The notes below the pieces were generated by a model that was not told the DNA's origin, ran no database searches, and saw only the letters and a list, made by a program, of their open reading frames with translations. 64,000 nt of DNA from NCBI RefSeq assembly GCF_002192415.1, contig NZ_CP021780.1, positions 7,688,001 to 7,752,000 on the forward strand, given 5' to 3'. The position numbers were made by a program, and so were the translations under genes. This DNA comes from Paenibacillus donghaensis. GTDB taxonomy: Bacteria > Bacillota > Bacilli > Paenibacillales > Paenibacillaceae. This document shows positions 1-64,000 of this stretch, one piece after another. How positions within the stretch are numbered: position 1 is the stretch's first letter; the number at the start of each line of letters is the position of its first letter.

Positions 1-2
1 AA

Positions 3-446
3 TATCGGCGGTCATTGGGTGAGGATGGGATTAGAACTTTTACTAAAAACTATGCTTTTGGAAGAATAGCTTATGGCAAAGCTACTCTCAATTTGGCAGG
101 GAAAATTAGAGTGAGAACAGCTCCAGGTACCATTAACTCAGAGATTCTTATTTTAGAGAAGAAAACAGATGGGAAATCCTTCGAATTGTTCACTGATAAA
201 AACGATAAAATTTCTTATTATAAAAAAGTCAGAAATACTTTCACACTTTCTATTATTGGAATTCTTATTGTGGTTATTGTGAGCAAACCACGAGGGCTAA
301 ACTTTTTAAATAATGAACAAGTTCCAATTGTAATTTCATATGTAGTTAAAGGTTTAGGCATTGCAATATGCATACCTCTCCTAATAACCGTTTCAAAAGC
401 TATGTATCGTTTACGGCAGCTAAAAAAAGAGACCACACCTGAATAA
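3..446 (+). CDS. Hypothetical membrane protein, possibly 5'-truncated by the window edge
   Basis: The frame is open from the first bases of the window, so the true start may lie upstream; the first in-window start is a TTG at 15. The C-terminal half holds two hydrophobic segments (about residues 77-93 and 105-125 counted from the TTG) with a short loop between them, and ends in a basic, then acidic tail. The N-terminal half is polar. I do not recognise the family. The A+T-rich base use differs from most of the window. Function unknown. Confidence 0.5.
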   Translation, partial: YRRSLGEDGIRTFTKNYAFGRIAYGKATLNLAGKIRVRTAPGTINSEILILEKKTDGKSFELFTDKNDKISYYKKVRNTFTLSIIGILIVVIVSKPRGLNFLNNEQVPIVISYVVKGLGIAICIPLLITVSKAMYRLRQLKKETTPE

Positions 447-610
447 GGAAATCCGAATGTTTACACTCCATAACAACAATTCAAAAACGTTTGTCTGTCG
501 TTCCACGTTTGAAGGAATAGTAACAGGCCAGCGTTAATTTAAAGCTATCAATTACAAAATCATTGTCTTTCTTCGCATTCGCATTGTCGAACTTCTGCAG
601 GATGTCATAA

Positions 611-763
611 CGCGTGTTGCGCTGCGCGGGGATCTTTGGTACCTTGATGGATACGAATGGATCCACTGTACGCGATTACTTTCAGGGATTCGTGGTCGGC
701 ATCAATGGAGTGGCCTTCTTCTTAACCCTGTGGAGTCTGGCGAAGGAACGTAAGAGAGCATAA
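611..763 (+). pseudogene. Remnant of the 3' end of a membrane protein gene
   Basis: A short open frame (start possible at ATG 647) encodes a polar stretch, one transmembrane-like segment with the motif VVGINGVAFFLTLWSLA, and a basic tail KERKRA. It ends just before a strong bidirectional terminator hairpin, as the end of a real gene would. The frame closes upstream with a stop at 608-610, so only a tail is left. It could also be a real 38-residue small membrane protein starting at 647. The family is not recognised. Confidence 0.3.
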
Positions 764-781
764 CGGGCAAGAAAGCTACAG

Positions 782-812
782 AACAGCCGCGGCGGATGCC
801 GCGGCTGTTTCT
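782..812. terminator. Hairpin terminator
   Basis: The arms AACAGCCGCGG and CCGCGGCTGTT flank a short loop and are followed by TTCTGTT. The hairpin could serve the remnant on the plus strand and the small ORF on the minus strand. Confidence 0.7.
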
Positions 813-813
813 G

Positions 814-996
814 TTACGCATAAGCTGGGTTATAAGGCATCAGGAGTGAACGTATACCGTATTGCCCCAACGTGTCTCTGTATCGGGTATAGTATTCGAG
901 CTCCTTCTTCTCGCCGAGGGCGAGTGAGAGGGATTCATAGGTAGATAAAGAGTACGGGGGGGAAGATGGGAAGGTTTCAGAGGGGGATTCTTCCAT
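814..996 (-). CDS. Small hypothetical protein (60 aa)
   Basis: An ATG at 996 preceded by AAAGGTG (only 2 nt spacing) opens a 60-codon frame ending right beside a terminator hairpin. The product has a Ser/Pro-rich N-terminus and a Tyr-rich C-terminal half (ELEYYTRYRDTLGQYG). It has no recognised domain. Support is the Shine-Dalgarno-like sequence and the terminator only; it may be a chance frame or a gene remnant. Confidence 0.25.
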   Translation of the reverse strand: MEESPSETFPSSPPYSLSTYESLSLALGEKKELEYYTRYRDTLGQYGIRSLLMPYNPAYA

Positions 997-1114
997 AACA
1001 CCTTTATATTAATAGGCAGAATGGACAGAGTTGTAACACGGGCAAGCAGGTTTACAATTTTATTGAGTTCGTGTATGTTAATGGGAATTCCATGACATGA
1101 AATGAGATGATGTA

Positions 1115-1270
1115 ATGATACTAAGAAATCTCATAGGTTTTATAGCCTTGTTCTTATTCAGTTACTTTATCATCGAGTCCGACCTCAGATCGTCTTTCTT
1201 ACTAGCCATTGGTCTCTCTCTGGTCATGATTGTAGTTGACTTCATAGGCAGAAAGAAGAGCAAGTTATAG
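1115..1270 (+). CDS. Small two-helix membrane protein (51 aa)
   Basis: ATG ATA CTA starts a 51-codon frame. It encodes a basic N-terminus (MILRN), a first hydrophobic helix (GFIALFLFSYFII), a short acidic turn (ESDLRS), a second helix (FLLAIGLSLVMIVVDFIG) and a basic tail (RKKSKL). The helix-turn-helix layout with positive ends is what a genuine small membrane protein shows. There is no strong Shine-Dalgarno sequence. The family is not recognised and the function is unknown. Confidence 0.45.
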   Translation: MILRNLIGFIALFLFSYFIIESDLRSSFLLAIGLSLVMIVVDFIGRKKSKL

Positions 1271-1287
1271 CTTTCCTAAGTCTGAGT

Positions 1288-1562
1288 CATTAAATTAGTT
1301 GCGAAACTGCATCTAATTAGCCAAATTTTTCTGTTTTGGAGGAAATAAGTGCGAATACGCATCTATTTTGGATGTTTGAGCATCCCAGGAGTAATTTACT
1401 CGAAATTAGTTGCAGATTTGCACTTATTCGCCTGCTGATGAACGTTTCGGCTGAATTTAGTTGCAGTTTCGCATCTAATTATTCTGAAGGTTCCAGGGCA
1501 GTACTCTAAAACCCGACTGAACCTAAGTAGTAACCACTTTCGCAACTAAATGCTTTATAGAA
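1288..1562 (+). repeat. Family A palindrome-array repeat, copy A1
   Basis: The segment holds several imperfect palindromes of the form TTAGTTGC-(6 nt)-GCATCTAA and ends in CCTAAGTAGTAAC followed by CACTTTCG and the arm CAACTAAAT. The left end appears truncated. The same sequence recurs, diverged, near 6961, 13639, 38119 and 52416. It has no coding content. Confidence 0.85.
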
Positions 1563-1566
1563 GTGG

Positions 1567-1615
1567 CAAAAAAGGGGATCACCGCAGCCAATAGGCTGGA
1601 GTGATCCCCTTTTGT
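1567..1615 (-). terminator. Terminator of the ytxJ-glutaredoxin operon
   Basis: The arms AAAAGGGGATCAC and GTGATCCCCTTTT enclose an internal GCAGCC/GGCTG-type loop stem. Read on the minus strand the hairpin is followed by a T-run (TTTTTTGCC), just downstream of the glutaredoxin-like gene. Confidence 0.8.
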
Positions 1616-1665
1616 AAAACACAAGATAGTGTATAAATAGTGCTTATAAGTATGAAGCACCTATA

Positions 1666-1908
1666 TTACTTAGCCGCGGCCTCGATCAGTGCTTTAAGCT
1701 CAGGCAGGTTAAAGCCCTTTACAACATGGTCGCCGCCTACAGTGACCGGAACGCCCATGAAGCCGAGTTTCTCCACTTCATCCTGGTAGACCGTGCTGGT
1801 CATCACATCCCGCACCTCGAAGGGAACGCCTTGCTCTGTAAGGAACTGCTTCACCAGATTGCAGTCGCTGCAGCCTGAAGTTGAGTAGACGATAACTGGA
1901 GTGCTCAT
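1666..1908 (-). CDS. Glutaredoxin-family protein
   Basis: This is an 80-residue thioredoxin-fold protein. The N-terminal strand VIVYSTSGC leads into a redox motif Cys13-Ser-Asp-Cys16, and GVPVTV around residue 53 carries the cis-proline expected of glutaredoxins. The length fits NrdH/Grx-like proteins. It probably catalyses cytoplasmic dithiol or mixed-disulfide exchange; the partner is not shown. The ATG overlaps the stop of the upstream ytxJ (ATGA), so both are translated from one message. Pairing with YtxJ suggests a bacillithiol-linked role, which is inference. Confidence 0.85.
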   Translation of the reverse strand: MSTPVIVYSTSGCSDCNLVKQFLTEQGVPFEVRDVMTSTVYQDEVEKLGFMGVPVTVGGDHVVKGFNLPELKALIEAAAK

Positions 1909-2231
1909 TGGCTCACAGCCTGCTGGATGGCATCGCGCGTGATTTTCCAGTGGGAGGTGTTCCAGCTGACTTCGCTGCCCTCCAGCAGGAAGATCTGCGG
2001 AGATTCATGTTTGATTCCGAACTCTTCGGCGATCTGATTGGAGACCGGACGGTCTTCAATGACCAGAACGACGGCAGCTGTGGTGTCCGCATCCTTCAGA
2101 TAAGACTGGAATTCCTCGTGGGCTTTGGCGCTGATCGGGCAGGTAGTGCTGTGCTTGAAGAGCAGTTTTTTGCCCGGCTGTGCGACATATTGGTGCAGTT
2201 CTTCGATGGAATGGAGCTGTTGAATAGACAT
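1905..2231 (-). CDS. ytxJ: Bacillithiol system redox-active protein YtxJ
   Basis: This is a 108-residue thioredoxin-like protein with the family signature TCPIS, with a single active cysteine at about residue 31 (HSTTCPISAKAH). The hydrophobic strand AAVVLVIEDRP and the motif ESPQIFLL, with its cis-proline, follow. YtxJ proteins are monothiol bacilliredoxin-like proteins thought to remove bacillithiol from cytoplasmic proteins. AGGAGGATG-type Shine-Dalgarno sequence lies upstream of the ATG. The 3' end overlaps the glutaredoxin-like gene by 4 nt. Confidence 0.9.
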   Translation of the reverse strand: MSIQQLHSIEELHQYVAQPGKKLLFKHSTTCPISAKAHEEFQSYLKDADTTAAVVLVIEDRPVSNQIAEEFGIKHESPQIFLLEGSEVSWNTSHWKITRDAIQQAVSQ

Positions 2232-2428
2232 AAGTTCATCCTCCTAATGCACACGTCAGTGTGCTCAATATCATATGGCTGTCAACCTGTAATCATGATT
2301 GTAACATAGTTCAAAATTAAATCAAAAGGGTTCAGCCCAGGGTCCCGTTGAAAAAAGCACAGCACCATGCTAAGGTGATATTGAAGTGAGACCAGGAGAT
2401 GCTTTTACCAGACAGGAGTGTATAGGAT

Positions 2429-3151
2429 ATGGACAAAGTAGCTTGTGTGACCGGTACCGACCGGGGACTGGGATTGTCGATCACCCGTGTTCTGCTGGAG
2501 CAAAATTATAAGGTGTTTGCCGGCCAGCATAGAGAAGACTCGGAGAATCTGAAAGCGCTTAAAGCTGAATACCCGCAGCAGCTGGAGCCGGTCCTGCTGG
2601 ATATCGGCCGTAAGGAGAGCGTCAAGCAAGCTGCACGCCTTATCGCCGGCAAGACCGGACATGTAGACATGCTGATTAACAATGCGGGAATTATCCGCAG
2701 CGCTGACGATGCCACGATGCTGGTCGATATGGATGATGAAGCCATGGCGGAGATCTATAATGTGAATACACTGGGTGCGCTGCGGGTTAGCAATGCTCTG
2801 ATGGGACTGCTCCTGCAGGGGGAGGATAAGCTGATCGTGAATATTTCCTCCGAAGCAGGCAGCATCGGAAGCAACCAGCGGATTAATATGTACGGGTACT
2901 GTATGTCCAAGGCAGCGCTGAATATGCAGTCCTCCCTGATGCATAACCATCTGAAGACGCTGGGCGGACAGGTAATGGTCTTCCATCCCGGCTGGCTGCA
3001 GACCTATATGAGCGGCATGAAGAAGGATGAGGCGGATTATTCTGCTGACGAGGCTGCCGGGAAGATTATGAAGCTTGTACTGGACTATCCGGCATATAAG
3101 GGAGAAGAACCGGCGTATCTTGATCTGAATGGGCAGGCATGGCCCTGGTAA
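2429..3151 (+). CDS. SDR-family NAD(P)-dependent oxidoreductase
   Basis: This is a classical short-chain dehydrogenase of 240 residues with a Rossmann fold. The cofactor motif TGTDRGLG is at residues 8-15 and NNAG at 84-87. The active-site serine lies in NISSEAGS (about 140-145) and the catalytic pair is Tyr157-x3-Lys161 (YCMSK). Length and motif spacing are normal. The resemblance is to the sniffer/carbonyl-reductase-like SDRs, but the substrate cannot be read from the sequence. The ThuA-like gene follows, with its start about 40 nt downstream. Confidence 0.85.
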   Translation: MDKVACVTGTDRGLGLSITRVLLEQNYKVFAGQHREDSENLKALKAEYPQQLEPVLLDIGRKESVKQAARLIAGKTGHVDMLINNAGIIRSADDATMLVDMDDEAMAEIYNVNTLGALRVSNALMGLLLQGEDKLIVNISSEAGSIGSNQRINMYGYCMSKAALNMQSSLMHNHLKTLGGQVMVFHPGWLQTYMSGMKKDEADYSADEAAGKIMKLVLDYPAYKGEEPAYLDLNGQAWPW

Positions 3152-3192
3152 CAGCCGGAGAACGACAACTATTCAGGAGAGGTGTTGATGAG

Positions 3193-3828
3193 ATGGGAAG
3201 CGGCAAAGCACTGGCATTAGGAAGCTATACTGAAGTTAAATACCATCCGTTCAGCGGTGTGGACCATGAGCTGGAGCAGATTATGGCTCCGGAGCTGCAG
3301 GTGGATTGCTCGGAGGATTACAGCCTGCTGTCCAAGCAGACGCTGGCTGAATATGAATTGGTGATTGCCTACACCGAATTCTCCGATATTCCGCTGGCGC
3401 AAGAGCAGAGCGCAGCGCTGCTCTCCTATGTTGCAGAAGGCGGTGGGCTGCTTGCTGTACATAACGGCATCTCACTGCAGCGCAATCAGGAGCTGGGGCT
3501 GCTGCTGGGAGCCCATTTTACCCACCACCCCGAGTATACTGCTCTGCAGATCGGTATTCCCGCGCGGGAGCATCCCATTATGCAGGGGATTGATGATTTC
3601 GTAATTGAGGATGAGCCATATTATTTCGAGCGGACACCGCATTTCGAATCGACCATCCTGGCAGAATATCCGCATGACGGAGCGATGAGAGCTGCGGCCT
3701 GGTGCCATTCCTTCGGGTTGGGCCGTGTGGTGTATCTGATGCCGGGACATCATCTGCCCTCCTTCTCCTCCGAGCCTTTCCGCAAGATGATCCTTAGGGG
3801 CGGCATGTGGGCGGCAGGCAGGCTGTAG
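3193..3828 (+). CDS. ThuA-like domain protein
   Basis: This is a class I glutamine-amidotransferase-like fold of the ThuA family, proteins linked to trehalose and other sugar use. Visible marks are YELVIAYTEF, GGGLLAVHNG with the His/Asn near the glutaminase-like elbow, and GAHFTHHPEY. Near the end VYLMPGHH matches the family's conserved C-terminal histidine strand. I chose ATG 3193 because AGGAGAGG lies 10 nt upstream; an upstream ATG at 3139 would overlap the SDR gene and lacks such a site. The exact reaction is unknown. Confidence 0.8.
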   Translation: MGSGKALALGSYTEVKYHPFSGVDHELEQIMAPELQVDCSEDYSLLSKQTLAEYELVIAYTEFSDIPLAQEQSAALLSYVAEGGGLLAVHNGISLQRNQELGLLLGAHFTHHPEYTALQIGIPAREHPIMQGIDDFVIEDEPYYFERTPHFESTILAEYPHDGAMRAAAWCHSFGLGRVVYLMPGHHLPSFSSEPFRKMILRGGMWAAGRL

Positions 3829-3834
3829 TCACAC

Positions 3835-3871
3835 GACAGGCAGCAGGGAATGAAAACCTGCTGCCTGTCTA
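3835..3871. terminator. Bidirectional terminator between ThuA-like and CHAD genes
   Basis: The perfect 13-bp arms GACAGGCAGCAGG and CCTGCTGCCTGTC enclose a 9-nt A-rich loop. The hairpin lies between two convergent genes. Confidence 0.8.
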
Positions 3872-3892
3872 TATATGAGGAAAGAGGGTTAT

Positions 3893-4783
3893 TTATGATT
3901 TCGTTCTGGTGGCCACAGGCACGACTTCATTCTGCTGCAGTGCTTCCAACACCTCGGCGCGCAGCGCATCGGTGAAGGCATTCCAGGTTTTGCGGCCTAT
4001 CTCCAGCTTTTCGCGGCCAATGGAATCAAGCGTTTCCAGCCATACCCGCTTATCGTTGATCAGGCCCAGCTGGTCCTGAATCTCCTGGAACATCTGCTCA
4101 TGGGCATGAAACTTCTGGCTTAGAGCGAATGAGGCACTGCTGGCGGTATAGCGCAGCTCCTTCGCAGCAATCCGTAGCTGATGCAGTGCCTCGAAAGCTT
4201 CTCCCGATCCGCTGTCCTGTTCGCGGAAGATGGTCTTGCAGGTTTTTTTCTGCTGCTCAAATGCCACCTCCAGCTCCCGCATCACAACGTTGGCGTCTCT
4301 TTTGGATACCAGCGGCTCCAACTGCTCCCGTAGAAAAGTGTCCCACAGCCTATCCAGCTCTTTATTGACCAGTCTCGGCAGCTGCTCGGCGAGCTTCCTG
4401 CGGTAGATCTTGCGCTTATCCTTCTGGTGTTTAATGACAGCCTTCAGCAACCCGGCAACTTTCTTGCTGCCTTCCTGTTTCGCTGCTTGGCGCCTGTCCT
4501 TGAATGAGGCGATCAGCACGTCGGCATCTCTGACCTTGCCCAGTCGTTTTTGGGATTTTTTGAATACAGGATAGAGGCCTGAGGTGTGCTCCGGGTCCAG
4601 GATGGATAAAAGGGTCAGTAGCTTGCGGCTGTTAACCCGCGTCTGATGAATATCCTCCTCGTCGAATTTGTCGAGTGCCTTCTTGCTGTAATCGCGGAAA
4701 TTGGCATACAGAATGACCAGCGCCTGCTCCCATTGTCTGGTTTTGCTTAACTGGCGGTCTTTGGTCTGCTGTTCGGTTGTCAC
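3893..4783 (-). CDS. CHAD domain protein
   Basis: This is a helical 296-residue protein whose N-terminal part carries the CHAD signature IHQTRVNSRKLLTLLSIL, with the conserved histidine and basic residues, then GKVRDADVLI. A second half-repeat includes LHQLRIAAKELRY. CHAD domains are polyphosphate-binding helical bundles rich in conserved His and Lys/Arg. No CYTH domain is fused or adjacent, so this is a stand-alone CHAD protein. It probably binds polyphosphate in the cytoplasm. Confidence 0.88.
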   Translation of the reverse strand: MTTEQQTKDRQLSKTRQWEQALVILYANFRDYSKKALDKFDEEDIHQTRVNSRKLLTLLSILDPEHTSGLYPVFKKSQKRLGKVRDADVLIASFKDRRQAAKQEGSKKVAGLLKAVIKHQKDKRKIYRRKLAEQLPRLVNKELDRLWDTFLREQLEPLVSKRDANVVMRELEVAFEQQKKTCKTIFREQDSGSGEAFEALHQLRIAAKELRYTASSASFALSQKFHAHEQMFQEIQDQLGLINDKRVWLETLDSIGREKLEIGRKTWNAFTDALRAEVLEALQQNEVVPVATRTKS

Positions 4784-4919
4784 ACGGCATCACTCCTGAA
4801 CGTTGGTTTGGGCACGCCATTTGTTCGTAACCTTATCGCTTGGGTAATCGTCTTATAAGACAAGGATAGCGTTATCATGACACGAATTCAAATTCTTGAA
4901 CATAAGGAGCTGAAGGAAT

Positions 4920-5909
4920 ATGAGAACAAGAAATCTGGCACTGGCCTTGAGCTTAGGTGTGGTGCTTGCTGCAGGCGGAGGCGAAGGGGCATGGCTGGCT
5001 TCAGCGGCGGCAGCGCCGGCGGAAGGGACAACAGCAGCGGAGAGCCTGGCTGTTCCCAGGATTCTGGTCAACGGAAGCAGGCTGACTCTTGCGGCGAACC
5101 CTTATATCAAGCGAGGGCGGGTGATGGTTCCGCTGAGAGGCATGGCGGAAGGAATAGGGGCGAAAGTGCTCTGGGACGCAGCCACACGTACAGCAACCGT
5201 GAAGCGCGGCGACCATGAGGCGCGGATTACGGCGGGCAGCTCTGCGGCGCTGAAGAACGGCAGGCAGGCGGAGTTGGATGCGCCTGCCGAAGTGAAGCGG
5301 GGAGTCATGTATATACCGCTGCGGTTCTCGGCCGAAAGTCTGGGCGGCAGGGTGACCTGGAGTGCCAAGACGGCTTCGGCGGCCATCACCTTGCCGCTGG
5401 CCTCGGATACAGCCCGCGAGCTGATTAAGGAGCAGGCGGACAAGGCGGTGGCTGCGCTGAAGAGCGGCGATTGGGCAGCCATCGCCGGGATGAGCACCGC
5501 CCAGGGTATACGGTTCTCACCCTACGGGTACGTGGACCGCAATGACCGGGTGCTGAGCCGTGATCAGCTGGCTAATGCTGCACAGGACAAGGAAGCCTAT
5601 GTGTGGGGCGCTTACGATGGCAGCGGGGAGGCGATCAAGCTTACTTTTGCCGAATATGCAGAGAAGTTTATCTACAGCTCTGACTTCGCAGCCGCACCGC
5701 AGATCGGTTACAATAAGACGATAGGTATGGGCAATACGCTGAACAATGTGCATCAGGTATACCCGGACGCCATTGTGGTGGAATATCATTATGACGGATT
5801 CGATCCGCAGTACGCCGGTATGGACTGGGAAAGTCTGCGGCTCGTGTTCCAGAAAGAAGGTAGTCAGTGGAGACTAGCGGGCATTATTCATGATCAGTGG
5901 ACGATTTAA
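4920..5909 (+). CDS. Secreted stalk (copper amine oxidase N-terminal-like) domain protein
   Basis: An N-terminal signal peptide (basic MRTRN, hydrophobic LALALSLGVVLAAGG, Ala-rich cleavage region near residue 30) is followed by two copies of the stalk-type motif: PYIKRGRVMVPLRGMAEGIGA with VLWDAATRTATVKRG, and GVMYIPLRFSAESLGG with VTWSAKTASAAI. These domains are common on exported Paenibacillus proteins. The remaining 170 residues resemble an NTF2-like fold (SGDWAAIAGMSTAQGIRFSPYGYV ... LRLVFQKEGSQWRLAGIIHDQW) but this is inference. Likely function: cell-envelope binding. The last 20 nt overlap the LipL gene. Confidence 0.82.
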   Translation: MRTRNLALALSLGVVLAAGGGEGAWLASAAAAPAEGTTAAESLAVPRILVNGSRLTLAANPYIKRGRVMVPLRGMAEGIGAKVLWDAATRTATVKRGDHEARITAGSSAALKNGRQAELDAPAEVKRGVMYIPLRFSAESLGGRVTWSAKTASAAITLPLASDTARELIKEQADKAVAALKSGDWAAIAGMSTAQGIRFSPYGYVDRNDRVLSRDQLANAAQDKEAYVWGAYDGSGEAIKLTFAEYAEKFIYSSDFAAAPQIGYNKTIGMGNTLNNVHQVYPDAIVVEYHYDGFDPQYAGMDWESLRLVFQKEGSQWRLAGIIHDQWTI

Positions 5910-6843
5910 TCCGGCAGGGACAAGGGCGGGGGCGCAGCTTCCTCCGCTGATGGCGGTCTTTGAGCATCTTCAGGTCGAAGAGGATCAGCTGTTGCAGGGC
6001 GGGCAAGAGCAGCTAATAGGTAGACAGTCTATGGATACGCAGTCTAATAAGGGTGAGGCTGGTGATGTGCTGATCCCGTTTGCCTTCGAGGAGATGCTCT
6101 GCCGGGATATCGGCAGCGGTCATGCCCCGCCGGCGCTGCATCTCTGGAGCCATCCGGCCGGGCTTGCGCTAGGCCTGCGCGACAGCAGACTGCCCGGCGC
6201 TGCCCGAGTGATGGCAAGCCTTACGCAGGAAGGCCTGCGCACGGCGGTCCGGCACTCCGGCGGCGCTGCGGTGCCGCTGGATGCCGGAGTGGTAAATGTC
6301 GCGCTGCTGCTGCCCAAGAGCCGCGGCAAGCTGGATTTCCACGACGATTTCCGGCTGCTGGCCGGATTAATCGCGGATGCGGTTGCCTTAAGCCATCCGC
6401 AGGCGGCGGCGAAGATTGAGGCATATGAGATTAAGGGCTCCTACTGCCCGGGCGACTTTGATCTGTCGATTGGCGGGCGTAAGTTCTGCGGCATTGCCCA
6501 GCGGCGGCAGAGCCAGGCCTTTTTTGTGCATGCCTTTGTGGTCGTCTCCGGCCTCGGAGCGCAGCGCGGAGAGCTGGTCCGCCGCTTCTATGCGGATGCT
6601 GCGGAAGGGGACGACTCGCTGGAGTATCCGCGGGTCATCCCGGAGACCATAGCCGCCCTCGGCGAGCTGGGCGGACCGGATTCCCCCGCAGCCTTCGCCG
6701 CGGGGGTCAAGACGGCCCTGGCCGGGCGGGGAGTGACCCTGCTCCCGCAGGAAGGCCTGCTGCAGGACACGGGATATGCGCTGAACTACAGCGATCCCCG
6801 TGTTCTGCAGGCTGCGCAGGTGCTGCGGGAGCGGTACGCCTGA
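5890..6843 (+). CDS. lipL: Octanoyl-[GcvH]:protein N-octanoyltransferase (LipL)
   Basis: This is a biotin/lipoate A/B ligase-fold protein. The block EAYEIKGSYCPGDFDLSI is almost identical to the Bacillus subtilis LipL region holding the catalytic cysteine (here Cys186), followed by GGRKFCGIAQRR. LipL moves octanoyl groups from GcvH to the E2 subunits of lipoate-dependent dehydrogenases in the cytoplasm. The N-terminus is about 36 residues longer than the Bacillus form, so ATG 5950 could be the real start. If 5890 is used, the gene overlaps its neighbour by 20 nt and may be translationally coupled. Confidence 0.88.
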   Translation: MISGRFNPAGTRAGAQLPPLMAVFEHLQVEEDQLLQGGQEQLIGRQSMDTQSNKGEAGDVLIPFAFEEMLCRDIGSGHAPPALHLWSHPAGLALGLRDSRLPGAARVMASLTQEGLRTAVRHSGGAAVPLDAGVVNVALLLPKSRGKLDFHDDFRLLAGLIADAVALSHPQAAAKIEAYEIKGSYCPGDFDLSIGGRKFCGIAQRRQSQAFFVHAFVVVSGLGAQRGELVRRFYADAAEGDDSLEYPRVIPETIAALGELGGPDSPAAFAAGVKTALAGRGVTLLPQEGLLQDTGYALNYSDPRVLQAAQVLRERYA

Positions 6844-6861
6844 GCCGCTTGGCGCGGCTCA
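6842..6861 (+). terminator. Hairpin downstream of lipL
   Basis: The arms GAGCCGC and GCGGCTC lie directly after the lipL stop. There is no long T-run, so termination strength is uncertain. Confidence 0.5.
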
Positions 6862-6960
6862 GGCGTATTTGAGCTGATCAGGGGACGGGCAACGGTTGGA
6901 GGGGGTTATGGTGTTATCGAGTCCCCCAACCCCCCGTATGATGAGGAAGTTCGGAATATT

Positions 6961-7512
6961 GATTTAGTTGCAAAAGTGGTTACTACTTAGGTCCCCTAGC
7001 CCTCTTCGCTCGTAATCCTCGCTTCGATTTCAGACGGTTGCGGACTCAGGAGCCTCTATTTGCTGTACATAGGCCGTTTTGTAGGATTAACGGACCCAGG
7101 AGCCTCTATATCACAGAAAACCCTCGCTTTTGAGTCTGTTTTGACGACTTAGGGGCTATACGGTCCGTAAGACGTCAAAAGATCGCAGATAGGAGGAAAT
7201 AGGGGCTATACGGTCCGCTAGAATGCAGGTTACCTAGTTCAAGGGCTTGGAGTCTCGCAGGGTCCTAAGTAGTAACCAAAAGTGCATCTAATTGGCGGAT
7301 TTTTGGAATTTTGGAGGAAATAAGTGCGAAAAGGCATCTAATTTGGTCTTTTGAGCGCCATAGGAACAATTTACTCGGAATTAGTTGCAGAATCGCACTT
7401 AATCGACCATTGGCTCACGATCTGGCTGAAATTAGTTGCAGTTTCGCATCTATTTGCTCCAAACGTTCCACAGTAACCAGCTAATCCTCGCCGGGACCTA
7501 ATAGTAATCGGA
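6961..7512 (+). repeat. Family A repeat, copy A2, split by a 298-bp insertion
   Basis: The family A sequence begins GATTTAGTTGCAAAAGTG, is interrupted by the element at 6979-7276, resumes at the duplicated CAAAAGTG and runs through further TTAGTTGC/GCATCTAA palindromes to CCTAATAGTAAT at 7497-7508. Removing the insertion and one duplication restores the uninterrupted form seen at 38203 and 52490. Confidence 0.88.
6979..7276 (+). mobile_element. 298-bp MITE-like element, copy 1
   Basis: The termini are GTTACTACTTAGGTCCC (6979-6995) and its inverted copy (7260-7276, 16 of 17 bases matching). The element is flanked by the perfect 8-bp direct repeat CAAAAGTG at 6971-6978 and 7277-7284. It has no open frame of note, so it is non-autonomous. 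Internally the segment AGGGGCTATACGGTCCG occurs twice. An almost identical copy is at 38378-38675. The duplicated 8 bp are the centre of a host palindrome. Confidence 0.88.
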
Positions 7513-7589
7513 TAGGACGGAGTTAGCGGTAGAAATTCCCCATGTTACATGTAACACCTGCGAACTAAGCGATGATCTTCGACTATGTC
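7285..7589. other. Remaining intergenic stretch before the unknown gene
   Basis: After the end of repeat copy A2 there is only a short segment with the palindrome GTTACATGTAAC (about 7542-7553), close to the 3' end of the minus-strand gene. No gene is visible. Confidence 0.5.
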
Positions 7590-8150
7590 TCAGAATTCCC
7601 GCACAGGCATGCCTGCGAATGAAGGGAGAGGACTGTCATCCCAGACCTGAACCTCAATATAACGCTCCGGTCCGTGAGCGCCTGTACGGTTCCAGACCTG
7701 AGGCAGACCGAACTTTCGGATCACCGTTTCAATCTCGGCCGCTGTATACACCTGGCCACGATAGGGCTTCCCATCCTGGAGTCTCATTGTAGGAAACAAA
7801 TCGCCATAGGTGAAGCTTATCGTATCCGGCTGGAAGGCCGTAAATGGAATCTGCAGCAGTCTGCCTTGCGGATACCATTCCAGCAGCCACGGGCAGCTGC
7901 CGAGCGTCATATAGTGGGGGAACTGCCGCACCGGGCGTCCCCCTTTAGCCACGAATAACTTCCGGGTGAGGGCTTCCAGTCCGCGCCGGACCTCGAGATA
8001 ATCATCCCCACGTTTGCTGGCGAACCCTTTCTTCCGCAAGCGCAGCTCACTCTGCACCGTCTCTGCTTCTTCCACAGTCAGGTCGGACAGATTGCGGAAC
8101 GGGCCCGTCGATGCATCATAATAATGATATAAATCCTCCATGATATTCAA
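7590..8150 (-). CDS. Protein of unknown function, coupled to an MtnU-like amidohydrolase
   Basis: This 186-residue protein has no signal peptide or membrane segment. The first third is helical and charged (TVEEAETVQSELRLRKKGFASKRGDDYLEVRRGLEALTRKLF); the rest is rich in aromatic residues and prolines (FPHYMTLGSCPWLLEWYP, SFTYGDLFPTMR). I do not recognise a domain. The TTG start overlaps the stop of the upstream nitrilase-family gene (TTGA), with AGGAGG before it; ATG 8141 is an alternative. The overlap implies joint expression and perhaps a shared pathway. Confidence 0.75.
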   Translation of the reverse strand: MNIMEDLYHYYDASTGPFRNLSDLTVEEAETVQSELRLRKKGFASKRGDDYLEVRRGLEALTRKLFVAKGGRPVRQFPHYMTLGSCPWLLEWYPQGRLLQIPFTAFQPDTISFTYGDLFPTMRLQDGKPYRGQVYTAAEIETVIRKFGLPQVWNRTGAHGPERYIEVQVWDDSPLPSFAGMPVREF

Positions 8151-8923
8151 TACAGCTCCGGCCTCCTGTCGGAGAATACCGGAATTTGGCTGCGGATCTG
8201 CCGCACTTGCTTCAGATCAAGCTCCCCGCACAGGATGCTTGACCCTTCCGCCGCTTCACAGACAATCTCCCCCCAAGGATCAATGATCAGGGAATGGCCG
8301 GCAAAAACATTACTCGGGTCACTTCCGGACCGGTTGCAGGCAACGACATAACACTGGTTCTCGATCGCCCGGCTGATCAGCAAGGCGCGCCAATGGGAGA
8401 GGCGGGGCAGCGGCCACTCCGCGCTGATGAACAATACCTCCGCACCCAACGCCGTATGCGCACGCACCCATTCCGGAAACCGGATATCGTAGCAGATCAA
8501 GCCTGCGCATGGAGTGCCGTCGATTGTAAACAGCCCTTTGGCTTCTCCCGGCTGCAGGTATAGATGTTCATCCATCAGCCGGAACAGATGGAGCTTGCTG
8601 TAGTCACCGACAAGGCTGCCCTGGCGGTCGAACACAAGCATCCGATTCGTTATGCCGTCAGAGCGGCGGCTGGCTATAGAGCCGGCCACAATGTTGACCC
8701 CGTATTGCTTGGCCAGCCCGGACATCAGAAGCTGGGTATCCCGGACGTCGGGGTCGGCTATTTCGGTCAAGCGCTGCAGGTCATAACCGGTGGTCCACAG
8801 CTCAGGCAGGATGATGCAATCCGGTTTATCGGCGGCAGCCTGATGAATTAGTTGCTGGGCAGCAGCATAATTCGCCCCCGGATTGCCAAATGCTATATCG
8901 AACTGGATCAGAGATATGCGCAT
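8147..8923 (-). CDS. Nitrilase-superfamily carbon-nitrogen hydrolase (omega-amidase / MtnU-like)
   Basis: This 258-residue protein shows the complete nitrilase triad: Glu41 in PELWTTGYD, Lys110 in DYSKLHLF and Cys144 in LICYDIRFPE. The motif and length fit the branch containing omega-amidases and Bacillus MtnU (YkrU), which hydrolyse alpha-keto-glutaramate or ketomethylthiobutyramate-type amides after transamination. No methionine-salvage genes are adjacent, so the exact amide is open. An AGGAGG-type site precedes the ATG. It is the first gene of a two-gene operon. Confidence 0.85.
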   Translation of the reverse strand: MRISLIQFDIAFGNPGANYAAAQQLIHQAAADKPDCIILPELWTTGYDLQRLTEIADPDVRDTQLLMSGLAKQYGVNIVAGSIASRRSDGITNRMLVFDRQGSLVGDYSKLHLFRLMDEHLYLQPGEAKGLFTIDGTPCAGLICYDIRFPEWVRAHTALGAEVLFISAEWPLPRLSHWRALLISRAIENQCYVVACNRSGSDPSNVFAGHSLIIDPWGEIVCEAAEGSSILCGELDLKQVRQIRSQIPVFSDRRPELY

Positions 8924-9012
8924 AGTTCGGCCTCCTTTATAAGATTCAGACTACAGGATGTCTCTCCGTAAAAGCAACATCGGAGTCTCGGACAGAAAGT
9001 TTATTATATTAG

Positions 9013-9041
9013 TTGACGGGTCAAGCATTTAGGTGTAATAT
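9013..9041 (+). promoter_or_regulatory. Promoter of the MarR-nitroreductase operon
   Basis: TTGACG at 9013-9018 and TAATAT at 9036-9041 are separated by 17 nt; an overlapping TATAAT at 9039-9044 is 20 nt away. The site lies about 50 nt before the MarR start, where a self-repressing MarR protein would act. Confidence 0.6.
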
Positions 9042-9092
9042 AATTTTAGTAAATAAGATTTGACACAACTTAAATCGCGGAGGAGGTTTATT

Positions 9093-9521
9093 TTGACGGA
9101 ACAACAGCCTGAAGAAGACCGTATCCTTGAACTGCTACAGGTATTGAACAAGGGCATCAGTCCTAAATTCGAGCGTTGTGCCGGCATTACTCCCACACGC
9201 TTTCGTGTTCTTCAAGAGCTCTTTCAGGTGGAGGAGATCAGCCAGATCGCCCTGCAGAAGCAGATCGAAATCGATGCGGCTGCCGTCACACGGCATCTTC
9301 GAGGACTGGAGGAGAGCGGGATGATATCCAGGCGCAATAATCCTGCTGACAACAGGGTCACTCTTGTCTCGCTTACAGAGCATGGCAGGGAACATATAGC
9401 TTCATACCGGCAGGAGAATAAAATTTTTATCAGCACCTTGCTAACGGGCTTCAATAGTCGGGAGCAGACTGTGCTTATAGATATGCTTGAGCGGCTTCAG
9501 CACAATATCGACCTGCTGTAA
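9093..9521 (+). CDS. MarR-family transcriptional regulator
   Basis: This 142-residue winged-helix protein includes the recognition-helix region ISQIALQKQIEIDAAAVTRHLRGLEESGMISRR and the wing NPADNRVTLVSLTEHGRE. I chose TTG 9093 because GGAGGAGG lies just upstream; the frame is open back to 9060. A cysteine (FERCAGIT) sits in helix 1-2, a possible electrophile or oxidation sensor. It precedes a nitroreductase and a monooxygenase-like gene, the same types of gene controlled by MhqR/YodB regulators in Bacillus. Likely the operon repressor, released by quinones or similar compounds (inference). Confidence 0.85.
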   Translation: MTEQQPEEDRILELLQVLNKGISPKFERCAGITPTRFRVLQELFQVEEISQIALQKQIEIDAAAVTRHLRGLEESGMISRRNNPADNRVTLVSLTEHGREHIASYRQENKIFISTLLTGFNSREQTVLIDMLERLQHNIDLL

Positions 9522-9567
9522 TCCGCTTTACCAACACACCCATCATATTTTAAAGGAGAAATGAATC

Positions 9568-10203
9568 ATGAATACTACAAAAAACAATAATTTCACAGAC
9601 ATTATTACCGGCCGCCGCTCCATCCGCAAATACGATCCGTCCGTCAAGATCAGCAAAGAGGAAATGACCGAGATTCTAACCGAAGCTACACTTGCTCCTT
9701 CTTCGGTCAATATGCAGCCATGGCGTTTCCTGGTGATTGACAGCCCGGAAGGCAAAGCCAAGCTGGCGCCTCTGGTGAAATTCAATCAACTGCAGAATGA
9801 AACCTCCGCAGCCATGATTGCCGTATTTGGAGATCTGAACAATTTCGATTATGCTGAAGAAATCTATGGAACAGCTGTGGAGCGCGGATTGATGCCGGCC
9901 GAGGTGAAGGAACGCCAGATGGGCGGATTGTCCAAACACTTCTCGACCTTGCCGCATGAAGTGAACAAGGATACCGTACTCATTGATGCCGGTCTGGTAT
10001 CCATGCAGCTGATGCTTGCAGCCCGTGCCCATGGGTATGATACCAACCCTATCGGCGGTTATGACAAAGAGCAGATTGGAGAAATCTTCGGCATGGATAA
10101 AGAGCGTTACATCCCAGTTATGCTGCTGTCTATCGGCAAAGCGGCTGAAGAAGGCTATGCCTCCGTACGTCTGCCGATTGACCGAATCACCGAGTGGAAA
10201 TAA
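9568..10203 (+). CDS. Nitroreductase-family FMN oxidoreductase (MhqN-like)
   Basis: This 211-residue protein begins with the nitroreductase signature ITGRRSIRKYDPSVKISKEEM, followed by ATLAPSSVNMQPWRFLVID, which contacts FMN. GYDTNPIGGYDKEQI near the C-terminus is also typical. These dimeric cytoplasmic flavoenzymes reduce nitroaromatics and quinones with NAD(P)H. AAAGGAG lies before the ATG. The gene is 46 nt after the MarR gene and 15 nt before the next gene, so the three form an operon. Confidence 0.87.
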   Translation: MNTTKNNNFTDIITGRRSIRKYDPSVKISKEEMTEILTEATLAPSSVNMQPWRFLVIDSPEGKAKLAPLVKFNQLQNETSAAMIAVFGDLNNFDYAEEIYGTAVERGLMPAEVKERQMGGLSKHFSTLPHEVNKDTVLIDAGLVSMQLMLAARAHGYDTNPIGGYDKEQIGEIFGMDKERYIPVMLLSIGKAAEEGYASVRLPIDRITEWK

Positions 10204-10218
10204 GAGGAGGAACTAACA

Positions 10219-10515
10219 ATGATCATTGTCCATGCAACAATGTATGTAAACCCGGAGCGCCGTACGCAGTTTATGGAAGAGGTTAAACCCATGATTGCAG
10301 CAACTCATGCAGAGGAAGGCAGCCTGTTCTATGAGCTGTACGAGCATGCCGATAAGGAAAATGTATTTATCATGGTGGAGACCTGGCGCGATTCCGAGGC
10401 GATTTCCGCCCACAATACCAGCAGCCATTTCACTGCCTTCGCAGGCAAAGCCAGTGAGTTCCTGACTGCGCCGCTTGAATTGAAGGTATTCAACGGTGAA
10501 CAGGTTAACAAGTAA
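10219..10515 (+). CDS. Antibiotic biosynthesis monooxygenase (ABM)-domain protein, putative quinol monooxygenase
   Basis: This is a 98-residue dimeric alpha+beta-barrel type protein: IIVHATMYVNPERRTQFMEEVKPMI, then GSLFYELYEHADKENVFIMVETWRD, then a His/Ser-Ser-His-Phe motif (HNTSSHFTAF). The family includes YgiN, which acts on quinols, and heme-degrading enzymes. Being cotranscribed with a nitroreductase and a MarR regulator supports a role in the quinone redox cycle. GAGGAGG lies upstream of the ATG. Confidence 0.83.
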   Translation: MIIVHATMYVNPERRTQFMEEVKPMIAATHAEEGSLFYELYEHADKENVFIMVETWRDSEAISAHNTSSHFTAFAGKASEFLTAPLELKVFNGEQVNK

Positions 10516-10543
10516 TAAATAAATGAAATCATGCTTGAAATCG

Positions 10544-10590
10544 ACAGCATTCCACAGGCCTGTGCGGCTTGGGGAATGCTGTTTGTTTTT
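10544..10590 (+). terminator. Terminator of the quinone-stress operon
   Basis: The arms ACAGCATTCC and GGAATGCTGT are followed by TTTGTTTTT. Confidence 0.85.
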
Positions 10591-10680
10591 GAGGGATATG
10601 AATGGGTACAAGCGGCAGAATTTGCGATGTTCAGGTATAATAGTCAAGATCCCAAGTAACCAATGAAGGCGGAGCAGGTC

Positions 10681-11061
10681 ATGTATATAACAATTGTCAG
10701 ACAGGGTTTGAAGAGCAATGAGGTGTATTTCACTGCAGGCTGTGGTGAGGGACGGGGCATCTGGCAGGGACCTCAGGCGGCAGCGGTGGGTGCTGAGAGC
10801 CAGGTGGAGTTTGAGCTGCCGGAGCTGCTGATGAGATGGGTGGATATAGTGCCGGTTCCGCCTGCTGCGCCTGCGATTCGTCTGGAGGGCGAACGGGTGG
10901 TGTTTACCGGCATACTGGAGAATATTGAAGAGGATGGTACCGGATTTCTGCGGCTGGGCCAGGATCTGCTGATGTTCGAATGTATGGGGGAACCGATGAT
11001 GCTGGGCAGCTGTGTGGAGTTGAGCGCTTCAGAAGTGCGGATCTATCCCTTTATATCTTAA
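10681..11061 (+). CDS. Hypothetical protein (126 aa)
   Basis: I chose ATG 10681 because GGAG lies 6 nt upstream; ATG 10663 is an in-frame alternative. The product is beta-rich without a signal peptide: MYITIVRQGLKSNEVYF, GIWQGPQ, FELPELLMRWVDIVPVP, RVVFTGILENIEEDGTGFLRLGQDLLMFECMG. No catalytic motif or known domain was recognised. It is flanked by a terminator upstream and an ArsR gene downstream, so it is probably monocistronic. Confidence 0.65.
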   Translation: MYITIVRQGLKSNEVYFTAGCGEGRGIWQGPQAAAVGAESQVEFELPELLMRWVDIVPVPPAAPAIRLEGERVVFTGILENIEEDGTGFLRLGQDLLMFECMGEPMMLGSCVELSASEVRIYPFIS

Positions 11062-11161
11062 GTTCACGTTCTATAGTGTGTAATCCCGTTCGTTCTCTAT
11101 TGGGGCGAATATGTGCTAAGATGGTAACAGTTTCAGAAGTAAAGCAATAAGGAGCAAACGT

Positions 11162-11491
11162 GTGATGAACAGCGATATCCAGCAATTCAAAACTGAATTC
11201 TTCAAAGCGCTCGCCCATCCAATGCGAATCCGTATTCTGGAACTTCTCAGCGAGGGCGAGAAGAATGTAAATGAGCTGCAGGCCATTCTTGGCTCCGAGG
11301 GCTCTGCCGTATCCCAGCAGCTGGCGGTTCTGCGTGCCAAAAATGTTGTAGCCAGCACCAAGGAAGGCACCACGGTAATTTACTCTCTGCGCGACCCCCT
11401 GATCAAAGACCTCCTGGCTGTAGCCAAGCAAATTTTCGATAACCATCTGGTAAATGCCATTTCCATGCTGGAGGGCATCCGCGGCGAGTAG
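11162..11491 (+). CDS. ArsR-family winged-helix regulator
   Basis: This 109-residue protein has FFKALAHPMRIRILELLSEGEKNVNELQAIL, the typical ArsR/SmtB helix start, then SAVSQQLAVLRAKNVVASTKEGTTVIYSL, with recognition helix and wing. There is no CxC metal motif in the recognition helix and no cysteine anywhere in the protein, so a classical thiol metal sensor is unlikely. AAGGAG precedes a GTG (11162) and an ATG (11165). It sits directly upstream of the SulP transporter, which it probably controls. Confidence 0.87.
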   Translation: MMNSDIQQFKTEFFKALAHPMRIRILELLSEGEKNVNELQAILGSEGSAVSQQLAVLRAKNVVASTKEGTTVIYSLRDPLIKDLLAVAKQIFDNHLVNAISMLEGIRGE

Positions 11492-11597
11492 AAACGGGCG
11501 GTGTCCAGGCATTTTTACGTTGACAATAAGGGAAGTCAGGAGTAATGTTTCTCTTATATTCAAATAATCAGATATTTAGAGAAAAGAAGGTTAAATC

Positions 11598-13376
11598 ATG
11601 ACAGGGCGCGGCCGTTTCAAAGGCTACAATCTTGCCTCTTTGCGCAAGGATATTATTTCAGGGACAATCGTCGGCGTTATTGCCATCCCACTTGGGATGG
11701 CATTTGCTATTGCTTCCGGTGTGAAACCGGAATATGGAATTTACACTACTATCGTTGCCGGTATTCTAATCTCGTTGTTCGGCGGTTCCCGCTTCCAGAT
11801 CGGCGGCCCAACAGGGGCATTCATTCCGATTCTGTTCGCCATTGGCATGGAGTACGGTTATGAGAATCTGTTGATTGCCGGGATGATGGCAGGTGTAATT
11901 CTTGTCATTATGGGCTTGCTGAAGCTGGGTGTGCTGATCAAATTTATCCCAAGGCCGGTAACGATAGGCTTCACTGCAGGAATTGCAGTTATTATCTTCA
12001 GCGGGCAAATTGCCAACTTTCTCGGACTAAGGGACATGGAGCGGCATGAGAGCTTTGTGGACAATATGAAAGAGATCGGTCTTCATCTGTCGACGATTAA
12101 CGGCTACAGCATTCTGACGGCAGGCATCTGCCTGGCTGTGGTGATGTTAACGATCCGGTTTGCCCCCAAGGTGCCCGGGTCACTGGTCGGTTTGCTCTGT
12201 GCAACGGTCATGGCGGTCCTCTTCTTCAGCGGCAAAGTAACAACCATTGGCTCGGCTTATGGAGATATTCCCGGTACGCTGCCAAGCTTCCATATTCCGG
12301 TGATTACATGGGAACGTATCCGGCTGCTCATTCGGCCGGCATTTGTCATTGCCCTGCTGGGCGCCATTGAATCCCTGCTCTCGGCCGTGGTAGCAGACGG
12401 CATGACCAGCACCCGCCACAACAGCAACCGGGAGTTGATCGGCCAAGGGATTGCTAACATCGCTGCACCGCTGTTCGGCGGCATTCCTGCCACCGGCGCG
12501 ATTGCCAGAACAGCTACCAACATCAAGAACGGAGCTGTATCTCCGGTGTCGGGTGTCGTTCATGGCGTAGTGGTATTTCTGATTCTGCTCCTGTTCGCTC
12601 CGTATGCTTCCAATATTCCGCTCGCAGCCATGGCACCGATATTGATGGTGGTAGCCTGGAACATGAGCGAACGCAAGGCATTCCTGCATCTGTTGAAGAC
12701 CCGGACCGGGGACTCGCTGGTGCTGTGCATTACGTTCCTGCTGACCGTATTTGCCGATCTGACACTGGCGGTTGAAGTAGGGCTGGTGCTGGCGGTCGTC
12801 CTGTTTGTCAAAAGGATGGGTGAGGTCCACCTGGTATCGAAGGTGCTTCCCGATCCGTCATCGGTCAAGGTAGAAGCGCATATGGTGACGGAGAATCATG
12901 ACTGTCCGCAGATAGGAATCTATAATGTGGAGGGTCCGCTGTTCTTCGGCGCAGCCTACCGTTTTGAGAATACCATGCCGGGCTTCGGACCGCAGCAGCC
13001 CAAGATTATCCTGATGCGCATGGGCAAGGTGCCGTTTATGGACACTACCGGCGAGTCCAATCTGGCGGAGCTGGTGAAGCAGCTGCAGCAGGGCGGAGGC
13101 AAGCTGCTGATCTCAAGCATCCAGCCGCAGGCGCTGGAGCTGCTGAAGAAGACCGGGCTGTACGATACCATCGGCGCAGCCCAGTTCTTCGAGCATACCG
13201 GTGAAGCAATCAATGCTGCACTGGGAAGCATCGATTGCGGCAAATGCATCGGCTGCAGCCACGCCGCCTTCAGGGAGTGCGCCGCCTTGTCCGCGATGGA
13301 CACGGCTTCCGCACCGCGCGGGCATAAGCCGCGCGTACTGCCCGGCGTGGCCCGTGAATTAAGCGGCGGCATCTGA
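11598..13376 (+). CDS. SulP-family anion transporter with STAS domain and Cys-rich tail
   Basis: The N-terminal 400 residues form the SLC26/SulP membrane domain, with GTIVGVIAIPLGMAFAIASG, GGSRFQIGGPTGAFIPIL and many hydrophobic helices. A cytoplasmic STAS domain follows (GIYNVEGPLFFGAAYRFE ... KVPFMDTTGESNLAELVKQL). The last 50 residues add a cluster CGKCIGC with a further Cys (FREC) at about 547-561, which ordinary SulP proteins lack. It is likely a sulfate or bicarbonate type transporter; the substrate is not settled. The upstream ArsR gene probably regulates it. Confidence 0.88.
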   Translation: MTGRGRFKGYNLASLRKDIISGTIVGVIAIPLGMAFAIASGVKPEYGIYTTIVAGILISLFGGSRFQIGGPTGAFIPILFAIGMEYGYENLLIAGMMAGVILVIMGLLKLGVLIKFIPRPVTIGFTAGIAVIIFSGQIANFLGLRDMERHESFVDNMKEIGLHLSTINGYSILTAGICLAVVMLTIRFAPKVPGSLVGLLCATVMAVLFFSGKVTTIGSAYGDIPGTLPSFHIPVITWERIRLLIRPAFVIALLGAIESLLSAVVADGMTSTRHNSNRELIGQGIANIAAPLFGGIPATGAIARTATNIKNGAVSPVSGVVHGVVVFLILLLFAPYASNIPLAAMAPILMVVAWNMSERKAFLHLLKTRTGDSLVLCITFLLTVFADLTLAVEVGLVLAVVLFVKRMGEVHLVSKVLPDPSSVKVEAHMVTENHDCPQIGIYNVEGPLFFGAAYRFENTMPGFGPQQPKIILMRMGKVPFMDTTGESNLAELVKQLQQGGGKLLISSIQPQALELLKKTGLYDTIGAAQFFEHTGEAINAALGSIDCGKCIGCSHAAFRECAALSAMDTASAPRGHKPRVLPGVARELSGGI

Positions 13377-13399
13377 GCCGTAGCCAAGATAGAATGTAA

Positions 13400-13440
13400 C
13401 AGAGGCCCCCAGACGCGCTCAGCGTCGGGGGCCTCTGTTT
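13400..13440 (+). terminator. Terminator downstream of the SulP gene
   Basis: The arms CAGAGGCCCCC and GGGGGCCTCTG enclose an inner GACGC/GCGTC stem and are followed by TTTGTATT. Confidence 0.88.
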
Positions 13441-13638
13441 GTATTAGTTGGCAGGCTCGCGATCCTGCAGTCGCAATACGTCAAGTTTCCCGCAGCGCCC
13501 CCGCTCCTGTCGACGAGCCATAGGTTGTTACTCGGCATGTCTGCCGCTTTCGCCGGGGTTCGGAATACAGCGCGCTTACATGGCATAAATAGCTACTTCA
13601 TTGGCCTAGATCACTTGGCATAAATCACTCCCGAAATG
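13441..13638. other. Intergenic stretch without visible gene
   Basis: No open frame with a ribosome binding site and no clear structure was seen between the SulP terminator and repeat copy A3. Confidence 0.5.
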
Positions 13639-13965
13639 GTTACTACTTAGTCCCAGCGGGGATTTCGAATGTTACCTGGAACGTTCGGAGCAAATAGATG
13701 CGAAACTGCAACTAATTTCAACGAAATCCTGCGCTAGCGGATGATTAAGTGCGAAACTGCAACTAATTTCGAGTAAATCAAGCTTATTTGGCTCGGAAGC
13801 CCAAATTAGATGCCTTTTTGCACTTATTTCCTCTAAAACACAAAAAATCCGCCAATTAGATGCACTTTCGCAACTAAATCATAGTCCAGCTGATGAAGCC
13901 ACCACGGAGTTAAGTTCGCGATGCTTCACATGATCGTTCTCCTCATCCCAAGGCCTAATAGTAAC
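13639..13965 (-). repeat. Family A repeat, copy A3, inverted and bounded by terminal repeats
   Basis: The segment is about 327 bp, from GTTACTACTTAG (13639-13650) to CCTAATAGTAAC (13954-13965), so both ends are inverted copies of the same terminus. The inside is the family A palindrome array in reverse orientation. The flanking 8-mers CCGAAATG and TCGAAAGG match at 6 of 8 positions, consistent with an aged target duplication. Confidence 0.82.
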
Positions 13966-13988
13966 TCGAAAGGTACTCATTTTGCGCC

Positions 13989-14175
13989 AATAGCCACGCC
14001 TCAGTCCGCATAAGCACCCAAACGCCCAAATAGCCACGCCTCAGTCCGCATAAGCACCCAAACGCCCAAATAGCCACGCCTCAGTCCGCATAAGCACCAA
14101 ACGCCCAAATAGCCACGCCTAAGTCCCGCATAAGCACCAAACGCCATATAGCCACTCCTCAGTCTGCATAAACAT
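13989..14175 (+). repeat. Tandem 40-bp repeat, about 4.5 copies
   Basis: The unit AATAGCCACGCCTCAGTCCG plus 20 more bases (through AAGCACCCAAACGCCC) is repeated at 13989, 14029, 14069 and about 14108, with a diverged fifth part near 14147. The first two units are nearly identical and later units carry single-base changes. No protein is implied. Confidence 0.9.
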
Positions 14176-14296
14176 AAAACCGGGAGGTAGCCTATATTAG
14201 ATTCCTCCGTCCACCACATGGACTATCTCCAGCCAAATTTGTACAATGAAGAGTATATGCCCCATCATCTCTAATCCTTAAGGAGTAAACTAACCG

Positions 14297-14995
14297 ATGA
14301 GAGAGTTGAATTATCCGAAGGTATTTATACTGCTAGCCCTTTTGTCTGGCGCTACCCTTGGCGTATACCGGATGGTATCGCTGCAAACCGACAGCTTCTT
14401 TGCCTTTCTGCTCTGGAATCTGTTCCTGGCGTGGGTTCCGTTTCTGTTCTCCATGTCAGCCTATGAGCTGGATAAGCGCAGAATCCTAGGCCTGCTGTTG
14501 CTTCCGCTCGGTGTGGCCTGGCTGCTGTTCTTCCCCAATGCTCCCTATATTATGACTGACCTGGTGCATCTGACGGTAAGAAAGGGTAAATATATCGTAG
14601 ACGGAGAGATCGTCAGCCGGTATTGGTATGATCTGGTTACGCTGCTGCTCTTCACCTGGAGCGCCTGGCTGACCGGGTTCTTCTCCTTATACCAGTTCCA
14701 GACCGTAATCTACCGCAGAACCAGCCTGCTGCTGTCCTGGGTATTCGTACTGGCCGCCTGCCTGCTGGGCGGATATGGTGTGCTGCTGGGCCGCGTATAC
14801 CGGCTGAACAGCTGGGATGTGCTGACCGACCGGCAGCAATTGATTCAGCTGGTACTGGACAGCCTTAACCGGCAGTCGGTGTTTTTCAGCCTGTTTGTGG
14901 CATTTGTGCTGCTGGTTATCTATGCTACGCTGTACTGCCTGCTGAATGTACTCGGTAAAGGAGAGCAGCGGGTAACCGGTGGACGGCGCTTCTAG
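14297..14995 (+). CDS. DUF1361 integral membrane protein
   Basis: This 232-residue protein has about six to seven transmembrane helices. Conserved DUF1361 blocks are visible: LLWNLFLAWVPFLFS, LFFPNAPYIMTDLVHL and GVLLGRVYRLNSWDVLT. AAGGAG precedes the ATG. The family has no known function. The gene is convergent with the alkyltransferase-like gene, the two ends overlapping by 4 nt, and no terminator separates them. Confidence 0.87.
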   Translation: MRELNYPKVFILLALLSGATLGVYRMVSLQTDSFFAFLLWNLFLAWVPFLFSMSAYELDKRRILGLLLLPLGVAWLLFFPNAPYIMTDLVHLTVRKGKYIVDGEIVSRYWYDLVTLLLFTWSAWLTGFFSLYQFQTVIYRRTSLLLSWVFVLAACLLGGYGVLLGRVYRLNSWDVLTDRQQLIQLVLDSLNRQSVFFSLFVAFVLLVIYATLYCLLNVLGKGEQRVTGGRRF

Positions 14996-15345
14996 GCTGG
15001 GCCATTCGGTCCACTTCCCGGTTCGTCGTCTATGTCCAGTTCAGGGTGGTGCTGGTAATGCTCCAGATCAATTAAGCCCAAGGCATTCATAACGATCCCT
15101 TCGCCCAGCAAATACAGCAACTGCTGTGAGTGGGCTTCGTCCTCTGTCAGCGAAATGGCCCCTTTGGCATTAACTACACGGTGCCAGGGCAGCTTGTAGC
15201 TGCGGCTCATGGAATGAAGGATGCGGACGACCTGCCTGGCAGCGCGCGGACTTCCTGCAGCACGGGCAATCCCTCCGTAAGTCATCACTTTCCCCTCCGG
15301 AATGGACTGGATAATACGGATTACTTTCTCTGTGAATGGTGTCAT
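14992..15345 (-). CDS. Alkyltransferase-like (ATL) protein, MGMT family
   Basis: This 117-residue protein has the DNA-binding domain of O6-alkylguanine-DNA alkyltransferases (IPEGKVMTYGGIARAAGSPRAARQVVRIL) but the active-site motif PCHRV reads PWHRV, with Trp54 in place of the acceptor cysteine. This is the signature of ATL proteins, which bind alkylated DNA and hand it to nucleotide excision repair without removing the lesion. I chose ATG 15345 because AAGGAG lies about 7 nt upstream; the frame is open 42 nt further up. The C-terminal 30 residues are acidic and unconserved. Confidence 0.87.
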   Translation of the reverse strand: MTPFTEKVIRIIQSIPEGKVMTYGGIARAAGSPRAARQVVRILHSMSRSYKLPWHRVVNAKGAISLTEDEAHSQQLLYLLGEGIVMNALGLIDLEHYQHHPELDIDDEPGSGPNGPA

Positions 15346-15422
15346 ACGGGACTCCTTATCTATGGGAACCGACTTTATAAACAGCATAATCGTTCAAGAA
15401 GCCAAAGACAATAACAGAGGAT

Positions 15423-15941
15423 GTGTACAGTATGGGGATGATTCAACCAGGTTATGACAGGATAGAGCTGAAGCCTGATTCACCGAGGGGGCTGGGCGGG
15501 TGGATGATTCTGGTGCAGCTGGGGCTGTATGTTTCGATAGCCCGTTTGGTATCCTTAATTATCAATTACGTCATTCCCGCTTTTCAGCCGGAGATATGGG
15601 ATGTGCTGACCACTCCGGGCAGTGCGGCCTATGATCCGCTCTGGAAGCCGGCGCTGATCTTCGAAGCTGCAGCCAATATTTTTTTCCTGTTGGGCGCGGT
15701 ATTTCTGCTGGTGCTGATGTACAGGAAGAAAGCGACCTTTCCGCGCTGGATGATTTTCTATTATGCCGGTAATTTGCTGGTGCTGATTATTGACTATGTA
15801 CTGATGGACAATATTCAGATTCTGAAGGACATGAATGAACCGAACTCCACCCAGGAAATTGCCCGAATGCTGGTTTCCTGCATCATCTGGATTCCTTATA
15901 TGATCCGATCGAGACGAGTGCATAACACTTTTATTAATTAG
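15423..15941 (+). CDS. DUF2569 membrane protein
   Basis: This 172-residue protein opens with a short polar stretch, then LGGWMILVQLGLYVSIARLVSLI, the DUF2569 hallmark GGWL-like motif at the start of the first helix. Four transmembrane helices follow and the tail ends IWIPYMIRSRRVHNTF, also typical of the family. The start is either GTG 15423 or ATG 15432, behind AGAGG. The function is not known. A clear terminator follows. Confidence 0.82.
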   Translation: MYSMGMIQPGYDRIELKPDSPRGLGGWMILVQLGLYVSIARLVSLIINYVIPAFQPEIWDVLTTPGSAAYDPLWKPALIFEAAANIFFLLGAVFLLVLMYRKKATFPRWMIFYYAGNLLVLIIDYVLMDNIQILKDMNEPNSTQEIARMLVSCIIWIPYMIRSRRVHNTFIN

Positions 15942-15962
15942 GTAAAAAATCAGTAAATATTC

Positions 15963-15996
15963 AGAAGCCGCTTCCCGGTCCAGGGAAGCGGCTATT
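15963..15996 (+). terminator. Terminator downstream of the DUF2569 gene
   Basis: The arms AGCCGCTTCCC and GGGAAGCGGCT are perfect over 11 bp with a 7-nt loop. Confidence 0.8.
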
Positions 15997-16105
15997 GCTG
16001 TTCACCCAGGAGAAAGCAGGGAACCTAAGCACCTATTAGGCGCATAGGAGTATCGCAAGCTGGGGATAATTTCAAGGAAAGCCAACGCTGACAGGAGTGA
16101 CTGCT

Positions 16106-17656
16106 ATGGAGAACCAACCACCTGAAGGCAACACCCCCCGTCCGGAAATGAATATAGAAACGGGCCGGATGCTAAGTAAGTCTATGGATGAAACCATTGA
16201 ACAGCTCAAAGAACGTTTTCATAACGACGGTACGTTCAGAATCAGAGTCATAGAGAATAAATGGTGGAGCCAGCTTCGGTTCGGCTTGATTTATATTGAT
16301 GGGATGATTGACAGAGAGCTGATCCAGGAAGGCATCATTCAGCCACTGAGTTCGTTCGAATTCACAGAGGAGGACAGCAGAGAAGCGGCGAATCTGATGA
16401 AGAAAGTCCGTTCACAGGTGATTAATGCCAGTGATGTGACCGTTTCCTCGCACCTGAATGAGGTCATAGCGGCCATCGTAGGCGGCAAGACGCTGCTCCT
16501 TCTGGAGGGGGATTCCAGTGCGCTGATTGTGAATGCACAAGGCTGGGAAACAAGGGCCATCACCGAGCCTACCACTGAAAAAGGAGTACGGGGACCACGC
16601 GAAGGCTTCACTGAATCGATGGTAGTGAACCTGACCCTCATCCGCCGCAGAGTACTGAACGATGACCTGAAATTTATATTCAGTGAGGTTGGTAGCCGCT
16701 CGAAGACCCAGGCCTGTATCTGTTATATGGAGAGCCTGGCCTCTCCGGATATTCTCAAAGAGCTGCAGAGCCGTCTCTCCAGAGTGGATATCGACCATAT
16801 CCTGGACACCGGTTATCTGGCGGAATTGATCAGAGACGAGCCGTATTCCCCTTTTGAAATGCTGGGCAGTACGGAACGTCCCGATGCTGTGGTCAGCAAG
16901 ATCATGGAAGGGCGTTTTGCCGTACTGGTAGAGGGCAGTCCGTTCGCCCTAACCCTGCCTTATGTATTTGTGGAGAATTTCCAGGCCAGTGAGGATTATT
17001 ATATCAACTATTATTTTTCCTCATTCAACAGAATGCTGCGAATCGTCGGCGCGTTCCTCTCGATCAGCGTACCGGCGGTTTATGTGGCTCTGGTCACCTA
17101 TAGCCAGGAGATGCTGCCCACTACTCTGCTGCTCAGCATAGCTACTGCCAGACTATCGGTACCCTTCCCAACCGTAGTGGAGGCCATTCTTATGCTGACC
17201 ATCTTCGAGGTCCTCCGCGAGGCTGGCGCACGGATTCCGACGGCGATTGGCCAAGCGGTCAGTATCGTAGGTGCGCTGGTGCTGGGCCAGGCAGCCGTAG
17301 ATGCCAGAATTGTCAGTGCACCCATGGTTATTGTGGTGGGACTTACGGGAATCACGACCCTGCTCAATCCCCGGCTGACTGGTCCGCTGATTGTAGTCAG
17401 ATTACTGCTGCTGCTCAGCAGCTTTTTCTTCGGCATCTATGGCTATTTCTTTGGATTGCTTGCACTAGTGATCCATCTGATGAGTCTGCGCTCCTTCGGA
17501 GTTCCTTATATGCTGGGGGTAGGGTCCATTCGTCCGCAGGATATTAAGGATACCGCCATTCGTGCGCCTTGGTGGGATATGTACACCCGTCCGGCCTTCA
17601 TTGGCGTTCGCAATAGGAGAAGAAAGCAGCCGAAGGCCAAAGGTAGACGTCCATGA
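16106..17656 (+). CDS. Spore germinant receptor A subunit (GerA/GerKA family)
   Basis: This 516-residue protein has a hydrophilic N-terminal half (about 1-290) followed by a membrane domain with about five helices (MLRIVGAFLSISVPAVYVALVTY onward), and a basic C-terminus. Family motifs include the stretch around IREAGARIPTAIGQAVSIVGALVLGQAAV-type sequence (here EAGARIPTAIGQAVSIVGAL). ATG 16106 has AGGAG 8 nt upstream. Known GerA subunits sit in the spore inner membrane and form the germinant channel complex with B and C subunits. First gene of a four-gene operon. Confidence 0.92.
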   Translation: MENQPPEGNTPRPEMNIETGRMLSKSMDETIEQLKERFHNDGTFRIRVIENKWWSQLRFGLIYIDGMIDRELIQEGIIQPLSSFEFTEEDSREAANLMKKVRSQVINASDVTVSSHLNEVIAAIVGGKTLLLLEGDSSALIVNAQGWETRAITEPTTEKGVRGPREGFTESMVVNLTLIRRRVLNDDLKFIFSEVGSRSKTQACICYMESLASPDILKELQSRLSRVDIDHILDTGYLAELIRDEPYSPFEMLGSTERPDAVVSKIMEGRFAVLVEGSPFALTLPYVFVENFQASEDYYINYYFSSFNRMLRIVGAFLSISVPAVYVALVTYSQEMLPTTLLLSIATARLSVPFPTVVEAILMLTIFEVLREAGARIPTAIGQAVSIVGALVLGQAAVDARIVSAPMVIVVGLTGITTLLNPRLTGPLIVVRLLLLLSSFFFGIYGYFFGLLALVIHLMSLRSFGVPYMLGVGSIRPQDIKDTAIRAPWWDMYTRPAFIGVRNRRRKQPKAKGRRP

Positions 17657-18807
17657 GCTCATACAGGCCCTCCTTGCTGCTGTTGTCCTTGCTGCTGCTG
17701 CTTCCTGGCGTTTCCGGCTGCTGGAATTATGCCGAGGTCGATGACATGTCCATTGTGGCCGGGGTAGCCATCGACAAGGACAAGAAGGCCGGCAAACTGC
17801 TGATAACCACCGAGCTGTTCGATACCAAAGGAGAGCTGCAGCAGAATCAGGCCAGCTTCAAGATTGTGACTCTATCCGGCGACACTATGTTCGATATTGT
17901 GCGCAATATGATCTCCATGACCGGCAAGAAATTGTTTTGGAGCCACTCCAAGGCCATTATTATCAGTGAAGAAATTGCCAGGGAAGGCGTGATCCGGGTG
18001 ATCGACTGGTACAGCAGAGATACCGAAACCAGATCAGATGTGTACATTTATGTATCCGGTGAGCCGACGGCCAGAGCCCTGCTTAATATGAACGGCACCT
18101 CAGAGATGATCATGTCCTTCGAGCTGGCACAGATGATGCGTAACGAAACTCATGTTAGCACCGCGCCGGTGGTGGAGATCTGGGATTTCATCGACAAGCT
18201 GGAGAGTGAAGGGAAGTCTGCTATGGCTCCTATCGTGTCTATCTATGCGAACAATAAGCAGAAGAATGAACGTGTGTATGGGACAGCTATCTTCTCCAAC
18301 GATAAAATGGTAGGCATAGTCAGCGGAGAAGAGAGCAAATACTTGCTGTTCGCCAAGGATGATGTGAAGGGCGGCGTACTGGTGGTGGGTAACGAATCCG
18401 GCGTTCCTACCTATTCACTGGAGATTCTCAAGAGCGCAACTAAATTAAAGCCGCGATGGGTCAATGGCCGGCTGCAGATGCATGTTCAGGTCTTAGTAGA
18501 AACAGGACTGGACGAAGTCATGACAGCAGAAGGCTTCAACAATTTCAGCGATGTACAAAGTATTGAGCAGCGCGGGGAGGAGGAGGTGCGCCAGCGGATT
18601 GCCGCCATCATTCAGAAGCTGCAGCAAGAATACCATGCCGATGTACTTGGTTACGGTGAAATTGTGCATCAGGAGATGCCGAAGCTCTGGAAGAAGATCA
18701 GCAAGAATTGGCCGCAGGAATTTGCCGAAATGGACATAGAAGTGGAGGCCAAGGTGGTCATTAGGAGCAGTGCCAAAACCTCAAGATCGATAAAGATGGG
18801 AGATTAA
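17653..18807 (+). CDS. Spore germinant receptor C subunit (Ger(x)C lipoprotein)
   Basis: This 384-residue lipoprotein has a lipobox LPGVSGC with the lipidated Cys near residue 23, followed by WNYAEVDDMSIVAGVAIDKD, the classic Ger(x)C start. The C-terminal region LQQEYHADVLGYGEIVHQEMPKLWKKI and EFAEMDIEVEAKVVIRSSA is the family's most conserved part. The start overlaps the stop of the A-subunit gene (ATGA). The protein is expected on the outer face of the spore inner membrane as part of the receptor. Confidence 0.92.
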   Translation: MSSYRPSLLLLSLLLLLPGVSGCWNYAEVDDMSIVAGVAIDKDKKAGKLLITTELFDTKGELQQNQASFKIVTLSGDTMFDIVRNMISMTGKKLFWSHSKAIIISEEIAREGVIRVIDWYSRDTETRSDVYIYVSGEPTARALLNMNGTSEMIMSFELAQMMRNETHVSTAPVVEIWDFIDKLESEGKSAMAPIVSIYANNKQKNERVYGTAIFSNDKMVGIVSGEESKYLLFAKDDVKGGVLVVGNESGVPTYSLEILKSATKLKPRWVNGRLQMHVQVLVETGLDEVMTAEGFNNFSDVQSIEQRGEEEVRQRIAAIIQKLQQEYHADVLGYGEIVHQEMPKLWKKISKNWPQEFAEMDIEVEAKVVIRSSAKTSRSIKMGD

Positions 18808-18808
18808 A

Positions 18809-19012
18809 GTGGTAATCTATGCAGTGCTTATCTATGGCGTTGTTATATGGGCAGACCCTTATGGATTGTTAAAACAGGGAATGAAGCGGGATTTCTATGT
18901 GTGCGCCATCCTGAGCGTACTCTCCTTTGGTTTGGCCTTTGCGTTGGCCATGCACTGGGTAATACCCAGTCCTTCCCCGCTGATCGTCAGCTGGATCAAA
19001 AAACTCTACTGA
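18809..19012 (+). CDS. Small two-helix membrane protein, possible germinant receptor D subunit
   Basis: This 67-residue product starts at GTG with GGGAG 6 nt upstream, one nucleotide after the C-subunit stop. It has a first helix (VIYAVLIYGVVIWA), a polar loop (DPYGLLKQGMKRDFY) and a second helix (VCAILSVLSFGLAFALAMHWVI). Small two-helix D subunits are known within some GerA-type operons and tune receptor activity. Position and topology fit that role; the sequence alone does not prove it. Confidence 0.65.
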   Translation: MVIYAVLIYGVVIWADPYGLLKQGMKRDFYVCAILSVLSFGLAFALAMHWVIPSPSPLIVSWIKKLY

Positions 19013-19049
19013 TCATTTAATGGATCTTCCCGAAAAGGCAGGTGATAGC

Positions 19050-20159
19050 ATGGGAAAGGAAACGATACCCTCAGGACACTCCGTCAGTATTATCATCCTG
19101 TTTGTTACAGGGACATCCTTGTTTATGGGGGTAGCGGGCTCCTCCGGCAACAGCAGCTGGATTTCCATCCTGTTTGCGATGGTGCTGGCATTTCCGCTGA
19201 TGCTGCTGTATGCGCGCCTGCATACGCTTTTTCCGGGCCGGGATCTGTTTGATATGCTGATCACTGTCTTTGGCGGGATACTCGGCAGGTTATTCTCCTG
19301 TCTGTATATCTGGTATGCCATGCATCTGGGAGCGCTAATATTGCGTAATTTCGGAGAATTCAGCAAGACGGTTGCTTTAACCGCCACTCCGATGTTAGCC
19401 CCTATGTTATGCATAGGGCTGTTATGTATCTGGGTGGTCAAGGCGGGGCTTGAGGTGCTTGGAAGAAGCGCCAAGTTTCTGGTGCTGCTGACCATTGCGG
19501 CTACGGTCATTGTTCAGCTGTTATGTATCCCCAAGTTTCAGTTCCATCATCTGCTGCCGCTGATCGACAACGGATGGCCGTTGGTCTTCACGGATACTAT
19601 GGGGACCTTCACCTTTCCGTTTGCCGAGATTGTCGTTTTTTTGGGGGCGTTTACAGTGCTGCCGGAGAAGGCGAATGCGAGGAAAATCATGCTGGGCGGA
19701 TTGTTTTACTCGGGGGGCATTATTCTTCTGGTCTCGCTGCGCAATCTGCTGATGCTGGGACCGGATACGCTTTCTACGCTGTATTTTCCTACTTATGTAG
19801 CGATCAGCCGGATCAATGTGGGTGATTTCCTGACTAGAATTGAGGGTTCGGTGTCGTTTATCTTTGTGACGGCTATCTTTGTTAAGGTAAGTCTCTGTCT
19901 GTATATGGCCAGCAATGGGGTAGCCAAGATATTCAAGCTGAAGAGCTACCGATCCGTGGTGCTGCAGATCGGGCTGATTATGATTTATTTCGCCGATTTC
20001 GTATATAAGGATATTATGGAGATGCAGTATTTCGCCTATCATATCTATAAAATATATGCGCTTCCCTTCCAGGTAGGGATCCCGCTGGTTCTGTGGGTCT
20101 GCGCAGAGATTGCCGCGAAGAGAAACAAACGGAAGAAGGAAGCGGCAGCACAGCATTAA
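19050..20159 (+). CDS. Spore germinant receptor B subunit (GerAB/ArcD/ProY transporter family)
   Basis: This 369-residue protein has about ten transmembrane helices and the APC-like fold typical of GerB subunits: SVSIIILFVTGTSLFMG, then RLHTLFPGRDLFDMLITVFGGILGRL, and PFAEIVVFLGAFTVLPE in the middle. B subunits bind the amino acid or other nutrient. ATG 19050 has AGGTGA about 6 nt upstream; the frame is open to 19020. The order A-C-D-B matches GerK-type operons more than GerA-type A-B-C operons. Confidence 0.9.
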   Translation: MGKETIPSGHSVSIIILFVTGTSLFMGVAGSSGNSSWISILFAMVLAFPLMLLYARLHTLFPGRDLFDMLITVFGGILGRLFSCLYIWYAMHLGALILRNFGEFSKTVALTATPMLAPMLCIGLLCIWVVKAGLEVLGRSAKFLVLLTIAATVIVQLLCIPKFQFHHLLPLIDNGWPLVFTDTMGTFTFPFAEIVVFLGAFTVLPEKANARKIMLGGLFYSGGIILLVSLRNLLMLGPDTLSTLYFPTYVAISRINVGDFLTRIEGSVSFIFVTAIFVKVSLCLYMASNGVAKIFKLKSYRSVVLQIGLIMIYFADFVYKDIMEMQYFAYHIYKIYALPFQVGIPLVLWVCAEIAAKRNKRKKEAAAQH

Positions 20160-20237
20160 CGGCTGGAAAAAGGGTCCAATAGAGCGCTATAATGAAGAAT
20201 GTGAATCTATTTATGGCACAAGGGAGAGGAATGCAGT

Positions 20238-20870
20238 ATGAGCGTCAGCCATATTTTGATGCCCTCTCATTGGGGTAGAGAAGTGATCCATAAGCATATC
20301 AAGCAAGAAGGAGCCAAGGCATTGGCCATTATATTTCCCGGCAAAAATTACTCCGCCGAACGTCCGCTGCTGGAATACGCAGCCAAGGCGGCACGTGAGC
20401 ATGAATGCGACCTACTACTGCTGGAGTACGGGTATCAGAGTGCGCGGGCGGATTTCCGCCGCGAAGAGATGGAGATCGTAGTCGAGGAATGCAAGGCGGC
20501 CATTGCCTCCTTGCCGGAATATGAGAAGACGCTGATGATCGGCAAAAGTATGGGTACCCTCATTGCCGGCAGAGTTGCCCAGGAGCTCGGCCTTCAACAG
20601 CTGTCATCCTTCCTGTATCTGACTCCGCTGCCGGAGGCCATTCCGCTGATCCGGCAGAGCCGGGGTACAGTGATTTACGGCAGCAGCGATCCCTTGTTCA
20701 GTGAGCAGCATGCCGCTGAAATCGGCGGTGTGCCGGGGCTGCAGGTCTATCGGATCGATGATGCCAATCATTCACTGGAAGTAGGCGCGGTCAGCGAATC
20801 GCTGGCGGTGCTGCTGGTTATTGTTAATTTCTATCACAGCTTCTTGCGGGATGCGCTGCAGGGGAGCTAG
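20238..20870 (+). CDS. Alpha/beta-fold hydrolase
   Basis: This 210-residue protein has a nucleophile elbow Gly-Lys-Ser104-Met-Gly, an early strand LAIIFPGKNYSAERP that resembles the oxyanion region, and an Asp/His end (YGSSDPLFSEQ, DDANHSLE) giving the likely acid Asp and base His. No signal peptide or membrane segment is present. The substrate is unknown. AGGGAGAGG precedes the ATG. Placed 48 nt before the phosphotransferase gene. Confidence 0.78.
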   Translation: MSVSHILMPSHWGREVIHKHIKQEGAKALAIIFPGKNYSAERPLLEYAAKAAREHECDLLLLEYGYQSARADFRREEMEIVVEECKAAIASLPEYEKTLMIGKSMGTLIAGRVAQELGLQQLSSFLYLTPLPEAIPLIRQSRGTVIYGSSDPLFSEQHAAEIGGVPGLQVYRIDDANHSLEVGAVSESLAVLLVIVNFYHSFLRDALQGS

Positions 20871-20918
20871 GGAAGCTGCAGATAGCGTAATGTAAATTAT
20901 TGTAGAGGAGCAGTTGAC

Positions 20919-21770
20919 ATGGTCCTAGAAGCGGCTAAGCGGCCCGAGGGCAGCACGTTGATCGGTCAAGGCCGGACGGCGGAGATCTGGCAGCATGAAG
21001 GAACGACGATTCTCAAGCTGTACCGGAATGATGTTCCGGTACAGGACATGGAACGTGAATACAAGATTAGCCAATATGTACATAGCCGGGGAGTTCCCAC
21101 TCCACAGCCGCTGGAATGGCTTGACACCGGGGAACAACGGGGGATTGTCTACCAGCAGATTCATGGTCCCTCGCTGCTGAAGCTGATCGGCAAGGCTCCC
21201 TGGAAGGCGCGCCAGTACGGCAGGCAGCTGGCCGGACTTCACTGCGAGCTTCATGCTGTGGAAGCGGGGGAGGATATTGGCCGGCAGAAGGAGCATCTGC
21301 GCTGGAACATTACCGCGGCCCCGATGCTGGGAACAGAAGAGAAGACACGGATTCTGGCCGGGCTGGATCAGCTGCCTGAAGGACGGCGGCTCTGCCATGG
21401 CGATTTTCACCCGGACAATGTGCTGCTGGACGGACAGCTATGGGTTATTGACTGGATGAACGGGATTGCCGGGGAGCCTGCGGCTGATGCCGCCCGTTCA
21501 TGGCTCCTGTGCAGTGTGGGGACGCCGCCGCCCGGCTCCTCGCTTTTCATGAGATGGGTTCTAAAGTTTATCCGGCTGGGTCTTTGCGGTGCTTATACCA
21601 AAGAATATCTCCGGCTCTCGGGATATTCATTATCCGAGCTGGAGCGCTGGATCGTACCGGTGGCAGCGGCCAGGCTGAACGAAGGGGTTCCGGTTTCGGA
21701 GAAGGAGCAGCTGGTTCGGATCATCCGCAAACGCCTGCAGGCAGAGGATAAGAAGCAGACCCGCCATTAA
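20919..21770 (+). CDS. Aminoglycoside phosphotransferase/kinase-like (APH family) protein
   Basis: This 283-residue protein has a kinase-like fold. The N-lobe has GQGRTAEIWQHEGTTILKLY, with the ATP-binding loop and lysine. The catalytic motif is LCHGDFHPDNVLLD (HxDxxxxN), followed by VIDWMNG for the metal-binding Asp. The substrate cannot be assigned; related chromosomal enzymes phosphorylate choline, homoserine-like or sugar substrates, and resistance should not be assumed. GAGGAG lies before the ATG. Confidence 0.82.
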   Translation: MVLEAAKRPEGSTLIGQGRTAEIWQHEGTTILKLYRNDVPVQDMEREYKISQYVHSRGVPTPQPLEWLDTGEQRGIVYQQIHGPSLLKLIGKAPWKARQYGRQLAGLHCELHAVEAGEDIGRQKEHLRWNITAAPMLGTEEKTRILAGLDQLPEGRRLCHGDFHPDNVLLDGQLWVIDWMNGIAGEPAADAARSWLLCSVGTPPPGSSLFMRWVLKFIRLGLCGAYTKEYLRLSGYSLSELERWIVPVAAARLNEGVPVSEKEQLVRIIRKRLQAEDKKQTRH

Positions 21771-21849
21771 CGCGGGTATTCGTTAGAAGCAAGTCTGGTT
21801 GTACATACAGTAGAGCCCCGCTTGACGGGCTTTTCTACGAACTCTACGC

Positions 21850-21892
21850 AGAAGCGGATGTCGTCCCCTTAGGGATGGCATCCGCTTCTTTG
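21850..21892 (+). terminator. Terminator downstream of the APH-like gene
   Basis: The arms AGAAGCGGATG and CATCCGCTTCT enclose an inner TCCC/GGGA loop stem and are followed by TTTGG. Its position inside the 5' extension of the next open frame argues for a later start there. Confidence 0.85.
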
Positions 21893-22027
21893 GCGTTCAG
21901 CAAACATTCAGCGGGCGTTCAGTGTGACTTAAGGTACGGATGCCATACTACAGCTACAGAAGATCAAACCGGGGGGCTGGGTACTGCCGGAATTATAGCT
22001 CTGCATAGACAGACGGGAGTGGATAAC

Positions 22028-24042
22028 GTGAATTGGATTAGAAAAATGGGTTCGGATCTTGTATTATGGCTGATTCTGCTGCTTGCTGCTTACCTTTACG
22101 GCTACGGGATCTGGAATGATCAGTATGCCAATACCTACTACACGACGGCTGTAGGTAGCATGCTGCAGAGCTTCCACAATTTCTTCTTCGCCTCGCTGGA
22201 TTCGGCGGGATCGGTAACGGTTGACAAGCCGCCGGTCACCTTCTGGATTCAGACAATGAGCGCCTGGATCTTCGGGCTGCACGGCTGGAGTGTCATACTG
22301 CCGCAGGTGCTGGCGGGCGTAGGTTCGGTGTTGCTGGTCTACCTGCTGGTGAAGCCATCCTTCGGCAGAACTGCCGCCCGGCTGGCTGCGCTGGCCATGG
22401 CCGTTACTCCGGTAGCAGCGGCGGTCAGCCGCACGAACAATATTGATGCCATGCTGGTGTTCACCCTGCTGCTGGGGGCATGGTTCCTCTTCAAGGGAAC
22501 CCGGACAGGCCGGATCGGCAGCGTGCTTGCCGCATTTGCGCTAATCGGAGTGGGCTTCAATGAGAAGATGCTGCAGGCCTATATGGTGCTGCCGGCCTTC
22601 TATCTCTTCTATGTGCTGGCTGCCAGAGTCAGCTGGAAGCGCAAAACCGGGGTGCTGGCAGCGTCTACGGCTGTGCTGCTGGTCGTATCGCTATCCTGGG
22701 CGGTGGTGGTCGATTCCATTCCGGCCAGCAACAGGCCGTTTATGGGCAGCAGCGGCACCAACTCAGTGCTGAATCTCGCCTTCGGGTACAACGGTGTCTC
22801 ACGGCTGACCGGAGACCGGAGTACTGGCGCAGGCGGAGGAGGCGGAGGCATGCCGCAGGGTATGAACGGCAACGGCGAGCTGCCTCTCATGAATGGCGAG
22901 CTGCCGGTGATGAACGGTACGGACGGAGAAGCGGCGGGAGGCACCAGCCAGGGTGATGATGGCGGCGGCACAGCTCCGGGCCAAGGCGGCGGCGATGCCG
23001 CCGCAGGTGCAGCGGATGGCGGCGGGCAGGGACAGGCGCCTTCCGGGACGGACCGCTCGGGCGGCCAGTTCGGCGGAGAAGGCGGCGGCCAGGATGGCCA
23101 AGGCAGCCGTGGCGGGATGAACGGCGGCTTCGGAGGCGGCGGTGGTGGTGGAGGAATGTTCAACACCGGCACCGCAGGTCCGCTGCGTCTGTTCCAGCAG
23201 GAGCTGTCAGGACAGGCCAGCTGGCTCTTGCCTTTTGTACTCTTCGGCTGCATTGGGCTGTTCGCCAATCTGCGGCGCAAGAACTTTACCCGCCAGCATA
23301 AGGAAGTTATTTTCTGGCTGGCTTGGCTGATTCCGATTATGGGCTTCTTCAGCATCGCCGGATTCTTCCACCAATATTATCTGGTGATGATGGCGCCGCC
23401 GGTGGCGGCGCTGGCCGGTGCAGGCTGGGCGAAGCTGTGGCAGCTGTACCGGGAATCCTCCGGCTGGCTCTCCTGGCTGCTCCCGGCAGCCACTCTGGTT
23501 ACGGCCATCTTCCAGTGGTACATTATCCATCCTTACGACGACACGATTGGCGGCGGCTGGTCGATTGCGGTGCTGGCCGCAGGGGTTCTTGCGGCCTTGC
23601 TGCTGGCCCTGCTGAAATTTAAGCCGCAGCGCTTCCTCTATGCGGCTGGACTTGCAGGGCTGCTCGTGCTGCTGATCGGGCCGGTGTACTGGGCGGCAAC
23701 GCCCATTATGTACGGCTCGAACAGCATGACGCCGGCGGCTGGCCCGGACAGCGCGGGCGGCGGGTTTGGCGGCGGCCCGGGCGGAGCCGGGCAGGCGGCC
23801 GTTGGCCGCGGCGGCGCGGATGAAGCCGCTGCGGGCCAGGGCGGCACAGGCGAAGCGGGCCAGGGTGCAGCGGGCCAGGGTGCAGCGGGCACAGGCGAAG
23901 CGGGCCTGGACGCGGCCGTGGCGGCAACTCGGAGCTGACTACGTGGATTACCGAGAATGGTACCGAGGTGCCGGCTGCCGAATGGCAGGGAAGTGATGCC
24001 GCAGGCAGCACGGGAACCTTGTATGAAGTGACTTTGAACTAA
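22028..24042 (+). pseudogene. Glycosyltransferase family 39 (YkcB/ArnT-like) with frameshifted, shortened C-terminus
   Basis: GTG 22028 (GGGAG 8 nt upstream) starts a membrane glycosyltransferase: NTYYTTAVGSMLQSFHNFFFASLDSAGSVTVDKPP has the acidic/basic motif typical of GT39 mannosyltransferase-like enzymes, followed by about 12 helices interrupted by a long Gly-rich loop (about residues 270-380). The main frame stops at 23936-23938 in a Gly/Ala-rich tail. From 23914 a second frame reads GRGGNSELTTWITENGTEVP and continues to 24042, the expected end of this family, but the domain that normally lies between the Gly-rich linker and this tail is missing. A deletion plus frameshift in repetitive G+C-rich DNA explains it. 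The membrane part may still work. Confidence 0.8.
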
Positions 24043-24119
24043 TTTATCCTATTTTATCCGAAACGCGTGTGCCGGTGATGCCGCCCGTTTCGTTAACCAG
24101 AAACCAAGGAGGAGCTGCC

Positions 24120-25103
24120 ATGAGTACCCAAGTGCGCTATTCCGTCATTATACCGATGTACAACGAAGAGGCCGTTATTCAGGAAACGTACCGCAGAATG
24201 AAGCAAGTGATGGGCCAGACGGGAGAGGTGTATGAGCTGCTGTTCGTCAATGACGGGAGCAGCGACAATTGCGCGCAGATGATCGAGGAATACAGCTATT
24301 GGGATGAGAGTGTGAAGCTGATTGACCTGTCGCGGAATTTCGGGCATCAGATTGCGATTACCGCCGGAATGGATTATGCGCTGGGCGAGGCAGTCGTGGT
24401 TATTGACGCTGACCTGCAGGACCCGCCGGAGCTGATTCTGGACATGATCGCGGAATGGAAAAACGGCTATCACGTCGTTTATGCCAAACGGATCAAACGG
24501 CGCGGAGAATCGCTGTTCAAAAAATGGACGGCCAGCCTCTTTTACCGTATCCTCCGTTATTCCACCGACATCTCCATTCCTGTGGACACCGGCGATTTCC
24601 GCCTGATGGACCGCAAGGTCGTGGAAGAGCTGAAACGACTGCCGGAGAAGAACCGTTTCGTACGCGGACTCGTCAGTTGGGTGGGCTTTCGCCAAAAAGC
24701 CATTGAATACGAACGCGATGAACGTCTGGCCGGAGAGACCAAATATCCGCTCAAACGGATGATCAAGCTCTCCCTGGACGGGATCACCTCCTTCTCTTAT
24801 AAACCGCTGAAGCTGGCAGGCTATCTTGGGGCACTCTTGTCTGTTTCCGGCTTCCTGTACCTGATGTATGTGCTGTACCAGGTGACATTTACCGATTCTG
24901 TAGTCAAAGGCTGGGCGTCGATGATTGGCATTACACTGACCTTCAACGGGTTCGTATTGATTATGCTGGGCATCTTAGGAGAGTATGTCGGCCGGATTTA
25001 CGATGAGACCAAAGGGCGGCCGTTGTATATCGTGCAGGAATTCTATGAAGGCAAACAGCAGCAGAATGCGCGTGAGCCACGCGTGGCACAGCTGAATAAA
25101 TAA
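24120..25103 (+). CDS. Glycosyltransferase family 2 (GtrB/DPM1-like)
   Basis: This 327-residue protein has an N-terminal GT-A domain: [14 protein letters not shown], the VNDGSSDNC nucleotide-binding motif, and DADLQDPPE carrying the metal-binding Dx[23 protein letters not shown] precedes two C-terminal helices that anchor it in the membrane. Such enzymes load sugars on undecaprenyl phosphate. Paired with a GT39 polymer transferase, it likely makes the lipid-linked donor for wall or surface glycosylation. AAGGAGGAG lies before ATG 24120; 23 nt separate it from galU. Confidence 0.9.
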
Positions 25104-25128
25104 GCTTAGGAAGGGAAGTGTTCTTAGG

Positions 25129-26025
25129 ATGAAGATCCGCAAAGCGGTGATTCCCGCAGCCGGTCTGGGCACACGTTTCCTGCCCGCTACCAAAGCGCAG
25201 CCGAAGGAGATGCTGCCGATTGTAGACAAGCCTGCCATCCAGTACATTGTGGAGGAAGCGGTGAGGTCGGGTATTGAGAGCATTATCATCGTGACGGGCC
25301 GTAACAAAAAGTCGATCGAGGATCATTTTGACAAATCGGTGGAGCTGGAGCAGACGCTGCTGGAGAAGGGCAAGCTGGATCTGCTGCGCGAGGTGCAGGC
25401 GATCAGCGAGCTGGCAACGATCCATTATATCCGCCAAAAAGAACCGCTCGGCCTCGGGCATGCTATCCTATGCGCTGAGCAATTTATCGGCGGCGAACCG
25501 TTTGCTGTGCTGCTTGGTGACGACATTATGGTCTCGGACACTCCTGCGCTCTCTCAGATGATTCACCTGTTTGAGCAGGACGAGCAGACGATTGTAGGCG
25601 TGCAGCAGGTGCCGCGCGAAGAAACTGGCAAATACGGCATCATTGCATCGAGTGGTGCTGCTGACGGAGTGCATCAAGTCACCGGGCTGGTGGAAAAGCC
25701 TGCCCCGCAGGATGCGCCTTCCGATTATGCCATTATGGGACGCTATATTCTGTAGCCCTCCATATTCGCCGTGCTGGCCGATCTGCCGCGCGGAGCAGGC
25801 GGGGAATACCAGCTGACCGATGCGCTGCACGCGATCTGCCGCAGCGAGGGACTGCTGGCACTGGAATTGGTCGGCAAGCGGTACGACATTGGCGACAAGT
25901 TTGGGTATATCCAGGCTACGCTGGAGATGGGGCTGATGCGCAGCGAGCTGCGCCCGCAGCTGCTTCCTTATTTGCAGAAGCTGGCTGCAGGGCTTGAAGC
26001 GGATGCTGCGCTGCGGGTGAGATGA
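25129..26025 (+). pseudogene. galU: UTP-glucose-1-phosphate uridylyltransferase (GalU) interrupted by an in-frame TAG
   Basis: The first part (25129-25755) has the full nucleotidyltransferase start: [43 protein letters not shown], then [12 protein letters not shown] and GLVEKPAP. The frame stops at TAG 25753-25755 exactly where homologs read L-T-P-E-I-F (here L-stop-P-S-I-F), and continues without shift through GEYQLTDALHAI and KRYDIGDKFGYIQA to 26025. Together the length is about 298 residues, normal for GalU. So a single nonsense change splits the gene; a base-call error or readthrough is possible. It would supply UDP-glucose to the GT cluster. Confidence 0.85.
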
Positions 26026-26453
26026 ATAGGTTGAAGCTGCAAGGCGCGCCGCAGATTACCCGTAAGCTGAGGCGGAGCTGAACGCATAGTTATGGTGCGC
26101 GCCCTCCAGCCTGAGGCTCTACTCTTCTACGCCTTCATGTGCGGCTCCCAACCTATGCTGCCCGTTCTAAACTCCGATCCTGCGGACCCCATAGCCCCTG
26201 TTTGCTGAAAATTAGCCATTTGGTGCGTTTAACGGACCGTATAGCTCTTAAAGAGGCCAAATGCAGCATAATAACACTCTAAAACCACTAATAAGGGCAG
26301 CTGAGTCCGCAAGATCATGATTAGTGGGCATGTAGGCAGAACAGCGGCTGTGGAGTCCGTAACGTGGGGCGTGGTGAGGGCGGGAGGCGAATGAACAGGA
26401 AACGATAGGTGCACGGCGGAATGGAGTCGTTTCTTGCCAAAGTAATGTACAAA
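26026..26453. other. Gene-free stretch with degenerate repeat modules
   Basis: No gene is visible. From about 26170 to 26365 short modules recur that resemble the inside of the 298-bp elements (GCGGACCCCATAGCCCC, TAACGGACCGTATAGC, GAGTCCGCAAG, GAGTCCGTAACG). The similarity is patchy, so an old remnant is possible but not proven. Confidence 0.4.
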
Positions 26454-26501
26454 CATAGCAAAGAGGTTAGCCATTTTGAATCGGCTAACCTCTTTGCTAT
26501 G
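26454..26501 (-). terminator. Long perfect hairpin, probable terminator of the flavoprotein gene
   Basis: Perfect 19-bp arms from CATAGCAAAGAGG... to its inverted copy enclose a 10-nt loop (ATTTTGAATC). On the minus strand it is followed by TTTGTACATT, 48 nt past the stop of the downstream flavoprotein gene. Confidence 0.75.
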
Positions 26502-26548
26502 TAAGGCAGAAACGGGAACCCGCTCCACCAGCAGGAAATGAATTAGAT

Positions 26549-27115
26549 TTAAGATTTCAGGACATCATGGTCGACATAACGGGCACCATTCAGCTCGCTG
26601 ATGACATTAACCGCCACCTTGGCTCCATCACCGGCTGTGATGACCGCATGCACGCTAACTCCAGCTACGGTGCCTGCGGCCCAGATTCCAGGCACGTTCG
26701 TTTGTCCCTGTGCATTGACTGTGATTACTGTTTTGATGCGCGGCTCGGTTCCGTCCTGCGTCTGTACACCTGCTGCAGCGGCGAGGTCGGTCAGTACACC
26801 GGTGGCAAGGATGATATGTTTCGCTTCATATGAGGTGCCACCTTCGGTTTCGATCACGAAACCTTCTTCGGACTTGGACAGCTTAACGGCCTGATCCTTT
26901 ACAAGCTCAGCGCCGAATTTGACCGCCTGCTGATGGCCTATGTCCACTAGCTCGGGTCCGCTAATTTCGGCAATGCCATAGTAGTTTTCATACCTGCCTC
27001 TGCGGGTCATACCTTTGTCACTGTCTACCAGCAGCGTCTGTTTGCCTGCCTTGGCGGCGAACAGGGCTGCGCTTGCACCGGCAGGGCCGGCTCCAATAAC
27101 GGCGATTTCGTACAT
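26549..27115 (-). CDS. Short FAD-dependent oxidoreductase (thioredoxin-reductase-like, no redox cysteines)
   Basis: This 188-residue protein starts at ATG 27115 (GAGGAGG 6 nt upstream). It has an FAD-binding start MYEIAVIGAGPAGASAALFAAKAG, a middle ATG motif (IILATGVLTD) and the C-terminal NVPGIWAAGTVAG flavin motif. It is about 120 residues shorter than thioredoxin reductase: the NADPH-binding domain and its CxxC are missing. Electron donor and substrate are therefore open. It is transcribed alone, toward a strong hairpin. Confidence 0.8.
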   Translation of the reverse strand: MYEIAVIGAGPAGASAALFAAKAGKQTLLVDSDKGMTRRGRYENYYGIAEISGPELVDIGHQQAVKFGAELVKDQAVKLSKSEEGFVIETEGGTSYEAKHIILATGVLTDLAAAAGVQTQDGTEPRIKTVITVNAQGQTNVPGIWAAGTVAGVSVHAVITAGDGAKVAVNVISELNGARYVDHDVLKS

Positions 27116-27214
27116 GTTGAACCTCCTCAAAGTTTTGCGGAGCATAGCTCCCCAGAATCACCTCGCAGCAAAACTCACTACGTAAGCATAAGCCTCACCA
27201 GTTGATTATACCGT

Positions 27215-28738
27215 TTAGGGTGCCGGTTTAGCTAATCCTTCCAGGCAGGGAAGGGTGACTCTGAAGCTGCTGCCTTCGCCAGGCTTACTGCTGACGCTGA
27301 TCGCTCCGCCATGCGCCTCCACGATGGATTGGGTAATGGACAGCCCCAGGCCGGAGCCGCCGTATTTGCGCGTTCGGGAGGAATCGCTGCGATAGAAGCG
27401 GTCGAAGATGTAGGGCAGATGCCCAGCGGCAATCCCAGAGCCGTTGTCCCGGACTGTAAGCACAGCCTCGCCGCCTCGGGCATGCAGGGAGACATGGATG
27501 GTGCCTTTGAGTGTATCTGTATGCTGTACAGCATTGTGAAACAGGTTGAGCACCACTTGCTTCAGCTTGTTCGGGTCATACCTGCCGCGGATGCCATAAG
27601 AGATATCGAAGCTGACCTGGCGCTCGCCGGCCAGCACCAGCAGCTGCGGCTTCATCTCGGAGAGGACCTCTCCGAGATGAAGGGCCGACAGCTGCAGTAC
27701 AGGGGCACCGTCCATGCGGGCCAACAGCAGCAGGTCCTCAACCAGCTTGTTGATCCGCTTCGACTCGCCCTGCATGCTGCGCAGTGAATTATACAGCTGC
27801 TCCTTGTTCTCCGCTGCACCCCGCAGCAGCACCTCCAGAAAGCCGTGGATGGAAGTCAGCGGAGTGCGCAGCTCATGGGAGGCATCCGCCGCGAAGCGGC
27901 GCATCTGCTCCTTGGCCTCACGCTCGTTGTTGAAGGAGATCTCCAGCCGTTCCAGCATGCCATTGAAGGAATGGGCCAACTGATCGATTTCGCTCTGTCC
28001 CTGCTCCACCGGGAAGCGGATATTCAGATTGCCTGAATCAATGCTCTGTGCAGCCTCGCCCATATTGGAGAGCGGCACAAGGGTCTTGCGCAAGGCCGGA
28101 AGATAGAGGAAGAATCCGGCCAGCAGGGCAACCACAGACAGGCCGGCGAAGATTAGCAGCTGCTGCATGATCACATCGGTCAGCGGTCCCGTCCGCACAC
28201 TCATCTGCAGCAGCAGCCGCTCGTTGCCAGGACGCCCCAGATTCATGAATACAGCCAGGTGCTCGCTCCCGTCGGCCGCAGTGATGAGTCTGTAGTCACC
28301 GTCCGTCCGCTCGGTGTTCTGCTGCAGGAGCAGACTATATTCTTCATCCGTCAGCCGCGGAGCCGTATCCTCGGAGAAGGTGTCCTCCTGAAAATCCTTG
28401 AAGACGCCGTCCGAGCTGTAGATGGCAATCGTGGTATGGGCATCCAGCAGGAGCGGCCGCCGCTCAGCCCCCGGCGGGAGGTCGCCCGGTGTCATTGGAC
28501 TCCGCCCGTAATGATTATTAAAGAGATCATAATAGAATTCGCGCGGCACCGACCGGATCTGGGTTTCCATGGATTCGGCCCGGTTCGTATAGGTGAAATC
28601 CCGCATCAGCACATATTGCAGCACACCGATCAAGAGCAGCAGTGCGGACAAAATGAGCAGCGAAATGGCCAGCAGCTGCTTGCGCAGCGAGCGTGGCGCC
28701 AGCAGACGGCGCAGCCATGCAGGAGGCCGGCCGCTCAT
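27215..28738 (-). CDS. Sensor histidine kinase
   Basis: This 507-residue protein has transmembrane helix 1 (about 21-44), an extracellular sensor domain of about 150 residues, helix 2 (about 190-212), a HAMP linker (LSNMGEAAQSIDSGNLNIRFP), then HisKA with the phospho-accepting His288 (AADASHELRTPLTSIHGFLE) and HATPase with N-box NLFHNAVQH and G-boxes DNGSGIA, GGSGLGL. The start overlaps the stop of the response regulator by 4 nt. The external signal is unknown. A 33-bp perfect palindrome lies within the coding sequence at 27650-27682. Confidence 0.92.
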   Translation of the reverse strand: MSGRPPAWLRRLLAPRSLRKQLLAISLLILSALLLLIGVLQYVLMRDFTYTNRAESMETQIRSVPREFYYDLFNNHYGRSPMTPGDLPPGAERRPLLLDAHTTIAIYSSDGVFKDFQEDTFSEDTAPRLTDEEYSLLLQQNTERTDGDYRLITAADGSEHLAVFMNLGRPGNERLLLQMSVRTGPLTDVIMQQLLIFAGLSVVALLAGFFLYLPALRKTLVPLSNMGEAAQSIDSGNLNIRFPVEQGQSEIDQLAHSFNGMLERLEISFNNEREAKEQMRRFAADASHELRTPLTSIHGFLEVLLRGAAENKEQLYNSLRSMQGESKRINKLVEDLLLLARMDGAPVLQLSALHLGEVLSEMKPQLLVLAGERQVSFDISYGIRGRYDPNKLKQVVLNLFHNAVQHTDTLKGTIHVSLHARGGEAVLTVRDNGSGIAAGHLPYIFDRFYRSDSSRTRKYGGSGLGLSITQSIVEAHGGAISVSSKPGEGSSFRVTLPCLEGLAKPAP

Positions 28739-29421
28739 TCCAAATCCACCCGGTAGCCGGCCCCCCGCAGCGTGCGGATAATGCGGTGCTCTTTATCGCC
28801 CAGCTTCTCACGGAGCGAGCGGATATAGACCTCGACGATATTCTCCTCGCCGCCGAAGTCATACCCCCAGACCTTATCAAGAATCATTGGCTTGCTCAGC
28901 ACCAGTCCGTGATTGATCACAAGATATTGCAGCAGCTCATATTCCGTGGGTGACAGCTCCAGCACCTCGTCCCTGTGGCGAAACTCCTTACGCCGGCTGT
29001 CGATCCGGAACGGACCGCAGCGCACCTCCCCGAGCAGACCCGGGAATTGGTTGCGCAGACGCGCCTGAATCCGGGCCAGCAACTCGTCGAAGCTGAAGGG
29101 CTTGACCATATAATCGTCAGCCCCGATCGACAGCCCCTTGACCCGGTCGTCTACCTCATCCTTGGCTGTAAGCATAATGACAGCCAGCTCGGTCTCCTCT
29201 GCGCGGAGATAATGGCATAGCTCGAAGCCGTCCATCCCCGGCATCATCACATCGAGAATAGCCACATGCGGCTTGAATTCGGCCGCAACCTCAATCGCAC
29301 TCAACCCGTCGGGTGCCGTTCTGACCTCAAAGCCTTCATGAATTAATCCAAGCTCCAGAAATTGCAGTATATTAGGCTCGTCATCGACAAGCAGCAAGCG
29401 TACACCCAGTGCAGCTTTCAT
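28735..29421 (-). CDS. OmpR/PhoB-family response regulator
   Basis: This 228-residue protein has a receiver domain (LLLVDDEPNILQFLELG, acidic pocket DD at 13-14, phospho-accepting Asp57 in AILDVMMPG, LTAKD with conserved Thr and Lys) and a C-terminal winged helix (LELSPTEYELLQYLVINHGLVLSKPMILDKVWG, VYIRSLREKLG). It is cotranscribed with, and precedes, the histidine kinase. Its target genes are not shown in the window. Confidence 0.93.
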   Translation of the reverse strand: MKAALGVRLLLVDDEPNILQFLELGLIHEGFEVRTAPDGLSAIEVAAEFKPHVAILDVMMPGMDGFELCHYLRAEETELAVIMLTAKDEVDDRVKGLSIGADDYMVKPFSFDELLARIQARLRNQFPGLLGEVRCGPFRIDSRRKEFRHRDEVLELSPTEYELLQYLVINHGLVLSKPMILDKVWGYDFGGEENIVEVYIRSLREKLGDKEHRIIRTLRGAGYRVDLE

Positions 29422-29890
29422 GGCAGTGCCCCCCAGTAAATAATGTATATAAGCGTTCTATAGTTGTTACAAGGACGTCCGTGTAGCTCAGTCCTTCACT
29501 GTATTATTACACATAAAATTGAACGTTTGCTGAACAGTCAAGCCCGTTATTTTGCCGATCGCTTGATAAATTTCTTTCATAGGTAATGATATTGGTTAAT
29601 CCTATAATAAGGAATGTTAATGTGGTGAATCAGGAGCCTAAGTAAATCGGTCTTTGGAATCTTGATTTGCCGATAAAGGGTTTTGACGGCGGCCATCGAA
29701 CACTTTACAATAAGGATAATATCCCGGTATCAGGGCCTGATTCTATACCCGGAAGGCCAATCCTGATTCTGTATGTATTCCCCGCTTGTTTACCTTATCA
29801 AGTTCCTGCCAGCTCACTTCTTAGGCTTCAATTCAACCTGATTTGTTGTTCCAAATCATTTAATTACCTATAAGTCAAGGAGGCTCTTCC
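29422..29890 (+). other. Long leader region upstream of glgC
   Basis: This 470-bp stretch separates divergent genes, so it must hold the promoters of the response regulator and of the glg operon. TTGATAAAT near 29562 and TATAATAAGG near 29602 look promoter-like but spacing is not ideal. An open frame at 29667-29873 lacks a ribosome binding site and family support. No riboswitch was recognised. Confidence 0.4.
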
Positions 29891-31054
29891 ATGAAGAAAA
29901 AAGAGATGGTAGCCATGCTATTGGCGGGAGGCCAAGGGAAGAGGTTGAAGGGATTAACCAAATCGCTTGCCAAGCCCGCAGTTTATTTTGGGGGAACTTA
30001 CCGTATCATTGATTTTCCCTTAAGTAACTGCTCCAATTCAGGTATTGATACAGTGGGCGTGCTGACGCAATATGAGCCGCTTGTGCTGCATTCTTACATT
30101 GGTGTAGGCAGTGATTGGGACTTGAACCGCAAGAATGGCGGAGTATTCGTATTGCCGCCGCATGAGCGGGAGAACGGAAGCAACTGGTACAGGGGAACGG
30201 CCGATGCGATCTACCGGAATCTGAAATTTGTCGACCAGTTTGACCCAGAGCATGTATTGATTCTTTCCGGGGATCATATTTACAAAATGGACTATAATGC
30301 GATGCTTCAATATCATAAGGAAAGAGATGCAGACTGCACGATTTCCGTAATCGACGTTCCGCTGGAGGAAGCCAGCCGGTTCGGGATCCTGAATACGGAG
30401 GATGACCTGCGGATCTACGAGTTTGAGGAGAAGCCTGCCAAGCCCAAGAGCACACTTGCTTCTATGGGGGTGTATATTTTCAAATGGGAGGTGCTCCGCA
30501 AGCATCTGCTCGAAGACGGGGAGAACGGCGATTCGTCACATGACTTCGGCAAGGATATTATTCCGCTGATGCTGGAAGACCAGCAGTCCCTGTATGCCTA
30601 TCCTTTTGAAGGCTACTGGAGAGACGTGGGTACGGTAGACAGCCTGTGGGAAGCCAATATGGATCTGCTGAGCGACAACCCTCCGCTGAATCTGAATGAT
30701 CCGCAGTGGCGCATCTTCACCCGCAACCCGAACCAGCCGGCCCAATATGTGGCTCCCGGAGCCAAGGTATCAGGCTGCATTATCAACGAAGGCTGCATTG
30801 TGCATGGAGAAGTCAGCCATTCGGTACTCTTTTACGGCGTGGAAGTGGGAGAAGGCAGCGTGATTACAGACTCGGTCATTATGCCCAAGGTCAAGATCGG
30901 CAAGAACGTCAGAATTCATAAAGCGATCATCAGTGAGAATACAGTCATCGACGATTATATGGAAATTGGCATCGATCGGGAGAATAAGGATGAGATCCTG
31001 CTGATCGACAAGAAGAGCAAGAAGCGCAAAACCGTGACAGCCAAAACCCTATAA
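29891..31054 (+). CDS. glgC: Glucose-1-phosphate adenylyltransferase (GlgC)
   Basis: This 387-residue protein begins [33 protein letters not shown], the ADP-glucose pyrophosphorylase signature, with [32 protein letters not shown] and the glucose-1-phosphate binding EEKP. The C-terminal left-handed beta-helix shows repeated I/V hexapeptides ([31 protein letters not shown]). It makes ADP-glucose from glucose-1-phosphate and ATP. AAGGAGG precedes the ATG. First gene of glgC-glgD-glgP. Confidence 0.95.
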
Positions 31055-31075
31055 TCCAAGAGGACGGTGAAATCA

Positions 31076-32179
31076 ATGAAGCAACTTATGGGTGTTATCA
31101 ACCTGGATCATGAACTCGACAAGCTTAATGAACTTACTTATTTCCGCTGCGGGGCAGCCGTGCCTTTTGGCAGCCGTTACCGTCTGATCGATTTCGTTCT
31201 GTCCAACATGATGCGTGCTGAGCTGGAGAGCGTGGGCCTGTTCGTCCGCCGCAAATACCGTTCCCTGATGGACCATCTCGGCGACGGCAAATCATGGGAT
31301 ATGAACCGCAAGCATGGCGGGCTGTTTATCCTTCCTCCGGACTGGAACGATCCGACGGATACCTCTCTGGGGGACCTGCAGCATTATCATAACAATTTGG
31401 ACTTTTTCAAACGGGCAGCCGCCAAATATATCGTCTTCTCCGGCAGTCAGCATCTGAACAGCGTTGACCTTCAGGATCTCTATACACACCACCTGGAGCA
31501 GGGAGCGGATGTCACCCTGGTGTATAAGAAGATTGACCAGCTTCAGCCTGAGCATGAGGTGTGCATGCGTGTCGATGTCGATGAAGACCGCAAGGTCACC
31601 AATATCCATCAGGAAAAAGATCACCACAATGTGTATCTGGATATTTTTGTGATGGAGAAGAAGCTGTTTCTGGAGCAGGTGGAATACTGCATCGCTCATG
31701 GCGAGAGCTATTTCTTCCGTGATGTGATTCTGAAGAACCGACATAAGTTCAAGATCTCCGCTTATGAGTACACCGGCTATCATTCGGTAATCAACTCGTT
31801 GGAGAGCTACTACAAGAACAGTCTGGAGCTGCTTCAGCCTGACAACTACTTCGGCCTGTTCAAGGAGAATCCGGTGCAGACGAAGATCAAATATGAAGCT
31901 CCCACCCGTTACCTGGAGAGCGCCAGTGTAAGCAACTCGCTGCTGGCCAACGGCTGCATCATCGCCGGAACGGTGGAGAACAGCATTATTTTCCGGGGCG
32001 TGCAGGTGCGCAAGGGTGCCAGGATCACCAACTCGATCATTATGCAGAAATGTGTGATTGAAGAGAATGCGGTCATTGAGAATGTCATTATGGACAAAGA
32101 TGTGCACTTAAGCAAGGACCGCATCCTGATGGGAGACAGCAGACGGCCATTCGTGATTGCCAAGAGCAGCAAGATTTAG
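31076..32179 (+). CDS. glgD: GlgD, regulatory paralog of ADP-glucose pyrophosphorylase
   Basis: This 367-residue protein has the same two-domain layout as GlgC but diverged active-site residues: the start is MKQLMGVINLDHELDKLNELTYFRCGAAVPFGSRYRLIDF, without the LAGGQGKR glycine-rich loop. A beta-helix with repeated hexapeptides forms the C-terminus. In Firmicutes GlgD is the non-catalytic partner of GlgC. ATG 31076 follows GGTGA at 5 nt; it lies 21 nt after glgC. Confidence 0.93.
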   Translation: MKQLMGVINLDHELDKLNELTYFRCGAAVPFGSRYRLIDFVLSNMMRAELESVGLFVRRKYRSLMDHLGDGKSWDMNRKHGGLFILPPDWNDPTDTSLGDLQHYHNNLDFFKRAAAKYIVFSGSQHLNSVDLQDLYTHHLEQGADVTLVYKKIDQLQPEHEVCMRVDVDEDRKVTNIHQEKDHHNVYLDIFVMEKKLFLEQVEYCIAHGESYFFRDVILKNRHKFKISAYEYTGYHSVINSLESYYKNSLELLQPDNYFGLFKENPVQTKIKYEAPTRYLESASVSNSLLANGCIIAGTVENSIIFRGVQVRKGARITNSIIMQKCVIEENAVIENVIMDKDVHLSKDRILMGDSRRPFVIAKSSKI

Positions 32180-32223
32180 CTATAGTTTTCTAAATAAAAG
32201 CTTTCGTCAGGAGGAACCTGCTG

Positions 32224-34656
32224 TTGTTCAACGATAAAGAAACGTTCAAAAAAGTGTTCCGCGAGACACTCATCGGGAAATTGGGCAAGCCGCTTGAAGA
32301 AGCTTCAAATGCGGATATCTATAATATTGTGGGCAACATGATCCGCGAGAATGCCGGAAGAAATTGGGCGGATACCAATCAGAAGTACAAGGCCGATAAG
32401 GAGAAGCAGGTATACTATTTTTCAATGGAATTTCTGATCGGCAGGCTCCTCGGCAACAATCTGCTTAATATGGGCGTGCTGGAGGTTGTGCGCGAAGGAT
32501 TGTCTGAGCTTGGTTTCTGTCTGGCGGATGTGGAGGAAGTGGAGGCGGATGCCGGTCTGGGCAATGGTGGACTTGGGCGGCTGGCCGCCTGCTTCCTGGA
32601 CTCGCTGGCCTCGCTGCAATATGCCGGCCACGGCTGCGGCATACGTTATAAGTACGGCCTGTTCGAGCAGAAGATCGTTGACGGGTATCAGGTGGAACTG
32701 CCCGATTACTGGCTGCAGAATGATAACGTATGGGAAGTGCGCCGGGAAGACAAGCAGGTGGAAGTGAAGTTCTGGGGGCGTGTGGAGACCGGGGAAGAGA
32801 ACGGTGAGCTGGTGTTTGAGCATAAGGGCTATGAGGCTGTACGCGCGGTTCCTTATGATGTTCCGATCATCGGTGCAGACCGGCGGCATGTGAACACGCT
32901 GCGCAACTGGAGTGCGGAGTCGATCACCCAGCCCTCCCGGACCTTCGGCTCCTTGGCAGGTACGGATTATCACAAGTTCCTGGAATACAAACGTTCCATT
33001 GAGCAGATCTCCGAGTTCCTGTACCCGGATGATTCCGAATATGAAGGCAAGCTGCTTCGCCTGAAGCAGCAGTATTTCCTCTGCAGCGCCGGCCTTCAGA
33101 GCATTATCCGTACGTACAGCAAGCTTGGATTGCCTATCACGTCCCTGGCGGATAAGGTGGCGCTTCATATCAATGACACCCACCCGACGCTGGTGATTCC
33201 CGAGCTGATGCGCATTCTGATGGATGAGCATCAGCTCAGCTGGGATCAGGCCTGGGGCATGACGACCCGGATGGTCTCTTACACCAACCACACTATTCTT
33301 AGTGAAGCGCTGGAGAAATGGCCCATCCAGATGGTCCGGGAGCTGCTGCCGCGGATCTTCCTGATCATCGAGGAGATCAATGCCCGCTTCTGCGGGGAGC
33401 TGATGGCGCGGTATCCGGGGGATCAGGAACGGATCAACCAGATGGCGATCATCCATGAAGATCAGGTGCGGATGGCCCATCTTGCGATTGTGGCAAGCCA
33501 TAGCGTCAACGGTGTAGCAGCTCTGCATACGGAGATTCTCCAAAAGCGGGAGATGCGCCTGTTCAATGAAATGTATCCGCACCGCTTCAACAATAAGACC
33601 AATGGCATCACCCACCGGCGCTGGCTGCTGCACGCCAACCCGGAGCTGAGCGGGTTGATTAACGATTCGATCGGAACCCGCTGGATTCATCATCCACAGG
33701 AGATGATCGGCCTGATCAAATACTGTGAGGATTCCTCCTTTCAGGAGCAGGTTGCCACGATCAAACGCCGCAACAAGCAGCGCCTGGCAGAATACATCCA
33801 GGGCAAGCACGGGGTTTCGGTTGATCCCGACTCCATCTTCGATGTGCAGGTCAAACGGCTCCATGCCTACAAGCGCCAGCTGCTGAATGTGCTGCATATT
33901 ATGCATCTGTATAATCAGATCAAAGACAATCCGTCGATGGATATCGTACCGCGCACCTTCATCTTCGGCGCGAAGGCCGCTCCGAGCTATCATCTGGCCA
34001 AACGGATTATTAAGCTGATTAATACCGTAGCTGATGTCGTGAACAAGGACCCGCAGATCAAGGGCAAGATCCGTATTTTCTTCCTGGAGAATTATTCCGT
34101 ATCGCTGGCGGAGAAGATTATTCCGGCCGCCGATGTCAGCGAACAGATCTCTACAGCCAGCAAGGAAGCCTCCGGTACCGGCAATATGAAGTTTATGATG
34201 AACGGAGCCTTAACCATCGGCACGATGGATGGGGCCAATGTGGAGATGCATGAGATGGTCGGAGACCAGAACATGTTCCTGTTCGGCCTCCGTGCCGAGC
34301 AGGTAATGGATTATTACCAGTATGGCGGCTATCACGCGCGTGACGTCTACTACGGTGACGGGCGTGTGAAGGAAGTGCTGGACCAGCTGATCCTGCAAGG
34401 GCCATTCAGCGCCCACGCCCAGGAGTTCGAGACCATCTACCAAACGCTGCTGGACAACAATGATGAGTTCTTTGTGTTGAAGGATTTCGCCGGTTATGTG
34501 GAGACCCATGTCGAAATTGACCGCGCCTACCGCAACCAGAAGGAATGGCTGAAGAAGTCGATTATCAATATTGGCCATTCCGGCAAGTTCTCCAGTGACA
34601 ATACGATTAGCAGGTATGCTTCCGAAATCTGGAATATTCTTCCTGTGAAGCTGTAA
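32224..34656 (+). CDS. glgP: Glycogen/starch/alpha-glucan phosphorylase (GlgP)
   Basis: This is a full-length phosphorylase of 810 residues. The N-terminal motif YYFSMEFLIGRLLGNNLLNMG, the middle HINDTHP and the pyridoxal-phosphate site EASGTGNMK (Lys about 655), followed by TIGTMDGANVEM, are all intact. The enzyme splits alpha-1,4-glucans with phosphate to glucose-1-phosphate, which GlgC can reuse. The start is TTG 32224 behind AGGAGG. It is the last gene of the operon; no glgA or glgB is adjacent. Confidence 0.95.
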   Translation: MFNDKETFKKVFRETLIGKLGKPLEEASNADIYNIVGNMIRENAGRNWADTNQKYKADKEKQVYYFSMEFLIGRLLGNNLLNMGVLEVVREGLSELGFCLADVEEVEADAGLGNGGLGRLAACFLDSLASLQYAGHGCGIRYKYGLFEQKIVDGYQVELPDYWLQNDNVWEVRREDKQVEVKFWGRVETGEENGELVFEHKGYEAVRAVPYDVPIIGADRRHVNTLRNWSAESITQPSRTFGSLAGTDYHKFLEYKRSIEQISEFLYPDDSEYEGKLLRLKQQYFLCSAGLQSIIRTYSKLGLPITSLADKVALHINDTHPTLVIPELMRILMDEHQLSWDQAWGMTTRMVSYTNHTILSEALEKWPIQMVRELLPRIFLIIEEINARFCGELMARYPGDQERINQMAIIHEDQVRMAHLAIVASHSVNGVAALHTEILQKREMRLFNEMYPHRFNNKTNGITHRRWLLHANPELSGLINDSIGTRWIHHPQEMIGLIKYCEDSSFQEQVATIKRRNKQRLAEYIQGKHGVSVDPDSIFDVQVKRLHAYKRQLLNVLHIMHLYNQIKDNPSMDIVPRTFIFGAKAAPSYHLAKRIIKLINTVADVVNKDPQIKGKIRIFFLENYSVSLAEKIIPAADVSEQISTASKEASGTGNMKFMMNGALTIGTMDGANVEMHEMVGDQNMFLFGLRAEQVMDYYQYGGYHARDVYYGDGRVKEVLDQLILQGPFSAHAQEFETIYQTLLDNNDEFFVLKDFAGYVETHVEIDRAYRNQKEWLKKSIINIGHSGKFSSDNTISRYASEIWNILPVKL

Positions 34657-34673
34657 GCTGTAAGGACATAGAC

Positions 34674-34716
34674 AAAGGCTGCGTTTTCCCATGCGGGAGA
34701 GCGCAGCCTTTGTGCA
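34674..34716 (+). terminator. Terminator of the glg operon
   Basis: The arms AAAGGCTGCG and CGCAGCCTTT enclose an 18-nt loop that itself has a CCC/GGG core; TGTGC follows. Confidence 0.8.
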
Positions 34717-34735
34717 TGTTACCCATTATCCTTTA

Positions 34736-34800
34736 TTCTTCTATTTCTCGCTGAAACTCCAACGTCCTTCTAAAAGGACGGCGTAGCCGTTTCCACTTGT
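34736..34800 (+). repeat. Family D repeat: CTCG...GAAA...hairpin...GCCGTTTCCACTTG
   Basis: TATTTCTCGCTGAAACTCC is followed by the hairpin CGTCCTT/AAGGACG and GGCGTAGCCGTTTCCACTTG. Diverged copies are at about 35880-35935 and 49950-50010. It also lies just past the 3' end of the fRMsr gene, where the hairpin might act as a terminator. Confidence 0.6.
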
Positions 34801-34804
34801 GTGC

Positions 34805-35284
34805 TTAGATAACCTCTGCGACCATAGCGGCGAAGCGTTCCAGAAATCTGCGTTCCTCATCATCGAAGCGGTGTTTCAGCGGGCTGTCGATATCCATTAC
34901 GCCGAGCAGCCGGTCCTCCTTAATCAGCGGAACTACAATCTCGCTGTTGGACGCGGCATCACAGGCAATATGTCCCGGAAAAGCGTGAACATCCCCAACG
35001 ACAAGAGTGCGGCGCTGGGTGGCGGCAGTTCCGCATACGCCGCGTGAGAGCGGGATGCGGATACAAGCAGGAAGTCCTTGGAAAGGACCAAGCACCAGTT
35101 CCTTGCCATCAAATAAATAGAACCCGGCCCAGTTGGTGTCCGGCAATGAGAATTTAAGCAGCGCAGAAGCGTTGGCCAGATTGGCTATCGCACTCGGCTC
35201 GTCTTTCATTAGCGCAGCCAGCTGCGAGAGAACGCCTTCGAACCGTTCGCTGCGTGTTCCATCGTAAGGCATCGCTTGAAACAT
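34805..35284 (-). CDS. Free methionine-(R)-sulfoxide reductase (fRMsr, GAF domain)
   Basis: This 159-residue GAF-fold protein has the fRMsr cysteines: Cys74 (LPACIRIPLSRGVC), Cys84 (GVCGTAA) and Cys108 (GHIACDAASNSEIVVPL). NWAGFYLFDGKELVLGPFQG and LGVMDIDSP are family blocks. The enzyme reduces free methionine-R-sulfoxide, probably using thioredoxin-type donors, in the cytoplasm. It is the type called YtsP in Bacillus. AGGAAGGTGATGC precedes the ATG. Fits the many redox-repair genes nearby. Confidence 0.9.
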   Translation of the reverse strand: MFQAMPYDGTRSERFEGVLSQLAALMKDEPSAIANLANASALLKFSLPDTNWAGFYLFDGKELVLGPFQGLPACIRIPLSRGVCGTAATQRRTLVVGDVHAFPGHIACDAASNSEIVVPLIKEDRLLGVMDIDSPLKHRFDDEERRFLERFAAMVAEVI

Positions 35285-35469
35285 GAAGCATCACCTTCCT
35301 GTACCTTGAATCAGTATGAATCCATAACTGTAAATAATAACATATTACAGCTGCAGAGGATACGTCAAGCTTCAGAAGGACAATAAGCTATGAGGAATGT
35401 TTCCGGCATCGGCCGGGCGGGTAATGCAATTATAAATACCGAAGGCTTACGGGCCAGAAGGAGTGGGAT

Positions 35470-35769
35470 ATGCGCGCCGATGTACAGAACTTATTCATAG
35501 GGATTCACATGCTGTATCAAGCACATGAGAAGGACTTAACAATCATAGAAATGCAGCCTATACTAGAGGAACTGGGATACCGTGTAGCCGAGCGCGAAGT
35601 GAAGCAGGAGTTGGAGCGGCTGACGCAGGAGAATTTCCTGACCGCCCATGGTGAAGGCTACAGCATCACCGGTACGGGGATTGAGGAATTCAAAGCCATC
35701 CAGTCCAAGCTCAAGGTATTATGTACTGAAGTGCTGGGGCCGGTCAAGGCAGCTGGAACTACAGGATAA
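35470..35769 (+). CDS. Small winged-helix-like hypothetical protein
   Basis: This 99-residue protein is helical: DVQNLFIGIHMLYQAHEKDLTIIEMQPILEELGYRVAEREVKQELERLTQENFLTAHGEGYSITGTGIEEF. The pattern helix, helix, then Gly-x-Ser strand (EGYSITGTG) resembles a PadR/winged-helix-type fold, but no DNA-binding residues are clear. The start at ATG 35470 has AAGGAG upstream. The family was not recognised with certainty. Confidence 0.65.
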   Translation: MRADVQNLFIGIHMLYQAHEKDLTIIEMQPILEELGYRVAEREVKQELERLTQENFLTAHGEGYSITGTGIEEFKAIQSKLKVLCTEVLGPVKAAGTTG

Positions 35770-35854
35770 ATGTACGATGAAACGTCTGTATCAGGGGGAT
35801 AAACCTTCTGCTGCGGACGTTATTTTTAACAATATAAAAAGTATATGAAACGGT

Positions 35855-35940
35855 ACCTGAAAGTGATACGGAGTATCGCTGCTTCGGAAGCGTAGGCTCT
35901 CTTAAAAAGGACGGCAAAGCTGTTTCTGCTTGGTTATATA
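35855..35940 (+). repeat. Family D repeat, diverged copy
   Basis: CTCTTAAAAAGGACGGCAAAGCTGTTTCTGCTTGG resembles the second half of the repeat at 34736-34800. The stretch precedes the GNAT gene. Confidence 0.4.
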
Positions 35941-35993
35941 TAATAACTTGAGAATGGTATAAGATTGAAGCAAGCCGAAAGGGGACAGATGCC

Positions 35994-36557
35994 TTGTATG
36001 TTTGTGGTGGGGTCATTCCGGCACTGGCCGGACCAAGATTACAGCTGCGGCCTATGACCACCAGGGATGCTCCGGCATTGTTTCATATTTGGTCTCATCC
36101 GCAGGTGGCGCGCTGGCTAGGTGCTCCGCCGCTTACCTCTGTCACCGTTACGGAACAGCTGATCACGCTGTTGTCAGAAATGGCACAGGAGGAAGAGAGT
36201 CTGCGCTGGAGTATTATCGGGCCATCGGGCGAAGTGATTGGCAGCTGCGGGTACAACCGTTGGCAGCTGCAGGGCGCCTATCGTGGGGAAATCGGCTGCG
36301 ACCTTTCGCCGGCGTTCTGGGGCCAAGGATTGATGAGGGAAGCGCTGATCCTGGCACTGAATTATGGCTTTGAGGTGATGGGGCTGAACCGAATTGAAGC
36401 ATTATGTCATCCGGACAATGCCCGGATGTCCAGGCTGGCAAGGTCGCTTGGCTTCCGGCAGGAAGGTCTGCTGCGGCAATACCGCCATACGGCTGCCGGT
36501 TTCCAGGACATCCTGCTGCACGCGGTGCTGCGCCCGGATTGGAAGTATACAGAATAG
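35994..36557 (+). CDS. GNAT-family N-acetyltransferase (RimJ/RimL-like)
   Basis: This 187-residue protein has PRLQLRPMTTRDAPALFHIWSHPQVARWLG, the typical start of the RimJ/RimL branch, then EIGCDLSPAFWGQGLMREALILALNYGFEVMGLNRIEALCHPDNARMSRLARSLGF, including the acetyl-CoA loop (QGLMREA) and the Asn-x-Ala-Ser-like region. The target may be a protein N-terminus or small amine. The start is TTG 35994, behind AAGGGG. It is followed 21 nt later by a multidrug transporter, which may share transcription. Confidence 0.85.
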   Translation: MYVCGGVIPALAGPRLQLRPMTTRDAPALFHIWSHPQVARWLGAPPLTSVTVTEQLITLLSEMAQEEESLRWSIIGPSGEVIGSCGYNRWQLQGAYRGEIGCDLSPAFWGQGLMREALILALNYGFEVMGLNRIEALCHPDNARMSRLARSLGFRQEGLLRQYRHTAAGFQDILLHAVLRPDWKYTE

Positions 36558-36578
36558 ATACAGAGAGGGTTGTAATCA

Positions 36579-38090
36579 TTGAAGGCAATGGGGGATAAGG
36601 AAAGAAAGCTGATATTGACTGGCGTGCTGCTGGCTACTTTTCTGGCAGCCATTGAAGGAACGGTCACGGGACCGGCGGGTCCGGCGATTGTAGGTGATTT
36701 TCAAGGAATACAGTGGCTGAGCTGGATATTCACCGCTTATCTGCTTGCTATGGCTGTAACCACACCGATCTTCGGCAAGCTGAGTGACCTGATTGGCCGT
36801 AAGCCCGTCTTTATGGGGGGCGCAGCGGTTTTTTTGCTCGGTTCGCTGTTATGCGGAATTTCACAGAATATGGAGCAGCTGATTGTGTTCCGATTGATTC
36901 AGGGGATAGGAGCAGGGGCGCTTATCCCGATGACTTTTACCATTATTGGAGATATCTATAGTATCAGGGAGCGGGCCAAAACCCAAGGGCTGTTAAGCTC
37001 GGTGTGGGGAATCTCCTCACTGGCTGGACCGCTGCTCGGCGGGTATGTAGTGGATTATTTGAGCTGGCGTTGGATCTTTGTATTTAATCTGCCATTTGGC
37101 GTGCTGTCGATTCTGTTTATTGCCCGTTACTTCAAGGAAGACAAGGTGCGGCGGAAGACAGCCCTTGATATTCCGGGCGTATTGCTGTTTGCGGCAGGCA
37201 TGGGTGCGCTGCTGCTCGGTTTAACCCTCGGCGGCCAGAGCCTGCCCTGGAGTTCGCCGCTGTTGCTGGCTCTGCTCGGTGCGGCCGTTCTGCTGCTGGC
37301 CGTCTTCCTGTATGTGGAGCGCCATGCGGCGGAGCCTATGCTGCCGCTGAACCTGTTCTCCATCCGCAATATTGCGGTCTCGACAGGAGCCAATCTGCTG
37401 GTCAGCACATTGATTATCGGCCTTACGACTTATGTGCCGCTATGGGTGCAGGGAGTAAACGGAGAAAGTGCCGCTGTTTCGGGATTGCTGCTGGCTCCCA
37501 TGTCGGTCGGTTGGATGCTTGGCTCTATTGCAGGGGGCCGGATGATCATGCGTGCGGGTATGCGAAGCACTGCTATGCTGGGCTTGGCACTGATTGCCGC
37601 TGGTGCAACCGGAATGGTCTTTATGACAGCCGAATCCTCCCAGCTACTGCTGCTGGCGCTGATGCTGGCCTGCGGGGTTGGCTTCGGGTATGCCTCGATA
37701 GTCTTCACCATCATCGCCCAGTCTTCGGTGGAGCAGGCCCGGCGAGGTGCTTCCACCGCGCTGAATACCTTCACCCGTTCACTTGGGCAGACGATCGGAG
37801 TCGCCTTGTTCGGCTCCTGGCTGAACCTGAACATCGGCTGGCTGCTGGCTAAGCAGGACAGTTCTGCTGCCCTTGCAAGCGCCGATATTAACAAGCTGCT
37901 CGACCCGAATACAGCGGGTGCGCTTGCCGGATCGGCCGGCAGTGGTCTGCGCAGTGCACTGGAAGGCGGTCTGCATTCACTGTTTATCGTCATGGCTGTG
38001 TTCGCCGTGCTGTCATTGCTGATCTCGTCTGCTCTGAAGAGAGGCCTGCCGTCCACACTGGATGCGGAGCCAGCTCCGAATAAAGTGTAG
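36579..38090 (+). CDS. MFS transporter, DHA2 (EmrB/QacA-like) drug efflux family
   Basis: This 503-residue protein has about 14 transmembrane helices. Motif A is seen as GKLSDLIGRKPVF in the loop between helices 2 and 3, and motif C-like IWGISSLAGPLLGGYVVD (here VWGISSLAGPLLGGYVVDYLSWRWIFVFNLPFGVLSI) in helix 5, typical of DHA2 proton antiporters. The starting part ATFLAAIEGTVTGPAGPAIVGDF fits motif D1. Likely drug/H+ antiport across the cell membrane; the substrate is not identifiable. The start is TTG 36579 or ATG 36588, behind GAGAGG. Confidence 0.88.
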   Translation: MKAMGDKERKLILTGVLLATFLAAIEGTVTGPAGPAIVGDFQGIQWLSWIFTAYLLAMAVTTPIFGKLSDLIGRKPVFMGGAAVFLLGSLLCGISQNMEQLIVFRLIQGIGAGALIPMTFTIIGDIYSIRERAKTQGLLSSVWGISSLAGPLLGGYVVDYLSWRWIFVFNLPFGVLSILFIARYFKEDKVRRKTALDIPGVLLFAAGMGALLLGLTLGGQSLPWSSPLLLALLGAAVLLLAVFLYVERHAAEPMLPLNLFSIRNIAVSTGANLLVSTLIIGLTTYVPLWVQGVNGESAAVSGLLLAPMSVGWMLGSIAGGRMIMRAGMRSTAMLGLALIAAGATGMVFMTAESSQLLLLALMLACGVGFGYASIVFTIIAQSSVEQARRGASTALNTFTRSLGQTIGVALFGSWLNLNIGWLLAKQDSSAALASADINKLLDPNTAGALAGSAGSGLRSALEGGLHSLFIVMAVFAVLSLLISSALKRGLPSTLDAEPAPNKV

Positions 38091-38118
38091 AAGCAGAATG
38101 CTTGGCATGAGGCAGCGC

Positions 38119-38755
38119 GTTGCTGATCACTTAGGCCTCGGCATGAGGATAGGATAGAAAACTCAGCTCCGTAGTGGCTTGATAGGCTCGAAACTTTGAT
38201 TTAGTTGCGGAAGTGCATCTAATTGGCGGATTTTTTGCATTTTGGAGGAATTAAGTGCAAAAAGGCATCTAATTTGGCTTTCTGAGCGTCAGAGCCCAGA
38301 TTTACTCGAAATTAGTTGCAGAATCGCACTTAATCGATCGTTGGCTGATGATTTGGCTTAAATTAACTGCACTTTCGGTTACTACTTAGGTCCCCTAGCC
38401 CTCTTCGCTCATAACCCTCGCTTCGATTTCAGACGGTTGCGGACTCAGGAGCCTCTATTTGCTGTACATAGGCCGTTTTGCAGGATTAACGGACCCAGGA
38501 GCCTCTATATCACAGAAAACCCTCGCTTTAGAGCCTGTTTTGACGACTTAGGGGCTATACGGTCCGTAAGACGTCAAAAGATCGCAGATAGGAGGAAATA
38601 GGGGCTATACGGTCCGCTAGAATGCAGGTTACCTAGTTCAAGGGCTTGGAGTGTCGCAGGGTCCTAAGTAGTAACCACTTTCGCATCTATTTGCCCGAAA
38701 TGGTCCAGAGCAACCTTCTAAATCCGCGCTTGAACCTAGTAGGATCAACCTAATT
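38119..38755 (+). repeat. Family A repeat, copy A4, split by a 298-bp insertion
   Basis: From an eroded terminus (TTGCTGATCACTTAGG) the copy runs through CTCCGTAGTGGC, GATTTAGTTGCGGAAGTGCATCTAATTGG and further palindromes, is split at CACTTTCG by the element at 38378-38675, and resumes with CATCTATTTG to CCTAGTAGGATCAAC. Orientation is as A2 and A5. Confidence 0.82.
38378..38675 (+). mobile_element. 298-bp MITE-like element, copy 2
   Basis: Same 298-bp length as copy 1, with only about six base differences seen by eye. The termini are GTTACTACTTAGGTCCC and GGGTCCTAAGTAGTAAC. Perfect 8-bp direct repeats CACTTTCG flank it at 38370-38377 and 38676-38683. No coding capacity. The target is again the centre of a palindrome of repeat family A (AACTG-CACTTTCG-CATCTA). 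Confidence 0.88.
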
Positions 38756-38854
38756 ACCCGCGGCCCGTAGCGCCTCCAGAAACAAGGAGTTTGCCAACTA
38801 ACGGTCCCTATAGCGAGTATATGTGTGAGGTTGATACCAATGCCACAACACCCC

Positions 38855-38912
38855 GACCAACTAAACCAACTAAACCAACTAAACCAACCAAACCAACCAA
38901 ACCAACTAATTT
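38855..38912 (+). repeat. 9-bp tandem repeat (TAAACCAAC)
   Basis: The unit is repeated about six times, the later copies carrying the variant CAAACCAAC. It lies between repeat copy A4 and the MarR terminator. Confidence 0.9.
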
Positions 38913-38924
38913 TGTTATAAGCAC

Positions 38925-38964
38925 AAAGAGGCAATGCCGGGTGTTATCCCGGCATTGCCTCTTT
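38925..38964 (-). terminator. Terminator of the MarR gene
   Basis: The perfect 17-bp arms AAAGAGGCAATGCCGGG and CCCGGCATTGCCTCTTT enclose a 6-nt loop; on the minus strand TGTGCTTATAAC follows. Confidence 0.85.
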
Positions 38965-38996
38965 CAGTTCTGCTTACCGACTGAAATCATCAGCCT

Positions 38997-39464
38997 CTAC
39001 TTGCGCGGAAGCGGGGAGAGCTTCTCGGCTTGAAGACCCATCTTCTTGAGCAGGGTAATCATCTGCTCCTTCTCCTCGTCACTCAGGCCGCTGAAGGCCA
39101 GGTGAAGCCGCTCCGAGTACTTCGGATACAACTCGTTCATTAAGCGTTCGCCTTCCGTAGTCAGCTCGGCAAAAATAACACGGCGATCGCTCGGGCAAGG
39201 CTTGCGCTGCAGGTAGCCGCGTTCTTCCAGCTTGTCTATTACGTAGGTAACGTTGCCGCTCTGCAATAGCAGCTTGGCGCCAATCTGCTGGATCGGCTGT
39301 GCACCCTTGTAGTACAGAACTTCCATCACAGCGAAGGCGGTCGGGTTGAACCCTTCAATCTTGCTGCCCGTAACAGCGTGTTCATTAATACTCTTGAAGG
39401 ATTTTGCGAATACGCGGTACAAATGCAAGGTTAACTGAGTATCACGTTCATAAGATTGTATCAT
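38997..39464 (-). CDS. MarR-family transcriptional regulator
   Basis: This 155-residue protein starts at ATG 39464 with GGTGGAG upstream. The winged helix is seen as GFNPTAFAVMEVLYYKGAQPIQQIGAKLLLQSGNVTYVIDKLEERGYLQRK, with wing PCPSDRRVIFAELTTEGERL. One cysteine (PCPSD) sits in the wing. The branch resembles Bacillus HPr/YkvE-like MarR proteins. The divergent gene across 569 bp is ecsA, whose regulation by it is not implied. Target unknown. Confidence 0.87.
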   Translation of the reverse strand: MIQSYERDTQLTLHLYRVFAKSFKSINEHAVTGSKIEGFNPTAFAVMEVLYYKGAQPIQQIGAKLLLQSGNVTYVIDKLEERGYLQRKPCPSDRRVIFAELTTEGERLMNELYPKYSERLHLAFSGLSDEEKEQMITLLKKMGLQAEKLSPLPRK

Positions 39465-40033
39465 AGCTTCTCCACCCTTTATGGTTAATCGTGTGAGCTC
39501 GCCCGCACGGTTTAGAATCCTTGCCCTGAAATGCACCGGTAACCTGTGCAGCGGTTTTTGAGATAACTTTACAATACGTTAAAGAAACGATGAAGAACAT
39601 GTGATTTGTCACAATGAGCACACTTTTAATTATTAAAAATCAAACAATATCATTCCGTGGTATAAAAAAACGTTGTTTCCTCCCGGTCGCAGTGCGGAAA
39701 TCCCTCTCATCCGCTGGGGCAGGTATCATTTACAGCCCGGGACGGATGCTCCGCAGTGTTCCAATAATTTACTATAAGGCTGTTGGAAACAGATGATCAG
39801 GGAAGAAGAAACGAACATGGATAGGATGAAAAAAGAAGGTGTTCGGTACAGGCCATCCGCAGTGTTCCGCAGCCAGTTCCATTTGCCGGTGACAATGGAG
39901 AAATATCATTTTATTTAGTGCAAACTGCAGGTATGCTTAACCTTGTGAATCAAATATTTGTGGAAGCTTCTAGATTATTCGTATAATGAAAGACAGAGAA
40001 GGCACTTATTCAATCAGATGTGGGAGATGGATC
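39465..40033. other. Gene-free region between the MarR gene and ecsA
   Basis: This 569-bp stretch holds the divergent control regions. A 60-codon frame at 39614-39796 lacks a ribosome binding site and a recognisable product. The sequence CATCCGCAGTGTTCC-like (ATGCTCCGCAGTGTTCC near 39748 and CATCCGCAGTGTTCCG near 39857) occurs twice. Confidence 0.4.
39958..39987 (+). promoter_or_regulatory. Promoter of ecsAB
   Basis: TTGTGG at 39958-39963 and TATAAT at 39982-39987 with an 18-nt spacer, about 47 nt before the ecsA ATG. Confidence 0.6.
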
Positions 40034-40768
40034 ATGGAAGACTTAGAAACAGAGCAGGAGCTGGGCGAAGGGGTTGTGCTTGACGTTGCCATTGAAGCGG
40101 CAGGCTATGAGGCTGGAGATACGCGGATTGTCGATATCTCCTTTCAGGTGCGCAAGGGCGAGCTGCTGGGACTGATCGGACCTAACGGTGCAGGCAAAAG
40201 TACCACGATCAAGGCGCTCCTGGGGCTGCTCAAATACTCCAAAGCCAAAGTGATGATAGGGGGAGCCAGCAAGTCTTATGCTTATGTGCCCGAGCAGCCT
40301 GTGTTCTATGAGGATTTGACGTTGTGGGAGCATCTGGATTTAGCAGCTGCAGCTTACGGGCTGAAGTTCGGCCTATTTGAGTCCACGGCGGAAAGACTGT
40401 TGAAGCAGTTTAAAATGGAGCATGTGCGCAATGACCTTCCTTCCGGCTTCTCGAAAGGCATGAAGCAAAAAATGATGCTGATGCTCGGTTTCCTCGTGCA
40501 GCCGGATGTATATATTGTCGATGAGCCGTTTATCGGATTGGACCCGCGGGCCACGAAGGATTTCCTGCGTCTCTTGGAGGCGGAACGCGAGCGGGGCGCC
40601 GGAGTGCTGATGTCTACCCATGTGCTGGATACGGCTGAGAAAATCTGCGATTCGTTTGTGCTGATCTCCGAAGGGCAGATGACGGCCTGGGGAACGCTGG
40701 ATGATATCCGCTCCGAGGCCGGACTGCCGGAGGCGTCGTTGTTTGATTGCTTCGACGAATTAACATGA
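40034..40768 (+). CDS. ecsA: ABC transporter ATP-binding protein EcsA
   Basis: This 244-residue ATPase has Walker A GPNGAGKST, Q-loop region YVPEQPVFYEDLTLWEHL, signature GFSKGMKQK (variant of LSGGQ), Walker B VYIVDEPFIGLDP and H-loop STHVLD. The composition and signature match EcsA, the ATPase of the Ecs transporter, which in Bacillus affects protein secretion, competence and membrane proteolysis. ATG 40034 has GGGAG upstream. The stop overlaps the ecsB start (ATGA). Confidence 0.9.
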   Translation: MEDLETEQELGEGVVLDVAIEAAGYEAGDTRIVDISFQVRKGELLGLIGPNGAGKSTTIKALLGLLKYSKAKVMIGGASKSYAYVPEQPVFYEDLTLWEHLDLAAAAYGLKFGLFESTAERLLKQFKMEHVRNDLPSGFSKGMKQKMMLMLGFLVQPDVYIVDEPFIGLDPRATKDFLRLLEAERERGAGVLMSTHVLDTAEKICDSFVLISEGQMTAWGTLDDIRSEAGLPEASLFDCFDELT

Positions 40769-42057
40769 GCACCCGCAAGCTCGTTGCCGAAGAGGCTCAT
40801 GCTGCTGTCAAGCAGACTGCCTTCACCTTTCCTACCGCGCGGCGTCTATTCTGGCGGCGGCTGAGGTCCCATATGCATGAACAGCAGAAGATCATCCGCA
40901 CGGCCGCCGACTGGACGGTGTTGCTCTATTTCATCATTCCCGGCGGCCTGCTTGGGGGCCGTTTCTACCTCGGCTTCTGGAATGAGCCGTTGCCGGACTG
41001 GATCGGAAACATCCCGTTCTCGCTGGCTGCCGTCCTGCTCGTGCTCGTGCTGAGCCGAGGGGGAATGCTGCTGCTCTTACAGGAGGGCGATCTGCTGTTT
41101 CTGAAGCAGCGTACCGAATGGATCAGGACGATTATGCTGCGGGGAATCGTGTACAGCCTGATCCTGACGACGCTCAAAATAGCTGCTGTCTTTGTTCTGC
41201 TTCTGCCTTTCCTGATCCGCAGCTTCGGATGGTCTGCCGATGCTGCCGCCGCATTGCTCGTGCTGAGCATCACCGCCAGCTGGTTCATCAAGCCGATGTC
41301 CCACATCGTCAAAGTGCAGCGCCAAGGCTGGCGCCGCTGGCTGTGGCAGCTTCCGGGAGTAGTGCTGCCCTGCGGCATTTATGTACGGGTTGTACTGTAT
41401 GGAAGCAGTCAGCCACTGGTGCTGTGGATCACCGCGTGTCTGTTTGCGGCGGGAGCCATCCTCGCGATCCGGTTGCGGCTGGGCCTGCAGGGCACGTTCC
41501 TGAATGATGTGCGCGAGGACTACAAGCAGCGGATGCGGATCGCGGCGCTGATGCTGCGCGGTGTGCTGGACAAGCCGCGTCCGACCCGGCACAAGCCCTG
41601 GATTTTCCGCAAATCGCAGCCGCTGCTGAAGTCCACAGAGCCGGAGAGCCGGTTCGCCGCCGCCGCCGTCAAAGCGCTGCTGCGCAACCCGGCCCATCTG
41701 AAGCTGTACCTGCAATTTATGGGAGTCTCCCTGGTGGCGATTTTTATTGTGCCGGCCGTGCTGAAGTGGATTATATTCATAGTGTTGTCTTTATTGTTCG
41801 CTTACTGGCTGACCTCGTTCTGGATTTTTTTTGCCGGAGACGATTATATTGGCATTCTGCCCTTCACCAAAGAACAAAAGGCGGAAGCCGGGGCACGCAC
41901 CATTCCCCTGCTGCTGATTCCCTATACGGTGCTGTGTGCAGCTGTAGTCTGTATTCCCGTCTATTCCTGGTGGGGGCTGCTGCTGTTTATCCCGGTGGGG
42001 GCTGCGGCCGGCCTGCTGATTTCGAGGGTGTATACCGCCATTCGCCTGGGCAGATAG
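40765..42057 (+). CDS. ecsB: ABC transporter permease EcsB
   Basis: This 430-residue protein has an Arg-rich N-terminal segment (TARRLFWRRLRSHMHEQQKII) and about eight to ten transmembrane helices in two groups separated by a basic cytoplasmic region around RMRIAALMLRGVLDKPRPTRHKP. This is the EcsB layout. The start at 40765 gives a 4-nt overlap with ecsA, so the two are translated together. No ecsC follows. Confidence 0.88.
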   Translation: MSTRKLVAEEAHAAVKQTAFTFPTARRLFWRRLRSHMHEQQKIIRTAADWTVLLYFIIPGGLLGGRFYLGFWNEPLPDWIGNIPFSLAAVLLVLVLSRGGMLLLLQEGDLLFLKQRTEWIRTIMLRGIVYSLILTTLKIAAVFVLLLPFLIRSFGWSADAAAALLVLSITASWFIKPMSHIVKVQRQGWRRWLWQLPGVVLPCGIYVRVVLYGSSQPLVLWITACLFAAGAILAIRLRLGLQGTFLNDVREDYKQRMRIAALMLRGVLDKPRPTRHKPWIFRKSQPLLKSTEPESRFAAAAVKALLRNPAHLKLYLQFMGVSLVAIFIVPAVLKWIIFIVLSLLFAYWLTSFWIFFAGDDYIGILPFTKEQKAEAGARTIPLLLIPYTVLCAAVVCIPVYSWWGLLLFIPVGAAAGLLISRVYTAIRLGR

Positions 42058-42197
42058 TCATAGATAAGGCATAATCTGGAGCTTTAGTTTCCATACTGGA
42101 AATAAAGTGCCACGAATTTTTTCTTTTAAAAAGTAATCCTCTTCATTGTTTCCCGCGAAGGTTAATATAGAGGGAGAATATCGAGAGGGGTTCCCTT

Positions 42198-42779
42198 ATG
42201 ACAGAAACTCTGGATGACAGAGAGTTAATGAAGCTTGTTGGAGAGAAGGACCCTGCGGCGCTGGAATGGCTCTATGACCGTTATGAGAGAATCGTGTATT
42301 CGTTCGCTTTCCGCATTGTACAGGATGCCATGGCAGCCGAAGAGGTGGTGCAGGAGCTGTTCCTGCGGGTATGGACCCACAGTGAGCGGTATGATGAAGC
42401 CCAAGGTAAATTAACTACCTGGATGTTCGCGGTCACGCGCAATATCGCCGTCGATATGCTGCGCCGCAAATCGGTGCGGGACCAGGGAATTTCAGTGGAA
42501 GATACAACCCTGCATACGATGGCTGACGAGCATGCGGATACAGAGGCTCAGGTTGAGCTAAGAAGCGAAGGGGAACGTATGCGCAAGGTGCTGACCGAGC
42601 TGAGCCGGGATCAGCAGCAGGTGATTGATTCCATTTATTACGGAGGCATGACCCAGCAGGAGGTCTCTGAGCGTTATAATATTCCGCTCGGAACGGTGAA
42701 GAGCCGTGTGCGGCTTGCTCTGAAGCAAATGAAGAAGCACCTGAGGCTTGAAGGAAGGAGGGAAGGATACGATGGATAA
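42198..42779 (+). CDS. ECF-type RNA polymerase sigma factor
   Basis: This 193-residue sigma factor has region 2 (ALEWLYDRYERIVYSFAFRIVQDAMAAEEVVQELFLRVWTHSERYD ... LTTWMFAVTRNIAVDMLRRK) and region 4 (LSRDQQQVIDSIYYGGMTQQEVSERYNIPLGTVKSRVRLALKQMKKHL). No region 1.1 or 3. AGAGGGG precedes the ATG. It overlaps the anti-sigma gene by 8 nt, so the pair is translationally coupled. Probably keeps control of a stress regulon in the SigK/RskA style; the promoter targets are unknown. Confidence 0.92.
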   Translation: MTETLDDRELMKLVGEKDPAALEWLYDRYERIVYSFAFRIVQDAMAAEEVVQELFLRVWTHSERYDEAQGKLTTWMFAVTRNIAVDMLRRKSVRDQGISVEDTTLHTMADEHADTEAQVELRSEGERMRKVLTELSRDQQQVIDSIYYGGMTQQEVSERYNIPLGTVKSRVRLALKQMKKHLRLEGRREGYDG

Positions 42780-43683
42780 CACGGACAAAGAACTGTGTGA
42801 ATGGGCAGAGATGTATGCGCTCGGCGGTCTGGACGAAGCGGAGAAGCTGCGGTTCGAGCAGCATATGCTGACCTGTGCCGAGTGCCGGGAGCAGGTGCAG
42901 GAGCTGAGGGCGATCATTGAGCTGCTGCCGCTCGCCTCAGCCGAAGTCGCCCCTCCTTCAGGCATGAAGAGCCGCGTGCTCGGCCATGTGCTGTCTGCCG
43001 GCGGCGCGCCGGGACAGCAAGCGGCACCGGTGGTGGATTCGGCTGCTGGCGGCGGTGCGCCCGGGGCGGGAACTGCAGCCGCTGTGAACAGCAGGCCTTC
43101 TCCGGCCCCGGTGCCTGCGCCAAGCACGCCGTCGCCTGCGCCGCGGCCTTATCCGATCTCTGTGAAGAGAGGCAGAAGGCTGCGTACGCTGGCCGCCGGA
43201 ATTGCGGCAGTCGCGGCGGCATTGGCCATTTATTCCGCGGTGCTGCAGCGGGATATCAGCGGGCTGCGCCAGGAGCTTGCCGCAGTGGCCCAGGAACGGG
43301 CCGGACTGCAGCAGCAGCTCGCACTTGCGCAAGCTCCCTCCACCGAGTTGAAGGTTAACGAGGTGGTGCAGCTGGGTCCTGCGGCAGAGGACATTGTAGC
43401 CAGCGGCCTGGCGACCATAGTCATCGACGCCAAAGGGACCCATCTGCTGGTCCAGGCCGAGAAGCTGCCGGAACTGACCGGAAGCGAAGCGTACCAGGTC
43501 TGGCTGATCAAGGGCGACGTGAAGCAGAGCGCGGGTACGTTCCTGGCCTCGCAAGGAACGGGGGCGATGTATTACACCTTCGACCCGCAAGGGTACGATA
43601 CCGTGGCTATTACGCTGGAGCCGGATGGGCAGGGCGAACAGCCGCGCGGCAAGCCGATTCTGGTTGCTGCGATCGAAGGATAA
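42772..43683 (+). CDS. Membrane anti-sigma factor (RskA-like) with zinc-binding N-terminus
   Basis: This 303-residue protein has the anti-sigma zinc motif His31-x3-Cys35-x2-Cys38 (HMLTCAECRE), a Pro/Ala-rich linker, one transmembrane helix (about 145-163) with a coiled-coil-like segment after it (ELAAVAQERAGLQQQLALAQ) and a C-terminal RskA domain (LTGSEAYQVWLIKGDVKQSAGTF). It should hold the ECF factor inactive at the membrane. ATG 42772 follows AGGAGGG; a start at 42748 is less likely. The gene pair is compact. Confidence 0.9.
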   Translation: MDNTDKELCEWAEMYALGGLDEAEKLRFEQHMLTCAECREQVQELRAIIELLPLASAEVAPPSGMKSRVLGHVLSAGGAPGQQAAPVVDSAAGGGAPGAGTAAAVNSRPSPAPVPAPSTPSPAPRPYPISVKRGRRLRTLAAGIAAVAAALAIYSAVLQRDISGLRQELAAVAQERAGLQQQLALAQAPSTELKVNEVVQLGPAAEDIVASGLATIVIDAKGTHLLVQAEKLPELTGSEAYQVWLIKGDVKQSAGTFLASQGTGAMYYTFDPQGYDTVAITLEPDGQGEQPRGKPILVAAIEG

Positions 43684-44077
43684 CTTAGAACCTGTCTGCC
43701 TGATTACTTCGTAGATCCAATTAAGCTATAGAATATTGTTCGGATCTTTCGGAGCAAACAGAGGCCAAACTGCAACTACATGTAGCCGGATCGCCAACCT
43801 ATAAGTGGAATACCTGAGTGCATACTGCTTTCGCAGCTGCGTTATAGGGAATTTCTACCACTAATCAGGTCATTTCGACTCTGAAACGTCATCAACAGAC
43901 GAATTAGCGGTATATTTTCCCTATAAGCTGGGATTACAGAATATCTACTGGCATCTAACGGTAGTATTTCCCTATCGCCACCTACGTGTTATTACTTGGC
44001 TCTCCAATATTCTTGGGAAAGCAGGGCCTATGCAGCCGCTCCGCCGGAGGGCAATCCGGCAGACATTCGCCATATAC
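43684..44077. repeat. Gene-free stretch with degenerate family A remnant
   Basis: TTCGGAGCAAACAGAGGCCAAACTGCAACTA near 43749 resembles the inverted family A sequence of copy A3, but conservation is partial. Between 43837 and 43975 lie short repeated pieces (TATAGGGAATTTCTACC, TATTTTCCCTATAAGC, GTATTTCCCTATCGCC), each with TAGCGG/TAACGG-type neighbours. No gene. Confidence 0.4.
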
Positions 44078-44122
44078 AACAACAGCGTGACCCGCCGCAA
44101 GAGGCAGGTCACGCTGTTTGTT
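44078..44122 (-). terminator. Terminator of the HI0933-family gene
   Basis: The 12-bp arms AACAGCGTGACC and GGTCACGCTGTT enclose a 14-nt loop. On the minus strand it is followed by GTTGTATAT. Confidence 0.75.
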
Positions 44123-44191
44123 GTGCTGTGGAATTCTAGGGTGCAATCATGAGCGGAGCACCGCGTTTCGCTCATGGATTAGCAAGCAGCA

Positions 44192-45454
44192 TCAAGTCAA
44201 GGCTGCCGCTGCGGCGTGGATTCCAGCCGAGTGGCCTGTTGTAAAGGCTGCCGTAATATTATAGCCGCCGGTATAGCCGTGGATATCAAGCACTTCGCCG
44301 CAGAAGAACAGCCCCTTCATCAGCTTGGATTCCATCGTTTTGGGGTCAACCTCTTTCAGATTTACGCCCCCGCCGGTCACAAAGGCCTGTTCAATCGACA
44401 AGGTGCCGTTCACCTCAATCGGAAAAGCCTTCAGCAGCTTCGCCAGGCTCAGCCAAGCCTGCTTGGGAATATTATGGAAGGTGATGTCCTCATTCAGCTC
44501 GGCTTTGCTGAGCAGCAACGGGATCAAACGGTCGGGAAGCTGGGCCTTCAGCACATTTTTGATTGCTTTTCTGGCATCCTGTTTGGCCAGCTCCCAGGTT
44601 TCGCTGTACAGCTCCTCTGCAGTCTTGCCCGGAAAGAGATCGAGGGTAAGAGTCACAGAAGGGACAGCAAACTGCTTCAGGGCTTTGACCACGTACTGGC
44701 TGCAGCGCAGTGCAACGGGACCTGAGAGACCGAAATGGGTAAAAAGCATATCTCCTTCATGCTCAATCAGCTTCTTGCCTTTCGGATTCCACACAGACAG
44801 GCTGATATTGCGCATAGACAACCCCTGAAGCTCCTTGCTTCTGATGTAATCCTCACCGGAGGTCAGCGGAACCTCGGTGGGGTACAGCTCTGTAATAGTA
44901 TGCCCCGCAGCTTCCGCCCAAGGGTACCCATCTCCCTGGGAGCCGGTCTGCGGCACCGATTTGCCGCCGACAGCAATGATGACGGAATGGCTGCTTACGA
45001 CCTCGCCGGATCTCAGAATAACCCCGCAGGCCTGTCCGCCTTCGAACAGCACTTCCCGCACAGGGCTGTCTACTTTGATATGAACGCCTTGGGAGCGGAT
45101 CTTTCCGACCAGCGCGTCGACAACGGTTTTGGCCTTGTCCGAGACCGGAAACATCCGGCCGTTATCCTCTTCCTTCAGGCGGATGCCCATCGATTCGAAG
45201 AACTCGACAATATCCTTGTTGCTGAACGCTGCCAGTGAGCTGCGCAGGAATCTGCCGTTACCGGGAATGAACTTGATCAGCTCATCAATCTCCTTGGCAT
45301 TGGTTACATTGCAGCGGCCGCCGCCGGAGATGCCGAGCTTGCGGCCGAGCGTATTGCCCTTATCTATCAGAAGAACTTTGGCCCCGAACTTGCTGGCTGC
45401 TACACTGGCCATCAAACCTGAAGAACCTCCTCCGATCACAATTACGTCATACAT
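44192..45454 (-). CDS. HI0933-family (YhiN/YtfP-type) FAD-dependent oxidoreductase
   Basis: This 420-residue flavoprotein starts MYDVIVIGGGSSGLMASVAASKFGAKVLLIDKGNTLGRKLGISGGGRCNVTNA, the family signature with the GGGRCN motif. The middle GDMLFTHFGLSGPVALRCSQ and the end GLFFCGEVLDIHGYTGGYNI are also conserved. These proteins bind FAD; the electron partner and substrate are unknown, though the family has been linked to tRNA-dihydrouridine-like and other hydroxylation chemistry only in distant members, so no function is assigned. Confidence 0.9.
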   Translation of the reverse strand: MYDVIVIGGGSSGLMASVAASKFGAKVLLIDKGNTLGRKLGISGGGRCNVTNAKEIDELIKFIPGNGRFLRSSLAAFSNKDIVEFFESMGIRLKEEDNGRMFPVSDKAKTVVDALVGKIRSQGVHIKVDSPVREVLFEGGQACGVILRSGEVVSSHSVIIAVGGKSVPQTGSQGDGYPWAEAAGHTITELYPTEVPLTSGEDYIRSKELQGLSMRNISLSVWNPKGKKLIEHEGDMLFTHFGLSGPVALRCSQYVVKALKQFAVPSVTLTLDLFPGKTAEELYSETWELAKQDARKAIKNVLKAQLPDRLIPLLLSKAELNEDITFHNIPKQAWLSLAKLLKAFPIEVNGTLSIEQAFVTGGGVNLKEVDPKTMESKLMKGLFFCGEVLDIHGYTGGYNITAAFTTGHSAGIHAAAAALT

Positions 45455-45597
45455 GATTTATCAAGCTCCTAAAGTGTCTTTAGTCCTAATTGTATAGGCT
45501 TGTGGTAGTCCTGTGAAATCTTGCTGATTTCCGTTGTCAGAAAGCGACGGGTGTGATTTAATCTAAGCATGTAAGGAAACTTGTCCAATTTGAGGGT

Positions 45598-47322
45598 GTG
45601 ATTGTAATTATTGGAGCAGTTAAGGACATTTTATTGCAGATTTCAATTGCCAGTTGCTTTTTAGTTATTTTTCAATGGTGGCTGGATCAAGGGTACATGA
45701 CCCGAAGGAACGGGAAATTTCCGGATGATCAGAATTTTCTGCTGATTTCCTGTGCGCTCAGTGTGACTTGCTGCTCCATTTTGTCGACAACCTTATTTGG
45801 AGTTGCCTATTTGAATCTGGCGATTCTGCCCGCGTTCATTGGTATATTATACAGCAGCTTTCGTTCTGGTATAAGTCTGGCTGCTTTTTTTCTATTCTGC
45901 AATATTCTGTTCTCGGAGCCTGCCGGACTATGCAATCTGGTGCTGAATACCGGGATTGTCTTGTATCCATTATTGTTTGCTCTGGCTAAACCCTTCAAGA
46001 ATGGGACCCTTATGGAGAAAATCGGGCTGCTGTGGATGGTGCTGCTGCCGGGCATGCTGTTTGTTGGCCTGGTGCCCATACTGGACCGTAACGCCAGGGA
46101 CTACAAGCTGAATTCCCAAGAAACACTGGTTATTACTGTATATATCTTTTGTACGATTGTGATCGGGGCCCTGTTTATCTACTTCATTGAAACGGCATGG
46201 GACAGGCAGCAAGCCAAGGAGCATATGAAGCGGCTCTCGCAGAATTTTCTCTACGAGTCGGAGAAGCTGCAGCAGATTACCGATGTCATGCCGCTCAGTA
46301 TCTTGTCTCTGGATGACAACGGGACCGTAACCGCGCTTAACGAGTTCATGCTGGAGCTAATCCGCAACCACTACCCTGAAGCAGCCAGGGAGGATATTGT
46401 GGGCAAGCCGATCAAGCGGTTCTTCGACCATTCGGTAGATGAACAAGTCGGTCTCCGGCTGCTGGATGACATCGCCCGGATGCAGCGGTATAACGAGAAG
46501 GTGACCTTTGAGTCCAGAAGTTATCTGGTCTGCACCGCGCCGCTGGTGCATCAGCGGGAGAATACGGCTGGCGGCATGGTGCTGATTGTTCAGGATTTGA
46601 CGGAAGAAGAGAAGATGCGCAGCGAGCTGGATAATGTGGAACGGCTCACACTGGTCGGCCAGATGGCTGCCGGGATCACCCATGAGATCCGCAATCCGAT
46701 GGCCGTAGTGCGGGGTTTCCTGCAACTGATGCGCGAGAAAAGTCCGGATGAGCTGAATTCTTATTATCAGCTGGTAATGGAAGAGCTGGACCGCGCCAAC
46801 AGCATCATCAATGACTTTCTGTCGCTCGCGCAGAGCCGGGTCTCGCATAAAGAGCGGGTGCCGCTTCACCATATTATTGAAGAGCTGAGCCCGCTGCTAT
46901 GGGCCGATGCCAATCTGCGCGGCCAAAGCGTGGAGCTGCGGCTTGGCCCTGCGCTGCCGCTGCTTGAGCTGAATGTAAGAGAGATCAAGCAACTGATCCT
47001 TAATCTCGGCCGCAACAGCATGGAGGCGATGGGTGCCAAAGGTGTGCTTACACTGGAAACACGCCATACCGCAGACCGGGTGGAGCTGCTGGTCCGGGAT
47101 ACGGGCAGCGGCATTTCTGAGAGCCAGCGGGAGAAACTGTTCACGCCGTTCTTCACTACCAAAAGCCAGGGAACCGGTCTCGGCTTGTCGCTGTGCCTCA
47201 GCATTGTGGAGCGGCATGAAGGCAGCATCTCCGTTGAATCCCAGGAGGGCGTGGGCACCTTGTTCACGGTCTCTTTCCCATATGATTCTGAGGAGAATGC
47301 ACGGTTTGCAGTAGCTGAATGA
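45598..47322 (+). CDS. Membrane-bound sensor histidine kinase (KinB-like)
   Basis: This 574-residue protein has six or so N-terminal transmembrane helices (about 1-205), a PAS domain (ITDVMPLSILSLDDNGTVTALNEFML), HisKA with His362 in MAAGITHEIRNPMAVVRGFLQLM, and HATPase with NLGRNSMEA, DTGSGIS, FFTTKSQGTGLGLSLC. The layout and the GITHEIRNPM box fit the sporulation-type kinases KinB/KinC. It may feed a phosphorelay, but no response regulator is adjacent. The start is GTG 45598; its Shine-Dalgarno sequence is weak. Confidence 0.88.
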   Translation: MIVIIGAVKDILLQISIASCFLVIFQWWLDQGYMTRRNGKFPDDQNFLLISCALSVTCCSILSTTLFGVAYLNLAILPAFIGILYSSFRSGISLAAFFLFCNILFSEPAGLCNLVLNTGIVLYPLLFALAKPFKNGTLMEKIGLLWMVLLPGMLFVGLVPILDRNARDYKLNSQETLVITVYIFCTIVIGALFIYFIETAWDRQQAKEHMKRLSQNFLYESEKLQQITDVMPLSILSLDDNGTVTALNEFMLELIRNHYPEAAREDIVGKPIKRFFDHSVDEQVGLRLLDDIARMQRYNEKVTFESRSYLVCTAPLVHQRENTAGGMVLIVQDLTEEEKMRSELDNVERLTLVGQMAAGITHEIRNPMAVVRGFLQLMREKSPDELNSYYQLVMEELDRANSIINDFLSLAQSRVSHKERVPLHHIIEELSPLLWADANLRGQSVELRLGPALPLLELNVREIKQLILNLGRNSMEAMGAKGVLTLETRHTADRVELLVRDTGSGISESQREKLFTPFFTTKSQGTGLGLSLCLSIVERHEGSISVESQEGVGTLFTVSFPYDSEENARFAVAE

Positions 47323-47380
47323 GAAACCTGGCTGCTCCTATAAACGGGGTCAATACTGGCTGGAGCAGAGTGCCGCTCTC

Positions 47381-47408
47381 TTGCTTTCACAGAGTATGAA
47401 TGTATAAT
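47381..47408 (+). promoter_or_regulatory. Promoter of the bacilliredoxin gene
   Basis: TTGCTT at 47381-47386 and TATAAT at 47403-47408 are separated by 16 nt, about 57 nt before the ATG. Confidence 0.6.
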
Positions 47409-47464
47409 AAAGTTAGTAACTGCTGTTATGGAGAAAGCTAAAGTGTAAAGGAGAGTGCAAAGAA

Positions 47465-47899
47465 ATGTCCATGTCATTTAATCAATATATGAAGGATTCC
47501 ATCCAGCCGATGCGGGATGATCTGACAAGCATCGGATTTCAGGAGCTGATGACTCCCGAAGAGGTGGAAACAACACTTCCAACCGCCAAAGGTACTGCGC
47601 TTGTAGTTGTTAATTCTGTCTGCGGCTGTGCTGCCGGCCAATGCCGTCCGGGCGTAGCCCAGGCACTCCAGAATGAAATTACGCCGGACCACCTGTTCAC
47701 CGTGTTCGCAGGCCAGGAGAAGGAAGCTACAGCGAAAGCGCGTGAATACTTTGCGCCTTATCCGCCGTCTTCACCTTCCATTGCCCTGATGAAGGATGGC
47801 GAGCTGGTTCATTTCATCGAGCGCCATGCCGTTGAAGACCGTTCAGCTGCCGAAATCGCCGCTGAGCTGAAGGATGTATTCAACCGTCTGTGCCAGTAA
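47465..47899 (+). CDS. Bacilliredoxin (BrxA/BrxB family)
   Basis: This 144-residue thioredoxin-fold protein has the family motif Cys53-Gly-Cys55 (VNSVCGCAAGQCRPG), with MSMSFNQYMKDSIQPMRDDLTSIGF at the start and YPPSSPSIALMKDGELVHFIERHAVE with the cis-proline. Bacilliredoxins remove bacillithiol from oxidised protein thiols in the cytoplasm. It is the clearest sign that the organism uses bacillithiol, together with YtxJ at 1905. AAAGGAGAG lies before the ATG. It stands alone, with its own promoter and terminator. Confidence 0.93.
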   Translation: MSMSFNQYMKDSIQPMRDDLTSIGFQELMTPEEVETTLPTAKGTALVVVNSVCGCAAGQCRPGVAQALQNEITPDHLFTVFAGQEKEATAKAREYFAPYPPSSPSIALMKDGELVHFIERHAVEDRSAAEIAAELKDVFNRLCQ

Positions 47900-47920
47900 C
47901 AGCTGCTTGGCTATAAGAAT

Positions 47921-47960
47921 CTCGCGGCAGCCGGTTTCCGGTGGCCTGCGGGATTTTTTG
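47921..47960 (+). terminator. Terminator downstream of the bacilliredoxin gene
   Basis: The imperfect stem CTCGCGGCAGCCGG / CCGGTGGCCTGCGGG is followed by ATTTTTTGTT. Confidence 0.8.
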
Positions 47961-48033
47961 TTAAAAATATAAGAATTTATATGTTGTACGCTATACAAGA
48001 ATGAATCCATACTGACGAAACGGGGTGCAGCTG

Positions 48034-48843
48034 GTGAGTATGCAGACTGAGATTATAACGGCATTGGGTGTGAAGCCAACCATCGATGTGGAAGCCGAGG
48101 TGCTCAGACGCGTGGATTTCCTGAAGGCCTATGTGCTGGGAGCGGGCGCCAAAGGGCTGCTGATCGCCATCAGCGGCGGGGTGGACAGCGCGGTTGCTGC
48201 CGGATTGTGCAAACGGGCGACGGACGAGCTGACTGAGCAGGAAGGCACTGACTATATCACGCTTGGCGTATTCCAGCCTTACGGCGTTCAGGAGGATATT
48301 GAGCACAGCTATGAAGTGGCCCGGGCCTTCGAGCTCACACATACGGTGGAGACCAATATTGAGGATGCCGTCAACGAGATGGTGCTGGAGGTTGAGCATG
48401 GCTTGAAAGGGCTGGGGCAACACCGTCATATGACTCATCAGGGCAAAGGCAATGTGAAGGCAAGAACACGTATGGTGCTGCAGTATGCGCTCTCCTTCGA
48501 GAATAATCTGCTGGTGGTCGGTACGGACCATGCTTCGGAAGCCATTACCGGCTTCTATACCAAGTGGGGCGACGGGGCTGTCGACATCACGCCGCTAAGC
48601 TCGCTCAACAAACGTCAGGTGCGGCAGCTGGCCGGCTATCTCGGAGTTCCCGGAGACGTTGTTTCCAAAGCACCGAGTGCAGGCCTCTGGCCGGGACAGA
48701 CGGATGAGACGGAGCTGGGCATCACCTATGATGACAACAGTGACTACCTGGAGGGCAAGCAGATTGCTGACGAGGCTGCACAGAAGCTGGAATCCTATTA
48801 TCGCAGAACGGCGCATAAGCGCAATGTGATTCCGGGGATCTGA
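48034..48843 (+). CDS. nadE: NH3-dependent NAD+ synthetase (NadE)
   Basis: This 269-residue protein has the ATP pyrophosphatase loop SGGVDS (about 47-52), QYALSFENNLLVVGTDHASEAITGFYTKWGDG and SDETELGITYDD-like QTDETELGITYDDNSDYLEG. It converts nicotinic acid adenine dinucleotide plus ammonia and ATP to NAD+ in the cytoplasm. GTG 48034 gives the start M-S-M-Q seen in Bacillus NadE and has GGGGTG 6 nt upstream; the frame is open to 48025. Length is normal. Confidence 0.93.
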   Translation: MSMQTEIITALGVKPTIDVEAEVLRRVDFLKAYVLGAGAKGLLIAISGGVDSAVAAGLCKRATDELTEQEGTDYITLGVFQPYGVQEDIEHSYEVARAFELTHTVETNIEDAVNEMVLEVEHGLKGLGQHRHMTHQGKGNVKARTRMVLQYALSFENNLLVVGTDHASEAITGFYTKWGDGAVDITPLSSLNKRQVRQLAGYLGVPGDVVSKAPSAGLWPGQTDETELGITYDDNSDYLEGKQIADEAAQKLESYYRRTAHKRNVIPGI

Positions 48844-48903
48844 GGAGCCGAGGCTCTGGGCATTACCGAAGAGTAAGGCCTTGCTTAGAAGGGGCTGAAG
48901 CCG

Positions 48904-48952
48904 CAAACCGCCACGAAGCTGCAAGGGAACTGCAGGCTTCGCGGCGGTTTGT
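48904..48952. terminator. Terminator between nadE and the convergent hydrolase gene
   Basis: The imperfect long stem CAAACCGCCACGAAGCTGCA / TGCAGGCTTCGCGGCGGTTTG is followed by TGTGC. Confidence 0.75.
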
Positions 48953-48977
48953 GTGCTTAGGATAAGGGGGCAGGCGC

Positions 48978-49799
48978 TTACCTTGCTAATATGCCAGTGA
49001 TGAATTCGCGCGTGGCGGCGATGGCCTGCTCCAGCTGAGGTGTGGTCCCGGCAAAAGGGTGGACGGTGCAGAAGGTATGGTTGCCGCCCGGAATCTGGAC
49101 CCATTCAATATCAGGGCGGAGGGCGGCCAGCTGCTCTGAGCCGCGGCGCAGATGTGCGCCGTCCTCACTGCCTTGGATGAGGACCACAGGGAAGCTGGCT
49201 GTCTTCATTCGCGTCAGAATGTTATACCGCTGCGCTTGGCGTTCCAAATCTTCCAGAATCACGGCATCGAGCGGCATCTGCTGGCCGGTGCGGCCGTTAA
49301 GCACATGGGCCCGGCCATGTTCTCTCATCTCCTGCTTCTGCTCAGCCGTGAACAGGTCCAGGCTGGTGATCCCGTTCCAGCTGATCACACCGGCTATATC
49401 GGACGGATGATCGAGCGCATAGACGAGAGAGTCGCCAGCGCCTCTGCTGTGTCCGAGCAGGAACAGCGGCAGGCTGCCGTATCTCGGATGCTGGCTGAGG
49501 TAGGACAGCAGAATCTCCATGTCTTTCAGCTCGCGCTGATAGGTGTTGCGGGCGAATTTCTCCAGCTCGGTGAAATTCAGCAGGTCTGCACCTACTCCGG
49601 CATGGGAGAAATTGAAGCTGATAACCTCGTAGTCCTCGCTGAGTGCGGAGGCGGCATAAGGGAACATGCCCCAATCCTTAAAGCCCTTGTAACCGTGTGC
49701 AACGACTATGAGGGCTTTGGCCTGCGTGCGGGCGGGAAAACGGGTACAGCGGAGCACGGAATCTTCTCCGGCAGGAAGTTCGAAATGAGTAGGGTTCAT
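48978..49799 (-). CDS. Alpha/beta hydrolase (putative esterase/dienelactone-hydrolase-like)
   Basis: This 273-residue protein has VVAHGYKGFKDWG (oxyanion strand), nucleophile elbow Gly-His-Ser118-Arg-Gly, acid-bearing loop QGSEDGAHLRRG and the catalytic base in PGGNHTFC. The N-terminal 20 residues form an early strand without signal peptide. The substrate is unknown; the fold is close to the lysophospholipase-like serine aminopeptidase branch. AAAGGGG lies before the ATG. It is transcribed alone. Confidence 0.82.
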   Translation of the reverse strand: MNPTHFELPAGEDSVLRCTRFPARTQAKALIVVAHGYKGFKDWGMFPYAASALSEDYEVISFNFSHAGVGADLLNFTELEKFARNTYQRELKDMEILLSYLSQHPRYGSLPLFLLGHSRGAGDSLVYALDHPSDIAGVISWNGITSLDLFTAEQKQEMREHGRAHVLNGRTGQQMPLDAVILEDLERQAQRYNILTRMKTASFPVVLIQGSEDGAHLRRGSEQLAALRPDIEWVQIPGGNHTFCTVHPFAGTTPQLEQAIAATREFITGILAR

Positions 49800-49894
49800 A
49801 GGGGGTAGCCCCTTTCTTGTATAATGTCTATAATAAGTAAGGCTTAGCTCAGGATGATACTCCTGGCGTGGGCTGAACTAGACCTCCGTCAGGT

Positions 49895-50012
49895 TTCCTT
49901 CTAAAAATATAAGAATGTATAGGTTTCACGTCATAAATTATCCTTATATTTCTCGCAGAAATGGACGCCGCCCCTTTGCAGAGGACTGTGAAACCGTTTC
50001 TTCTTGGATAAC
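49895..50012 (+). repeat. Family D-like repeat in the intergenic region before acpS
   Basis: TCCTTATATTTCTCGCAGAAATGG ... AAACCGTTTCTTCTTGG matches the frame of the repeat at 34736-34800, and TATAAGAATGTATAGGTTTCACGTC resembles TATAAGAATTTATATGTTGTACGC upstream of nadE (47967). The function is unclear. Confidence 0.4.
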
Positions 50013-50073
50013 AGGATAATCATACCATTATTGAAGCGGTTAGCAATACACGTCATGAGGAGCGTGACAGGAT

Positions 50074-50472
50074 TTGATCTATGGAATTGGGCACGATGTG
50101 CTGGAAATTGAGCGGATTACCGAATTGATGGATAGAGGCAGGGCCAAGAAGTTTATGGGCCGTGTACTCACTGCGAGAGAACAGCGGCTGGCCGATAGCA
50201 GAGGGGTCAAAGCGGCGGAATTTGTAGCCGGGCGGTTTGCAGCCAAAGAAGCGGTGGTTAAAGCACTGGGCAGCGGTATCGGCAGAGTCGTCGGCTTCCA
50301 GGATGTTGAGATTCTGCCTGATGGCAATGGCAAACCGGAAGTCGGTTTGTCAGGCGCTGCCTGGGACAGATTGAACCTGCCGCCTGCCGGATATACCATC
50401 CACCTGACCATTACGCACGGGCGTGAGCTGGCGTCGGCTTTTGCCGTGGTGGAACGGCTTGACGGGATATGA
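50074..50472 (+). CDS. acpS: Holo-[acyl-carrier-protein] synthase (AcpS)
   Basis: This 132-residue protein has IYGIGHDVLEIERI with the metal-binding Asp8, and FAAKEAVVKALGSGIG with the catalytic Glu59, the two signature motifs of AcpS. HLTITHGRELASAFAVVE ends the protein. AcpS transfers 4'-phosphopantetheine from CoA to the acyl carrier protein. The start is TTG 50074, preceded by a weak GGAGCG. Length is normal. Confidence 0.93.
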   Translation: MIYGIGHDVLEIERITELMDRGRAKKFMGRVLTAREQRLADSRGVKAAEFVAGRFAAKEAVVKALGSGIGRVVGFQDVEILPDGNGKPEVGLSGAAWDRLNLPPAGYTIHLTITHGRELASAFAVVERLDGI

Positions 50473-50541
50473 TTGTAATGAATCAGACTACACTCAGCTT
50501 AAGTCTTAAGCTGTGAATATATAGTAGTAAGGAGAGTAAGG

Positions 50542-51924
50542 ATGACCGAACAGAAACAGCAGCAGGATGAGCAAGTGCAACGATTCTTCAGTCATCATCT
50601 GCTTGAGTGGTATCATGGTCAGAAACGTGATCTGCCGTGGCGCCGCCACCGCAACCCGTATTACATCTGGATCTCGGAAATTATGCTGCAGCAGACGCGG
50701 GTGGATACCGTCATTCCCTATTTCAACCGCTTTATTGACCGTTTTCCTACGGTGGAGGCGCTCGCCGATGCTCCCGAGGAAGAGGTGCTGAAATGCTGGG
50801 AGGGGCTTGGCTATTATTCGCGGGCGCGCAATCTCCAGCATGCGGCCAAGCAGGTGAAGGAGCTGTATGGCGGCCAGGTTCCAAACGACCGCGATGCTGT
50901 ATTTGCGCTCAAGGGTGTAGGTCCGTACACGGCAGGCGCGATCCTCAGTATTGCCTTCAACCAGCCGGAGCCGGCGGTGGACGGCAATGTGATGCGCGTT
51001 TTGTCGCGATATTTCCTGCTGGAGGATGATATTGCCAAGGGCTCTACCCGTGTCAAAATGGAGCGCCTGGCCGCCGTGCTGATCCCGGAGGGTGAGGCCT
51101 CCCATTTCAACCAGGCGCTGATGGAACTGGGCGCGCTGATCTGCACGCCGAAATCACCGCGCTGTCTGCCCTGCCCGGTGATGGAGCACTGCGCGGCCCG
51201 GCTGGCAGGCTGCGAAACCTCGCTGCCTGTCAAGACCAAGGCCAAGCCGCCGCGCCCGGAGGAGCGGCTTGCTGCCCTGGTGGAGGGCCGCGGCGGGCAC
51301 GCGGGCCGGGTGCTGATCCGGCAGCGGCCATCCAGCGGGCTACTCGCCCGCATGTGGGAGCTGCCGCATTGGCTGGCGCCGCCTGCGGAAGGCGGCGCGC
51401 CTGGCGCGCGGCCGCCGGAGGCCGCGGCGCAGGACCGGCTGCGCCGGTCCCTGCGGACGGCCGGGATCTCCGCCCGGCCGGAAGGGCACTGGATGGCTGC
51501 TGAGCATACGTTCAGCCATATCGTGTGGACCCTGCAGGTGTATCGCTGCAGGGAAGAGGCGGCTCTGCCGCTGGCGGCGGAGAGCCGCGCGGCTTACGGC
51601 GCTGGTGCTGCTGGCGCCGCTGGCGCTGCTGGCGCTGCTGGCGCTGCTGGCGCTGCTGGCGCTGCTGGCTCTGCTGGCGCTGCTGACGCCGCTAACGCGG
51701 CGTCTCCATACCTGCATGCCGCAGCAGCCGCTGTGCAGGCGGCAACGGAGCAGGTGGAGATGTTTGCCGACGGCACAGAGACGGCTGAGGAGCGTGGCGC
51801 CATACGCTGGATTACCCGAGAGGACATGGCGAATTATGCTTTTCCGAATGTGTTTCTTAAACTGCTTAATCATTACTTCGATGAACAAGAGGAGCTGGCG
51901 CGCACCAGTGTGTCTTCCAAGTAG
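50542..51924 (+). CDS. mutY: A/G-specific adenine glycosylase (MutY) with a Gly/Ala-Ala repeat insertion
   Basis: This 460-residue protein has the MutY catalytic core: Glu46 in SEIMLQQTRVDTV, helix-hairpin-helix LKGVGPYTAGAIL, Asp147 in AVDGNVMRVLSR, and four iron-sulfur cysteines in CTPKSPRCLPCPVMEHC. The C-terminal NUDIX-like domain checks for 8-oxoguanine. That domain is interrupted by an Ala/Gly run (about residues 352-378) coded by eight or so near-identical 9-bp units GGCGCTGCT at 51598-51690. The enzyme removes A opposite 8-oxoG. An AAGGAGAG site lies before the ATG. Confidence 0.92.
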   Translation: MTEQKQQQDEQVQRFFSHHLLEWYHGQKRDLPWRRHRNPYYIWISEIMLQQTRVDTVIPYFNRFIDRFPTVEALADAPEEEVLKCWEGLGYYSRARNLQHAAKQVKELYGGQVPNDRDAVFALKGVGPYTAGAILSIAFNQPEPAVDGNVMRVLSRYFLLEDDIAKGSTRVKMERLAAVLIPEGEASHFNQALMELGALICTPKSPRCLPCPVMEHCAARLAGCETSLPVKTKAKPPRPEERLAALVEGRGGHAGRVLIRQRPSSGLLARMWELPHWLAPPAEGGAPGARPPEAAAQDRLRRSLRTAGISARPEGHWMAAEHTFSHIVWTLQVYRCREEAALPLAAESRAAYGAGAAGAAGAAGAAGAAGAAGAAGSAGAADAANAASPYLHAAAAAVQAATEQVEMFADGTETAEERGAIRWITREDMANYAFPNVFLKLLNHYFDEQEELARTSVSSK

Positions 51925-52415
51925 CAGTTGGCCTGTATGGTTGCTGGGATTGTGTGGCGGGGCAGGGCTTCGGCTGAGTGGGCTGGATTGTGTCTATGTC
52001 TGCTTCGAGTCGGAACAGCTGAGTGAACCAAAACCTGCAAATCTGCAGGTATTTCTGCCAACTACTGGCCTTTTAGCCTGAATGCCTGCAAATATACATC
52101 CTTTAATCGCTTGAAGCCAATTTCAGCTGTAATCACAAAGAAATTCCTGCATTTTCGCAGGAATTTCTTTGTTTTAGGCATGGCGAGTCAGAGAACCTGC
52201 ATTTTTGCAGGAATTTCATCTAGAACGGGAACTTAAGAATGTTACATTCGGAGTTGGCGAGAAACTCTTATATATCAAGCTGTCCGCCACACCCACACCT
52301 TCATTCTTAAGTTCATCTTGTATAGTAACTATTGGCGTCTCAGGACAATCAAGCATCAATGAGTCTTCTTGCAACCGTAACTGACCTGATCTACTGCGGA
52401 TTAGGTGCACAATTG
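51925..52415. repeat. Gene-free stretch with small CCTGCA...TGCAGG hairpins
   Basis: At 52036-52051 there is CCTGCAAATCTGCAGG, at 52136-52171 a hairpin with AAATTCCTGC/GCAGGAATTT, and at 52197-52212 CCTGCATTTTTGCAGG followed by AATTTC. All share CCTGCA/TGCAGG arms and an AATTTCTT-type flank. They form a small hairpin family; the central one serves as the mutY terminator. No gene is seen. Confidence 0.55.
52136..52175 (+). terminator. Terminator downstream of mutY
   Basis: The 15-bp arms CAAAGAAATTCCTGC and GCAGGAATTTCTTTG enclose ATTTTC and are followed by TTTT. Confidence 0.85.
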
Positions 52416-52890
52416 GTTACTGCTTAGGTCTTTGGGGTGCTGAGAACATCGAAGATTCGGCTCCATGGTGGCTTCCTAAGTTCAAACCATTGATTTAGTT
52501 GTGATAGTGCATCTAATTGACGCATTTTTACCATTTTGGAGGGAATAGATGCAAAAAGGCATCTAATTTGGGCTTTGGAGCGTGAGACGAGAGGTTTACT
52601 CGAAATTAGTTGCAGAATCGCACTTAAACGCCCGCTAGTCCGTGTTTCGGCTGAAATTAGTTGCACTTTCGCATTTATTTGCTCTGAACGTTCCAGGGCG
52701 ACCTGCTAAATCTTCGCCGGTTTTAAGTAGTAACCACTTTCGCATCTATTTAATTCGAGCGTTCCAAATGACTTGCTAAATCCCCGTTGGTCTAAAGCAG
52801 TAACCACTTTCACATCTATATTTACTCCGCACGCCCAAAGTAACATTCCCAATCCACGCACGGGCCTCAGTGGTGTAGTAACCACATTCG
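52415..52890 (+). repeat. Family A repeat, copy A5, with two partial right-end copies in tandem
   Basis: The left end GGTTACTGCTTAGG is at 52415-52428, the palindrome array follows, and the first right end TAAGTAGTAAC closes at 52734. Then CACTTTCG-CATCTATTT starts a 70-bp piece ending TAAAGCAGTAAC (52804), and a 78-bp piece ends GTAGTAAC (52882). The outer flanks are CACAATTG (52408-52415) and CACATTCG (52883-52890), 6 of 8 matching. Confidence 0.8.
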
Positions 52891-52942
52891 CTATTACTCT
52901 TTCAACTGCTTGCCCAATCCGTCTGACTCATTCACACCCTGC

Positions 52943-53992
52943 TCACTTAGTTTCTTCCAGGTTCTCCGGATAACGCCCGAGAAATTGGATCATTTCCTCG
53001 GAGATTTGCCACTGGAAGACGGAGGTCAACAGCGGGTCCTCAAAAAAACCACGGACCGCCCGCAGATTAAACTCCGTGCTGTACGGAACAAACTGCTCCC
53101 TCGCTGCGCCAGTCCCCAGCAGCTGAAGATCGGCGGCGTGGGAGGGCTGGCCTGCAGCGAAATCGAAATCGGCAAGACGAAACAGCTTGCGCTGCGGATA
53201 ACGTGCCGTGCAGGCATGAAGCGTAAGCTGCTGCTGGTCGTAAACGAGACTGAAGACGGTGTCCTCCCGACGCGCCGCCTGGAGCAAGTCGAAGCCGAAG
53301 TCGATGGTGTCCTCCCGACGCGCCTGCAACGGGTCGAAGCCGAAGTCGACCACATCCTCATTGGCGGACAAGCTATCCAGCTGCCGGGTGACTTGCAGGA
53401 TACGCTCCATGGAGTTGCGGGCATAGTCATCCCACTCTGGCCAGGCCGCAGTATCAGCCTGAATTTCCTCTACGGCCTGAAGATAAGGCGTGTTCGCCAG
53501 TACAGGCAAGGGCAGCGGCTCACGGTGGACCAGCATATTGCCGTCGACAAATTCTAGGATTGTACAATCACCCGTACGATCGGCGATTACATAATGCAGC
53601 TTAGAGGTATTCTGACCGATACGGAGCTGCGAAGCGGCCTGCAGCACCTCTGGCACAGTCCGGCAGGTATCTAGCATGTATTGAATCCACTGCAGCTCGT
53701 TCAGGACCGGATGACCGGCCGGATCGGGGTATTCCGTCTGCCACAGTGTGGTCTGCTCCACCACCAGCCCGGCCTCATTCATCCCGCCATTCGGATATTC
53801 CTTGCCGACCTGGGTTACGGTAAGACTTCCATAGATTGAGACCCAGGAAGCGGGAGCGGCGGGGGGCATGATTGCAGCGGTTTTGCGTACCCCGCGTTGA
53901 TTGGAATATACGTAAACTCCTTCATATATTACATCCTGATTCTTGCAGATCATATGATTGCCCTGCAGCTTCAGATGTATAACCGTGCTCAT
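52943..53992 (-). CDS. Choloylglycine hydrolase/Ntn-type linear amide C-N hydrolase with Ser at the nucleophile position
   Basis: This 349-residue protein has the Ntn-hydrolase layout of the penicillin V acylase family: a conserved KNQDVIYEGVYVYSNQRGVRKTA region, NGGMNEAGLVVEQTTLWQTEYP and NELQWIQYMLDTCRTVPEVL. The mature N-terminal nucleophile is usually Cys2; here residue 2 is Ser (AGC). No signal peptide is present. An internal duplication at about residues 213-244 repeats DFGFDxLQxxRREDT. The start overlaps the stop of the upstream XRE gene by 4 nt (ATGA), with GGAGGAAGC ahead. Amide substrate unknown. Confidence 0.82.
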   Translation of the reverse strand: MSTVIHLKLQGNHMICKNQDVIYEGVYVYSNQRGVRKTAAIMPPAAPASWVSIYGSLTVTQVGKEYPNGGMNEAGLVVEQTTLWQTEYPDPAGHPVLNELQWIQYMLDTCRTVPEVLQAASQLRIGQNTSKLHYVIADRTGDCTILEFVDGNMLVHREPLPLPVLANTPYLQAVEEIQADTAAWPEWDDYARNSMERILQVTRQLDSLSANEDVVDFGFDPLQARREDTIDFGFDLLQAARREDTVFSLVYDQQQLTLHACTARYPQRKLFRLADFDFAAGQPSHAADLQLLGTGAAREQFVPYSTEFNLRAVRGFFEDPLLTSVFQWQISEEMIQFLGRYPENLEETK

Positions 53993-54483
53993 GCTTCCTC
54001 CTCCTTCTGCAGCAGCAGCTTCTCCAGCTGTGCGGTGTTCCCGGTCTCCACCTGGTCAAGGAATGCTGCGCAAAGCTTGCCAACAGAGGGTTCACCCAAT
54101 TCTAGCAGGGCAGTAAATCTATCCACTTGCTGCGCCTGGGCTCTCTCGCGGCGTAAGTGGGCAAGCTTCTCGCGGTAACCGTCCTGATCTGCGCCGTCTT
54201 CAGCAGCCTCAAGCTGCTGCTCCAGGACAAGAAGCTGGATATCCAGCTTCAGCTCGGTGGTAAGCTCCCGCAAATAGTGATTGCCGCCGATCAGGAGGTG
54301 TGGAGCGATTTTGAAATAATCAGCCAGCAGGCTCAGACGTTCTTCGGGAACCGGACGCCGTTTCTTGACCCAGTCAGAGAACTGCTGTGGTGTAACCCCG
54401 AGATCCTTGCATACCTTGGTATAGGAGACCTGATGGACCATTGCCAAATATTGCAGTGTGGTTAGAGCATGAGTGTTATTCAT
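53989..54483 (-). CDS. XRE-type helix-turn-helix transcriptional regulator
   Basis: This 164-residue protein has an N-terminal helix-turn-helix: LAMVHQVSYTKVCKDLGVTPQQFSDWVKKRRPVPEERLSLLADYF, followed by a charged helical C-terminal region (KLDIQLLVLEQQLEAAEDGADQDGYREKLAHLRRERAQ) that could form a coiled coil. ATG 54483 follows AAAGGA at 8 nt; ATG 54492 is in frame. The promoter and a large inverted repeat lie just upstream, implying self-repression. Cotranscribed with the Ntn hydrolase. Confidence 0.85.
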   Translation of the reverse strand: MNNTHALTTLQYLAMVHQVSYTKVCKDLGVTPQQFSDWVKKRRPVPEERLSLLADYFKIAPHLLIGGNHYLRELTTELKLDIQLLVLEQQLEAAEDGADQDGYREKLAHLRRERAQAQQVDRFTALLELGEPSVGKLCAAFLDQVETGNTAQLEKLLLQKEEEA

Positions 54484-54492
54484 TTGCATCAT

Positions 54493-54544
54493 CCTTTGAC
54501 ATATAATATGTCGATTATAGCATTGACATATTATATGTCAAAGG
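54493..54544 (-). promoter_or_regulatory. Consensus promoter inside a 20-bp perfect inverted-repeat operator
   Basis: CCTTTGACATATAATATGTC (54493-54512) and its exact inverted copy (54525-54544) are separated by 12 nt. On the minus strand TTGACA (54541-54536) and TATAAT (54519-54514) are spaced by 16 nt, so the promoter is perfect and wholly inside the operator. Each arm is itself almost palindromic (GACATATAATATGTC). Confidence 0.85.
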
Positions 54545-54556
54545 TAAATTGCCACG

Positions 54557-54600
54557 CAAAAAAGGGTACCCCCAGCGCTTACGCCAGGTGATACCCTTAT
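54557..54600 (-). terminator. Terminator of sodA
   Basis: On the minus strand AAGGGTATCACCTGGCG is followed by a loop and CGCTGGGGGTACCCTT, then TTTTGC, a strong factor-independent signal between the sodA stop and the divergent operator. Confidence 0.85.
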
Positions 54601-54629
54601 ATTGTGCATGCAGTTATAGAAAATGTTGC

Positions 54630-55238
54630 TTATTTGGAGCTTTCGTAGCGTTTGCCAACTTCTGCCCAGTTCACTACATTCCAGAAAGCCTTGATGTACT
54701 CAGGGCGTTTGTTCTGGTAGTTGAGATAGTAGGCATGCTCCCATACATCCAGACCAAGAATTGGCGTTGCGCCTTCGCTGATCGGATTATCCTGGTTAGG
54801 TGTGCTGGTTACAGCCAGTTTGCCGTCCTTGACAACCAGCCAAGCCCAGCCGCTCCCGAAGCGAGTAGTAGCTGCAGCTGCGAAATCCTCTTTGAATTTA
54901 TCTAAGCCGCCCAGCTCGCTGTCGATAGCAGCAGCCAAAGCGCCTGTAGGTGCGCCGCCGCCGTCTGGTCCGATAACTTCCCAGAACAGAGTGTGGTTGG
55001 CATGTCCGCCGCCATTGTTGCGTACCGCGGTGCGGATTGCTTCAGGAACAGCGTTCAGGTCGGTAAGCAGCTCTTCAATGCTTTTGTTCTGCAGTTCAGG
55101 TGCCTTTTCCAGAGCAGCGTTCAGGTTCGTCACATAAGTATTATGGTGTCTGTCATGATGAATCTCCATCGTCAGAGCGTCGATATGCGGTTCGAGTGCG
55201 TTGTTCGAATAAGGAAGTGCCGGTAATTGAAATGCCAT
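54630..55238 (-). CDS. sodA: Superoxide dismutase, Mn/Fe type (SodA)
   Basis: This 202-residue protein has all four metal ligands: His27 (EIHHDRHH), His82 (NHTLFW), Asp164 and His168 (DVWEHAYY). [13 protein letters not shown] and the motif GSGWAWLV with RFGSG support the Mn/Fe family. It dismutates superoxide in the cytoplasm. CAGGAGGG lies upstream of the ATG. Length is normal. A second, fused SOD domain is encoded at 59412. Confidence 0.95.
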
Positions 55239-55780
55239 TGGAAAAATCCCTCCTGAGTTTTGATGTTATAGTGTAATTAACCCATATGCTACTTCTATTA
55301 AACCGTATCTGGAAACATAATGCAACACTAAACAAACAATATTGTTTACAAAGTCTGCCGCAGTGCCAATTACCTGTCCGAAGCCTTTGTCTGAATGCAA
55401 GATATAAAATTCCGCAGTTTACAATAATTTATACTGTCTTTAATCCGTTATTTACATATCTGTGTAACATTTAATAATGTAAACGCTTAATATCAAGCGC
55501 TTTCAAAAGAAAAATGGTGATATCGCGAGAAAAGTGTGTTTTAATAGATTTAAAAGCAGGTATTCCTCGATTTTTGCGGATTAAAGAACTTTTTTATCTG
55601 TTCAGCCCAAACTGAACATTTCTTTAATTACAATACTATCGTCATATTTTAACCGTTTCGGCGATCTCTTCGAAATGATATCCACAGCTGCTTTAAGTAT
55701 GTTTTTTCTCTTTCCAAAGTGTTATGGGAACTCCTTCTTTTTGTAAAACTCTAAGCCATAGAAAAGGGAGATTGTAAAGA
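55239..55780. other. A+T-rich divergent control region of sodA and a GNAT gene
   Basis: No gene is seen in this 540-bp stretch. TGTAAACGCTTAATATCAAGCGCTTTC near 55478 has a dyad pattern AAACGCTT/AAGCGCTTT that partly resembles a CcpA (cre) site but misses the last consensus bases. Several TATAAT-like hexamers occur without clear partners. Confidence 0.35.
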
Positions 55781-56200
55781 ATGCACGTACGTTCCTTTCA
55801 ATTAAGCGACGTTAGCCCTGTGACTGAACTGCTGCAGACCGCATTATCGGAAGAATGTTTCGAGAATACCATCGAGCCTTTCTCCAGGCAGCTCTCATGG
55901 GATTCGGATCTCATTGTAGTTGCTGAGGATGAAGGAGAGCTTGTTGGTGCAATCATTGGCACGATCGAGAAGAATCACGGCTGTTATTTCCGCGTCGCCG
56001 TCCATCCTGATTACCGCCGCAGAGGGATAGGCAGAAGTCTTGTTACAGCTATGGAACACAAATTCCAGGCCCGTAAGGTCAGCGGTATTTTTGTAGCCGT
56101 TGATGAGCACAACTCCTTCGCATTGCCGCTGTATGAAGCGATGGGCTATAACGAGAACCAGATTTTCAAATCCGTTCGCAAGCTAAGCATTGTAGGCTGA
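55781..56200 (+). CDS. GNAT-family N-acetyltransferase
   Basis: This 139-residue protein has MHVRSFQLSDVSPVTELLQTAL, then VAEDEGELVGAIIGTI, and the acetyl-CoA motif FRVAVHPDYRRRGIGRSLVTAMEHKF (R/Q-x-x-G-x-G/A), with NSFALPLYEAMGYNENQ at the end. This is the single-domain RimI/YlbP style. The target is unknown. AAAGGGAG precedes the ATG. It is isolated from the next gene by about 195 bp. Confidence 0.87.
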   Translation: MHVRSFQLSDVSPVTELLQTALSEECFENTIEPFSRQLSWDSDLIVVAEDEGELVGAIIGTIEKNHGCYFRVAVHPDYRRRGIGRSLVTAMEHKFQARKVSGIFVAVDEHNSFALPLYEAMGYNENQIFKSVRKLSIVG

Positions 56201-56395
56201 ACCGGTATTCATTCTCCGGCAGTGCGTAAGCGGAAACATTTTCATACAGAGAACTATAGCGACTGCATAGTCTGTTCCATTATACTGAAGCATATCTTTC
56301 CGCGTCCATTGCAAATGGCCGGGAGATATGCTTTTCTATTGTTATATGTTCTGATTACGCACGCGAAGTTTATTAACAAGGCGAGAGGGTGACCT

Positions 56396-57013
56396 ATGAG
56401 CCAGGGGCTTGAACCGTTATCCATGCGCAGCCGTAAGCACAGATACAGATCTGCCACACACAGAGCCTCCAGGTCTGCTTGGGGACCGAGATGGGTCAGG
56501 GAGCTGAAGGATTGGCTGATCACCGGAGCTGTGGTTTTTGTGGTGATGTCGCTGCTTAATATGTTTGTGTTTAATCTATCAACGGTAATCGGCCAGTCGA
56601 TGCAGCCTACTTTATGGGAAGGGGAGCGTCTCTTCATCAACAAAATCACACTTTCCTTCTCTACGCCCGAACGCGGCGATGTGATTGTGCTGCATGATCC
56701 AAGTACCGGACCGGACCAGAAGGAATATCTGGTGAAACGGGTAGTCGGTCTGCCTGGCGACACGGTTGAAGTGCGCGAGCATCAGCTGGTTGTGAATGGT
56801 GCGCCGGTGGTGGAGCCGTACATTGATACAGAGATCGAAGATCCTGATTTTGGCGAATTGACTGTGGAGCAGGGACGTTATTTCGTGATGGGCGATAACC
56901 GCCGCGCGGGAGCAAGCAAGGACAGCCGCTATTTCGGGGCGGTGCCGGAGGATATTATCGTTGGGATCGCTTCCTATATTTGGTGGCCGCTGTCCAAGTT
57001 GAGTTCTCTATAA
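56396..57013 (+). CDS. lepB: Signal peptidase I
   Basis: This 205-residue protein has a basic N-terminus, one transmembrane helix (about 41-58), the catalytic Ser68 in VIGQSMQPTLWEGER and Lys114 in YLVKRVVGLPGDTV. FVMGDNRRAGASKDSRYFGAVP is the third conserved box. The protease cuts signal peptides on the outer face of the membrane. The single N-terminal anchor is the Gram-positive form. GAGAGGGTGACC precedes the ATG. Confidence 0.94.
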   Translation: MSQGLEPLSMRSRKHRYRSATHRASRSAWGPRWVRELKDWLITGAVVFVVMSLLNMFVFNLSTVIGQSMQPTLWEGERLFINKITLSFSTPERGDVIVLHDPSTGPDQKEYLVKRVVGLPGDTVEVREHQLVVNGAPVVEPYIDTEIEDPDFGELTVEQGRYFVMGDNRRAGASKDSRYFGAVPEDIIVGIASYIWWPLSKLSSL

Positions 57014-57037
57014 TGTAGGAAGAGGAGGAAGGCGGAA

Positions 57038-58234
57038 ATGAACAATTATAATCAGTCAGCATATGCAGCTCCGCCTTCGCAATGGACTAAGCTTAAGGCG
57101 GAGCTGCAGGAGGCAGCATCATCCCTTGGGATTGACAGTATCGGATTTGCTACGGCAGAGCCGTTTCTATATTTGAAAAGCATTCTGCAGCAGCACCGGG
57201 ACAACGGGTATGAATCCGGCTTTGAAGAGCCAGACTTGAACAAAAGAACGGTTCCGGCCTTGCCGAACGGGGAACAGCCGTTGTCCATTATTGCCATTGC
57301 TGTAGCGTATCCCTCCAAGCTTGTGGACCCGCCCAAGTCGGAGCCTGGGGCAAGGCGGGGGATCCTTGCCCGCGCTTCCTGGGGCCAGGATTATCATCAT
57401 GTGCTGCGCGAAGCGCTGATGAAGCTGGAGACCTATATCCGCGAGCGTGTACCCGGAGCTGTGCTGGAGAGCATGGTCGATACCGGCGTGCTGGTGGACC
57501 GGGCGGTTGCCGAACGGGCGGGCATCGGCTTCAGCGCCAAGAACTGCGCCGTGATCTCCCCGCAGTGGGGCTCTTGGATCTATTTGGGCGAAATGGTCAC
57601 CAACCTTCCGTTCCCTCCCGATGTTCCCGTCGAAGAAGGCTGCGGAGACTGCACGAAATGTATTGATGCTTGCCCTACCGGCGCACTAGTAGGTCCCGGA
57701 CAGCTGAATGCACAGGCTTGTATTTCTTATCTGACGCAGACCAAAGGCTTCCTCAGCGAGGAGCATATGACGAAGATCGGCAACCGGCTCTACGGCTGCG
57801 ATACGTGCCAGGTGGTCTGTCCGCACAACCGGGGCAAGAACTGGGATCACCGTCCCCAGCTGCTGCCTGATCCGGAGATCGTGAAGCCGCTGCTGCTGCC
57901 GATGCTTGATCTAAGCAACCGCGAATTCAAGGAACAGTTCGGCAGCAGCTCGGCAGCCTGGAGAGGCAAGAAGCCATTGCAGCGCAATGCGGTGATTGCC
58001 CTTGGGAATTTCAAGGATAAGACTGCTGTGCCCAAGCTGACCGAGGTGCTGCTTAAGGATATCCGGCCGGAAATGCGTGGCACAGCTGCCTGGGCACTGG
58101 GACGCATTGGCGGCAGTGATGCGCTGAGTGCGGTGAGACAGGCTATCCAGCATGAGGAGGACCCGGAGGTCTGCGCAATGCTGGAGCGGGCAGAGCAAGT
58201 GCTCCTGGGAGGGGCCGAAGCACAGGAAGATTGA
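57038..58234 (+). CDS. queG: Epoxyqueuosine reductase (QueG)
   Basis: This 398-residue iron-sulfur and cobalamin-dependent enzyme has two [4Fe-4S] ferredoxin motifs: CGDCTKCIDACPTGAL around residues 202-217 and CDTCQVVCPHN around 252-262. The N-terminal region IDSIGFATAEPF and VDTGVLVDRAVAERAGIGF is family-typical, and a HEAT-like repeat closes the C-terminus (AAWALGRIGGSDALSAVRQAI). It reduces epoxyqueuosine to queuosine in tRNA. GAGGAGG lies before the ATG, 24 nt after lepB. Confidence 0.94.
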   Translation: MNNYNQSAYAAPPSQWTKLKAELQEAASSLGIDSIGFATAEPFLYLKSILQQHRDNGYESGFEEPDLNKRTVPALPNGEQPLSIIAIAVAYPSKLVDPPKSEPGARRGILARASWGQDYHHVLREALMKLETYIRERVPGAVLESMVDTGVLVDRAVAERAGIGFSAKNCAVISPQWGSWIYLGEMVTNLPFPPDVPVEEGCGDCTKCIDACPTGALVGPGQLNAQACISYLTQTKGFLSEEHMTKIGNRLYGCDTCQVVCPHNRGKNWDHRPQLLPDPEIVKPLLLPMLDLSNREFKEQFGSSSAAWRGKKPLQRNAVIALGNFKDKTAVPKLTEVLLKDIRPEMRGTAAWALGRIGGSDALSAVRQAIQHEEDPEVCAMLERAEQVLLGGAEAQED

Positions 58235-58341
58235 GCGATGGCTATGAAACTAAATCCAATTGCTGTCCAGTTCTTGAAATGCTATGATAGATTCGCGCGC
58301 CCTTGGCGTTGTAGACAATAGAGTGCAGAGGTGGATTCTAG

Positions 58342-58596
58342 ATGAATATTGCATTACCCATTATTACTCTGGTTGTTGGTCTGATCGGCGGCTTTTTTAT
58401 TGGTGTATATTATCTGCGCAGACAGATGACTAGCATGCAGAATGATCCTGAAATGCTGCAGAAGGTTGCCAAGCAAATGGGATACAACCTTAACGGCAAG
58501 CAAATGCAGCGTGCCCAGCAGATGATGAAGAACAATCCTCAACAGCCTGGACGCGCACCGGCGGCAGCCAAAGGAAATAAACGCAAGAGTAAGTAA
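58342..58596 (+). CDS. yneF: YneF family (UPF0154) membrane protein
   Basis: This 84-residue protein has one N-terminal transmembrane helix (IALPIITLVVGLIGGFFIGVYYL), then a conserved polar block RQMTSMQNDPEMLQKVAKQMGYNLNGKQMQRAQQMM and a Lys-rich tail. UPF0154/YneF proteins are widespread in Firmicutes, mostly unstudied. A GAGGTGG site precedes the ATG. The function is unknown. It stands between queG and folE. Confidence 0.9.
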   Translation: MNIALPIITLVVGLIGGFFIGVYYLRRQMTSMQNDPEMLQKVAKQMGYNLNGKQMQRAQQMMKNNPQQPGRAPAAAKGNKRKSK

Positions 58597-58650
58597 TTGC
58601 CGAATCAGGCAGAATAAGAGAACTTGTTGTTTTTGGAAGGGGGAGGCTTC

Positions 58651-59244
58651 ATGGGGGGAATCAAGGAATATATCAACGGCAAGGTTGCCGGCAACCGGGA
58701 ACAGATTGAATATCACGTTTCCAAAATACTGGAATTGATTGGTGAGGATACAAGGCGCGAGGGATTGCTGGAGACGCCGGCACGTGTTACGCGGATGTAT
58801 GAGGAGATATTTGGCGGCTATTCAGTGGATCCCCGGGAGGCGCTCGGTGTAACTTTTGATGAGTCTCATGAAGAGCTGGTGATCGTTAAGGATATTGTTT
58901 ATTATAGCCAGTGCGAGCACCATATGGCCCCTTTCTTCGGTAAAGTGCATATCGGTTATATTCCGAGTGGACGCATTGCCGGACTGAGCAAGCTGGCCCG
59001 TCTGGTGGAAGCGGTCAGCCGGCGGCTGCAGGTGCAGGAGCGGATCACGGCGCAGATCGCCGACATTATGACGGAAGTGCTGAACCCACACGGTGTAATT
59101 GTCGTGGTAGAAGGCGAACATCTCTGTATGTGTGCCCGTGGTGTGAAGAAGCCGGGAAGCAAGACGGTAACCATGGCATCCCGGGGAAGTTTCCGTGAAG
59201 ATGCTGCTGCCCGTGCTGAATTCCTGTCCTTGATCAAAGAATAG
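58651..59244 (+). CDS. folE: GTP cyclohydrolase I (FolE)
   Basis: This 197-residue protein shows [29 protein letters not shown], the zinc-binding [18 protein letters not shown] (Cys-x2-His type) and the second zinc Cys in [14 protein letters not shown]. These are the FolE-1 signature. It converts GTP to 7,8-dihydroneopterin triphosphate, the first step of folate and queuosine-precursor synthesis, which fits the nearby queG. ATG 58651 follows GGGAGG; the frame opens at 58624. Confidence 0.94.
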
Positions 59245-59274
59245 AGCAAGAACCATAGTATGGGAAGATAAATA

Positions 59275-59304
59275 GAACCCGGCTCAGGTGAGCCGGGTTC
59301 TTCT
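59275..59304. terminator. Terminator between folE and the SOD fusion gene
   Basis: The perfect 11-bp arms GAACCCGGCTC and GAGCCGGGTTC enclose AGGT, followed by TTCTAG. It fits folE. Confidence 0.85.
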
Positions 59305-59411
59305 AGTGTGCAACATGTATAATGCGGTTCAGCAACTCCTGAAGCTGCATGTACATATCTAAACAGGCCTGAACAAGCGGCCTAGTATAACCTGCGGCTG
59401 CCGCTCTGTTC

Positions 59412-60641
59412 TTAGTAGGGCTGCCAGGCCAGCTTGCTCGCGGCAGCATATCGTTCGGACACCTGCCGCCAGTTGACCACCTTCCACCAATCCTTGATGT
59501 AATCGCCGCGTTTGTTCTGGTGCTTGAGGTAATAGGCATGCTCCCATACATCCAGGGCAAGCAGCGGGATTACATCCCACTGGGACAGGTTCTGATGTTT
59601 CTCCGCAGTCAGAATCTCGAGTCTGCGGCTGCGTGGGCTCCAGACCAGGATGGCCCAGCCGCCGCCTTCCACCTTCTCCGCCGCTTCGCTGAACTGGCGT
59701 TTGAAGGCGTCGAAGCTGCCGAAGCTGCGCCCAATCTCTGCCAGCAGCGCTCCTGTGGGCCGCCCGCCGCCCTGTGGGGACATGATTGTCCAGAAGAGCG
59801 TGTGCAGGTAATGCCCGGCTCCGTGGAAGGCCAGCTCACGTTCCCAATGCTTAACGAGGTCGAAGTCGCCGCTTGTTCGGGCGTCTGCAAGCTTCAGCTC
59901 AGCCTTGTTGAGGCCATCTACATAACTCTTGTGGTGGATGTCATGGTGGATACGCATCGTCTTCTCGTCGATATATGGCTCCAGCGCATTATAGGCATAA
60001 GGCAGTGGGGGAAGGGTATGTCCGCCTATGGGTACCGAACCGGGCTCACGCACACTGGAGGAAGGGGCCGCTGCCGTTGATACGGAAGCAGGCTGCAGTG
60101 AGCTTTTCTGGGCTGTCGGTTGGTCACCGGCAGGCTGCGGCAGCTCGCTGTCGCTTCTCATAGCGCGGGACAGCTGGCCTGCCTGGCTAAGGGATTCCAG
60201 CATCGCGAGGAAATACTGGCTTTCGCGGATGAAATGCAGCAGTACCACACTGGATAGAGGCTGGGCGTTTACTGCCGGACTGCTCTCCATCATGGCGTAC
60301 AGCTGGCGGATGAATTCATGGGACTGGGTACAGGCGATGTAGATCAGCTGCTCCGTTTCAGGAATAAGGTGAGAGGAACCGGGGGGGACCGGGGCAACCG
60401 CCGATTCCAGCAGCTGCGCCGCTGCCTGCGAGGTGGCGGCAAACACTGCGGCCCACTCATTCAGCAGCTTCACATAAGGCTCCTCCAACTGCGGGATCAG
60501 CGCCTTGATGACCACGGTATGCTCTTTCTCCTGGTTCTTCCAGAATACAATTTCCTCCAGAATGCGCGCAGGCATCATTGGACCGTATACATATAGCATT
60601 TTACATACAAACCTCCCGTCATAAGTCTTCAGGCGGTTCAT
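59412..60641 (-). CDS. DUF2935-superoxide dismutase fusion protein
   Basis: The N-terminal 150 residues (MMPARILEEIVFWKNQEKEHTVVI ... HFIRESQYFLAMLESL) form a helical DUF2935-like domain with E-x-x-FW-x-x-x-x-x-H motifs able to bind two metals. A Ser/Pro/Ala linker (about 165-205) leads to a full Mn/Fe SOD domain: [54 protein letters not shown]. All metal ligands are present. ATG 60599 is a likely alternative start (395 aa), as GGGAGG lies 12 nt before it. Cytoplasmic or spore-related SOD. Confidence 0.85.
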   Translation of the reverse strand: MNRLKTYDGRFVCKMLYVYGPMMPARILEEIVFWKNQEKEHTVVIKALIPQLEEPYVKLLNEWAAVFAATSQAAAQLLESAVAPVPPGSSHLIPETEQLIYIACTQSHEFIRQLYAMMESSPAVNAQPLSSVVLLHFIRESQYFLAMLESLSQAGQLSRAMRSDSELPQPAGDQPTAQKSSLQPASVSTAAAPSSSVREPGSVPIGGHTLPPLPYAYNALEPYIDEKTMRIHHDIHHKSYVDGLNKAELKLADARTSGDFDLVKHWERELAFHGAGHYLHTLFWTIMSPQGGGRPTGALLAEIGRSFGSFDAFKRQFSEAAEKVEGGGWAILVWSPRSRRLEILTAEKHQNLSQWDVIPLLALDVWEHAYYLKHQNKRGDYIKDWWKVVNWRQVSERYAAASKLAWQPY

Positions 60642-60675
60642 TATATGAACGGCTGGAGCATCTTATGACGGGAGG
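60612..60675 (-). promoter_or_regulatory. Hairpin that covers the Shine-Dalgarno sequence of the SOD fusion gene
   Basis: The perfect 14-bp arms CCTCCCGTCATAAG (60612-60625) and CTTATGACGGGAGG (60662-60675) enclose 36 nt. On the minus strand the second arm contains GGGAGG, the ribosome binding site before ATG 60599, and the loop contains ATG 60641. It may mask translation or act as the terminator of the upstream hydrolase. Confidence 0.6.
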
Positions 60676-60677
60676 AG

Positions 60678-61715
60678 TTATTGGCCGGCTGCGATAGGCG
60701 GGTTATTCTGCCCTTCTACCGCCAGCTGCACATTGCCCAGAAAAGCGGAAACACGGCGCAGATACTCGCGGGGATGCTCACGGAACAGCAGCTCATGATG
60801 GCTGTCTTCAATAATCCAGGATTCCGAAAAAGGATTAGTCTGGTTGGCCGCCAGTTCCTCAGCAATCGGATAAGGTGCCTTGTCATCCTTTGTTCCGTGC
60901 ATAAACAGAATCGGGAATGGATAATCCTTGGCCTTCACCTTGGCATAAGGGATCTGGTTCAGCCCTGTGCCATTCAGCACGGGGAATAGCAGCTCCATGA
61001 TCTCCAGCGACGGCTGGCGGGGCAGATTTATGTTCTGCTTAATGTTGTGGTAGAGAGTATCCGGCTCCAGCAAAAAGGTGCTGTCCAGAATCATGGCATC
61101 CACATCCTCTGTCACGAGGCCGGCCTGAAGTGCGGTGCCCGCCCCCATGGAGAACCCCCAGACGACGATTTCTCTCGCGCCGCGTTCCTTGGCCAGCTGG
61201 ATGGCGCCCAGCAGCTGCTGGGATTCTTTTTTGCCTCCTGTGGCGATGTCCTTGTTGCTCTGGGATGCGAAGCCATAGTCGAACATGACGACATTGAAGT
61301 TGAGACGGTGGGCGTAATGGGCCAGGTCATACATCGGCACCCAGGACTCCTCCCGGTTCGCGCCGTAGCCATGGCTGAAGACGATGGTCTTGGAAGACCC
61401 CTTAGCCGGGATATACCAGCCTTTCATGTCGCGGCTTCCGTCCAGCGCGGGAAAGGTAATTTCCTCATAATTCAGCCCTTTGGACAGCGAGGGATTGGAA
61501 TACAGCGGAGCAACGGTGGGGTTGGAGAGCACCCAGGCGATGTATCCATGCAGGAAGATGAAGCAGAAGACGAAGAAGAAGAAGACTGATAGCAGCAGTG
61601 CTACGATAACATGCTTAAGACGGATCATCCGCAAGGATAGCGGTGTCGCTGTTCCGGATTGATGTTTCTCGGACTGGCGGGAGACCGGCGTGCCGGTGTT
61701 AGTAGCCAAGTTCAT
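60678..61715 (-). CDS. Membrane-anchored alpha/beta hydrolase
   Basis: This 345-residue protein has a polar N-terminus, one transmembrane helix (about 34-58) and an extracellular-type hydrolase domain: IVFSHGYGANREESW, Gly-Phe-Ser189-Met-Gly, ILFMHGTKDDKAP with the acid Asp, and DSHHELLF with the base His. The domain may face outward. It resembles the YtmA/BAAT-like peptidase S9/S15 branch. The substrate is unknown. A GGAGG site (AGGAGGGGAC) lies upstream of the ATG. Confidence 0.83.
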   Translation of the reverse strand: MNLATNTGTPVSRQSEKHQSGTATPLSLRMIRLKHVIVALLLSVFFFFVFCFIFLHGYIAWVLSNPTVAPLYSNPSLSKGLNYEEITFPALDGSRDMKGWYIPAKGSSKTIVFSHGYGANREESWVPMYDLAHYAHRLNFNVVMFDYGFASQSNKDIATGGKKESQQLLGAIQLAKERGAREIVVWGFSMGAGTALQAGLVTEDVDAMILDSTFLLEPDTLYHNIKQNINLPRQPSLEIMELLFPVLNGTGLNQIPYAKVKAKDYPFPILFMHGTKDDKAPYPIAEELAANQTNPFSESWIIEDSHHELLFREHPREYLRRVSAFLGNVQLAVEGQNNPPIAAGQ

Positions 61716-61950
61716 GAGGTCCCCTCCTAAAAATCGGAAATATGCTTATTATAAAAACTGAAGTTGAATGATGAACTTGAGAACGATCTACATTAATCGT
61801 AGGGTCATCCCCTTACAAAGTCAATGAATTAGCCGCTTTTGTAATGTAACTGTAAACTGGCTCCCAGCCTTTTCCGGTTTGATGATAATACTGGACTTTC
61901 GGCAAGATGTTCAAGTAAAATAGAATAGATATAGTTAATAATGTAACCGC

Positions 61951-61967
61951 GTTTCATTTGATGAAAC
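61951..61967 (+). promoter_or_regulatory. Palindromic operator upstream of the IclR gene
   Basis: The 7-bp arms GTTTCAT and ATGAAAC around TTG form a symmetric site of the TGAAAC/GTTTCA type bound by KdgR/IclR regulators; it is 18 nt before the ATG. Confidence 0.6.
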
Positions 61968-61984
61968 ACTAAGGGGAGAATGGG

Positions 61985-62728
61985 ATGGAAGACCGCAAGC
62001 TGACCGTACGCGCCGTGGAACGTGCGCTTGATATATTGCTTTGTTTTACGCAGGAGCGGGATTTGGGGCTTACGGAGATTGCTTCCAGAATTGATCTGCA
62101 CAAAAGCACGGTACATCGGCTGCTGACAACACTGGAGGAGAGAGGGTTCTTGCTGCGTAATCCAGCTACCGAGAAATACCGGCTGGGCATCCGCATCTGG
62201 GAGCTGTCGACTCATCTGCCGGCCTTCGACGAGCCGGCGGCACTGCTGCTGCCGGCGATGGAGCGGCTGCGCGACCGGCTGGGCGAGACGGTCAGCCTCT
62301 ATCTGCGCGACGGCATAGAGCGCGTGCGCATCCAGGCGGTGCAGAGCCAGCAGGCGATCCGGCGGGTCGCCCAGATCGGTGCGCGGCTGCCGCTGTCCGT
62401 AGGTGCGTCCAGCAAGGTGCTGGCGGCGTATGCGCCGCCGGAGGCGCTGAGCCAGCTGCTGGAGAGCCCGTCCTGGCCGGATGCAGTGGACCGCGGCCAA
62501 TACCGCGAGCAGCTGCTGGAGATCATCCGCCAGGGCTATGCCACCAGCTTCGAGGAGCGTGAGCCGGGGGCGGCAGCGGTAGCTGTCCCGGTCACGGGCC
62601 GCAGCGGCCATGTTGTAGCCGCGTTGTCGCTCTCTGGGCCAGTCAACCGGCTCTCCCGGGAGACGCTGGTTGACTACGCCGCTGTGCTGAGCGAGGCCGC
62701 TGCCGAAATGGGTATGATGCTGCCCTGA
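61985..62728 (+). CDS. IclR-family transcriptional regulator
   Basis: This 247-residue protein has the N-terminal winged helix LTVRAVERALDILLCFTQERDLGLTEIASRIDLHKSTVHRLLTTLEERGFLLRNPATEKYRLGIRIWEL and the C-terminal ligand-binding domain (VSLYLRDGIERVRIQAVQSQQAIR, GARLPLSVGASSKVLAAY, GYATSFEEREPGAAAVAVPVTGRSGHVVAALSLSGP). The effector is unknown. Start ATG 61985 has AGGGGAG. It ends at a terminator, so the genes it controls are not in this window, except possibly its own. Confidence 0.92.
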   Translation: MEDRKLTVRAVERALDILLCFTQERDLGLTEIASRIDLHKSTVHRLLTTLEERGFLLRNPATEKYRLGIRIWELSTHLPAFDEPAALLLPAMERLRDRLGETVSLYLRDGIERVRIQAVQSQQAIRRVAQIGARLPLSVGASSKVLAAYAPPEALSQLLESPSWPDAVDRGQYREQLLEIIRQGYATSFEEREPGAAAVAVPVTGRSGHVVAALSLSGPVNRLSRETLVDYAAVLSEAAAEMGMMLP

Positions 62729-62777
62729 TTGTCCGGGCAGACTGTGGCAAGTCTTCGGGCTATTAGTTGATTGAGAA

Positions 62778-62811
62778 AGAGGCGGTCCTGCCCTGCGGGA
62801 GCGCCTCTTAT
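62778..62811 (+). terminator. Terminator of the IclR gene and target of the group IIC intron
   Basis: The arms AGAGGCG and CGCCTCT (62802-62808) enclose a 17-nt loop with a partial inner stem (TCC/GGGA), followed by TAT and then the intron boundary. Group IIC introns insert just past such hairpins. Confidence 0.82.
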
Positions 62812-64000
62812 GTGCGCCCAGCATGGGCGCTATCTATAGGGTGAAAGTCCCGAATGGTGAAGGCAGTAGTAGCCATTAGCTTAAGACAAGGGTGTCCACC
62901 GTGAGGTGGAATCTGAAGGAAGTCGGCGGCAAACCTCCGGTTCGAGGAACACGAATCTCATATCAGGCTAACGTTCATTGGATGAGACTGCATAACAAGT
63001 TAAAGTCCTTACTGCCGAAGATGAACGGAAGTAAATGAGGCGAATAGATGGAGGGAAAGATAGCGTTCTTACCTGGGGAGATCTGTGCGAAACACGAAGA
63101 CAACTTTGTAACCCTGTTCGTGAGGACAGGCTGAACGCACAGAAGTCAGCAGACGTCATAGTACGCAAGCTGTTGCAATAGCTGCGGAAGGACCGAACAT
63201 GAAATAGGTATTTGTACATCCAGGCGTTCAAGATGAGTAATGAAAGCAGAATATCCGAAAGGAACTGACTGAAGAAGGAAGCGGTGAATTCCGTGTGGGG
63301 CTTCGGCAGGGCAGAATTCATCTCTGGCACAAGAGGAAAGTACAAATCACGTAAAGAGAGGTATATAAAAAAAATGTTGGAGCAGTTACTGTCACGGGAA
63401 AATCTTCTACAAGCGTTAAAGCGTGTGGAAGCCAATAAAGGAAGCCATGGCGTAGATGGGATGTCCGTAAAATCCTTACGAGAACACATCGTACACAACT
63501 GGCAATCCTTACGGCAAGCGATAGAAGAAGGAACCTACCAACCTAGTCCCGTGCGTCGGGTCGAAATCCCGAAACCGAATGGCGGAGGTGTCAGGAAGTT
63601 AGGAATCCCTACCGTGACCGACCGAATGCTACAGCAAGCCATCGCCCAGGTGTTAACCCCATTGTTCGATCCACAGTTTTCCGAGCACAGTTATGGATTT
63701 CGCCCCAAAAGGCGGGGACATGATGCCGTAAGGGAAGCAAGAGGATTCATGAAAGAAGGATACCGATTTGTAGTCGACCTGGACTTGGAGAAATTCTTTG
63801 ATCGCGTCAACCATGACCGTCTAATGCTGAAGATTTCGGAGAAAGTGAAGGACAAGAAAGTCCTTTTACTTATTCGTAAATACCTTCAATCGGGCGTGAT
63901 GGAGAACGGGTTAGTTCAACCGACACTAGAAGGAGCACCGCAAGGGGGTCCTTTGAGTCCGTTATTATCTAATATTGTACTGGACGAGTTGGACAAGGAA
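62812..64000 (+). mobile_element. Group IIC intron (5' part; 3' end outside the window)
   Basis: The RNA starts GTGCGCCCAGCATGGGCGCT at 62812 and follows the group IIC secondary-structure layout known from the Oceanobacillus iheyensis intron: AGGGTGAAAGTCCCGAA, GAAGGCAGTAGTAGCC, ACAAGGGTGTCCACC, GCGGCAAACCTCCGG, GAGGAACACGAA, TGAGACTGCATAAC, and GGGGAGATCTGTG. The maturase gene lies inside domain IV. Domains V and VI and the 3' splice site are not in the window. It is not a gene-interrupting insertion here, as it follows a terminator. Confidence 0.9.
63374..64000 (+). CDS. ltrA: Group II intron reverse transcriptase/maturase (partial)
   Basis: This frame begins ATG TTG GAG CAG at 63374, with AGAGAGG 12 nt before, and remains open to the window end (209 codons). 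RT0 and RT1-4 motifs are visible: GSHGVDGMSVKSL, RRVEIPKPNGGGVRKLGIPTVTDRMLQQAIAQVLTP, SYGFRPKRRGHDAV, FVVDLDLEKFFDRVNHDRL and GAPQGGPLSPLLSNIVLDELD. The catalytic YADD lies further on, outside the window. It enables splicing and retrohoming of the intron. Confidence 0.93.
   Translation, partial: MLEQLLSRENLLQALKRVEANKGSHGVDGMSVKSLREHIVHNWQSLRQAIEEGTYQPSPVRRVEIPKPNGGGVRKLGIPTVTDRMLQQAIAQVLTPLFDPQFSEHSYGFRPKRRGHDAVREARGFMKEGYRFVVDLDLEKFFDRVNHDRLMLKISEKVKDKKVLLLIRKYLQSGVMENGLVQPTLEGAPQGGPLSPLLSNIVLDELDKE

Follow-up and report, generated by a model that had tools for sequence, protein, structure and literature searches.

The window analysed here, a 64,000-nucleotide stretch of the Paenibacillus donghaensis genome (contig NZ_CP021780.1), holds two copies of a 298-bp element with inverted ends. 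The locus raises the question of which transposon family the element belongs to, what moves it, and how its landing sites are chosen. The features of the window on which the answer rests are collected in Table 1.

Table 1. Features of the window. Positions count from the first letter of the window.
Feature	Position	Strand	Remark
298-bp IS66 MITE, family A, copy 1	6979..7276	+	
298-bp IS66 MITE, family A, copy 2	38378..38675	+	
8-bp target duplication, left, copy 1	6971..6978	.	
8-bp target duplication, right, copy 1	7277..7284	.	
8-bp target duplication, left, copy 2	38370..38377	.	
8-bp target duplication, right, copy 2	38676..38683	.	
Four-unit array inside copy 1	7041..7217	+	centres 50-61-50 apart
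Unit cores of copy 1	7041-7059, 7091-7109; 7149-7167, 7199-7217		first two in one orientation, last two inverted
B-type array receiving copy 1	6964..7453	+	first unit split (6964-6978, 7285-7291)
Further units of array receiving copy 1	7320-7341, 7381-7402, 7432-7453		
B-type array receiving copy 2	38201..38690	+	fourth unit split (38363-38377, 38684-38690)
Further units of array receiving copy 2	38201-38222, 38251-38272, 38312-38333		
Intact B-type array with one IS66-type end	1295..1534	.	array 1295-1478, end 1519-1534
IS66-type end with intact B-type array	13639..13877	.	end 13639-13654, array 13694-13877
Intact B-type array	52416..52804	.	array 52495-52678; IS66-type ends 52416-52431, 52719-52734, 52789-52804
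A-type four-unit array, no IS66-type end within 260 bp	26179..26362	+	

Copies, ends and family of the 298-bp element

The first-pass annotation had described a MITE-like element without a transposase, present in two 298-bp copies with about six differences, near-perfect 17-bp inverted ends and perfect but different flanking 8-bp repeats, and all of this was borne out. Exactly 6 sites distinguish the two copies, the inverted ends (GTTACTACTTAGGTCCC and GTTACTACTTAGGACCC) match at 16 of 17 bases, the flanking repeats are CAAAAGTG for copy 1 and CACTTTCG for copy 2, and the ORF list of the window holds no ORF of at least 100 aa that overlaps either copy. The two insertions were indeed independent, as had been claimed: the copies split different units (the first and the fourth) of different palindrome arrays and their duplications differ, which also excludes a segmental duplication. 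When the 298 + 8 bp are removed, array spacings of 50 and 51 bp are restored at the two insertion sites.

A genome-wide search, as proposed in the same annotation, gave at least 40 places that match the element in the 8.54-Mb genome (40 of the 266 first-look candidates were scored; of the 41 matches obtained, the last two belong to a single place). The end sequence alone, with up to 3 mismatches allowed, was matched 577 times (291 forward, 286 reverse) and the reversed control pattern 25 times (12 and 13), so that several element families share these ends. An orientation bias by contig half was considered for the 40 copies (6 plus and 13 minus versus 14 plus and 7 minus; Fisher p 0.056) and is not claimed.

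The 30 best-matching copies were fetched, and both ends could be placed in 29. The 8-bp duplication is perfect in 17 of these 29 and carries at most one mismatch in 22; two or more mismatches were found in 7. Five copies (L006, L007, L008, L009 and L023) have flanking 8-mers that differ at 2–6 positions while both are still halves of a unit, a pattern that recombination between copies or conversion of units could give. Two further copies, L017 and L018, owe their mismatch to the loss of one or more bases at an end. In the proposed search of other Paenibacillus genomes, no long match was detected in 99 other genomes (up to 7 candidates scored per genome), and the matches of 27–78 bases in 5 of the 99 were, by eye, array units.

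The annotation had left the family unnamed and had suggested looking for full-length, transposase-bearing relatives with the same ends. A scan of named genomes for the end sequence gave 69 stretches, 44 of them from Paenibacillus (by eye, own genome excluded), and a scan of viral contigs gave 16. In one Paenibacillus MAG (L145), two such ends enclose a 490-aa ORF that was identified as an IS66 transposase (PF03050, E 8.9e-55; NF033517, 311.7 bits). Three close relatives of it are present in the own genome, with 51–52% identity to L145; two of them are identical to each other, and the third is 86% identical to these. The own-genome copies matched NF033517 above cut-off (308.8 and 315.8 bits) and also PF03050. 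By reading, all three of these autonomous copies have the same ends as the MITE, 8-bp duplications and the same palindromic target. They are about 1.6 kb long with a single ORF, which in the 1603-bp copy spans 509 codons from stop to stop and nearly fills it. This 1603-bp copy is nested in an element of family B (described below), so that a unit of 1919 bp results (308 + 1603 + 8). A fourth, distant IS66 protein of the genome (29%) is encoded without such ends. Among 27 end pairs chosen from the named genomes, 10 are 1.5–1.64 kb long, and 6 of those 10 contain open frames of at least 491 codons, the family having been checked for L145 alone.

Canonical IS66 elements carry tnpA and tnpB accessory genes. 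The autonomous copies have one ORF only; this fits the single-ORF group (ISBst12 type). Where the first bases inside the ends were compared by eye, no similarity between the MITE and the autonomous copies was seen. The MITE reading is supported, and the family to which the 298-bp element can be assigned from its sequence is IS66, of the single-ORF type. Because ends, duplication length and target are shared, an IS66 transposase coded elsewhere in the genome very probably moves the element in trans. The resemblance to the single-ORF group lies in the IS66 transposase, the ends shared with autonomous copies and the 8-bp duplication; the difference is that the 298-bp element codes for nothing and that its interior is a palindrome array.

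Insertion at the centre of a palindrome

The target is a palindrome of about 22 bp, TTAGWTG[CN6G]CAWCTAA, which is split at its centre by the insertion. This unit motif (up to 3 mismatches) is split in 28 of the 29 scorable family A copies, the exception being L025, and a second unit lies at array spacing beside 19 of the 29. A wider sample of 1.985 Mb, made up of 20 stretches picked near hits and 80 in four near-contiguous blocks, yielded 58 paired elements, each flanked by a duplication with no more than one mismatch. The motif (up to 2 mismatches) fits 379 positions in that 1.985 Mb, and 36 of the 58 elements lie inside it. Arm complementarity of at least 5 of 7 was found for 27 of the 58, compared with 1.6% of 200,000 random sites. 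Of the 22 elements outside the motif, 12 show left-hand WTAG or right-hand CTAW, compared with 1.0% of random sites. Palindrome targeting by this IS66 MITE family is therefore shown statistically, by the anatomy of the insertion sites.

The target palindromes, hereafter B-type units, occur in sets. The 287 strict matches are spaced, where they lie less than 200 bp apart, mostly by 50 (60 cases), 51 (55) and 61 bp (52). At up to 2 mismatches, the 379 matches form 54 sets of four, 12 of three and 17 of two, with 93 single units, so that 216 of the 379 belong to full sets of four. All 54 full sets have spacings of 50/51, 60/61/63 and 50/51 bp. In 22 cases, IS66-type ends flank the set on both sides at a distance of 30–90 bp; 21 sets have such an end on one side only, and 11 have none at that distance. 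Most of these palindrome sets are carried by family B, a second MITE with the same ends as the 298-bp element. Since many B-type units are carried by MITEs with these ends, the family lands in itself, the B-type MITE being older than the copies landing in it. A comparison of unit and spacer conservation in B was not used, as the arrays were chosen by their unit motif and the comparison is biased.

In IS66 relatives elsewhere, the preference for palindromes is weaker or different. In the named genomes, 21 of the 27 end pairs have a duplication with at most one mismatch (a set that leaves out three further IS66 copies from G134 and G117); 8 of these 21 score at least 5 of 7 and 13 score below. 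Six of the eight belong to the 14 scored elements of Paenibacillus sp. J5C2022, of which the other 8 score below, and those six sit at the centre of TTTGTAC[8]GTACAAA. At three J5C2022 loci (L105, L120 and L134), this 22-bp palindrome recurs in tandem arrays with a 52-bp period; it is common to the three, and the 30-bp spacers differ between loci, as though each array had expanded locally with the palindrome kept fixed.

It could be argued that the transposase does not read the palindrome at all and is led there by a host protein bound to the arrays. The J5C2022 elements speak for this, as they have the same ends and their palindrome is unrelated, so that what the insertion sites have in common could be a bound array instead of a sequence. 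We nevertheless consider such guidance rather unlikely. A-type arrays of the own genome, which have the same geometry, appear to be unused: a scan for half-units gave 3 hits that look like divergence or chance, none of them convincing as an insertion. Furthermore, the WTAG/CTAW bases kept at insertions outside units suggest direct reading. Given that no convincing insertion was found in these A-type arrays, we favour direct reading of the palindrome by the transposase. That insertion is random and only copies in harmless intergenic repeats persist would agree with the position of the window copies, and of all 18 full arrays of a second genome (G052, below), outside ORFs in a mechanical ORF scan, but is extremely improbable, since selection cannot fix the same base of a 22-bp palindrome in 28 of 29 copies, nor place 36 of 58 elements in so few positions.

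We propose the following sequence of events. An IS66 transposase would act on the inverted ends of about 17 bp and move the element in trans. As the sequences show, a staggered cut at insertion leaves the 8-bp duplication, and the statistics of the target place this cut at the centre of the palindrome. Given the anatomy described above, with many palindromes in fours of fixed spacing and mostly within the older family B MITE, new copies come down in older relatives instead of genes, presumably to the benefit of element and host. The four-unit array carried along would probably be the binding site of a putative sequence-specific DNA-binding protein. Taken together, the IS66 MITE, the transposase acting in trans, palindrome-centred insertion, landing in older relatives and the carried array form a reading that we hold with high confidence.

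Four-unit arrays in this genome and across the genus

The four units of the 298-bp element itself have another sequence than the B-type units and the same 50-61-50 spacing. Elements of families A and D both carry units of non-B sequence, of which two point one way and two the other. The distance between neighbours is 50 bp where the orientation is kept (45 and 41 cases) and 61 bp at the inversion (49 cases). In a search limited to spacings of 49–51, 59–62 and 49–51 bp, 37 of 42 full A-type arrays were exactly 50-61-50. An IS66-type end was found within 260 bp of 35 of the 42 and at none of the other 7. The window array of this kind listed in Table 1 sits between two convergent ORFs of the mechanical ORF list. 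Family C, which rests on copies read by eye, is represented by two copies with spacings of 51-61-52 and 51-61-51, and a MITE of J5C2022 has direct units at 51-62-51-62-51. The C-type unit pattern was no commoner than its control (29 versus 46; 75 versus 72).

In B elements, the centre of the first unit tends to lie about 67, 78 or 88 bp from the end. Helical phasing is weak and not independent: in B, periods of 10.25–10.5 give R values of 0.66–0.67 and a period of 11.5 gives 0.63, and in A a period of 12 (R 0.47) beats 10.5 (R 0.45). We remark that the spacings of 61 and 50 bp differ by roughly one helical turn.

Across the genus, 37 of 100 genomes, the own genome included, have more than twice as many matches to the A-type unit pattern as to its control (these are counts of units, not of arrays). 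The B-type unit stands out in the own genome alone, with 661 matches versus 17 for the control; every other of the 100 genomes has 40 or fewer. Units of the form TAACGG..CCGTTA are present in many species, and TTAGATGC..GCATCTAA is found in this genome only among the 100.

Loci with several units close together were selected for inspection in two other genomes, G017 and G052. Of the 20 loci in G017, 19 have spacings of 49–51, 60–61 and 50 bp, some with one weak unit; the remaining locus (L266) is partial. When 15 arrays were compared in register, leaving out L266 and four arrays with a 60-bp middle spacing, identity was 26–28% in the flanks, 70–77% in the units and 37–49% in the spacers; the flanks are thus unrelated to one another. 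Inspection of these flanks by eye revealed no IS66-type ends. A target duplication at their borders was rejected, as the only shared offset (5 of 19) proved to be a 3-mer inside the units. The spacers of L261–L280 have A and T runs at similar positions, e.g., GGGAAAT..ATTTCCC in the third spacer, and such runs might make the DNA bend.

In G052, full arrays are present at 18 of 20 loci and are exactly 50-61-50 at 15. Here the array is embedded in a longer repeat, which accounts for the 38–41% identity of the flanks; bare arrays are therefore not the rule everywhere. This longer repeat is dispersed (L291–L308), and its left part contains a terminator-like hairpin, GAAACCC..GGGTTTC. In a simple ORF scan, all 18 full G052 arrays lie outside ORFs: 10 between convergent, 7 between co-directional and 1 between divergent ORFs. 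Four-unit arrays also exist outside IS66 elements, and the array keeps its spacing within 1–2 bp across unit families and genomes; the sequences of units and spacers differ.

Nature of the array and relation to known systems

The array may be an old DNA site for a putative binding protein, which IS66 elements use as a landing site and carry along. We infer a protein-bound DNA array from the kept geometry, the variable spacers and the lack of covariation. A broader proposal is tentative. The four-palindrome array (units of about 22 bp, 50-61-50) would be an unnamed, genus-wide element of chromosome biology that forms a phased complex with its putative binder. Its unit sequence would be replaced in concert between lineages as the specificity of the binder changes, and IS66 elements would have evolved to home on the array and spread it, giving rise to MITEs with landing pads for their own kind.

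Alternatively, the internal units could serve the IS66 transposase as accessory sites within its synaptic complex and not form a separate element. The fixed unit spacing inside A, B and C elements and the clustered end-to-unit distances in B are consistent with this. We find it improbable, given the arrays without IS66-type ends in this genome (7 of 42) and, as judged by eye from the flanks, in G017, an autonomous copy that is nearly filled by its ORF, and the weak phasing. An even less probable explanation is a structured RNA or a REP-type RNA element with the palindromes as hairpins. The element folds as RNA better than shuffled sequences on both strands (z −3.85 and −3.41), as would be expected anyway from its inverted ends and units. 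However, 0 of 26 predicted pairs were changed on both sides in the 15 aligned G017 arrays, and the window has no Rfam match except a group II intron. The latter is represented by domains at 62895–63193 (RF02001, 147.5 bits; RF01998, 70.6 bits).

The array resembles REP/BIME elements, which are likewise high-copy, short extragenic palindromes with regular spacing and alternating orientation; BIMEs bind IHF and gyrase (PMC2817692). It differs in its four units with fixed 50-61-50 spacing. In counts of Y1_Tnp matches, four unit-rich genomes showed no consistent link to Y1 (RAYT-type) transposase genes: 5 each were found in G014 and the own genome, 0 in G017 and 0 in G052. The arrays may still be RAYT-driven REP sequences.

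The closest precedent, in other transposon families, is provided by insertion sequences such as IS1397, ISPpu9, ISPa11 and ISRm22, which target REP palindromes; the source names IS3, IS110, IS4, IS256 and IS5, and the term IS66 is absent from it (PMC1525189). Common to both is a high selectivity for repeated extragenic palindromes; the difference is that many of the targets described here are carried by MITEs of the same family. The open-licence literature that was searched yielded no account of such arrays or of IS66 elements homing on palindromes, although one may exist elsewhere. Homing on palindromes that are largely carried by the own family is a variant that was not found in the open-licence literature searched.

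With these results, IS66 would join the transposon families whose members home on repeated palindromes. They also reveal transposons whose preferred targets lie largely on older elements of their own family, an arrangement that would keep damage to genes low. The array may be a larger discovery than the IS66 MITE. That its spacing is kept while the sequences differ is unusual for a repeat.
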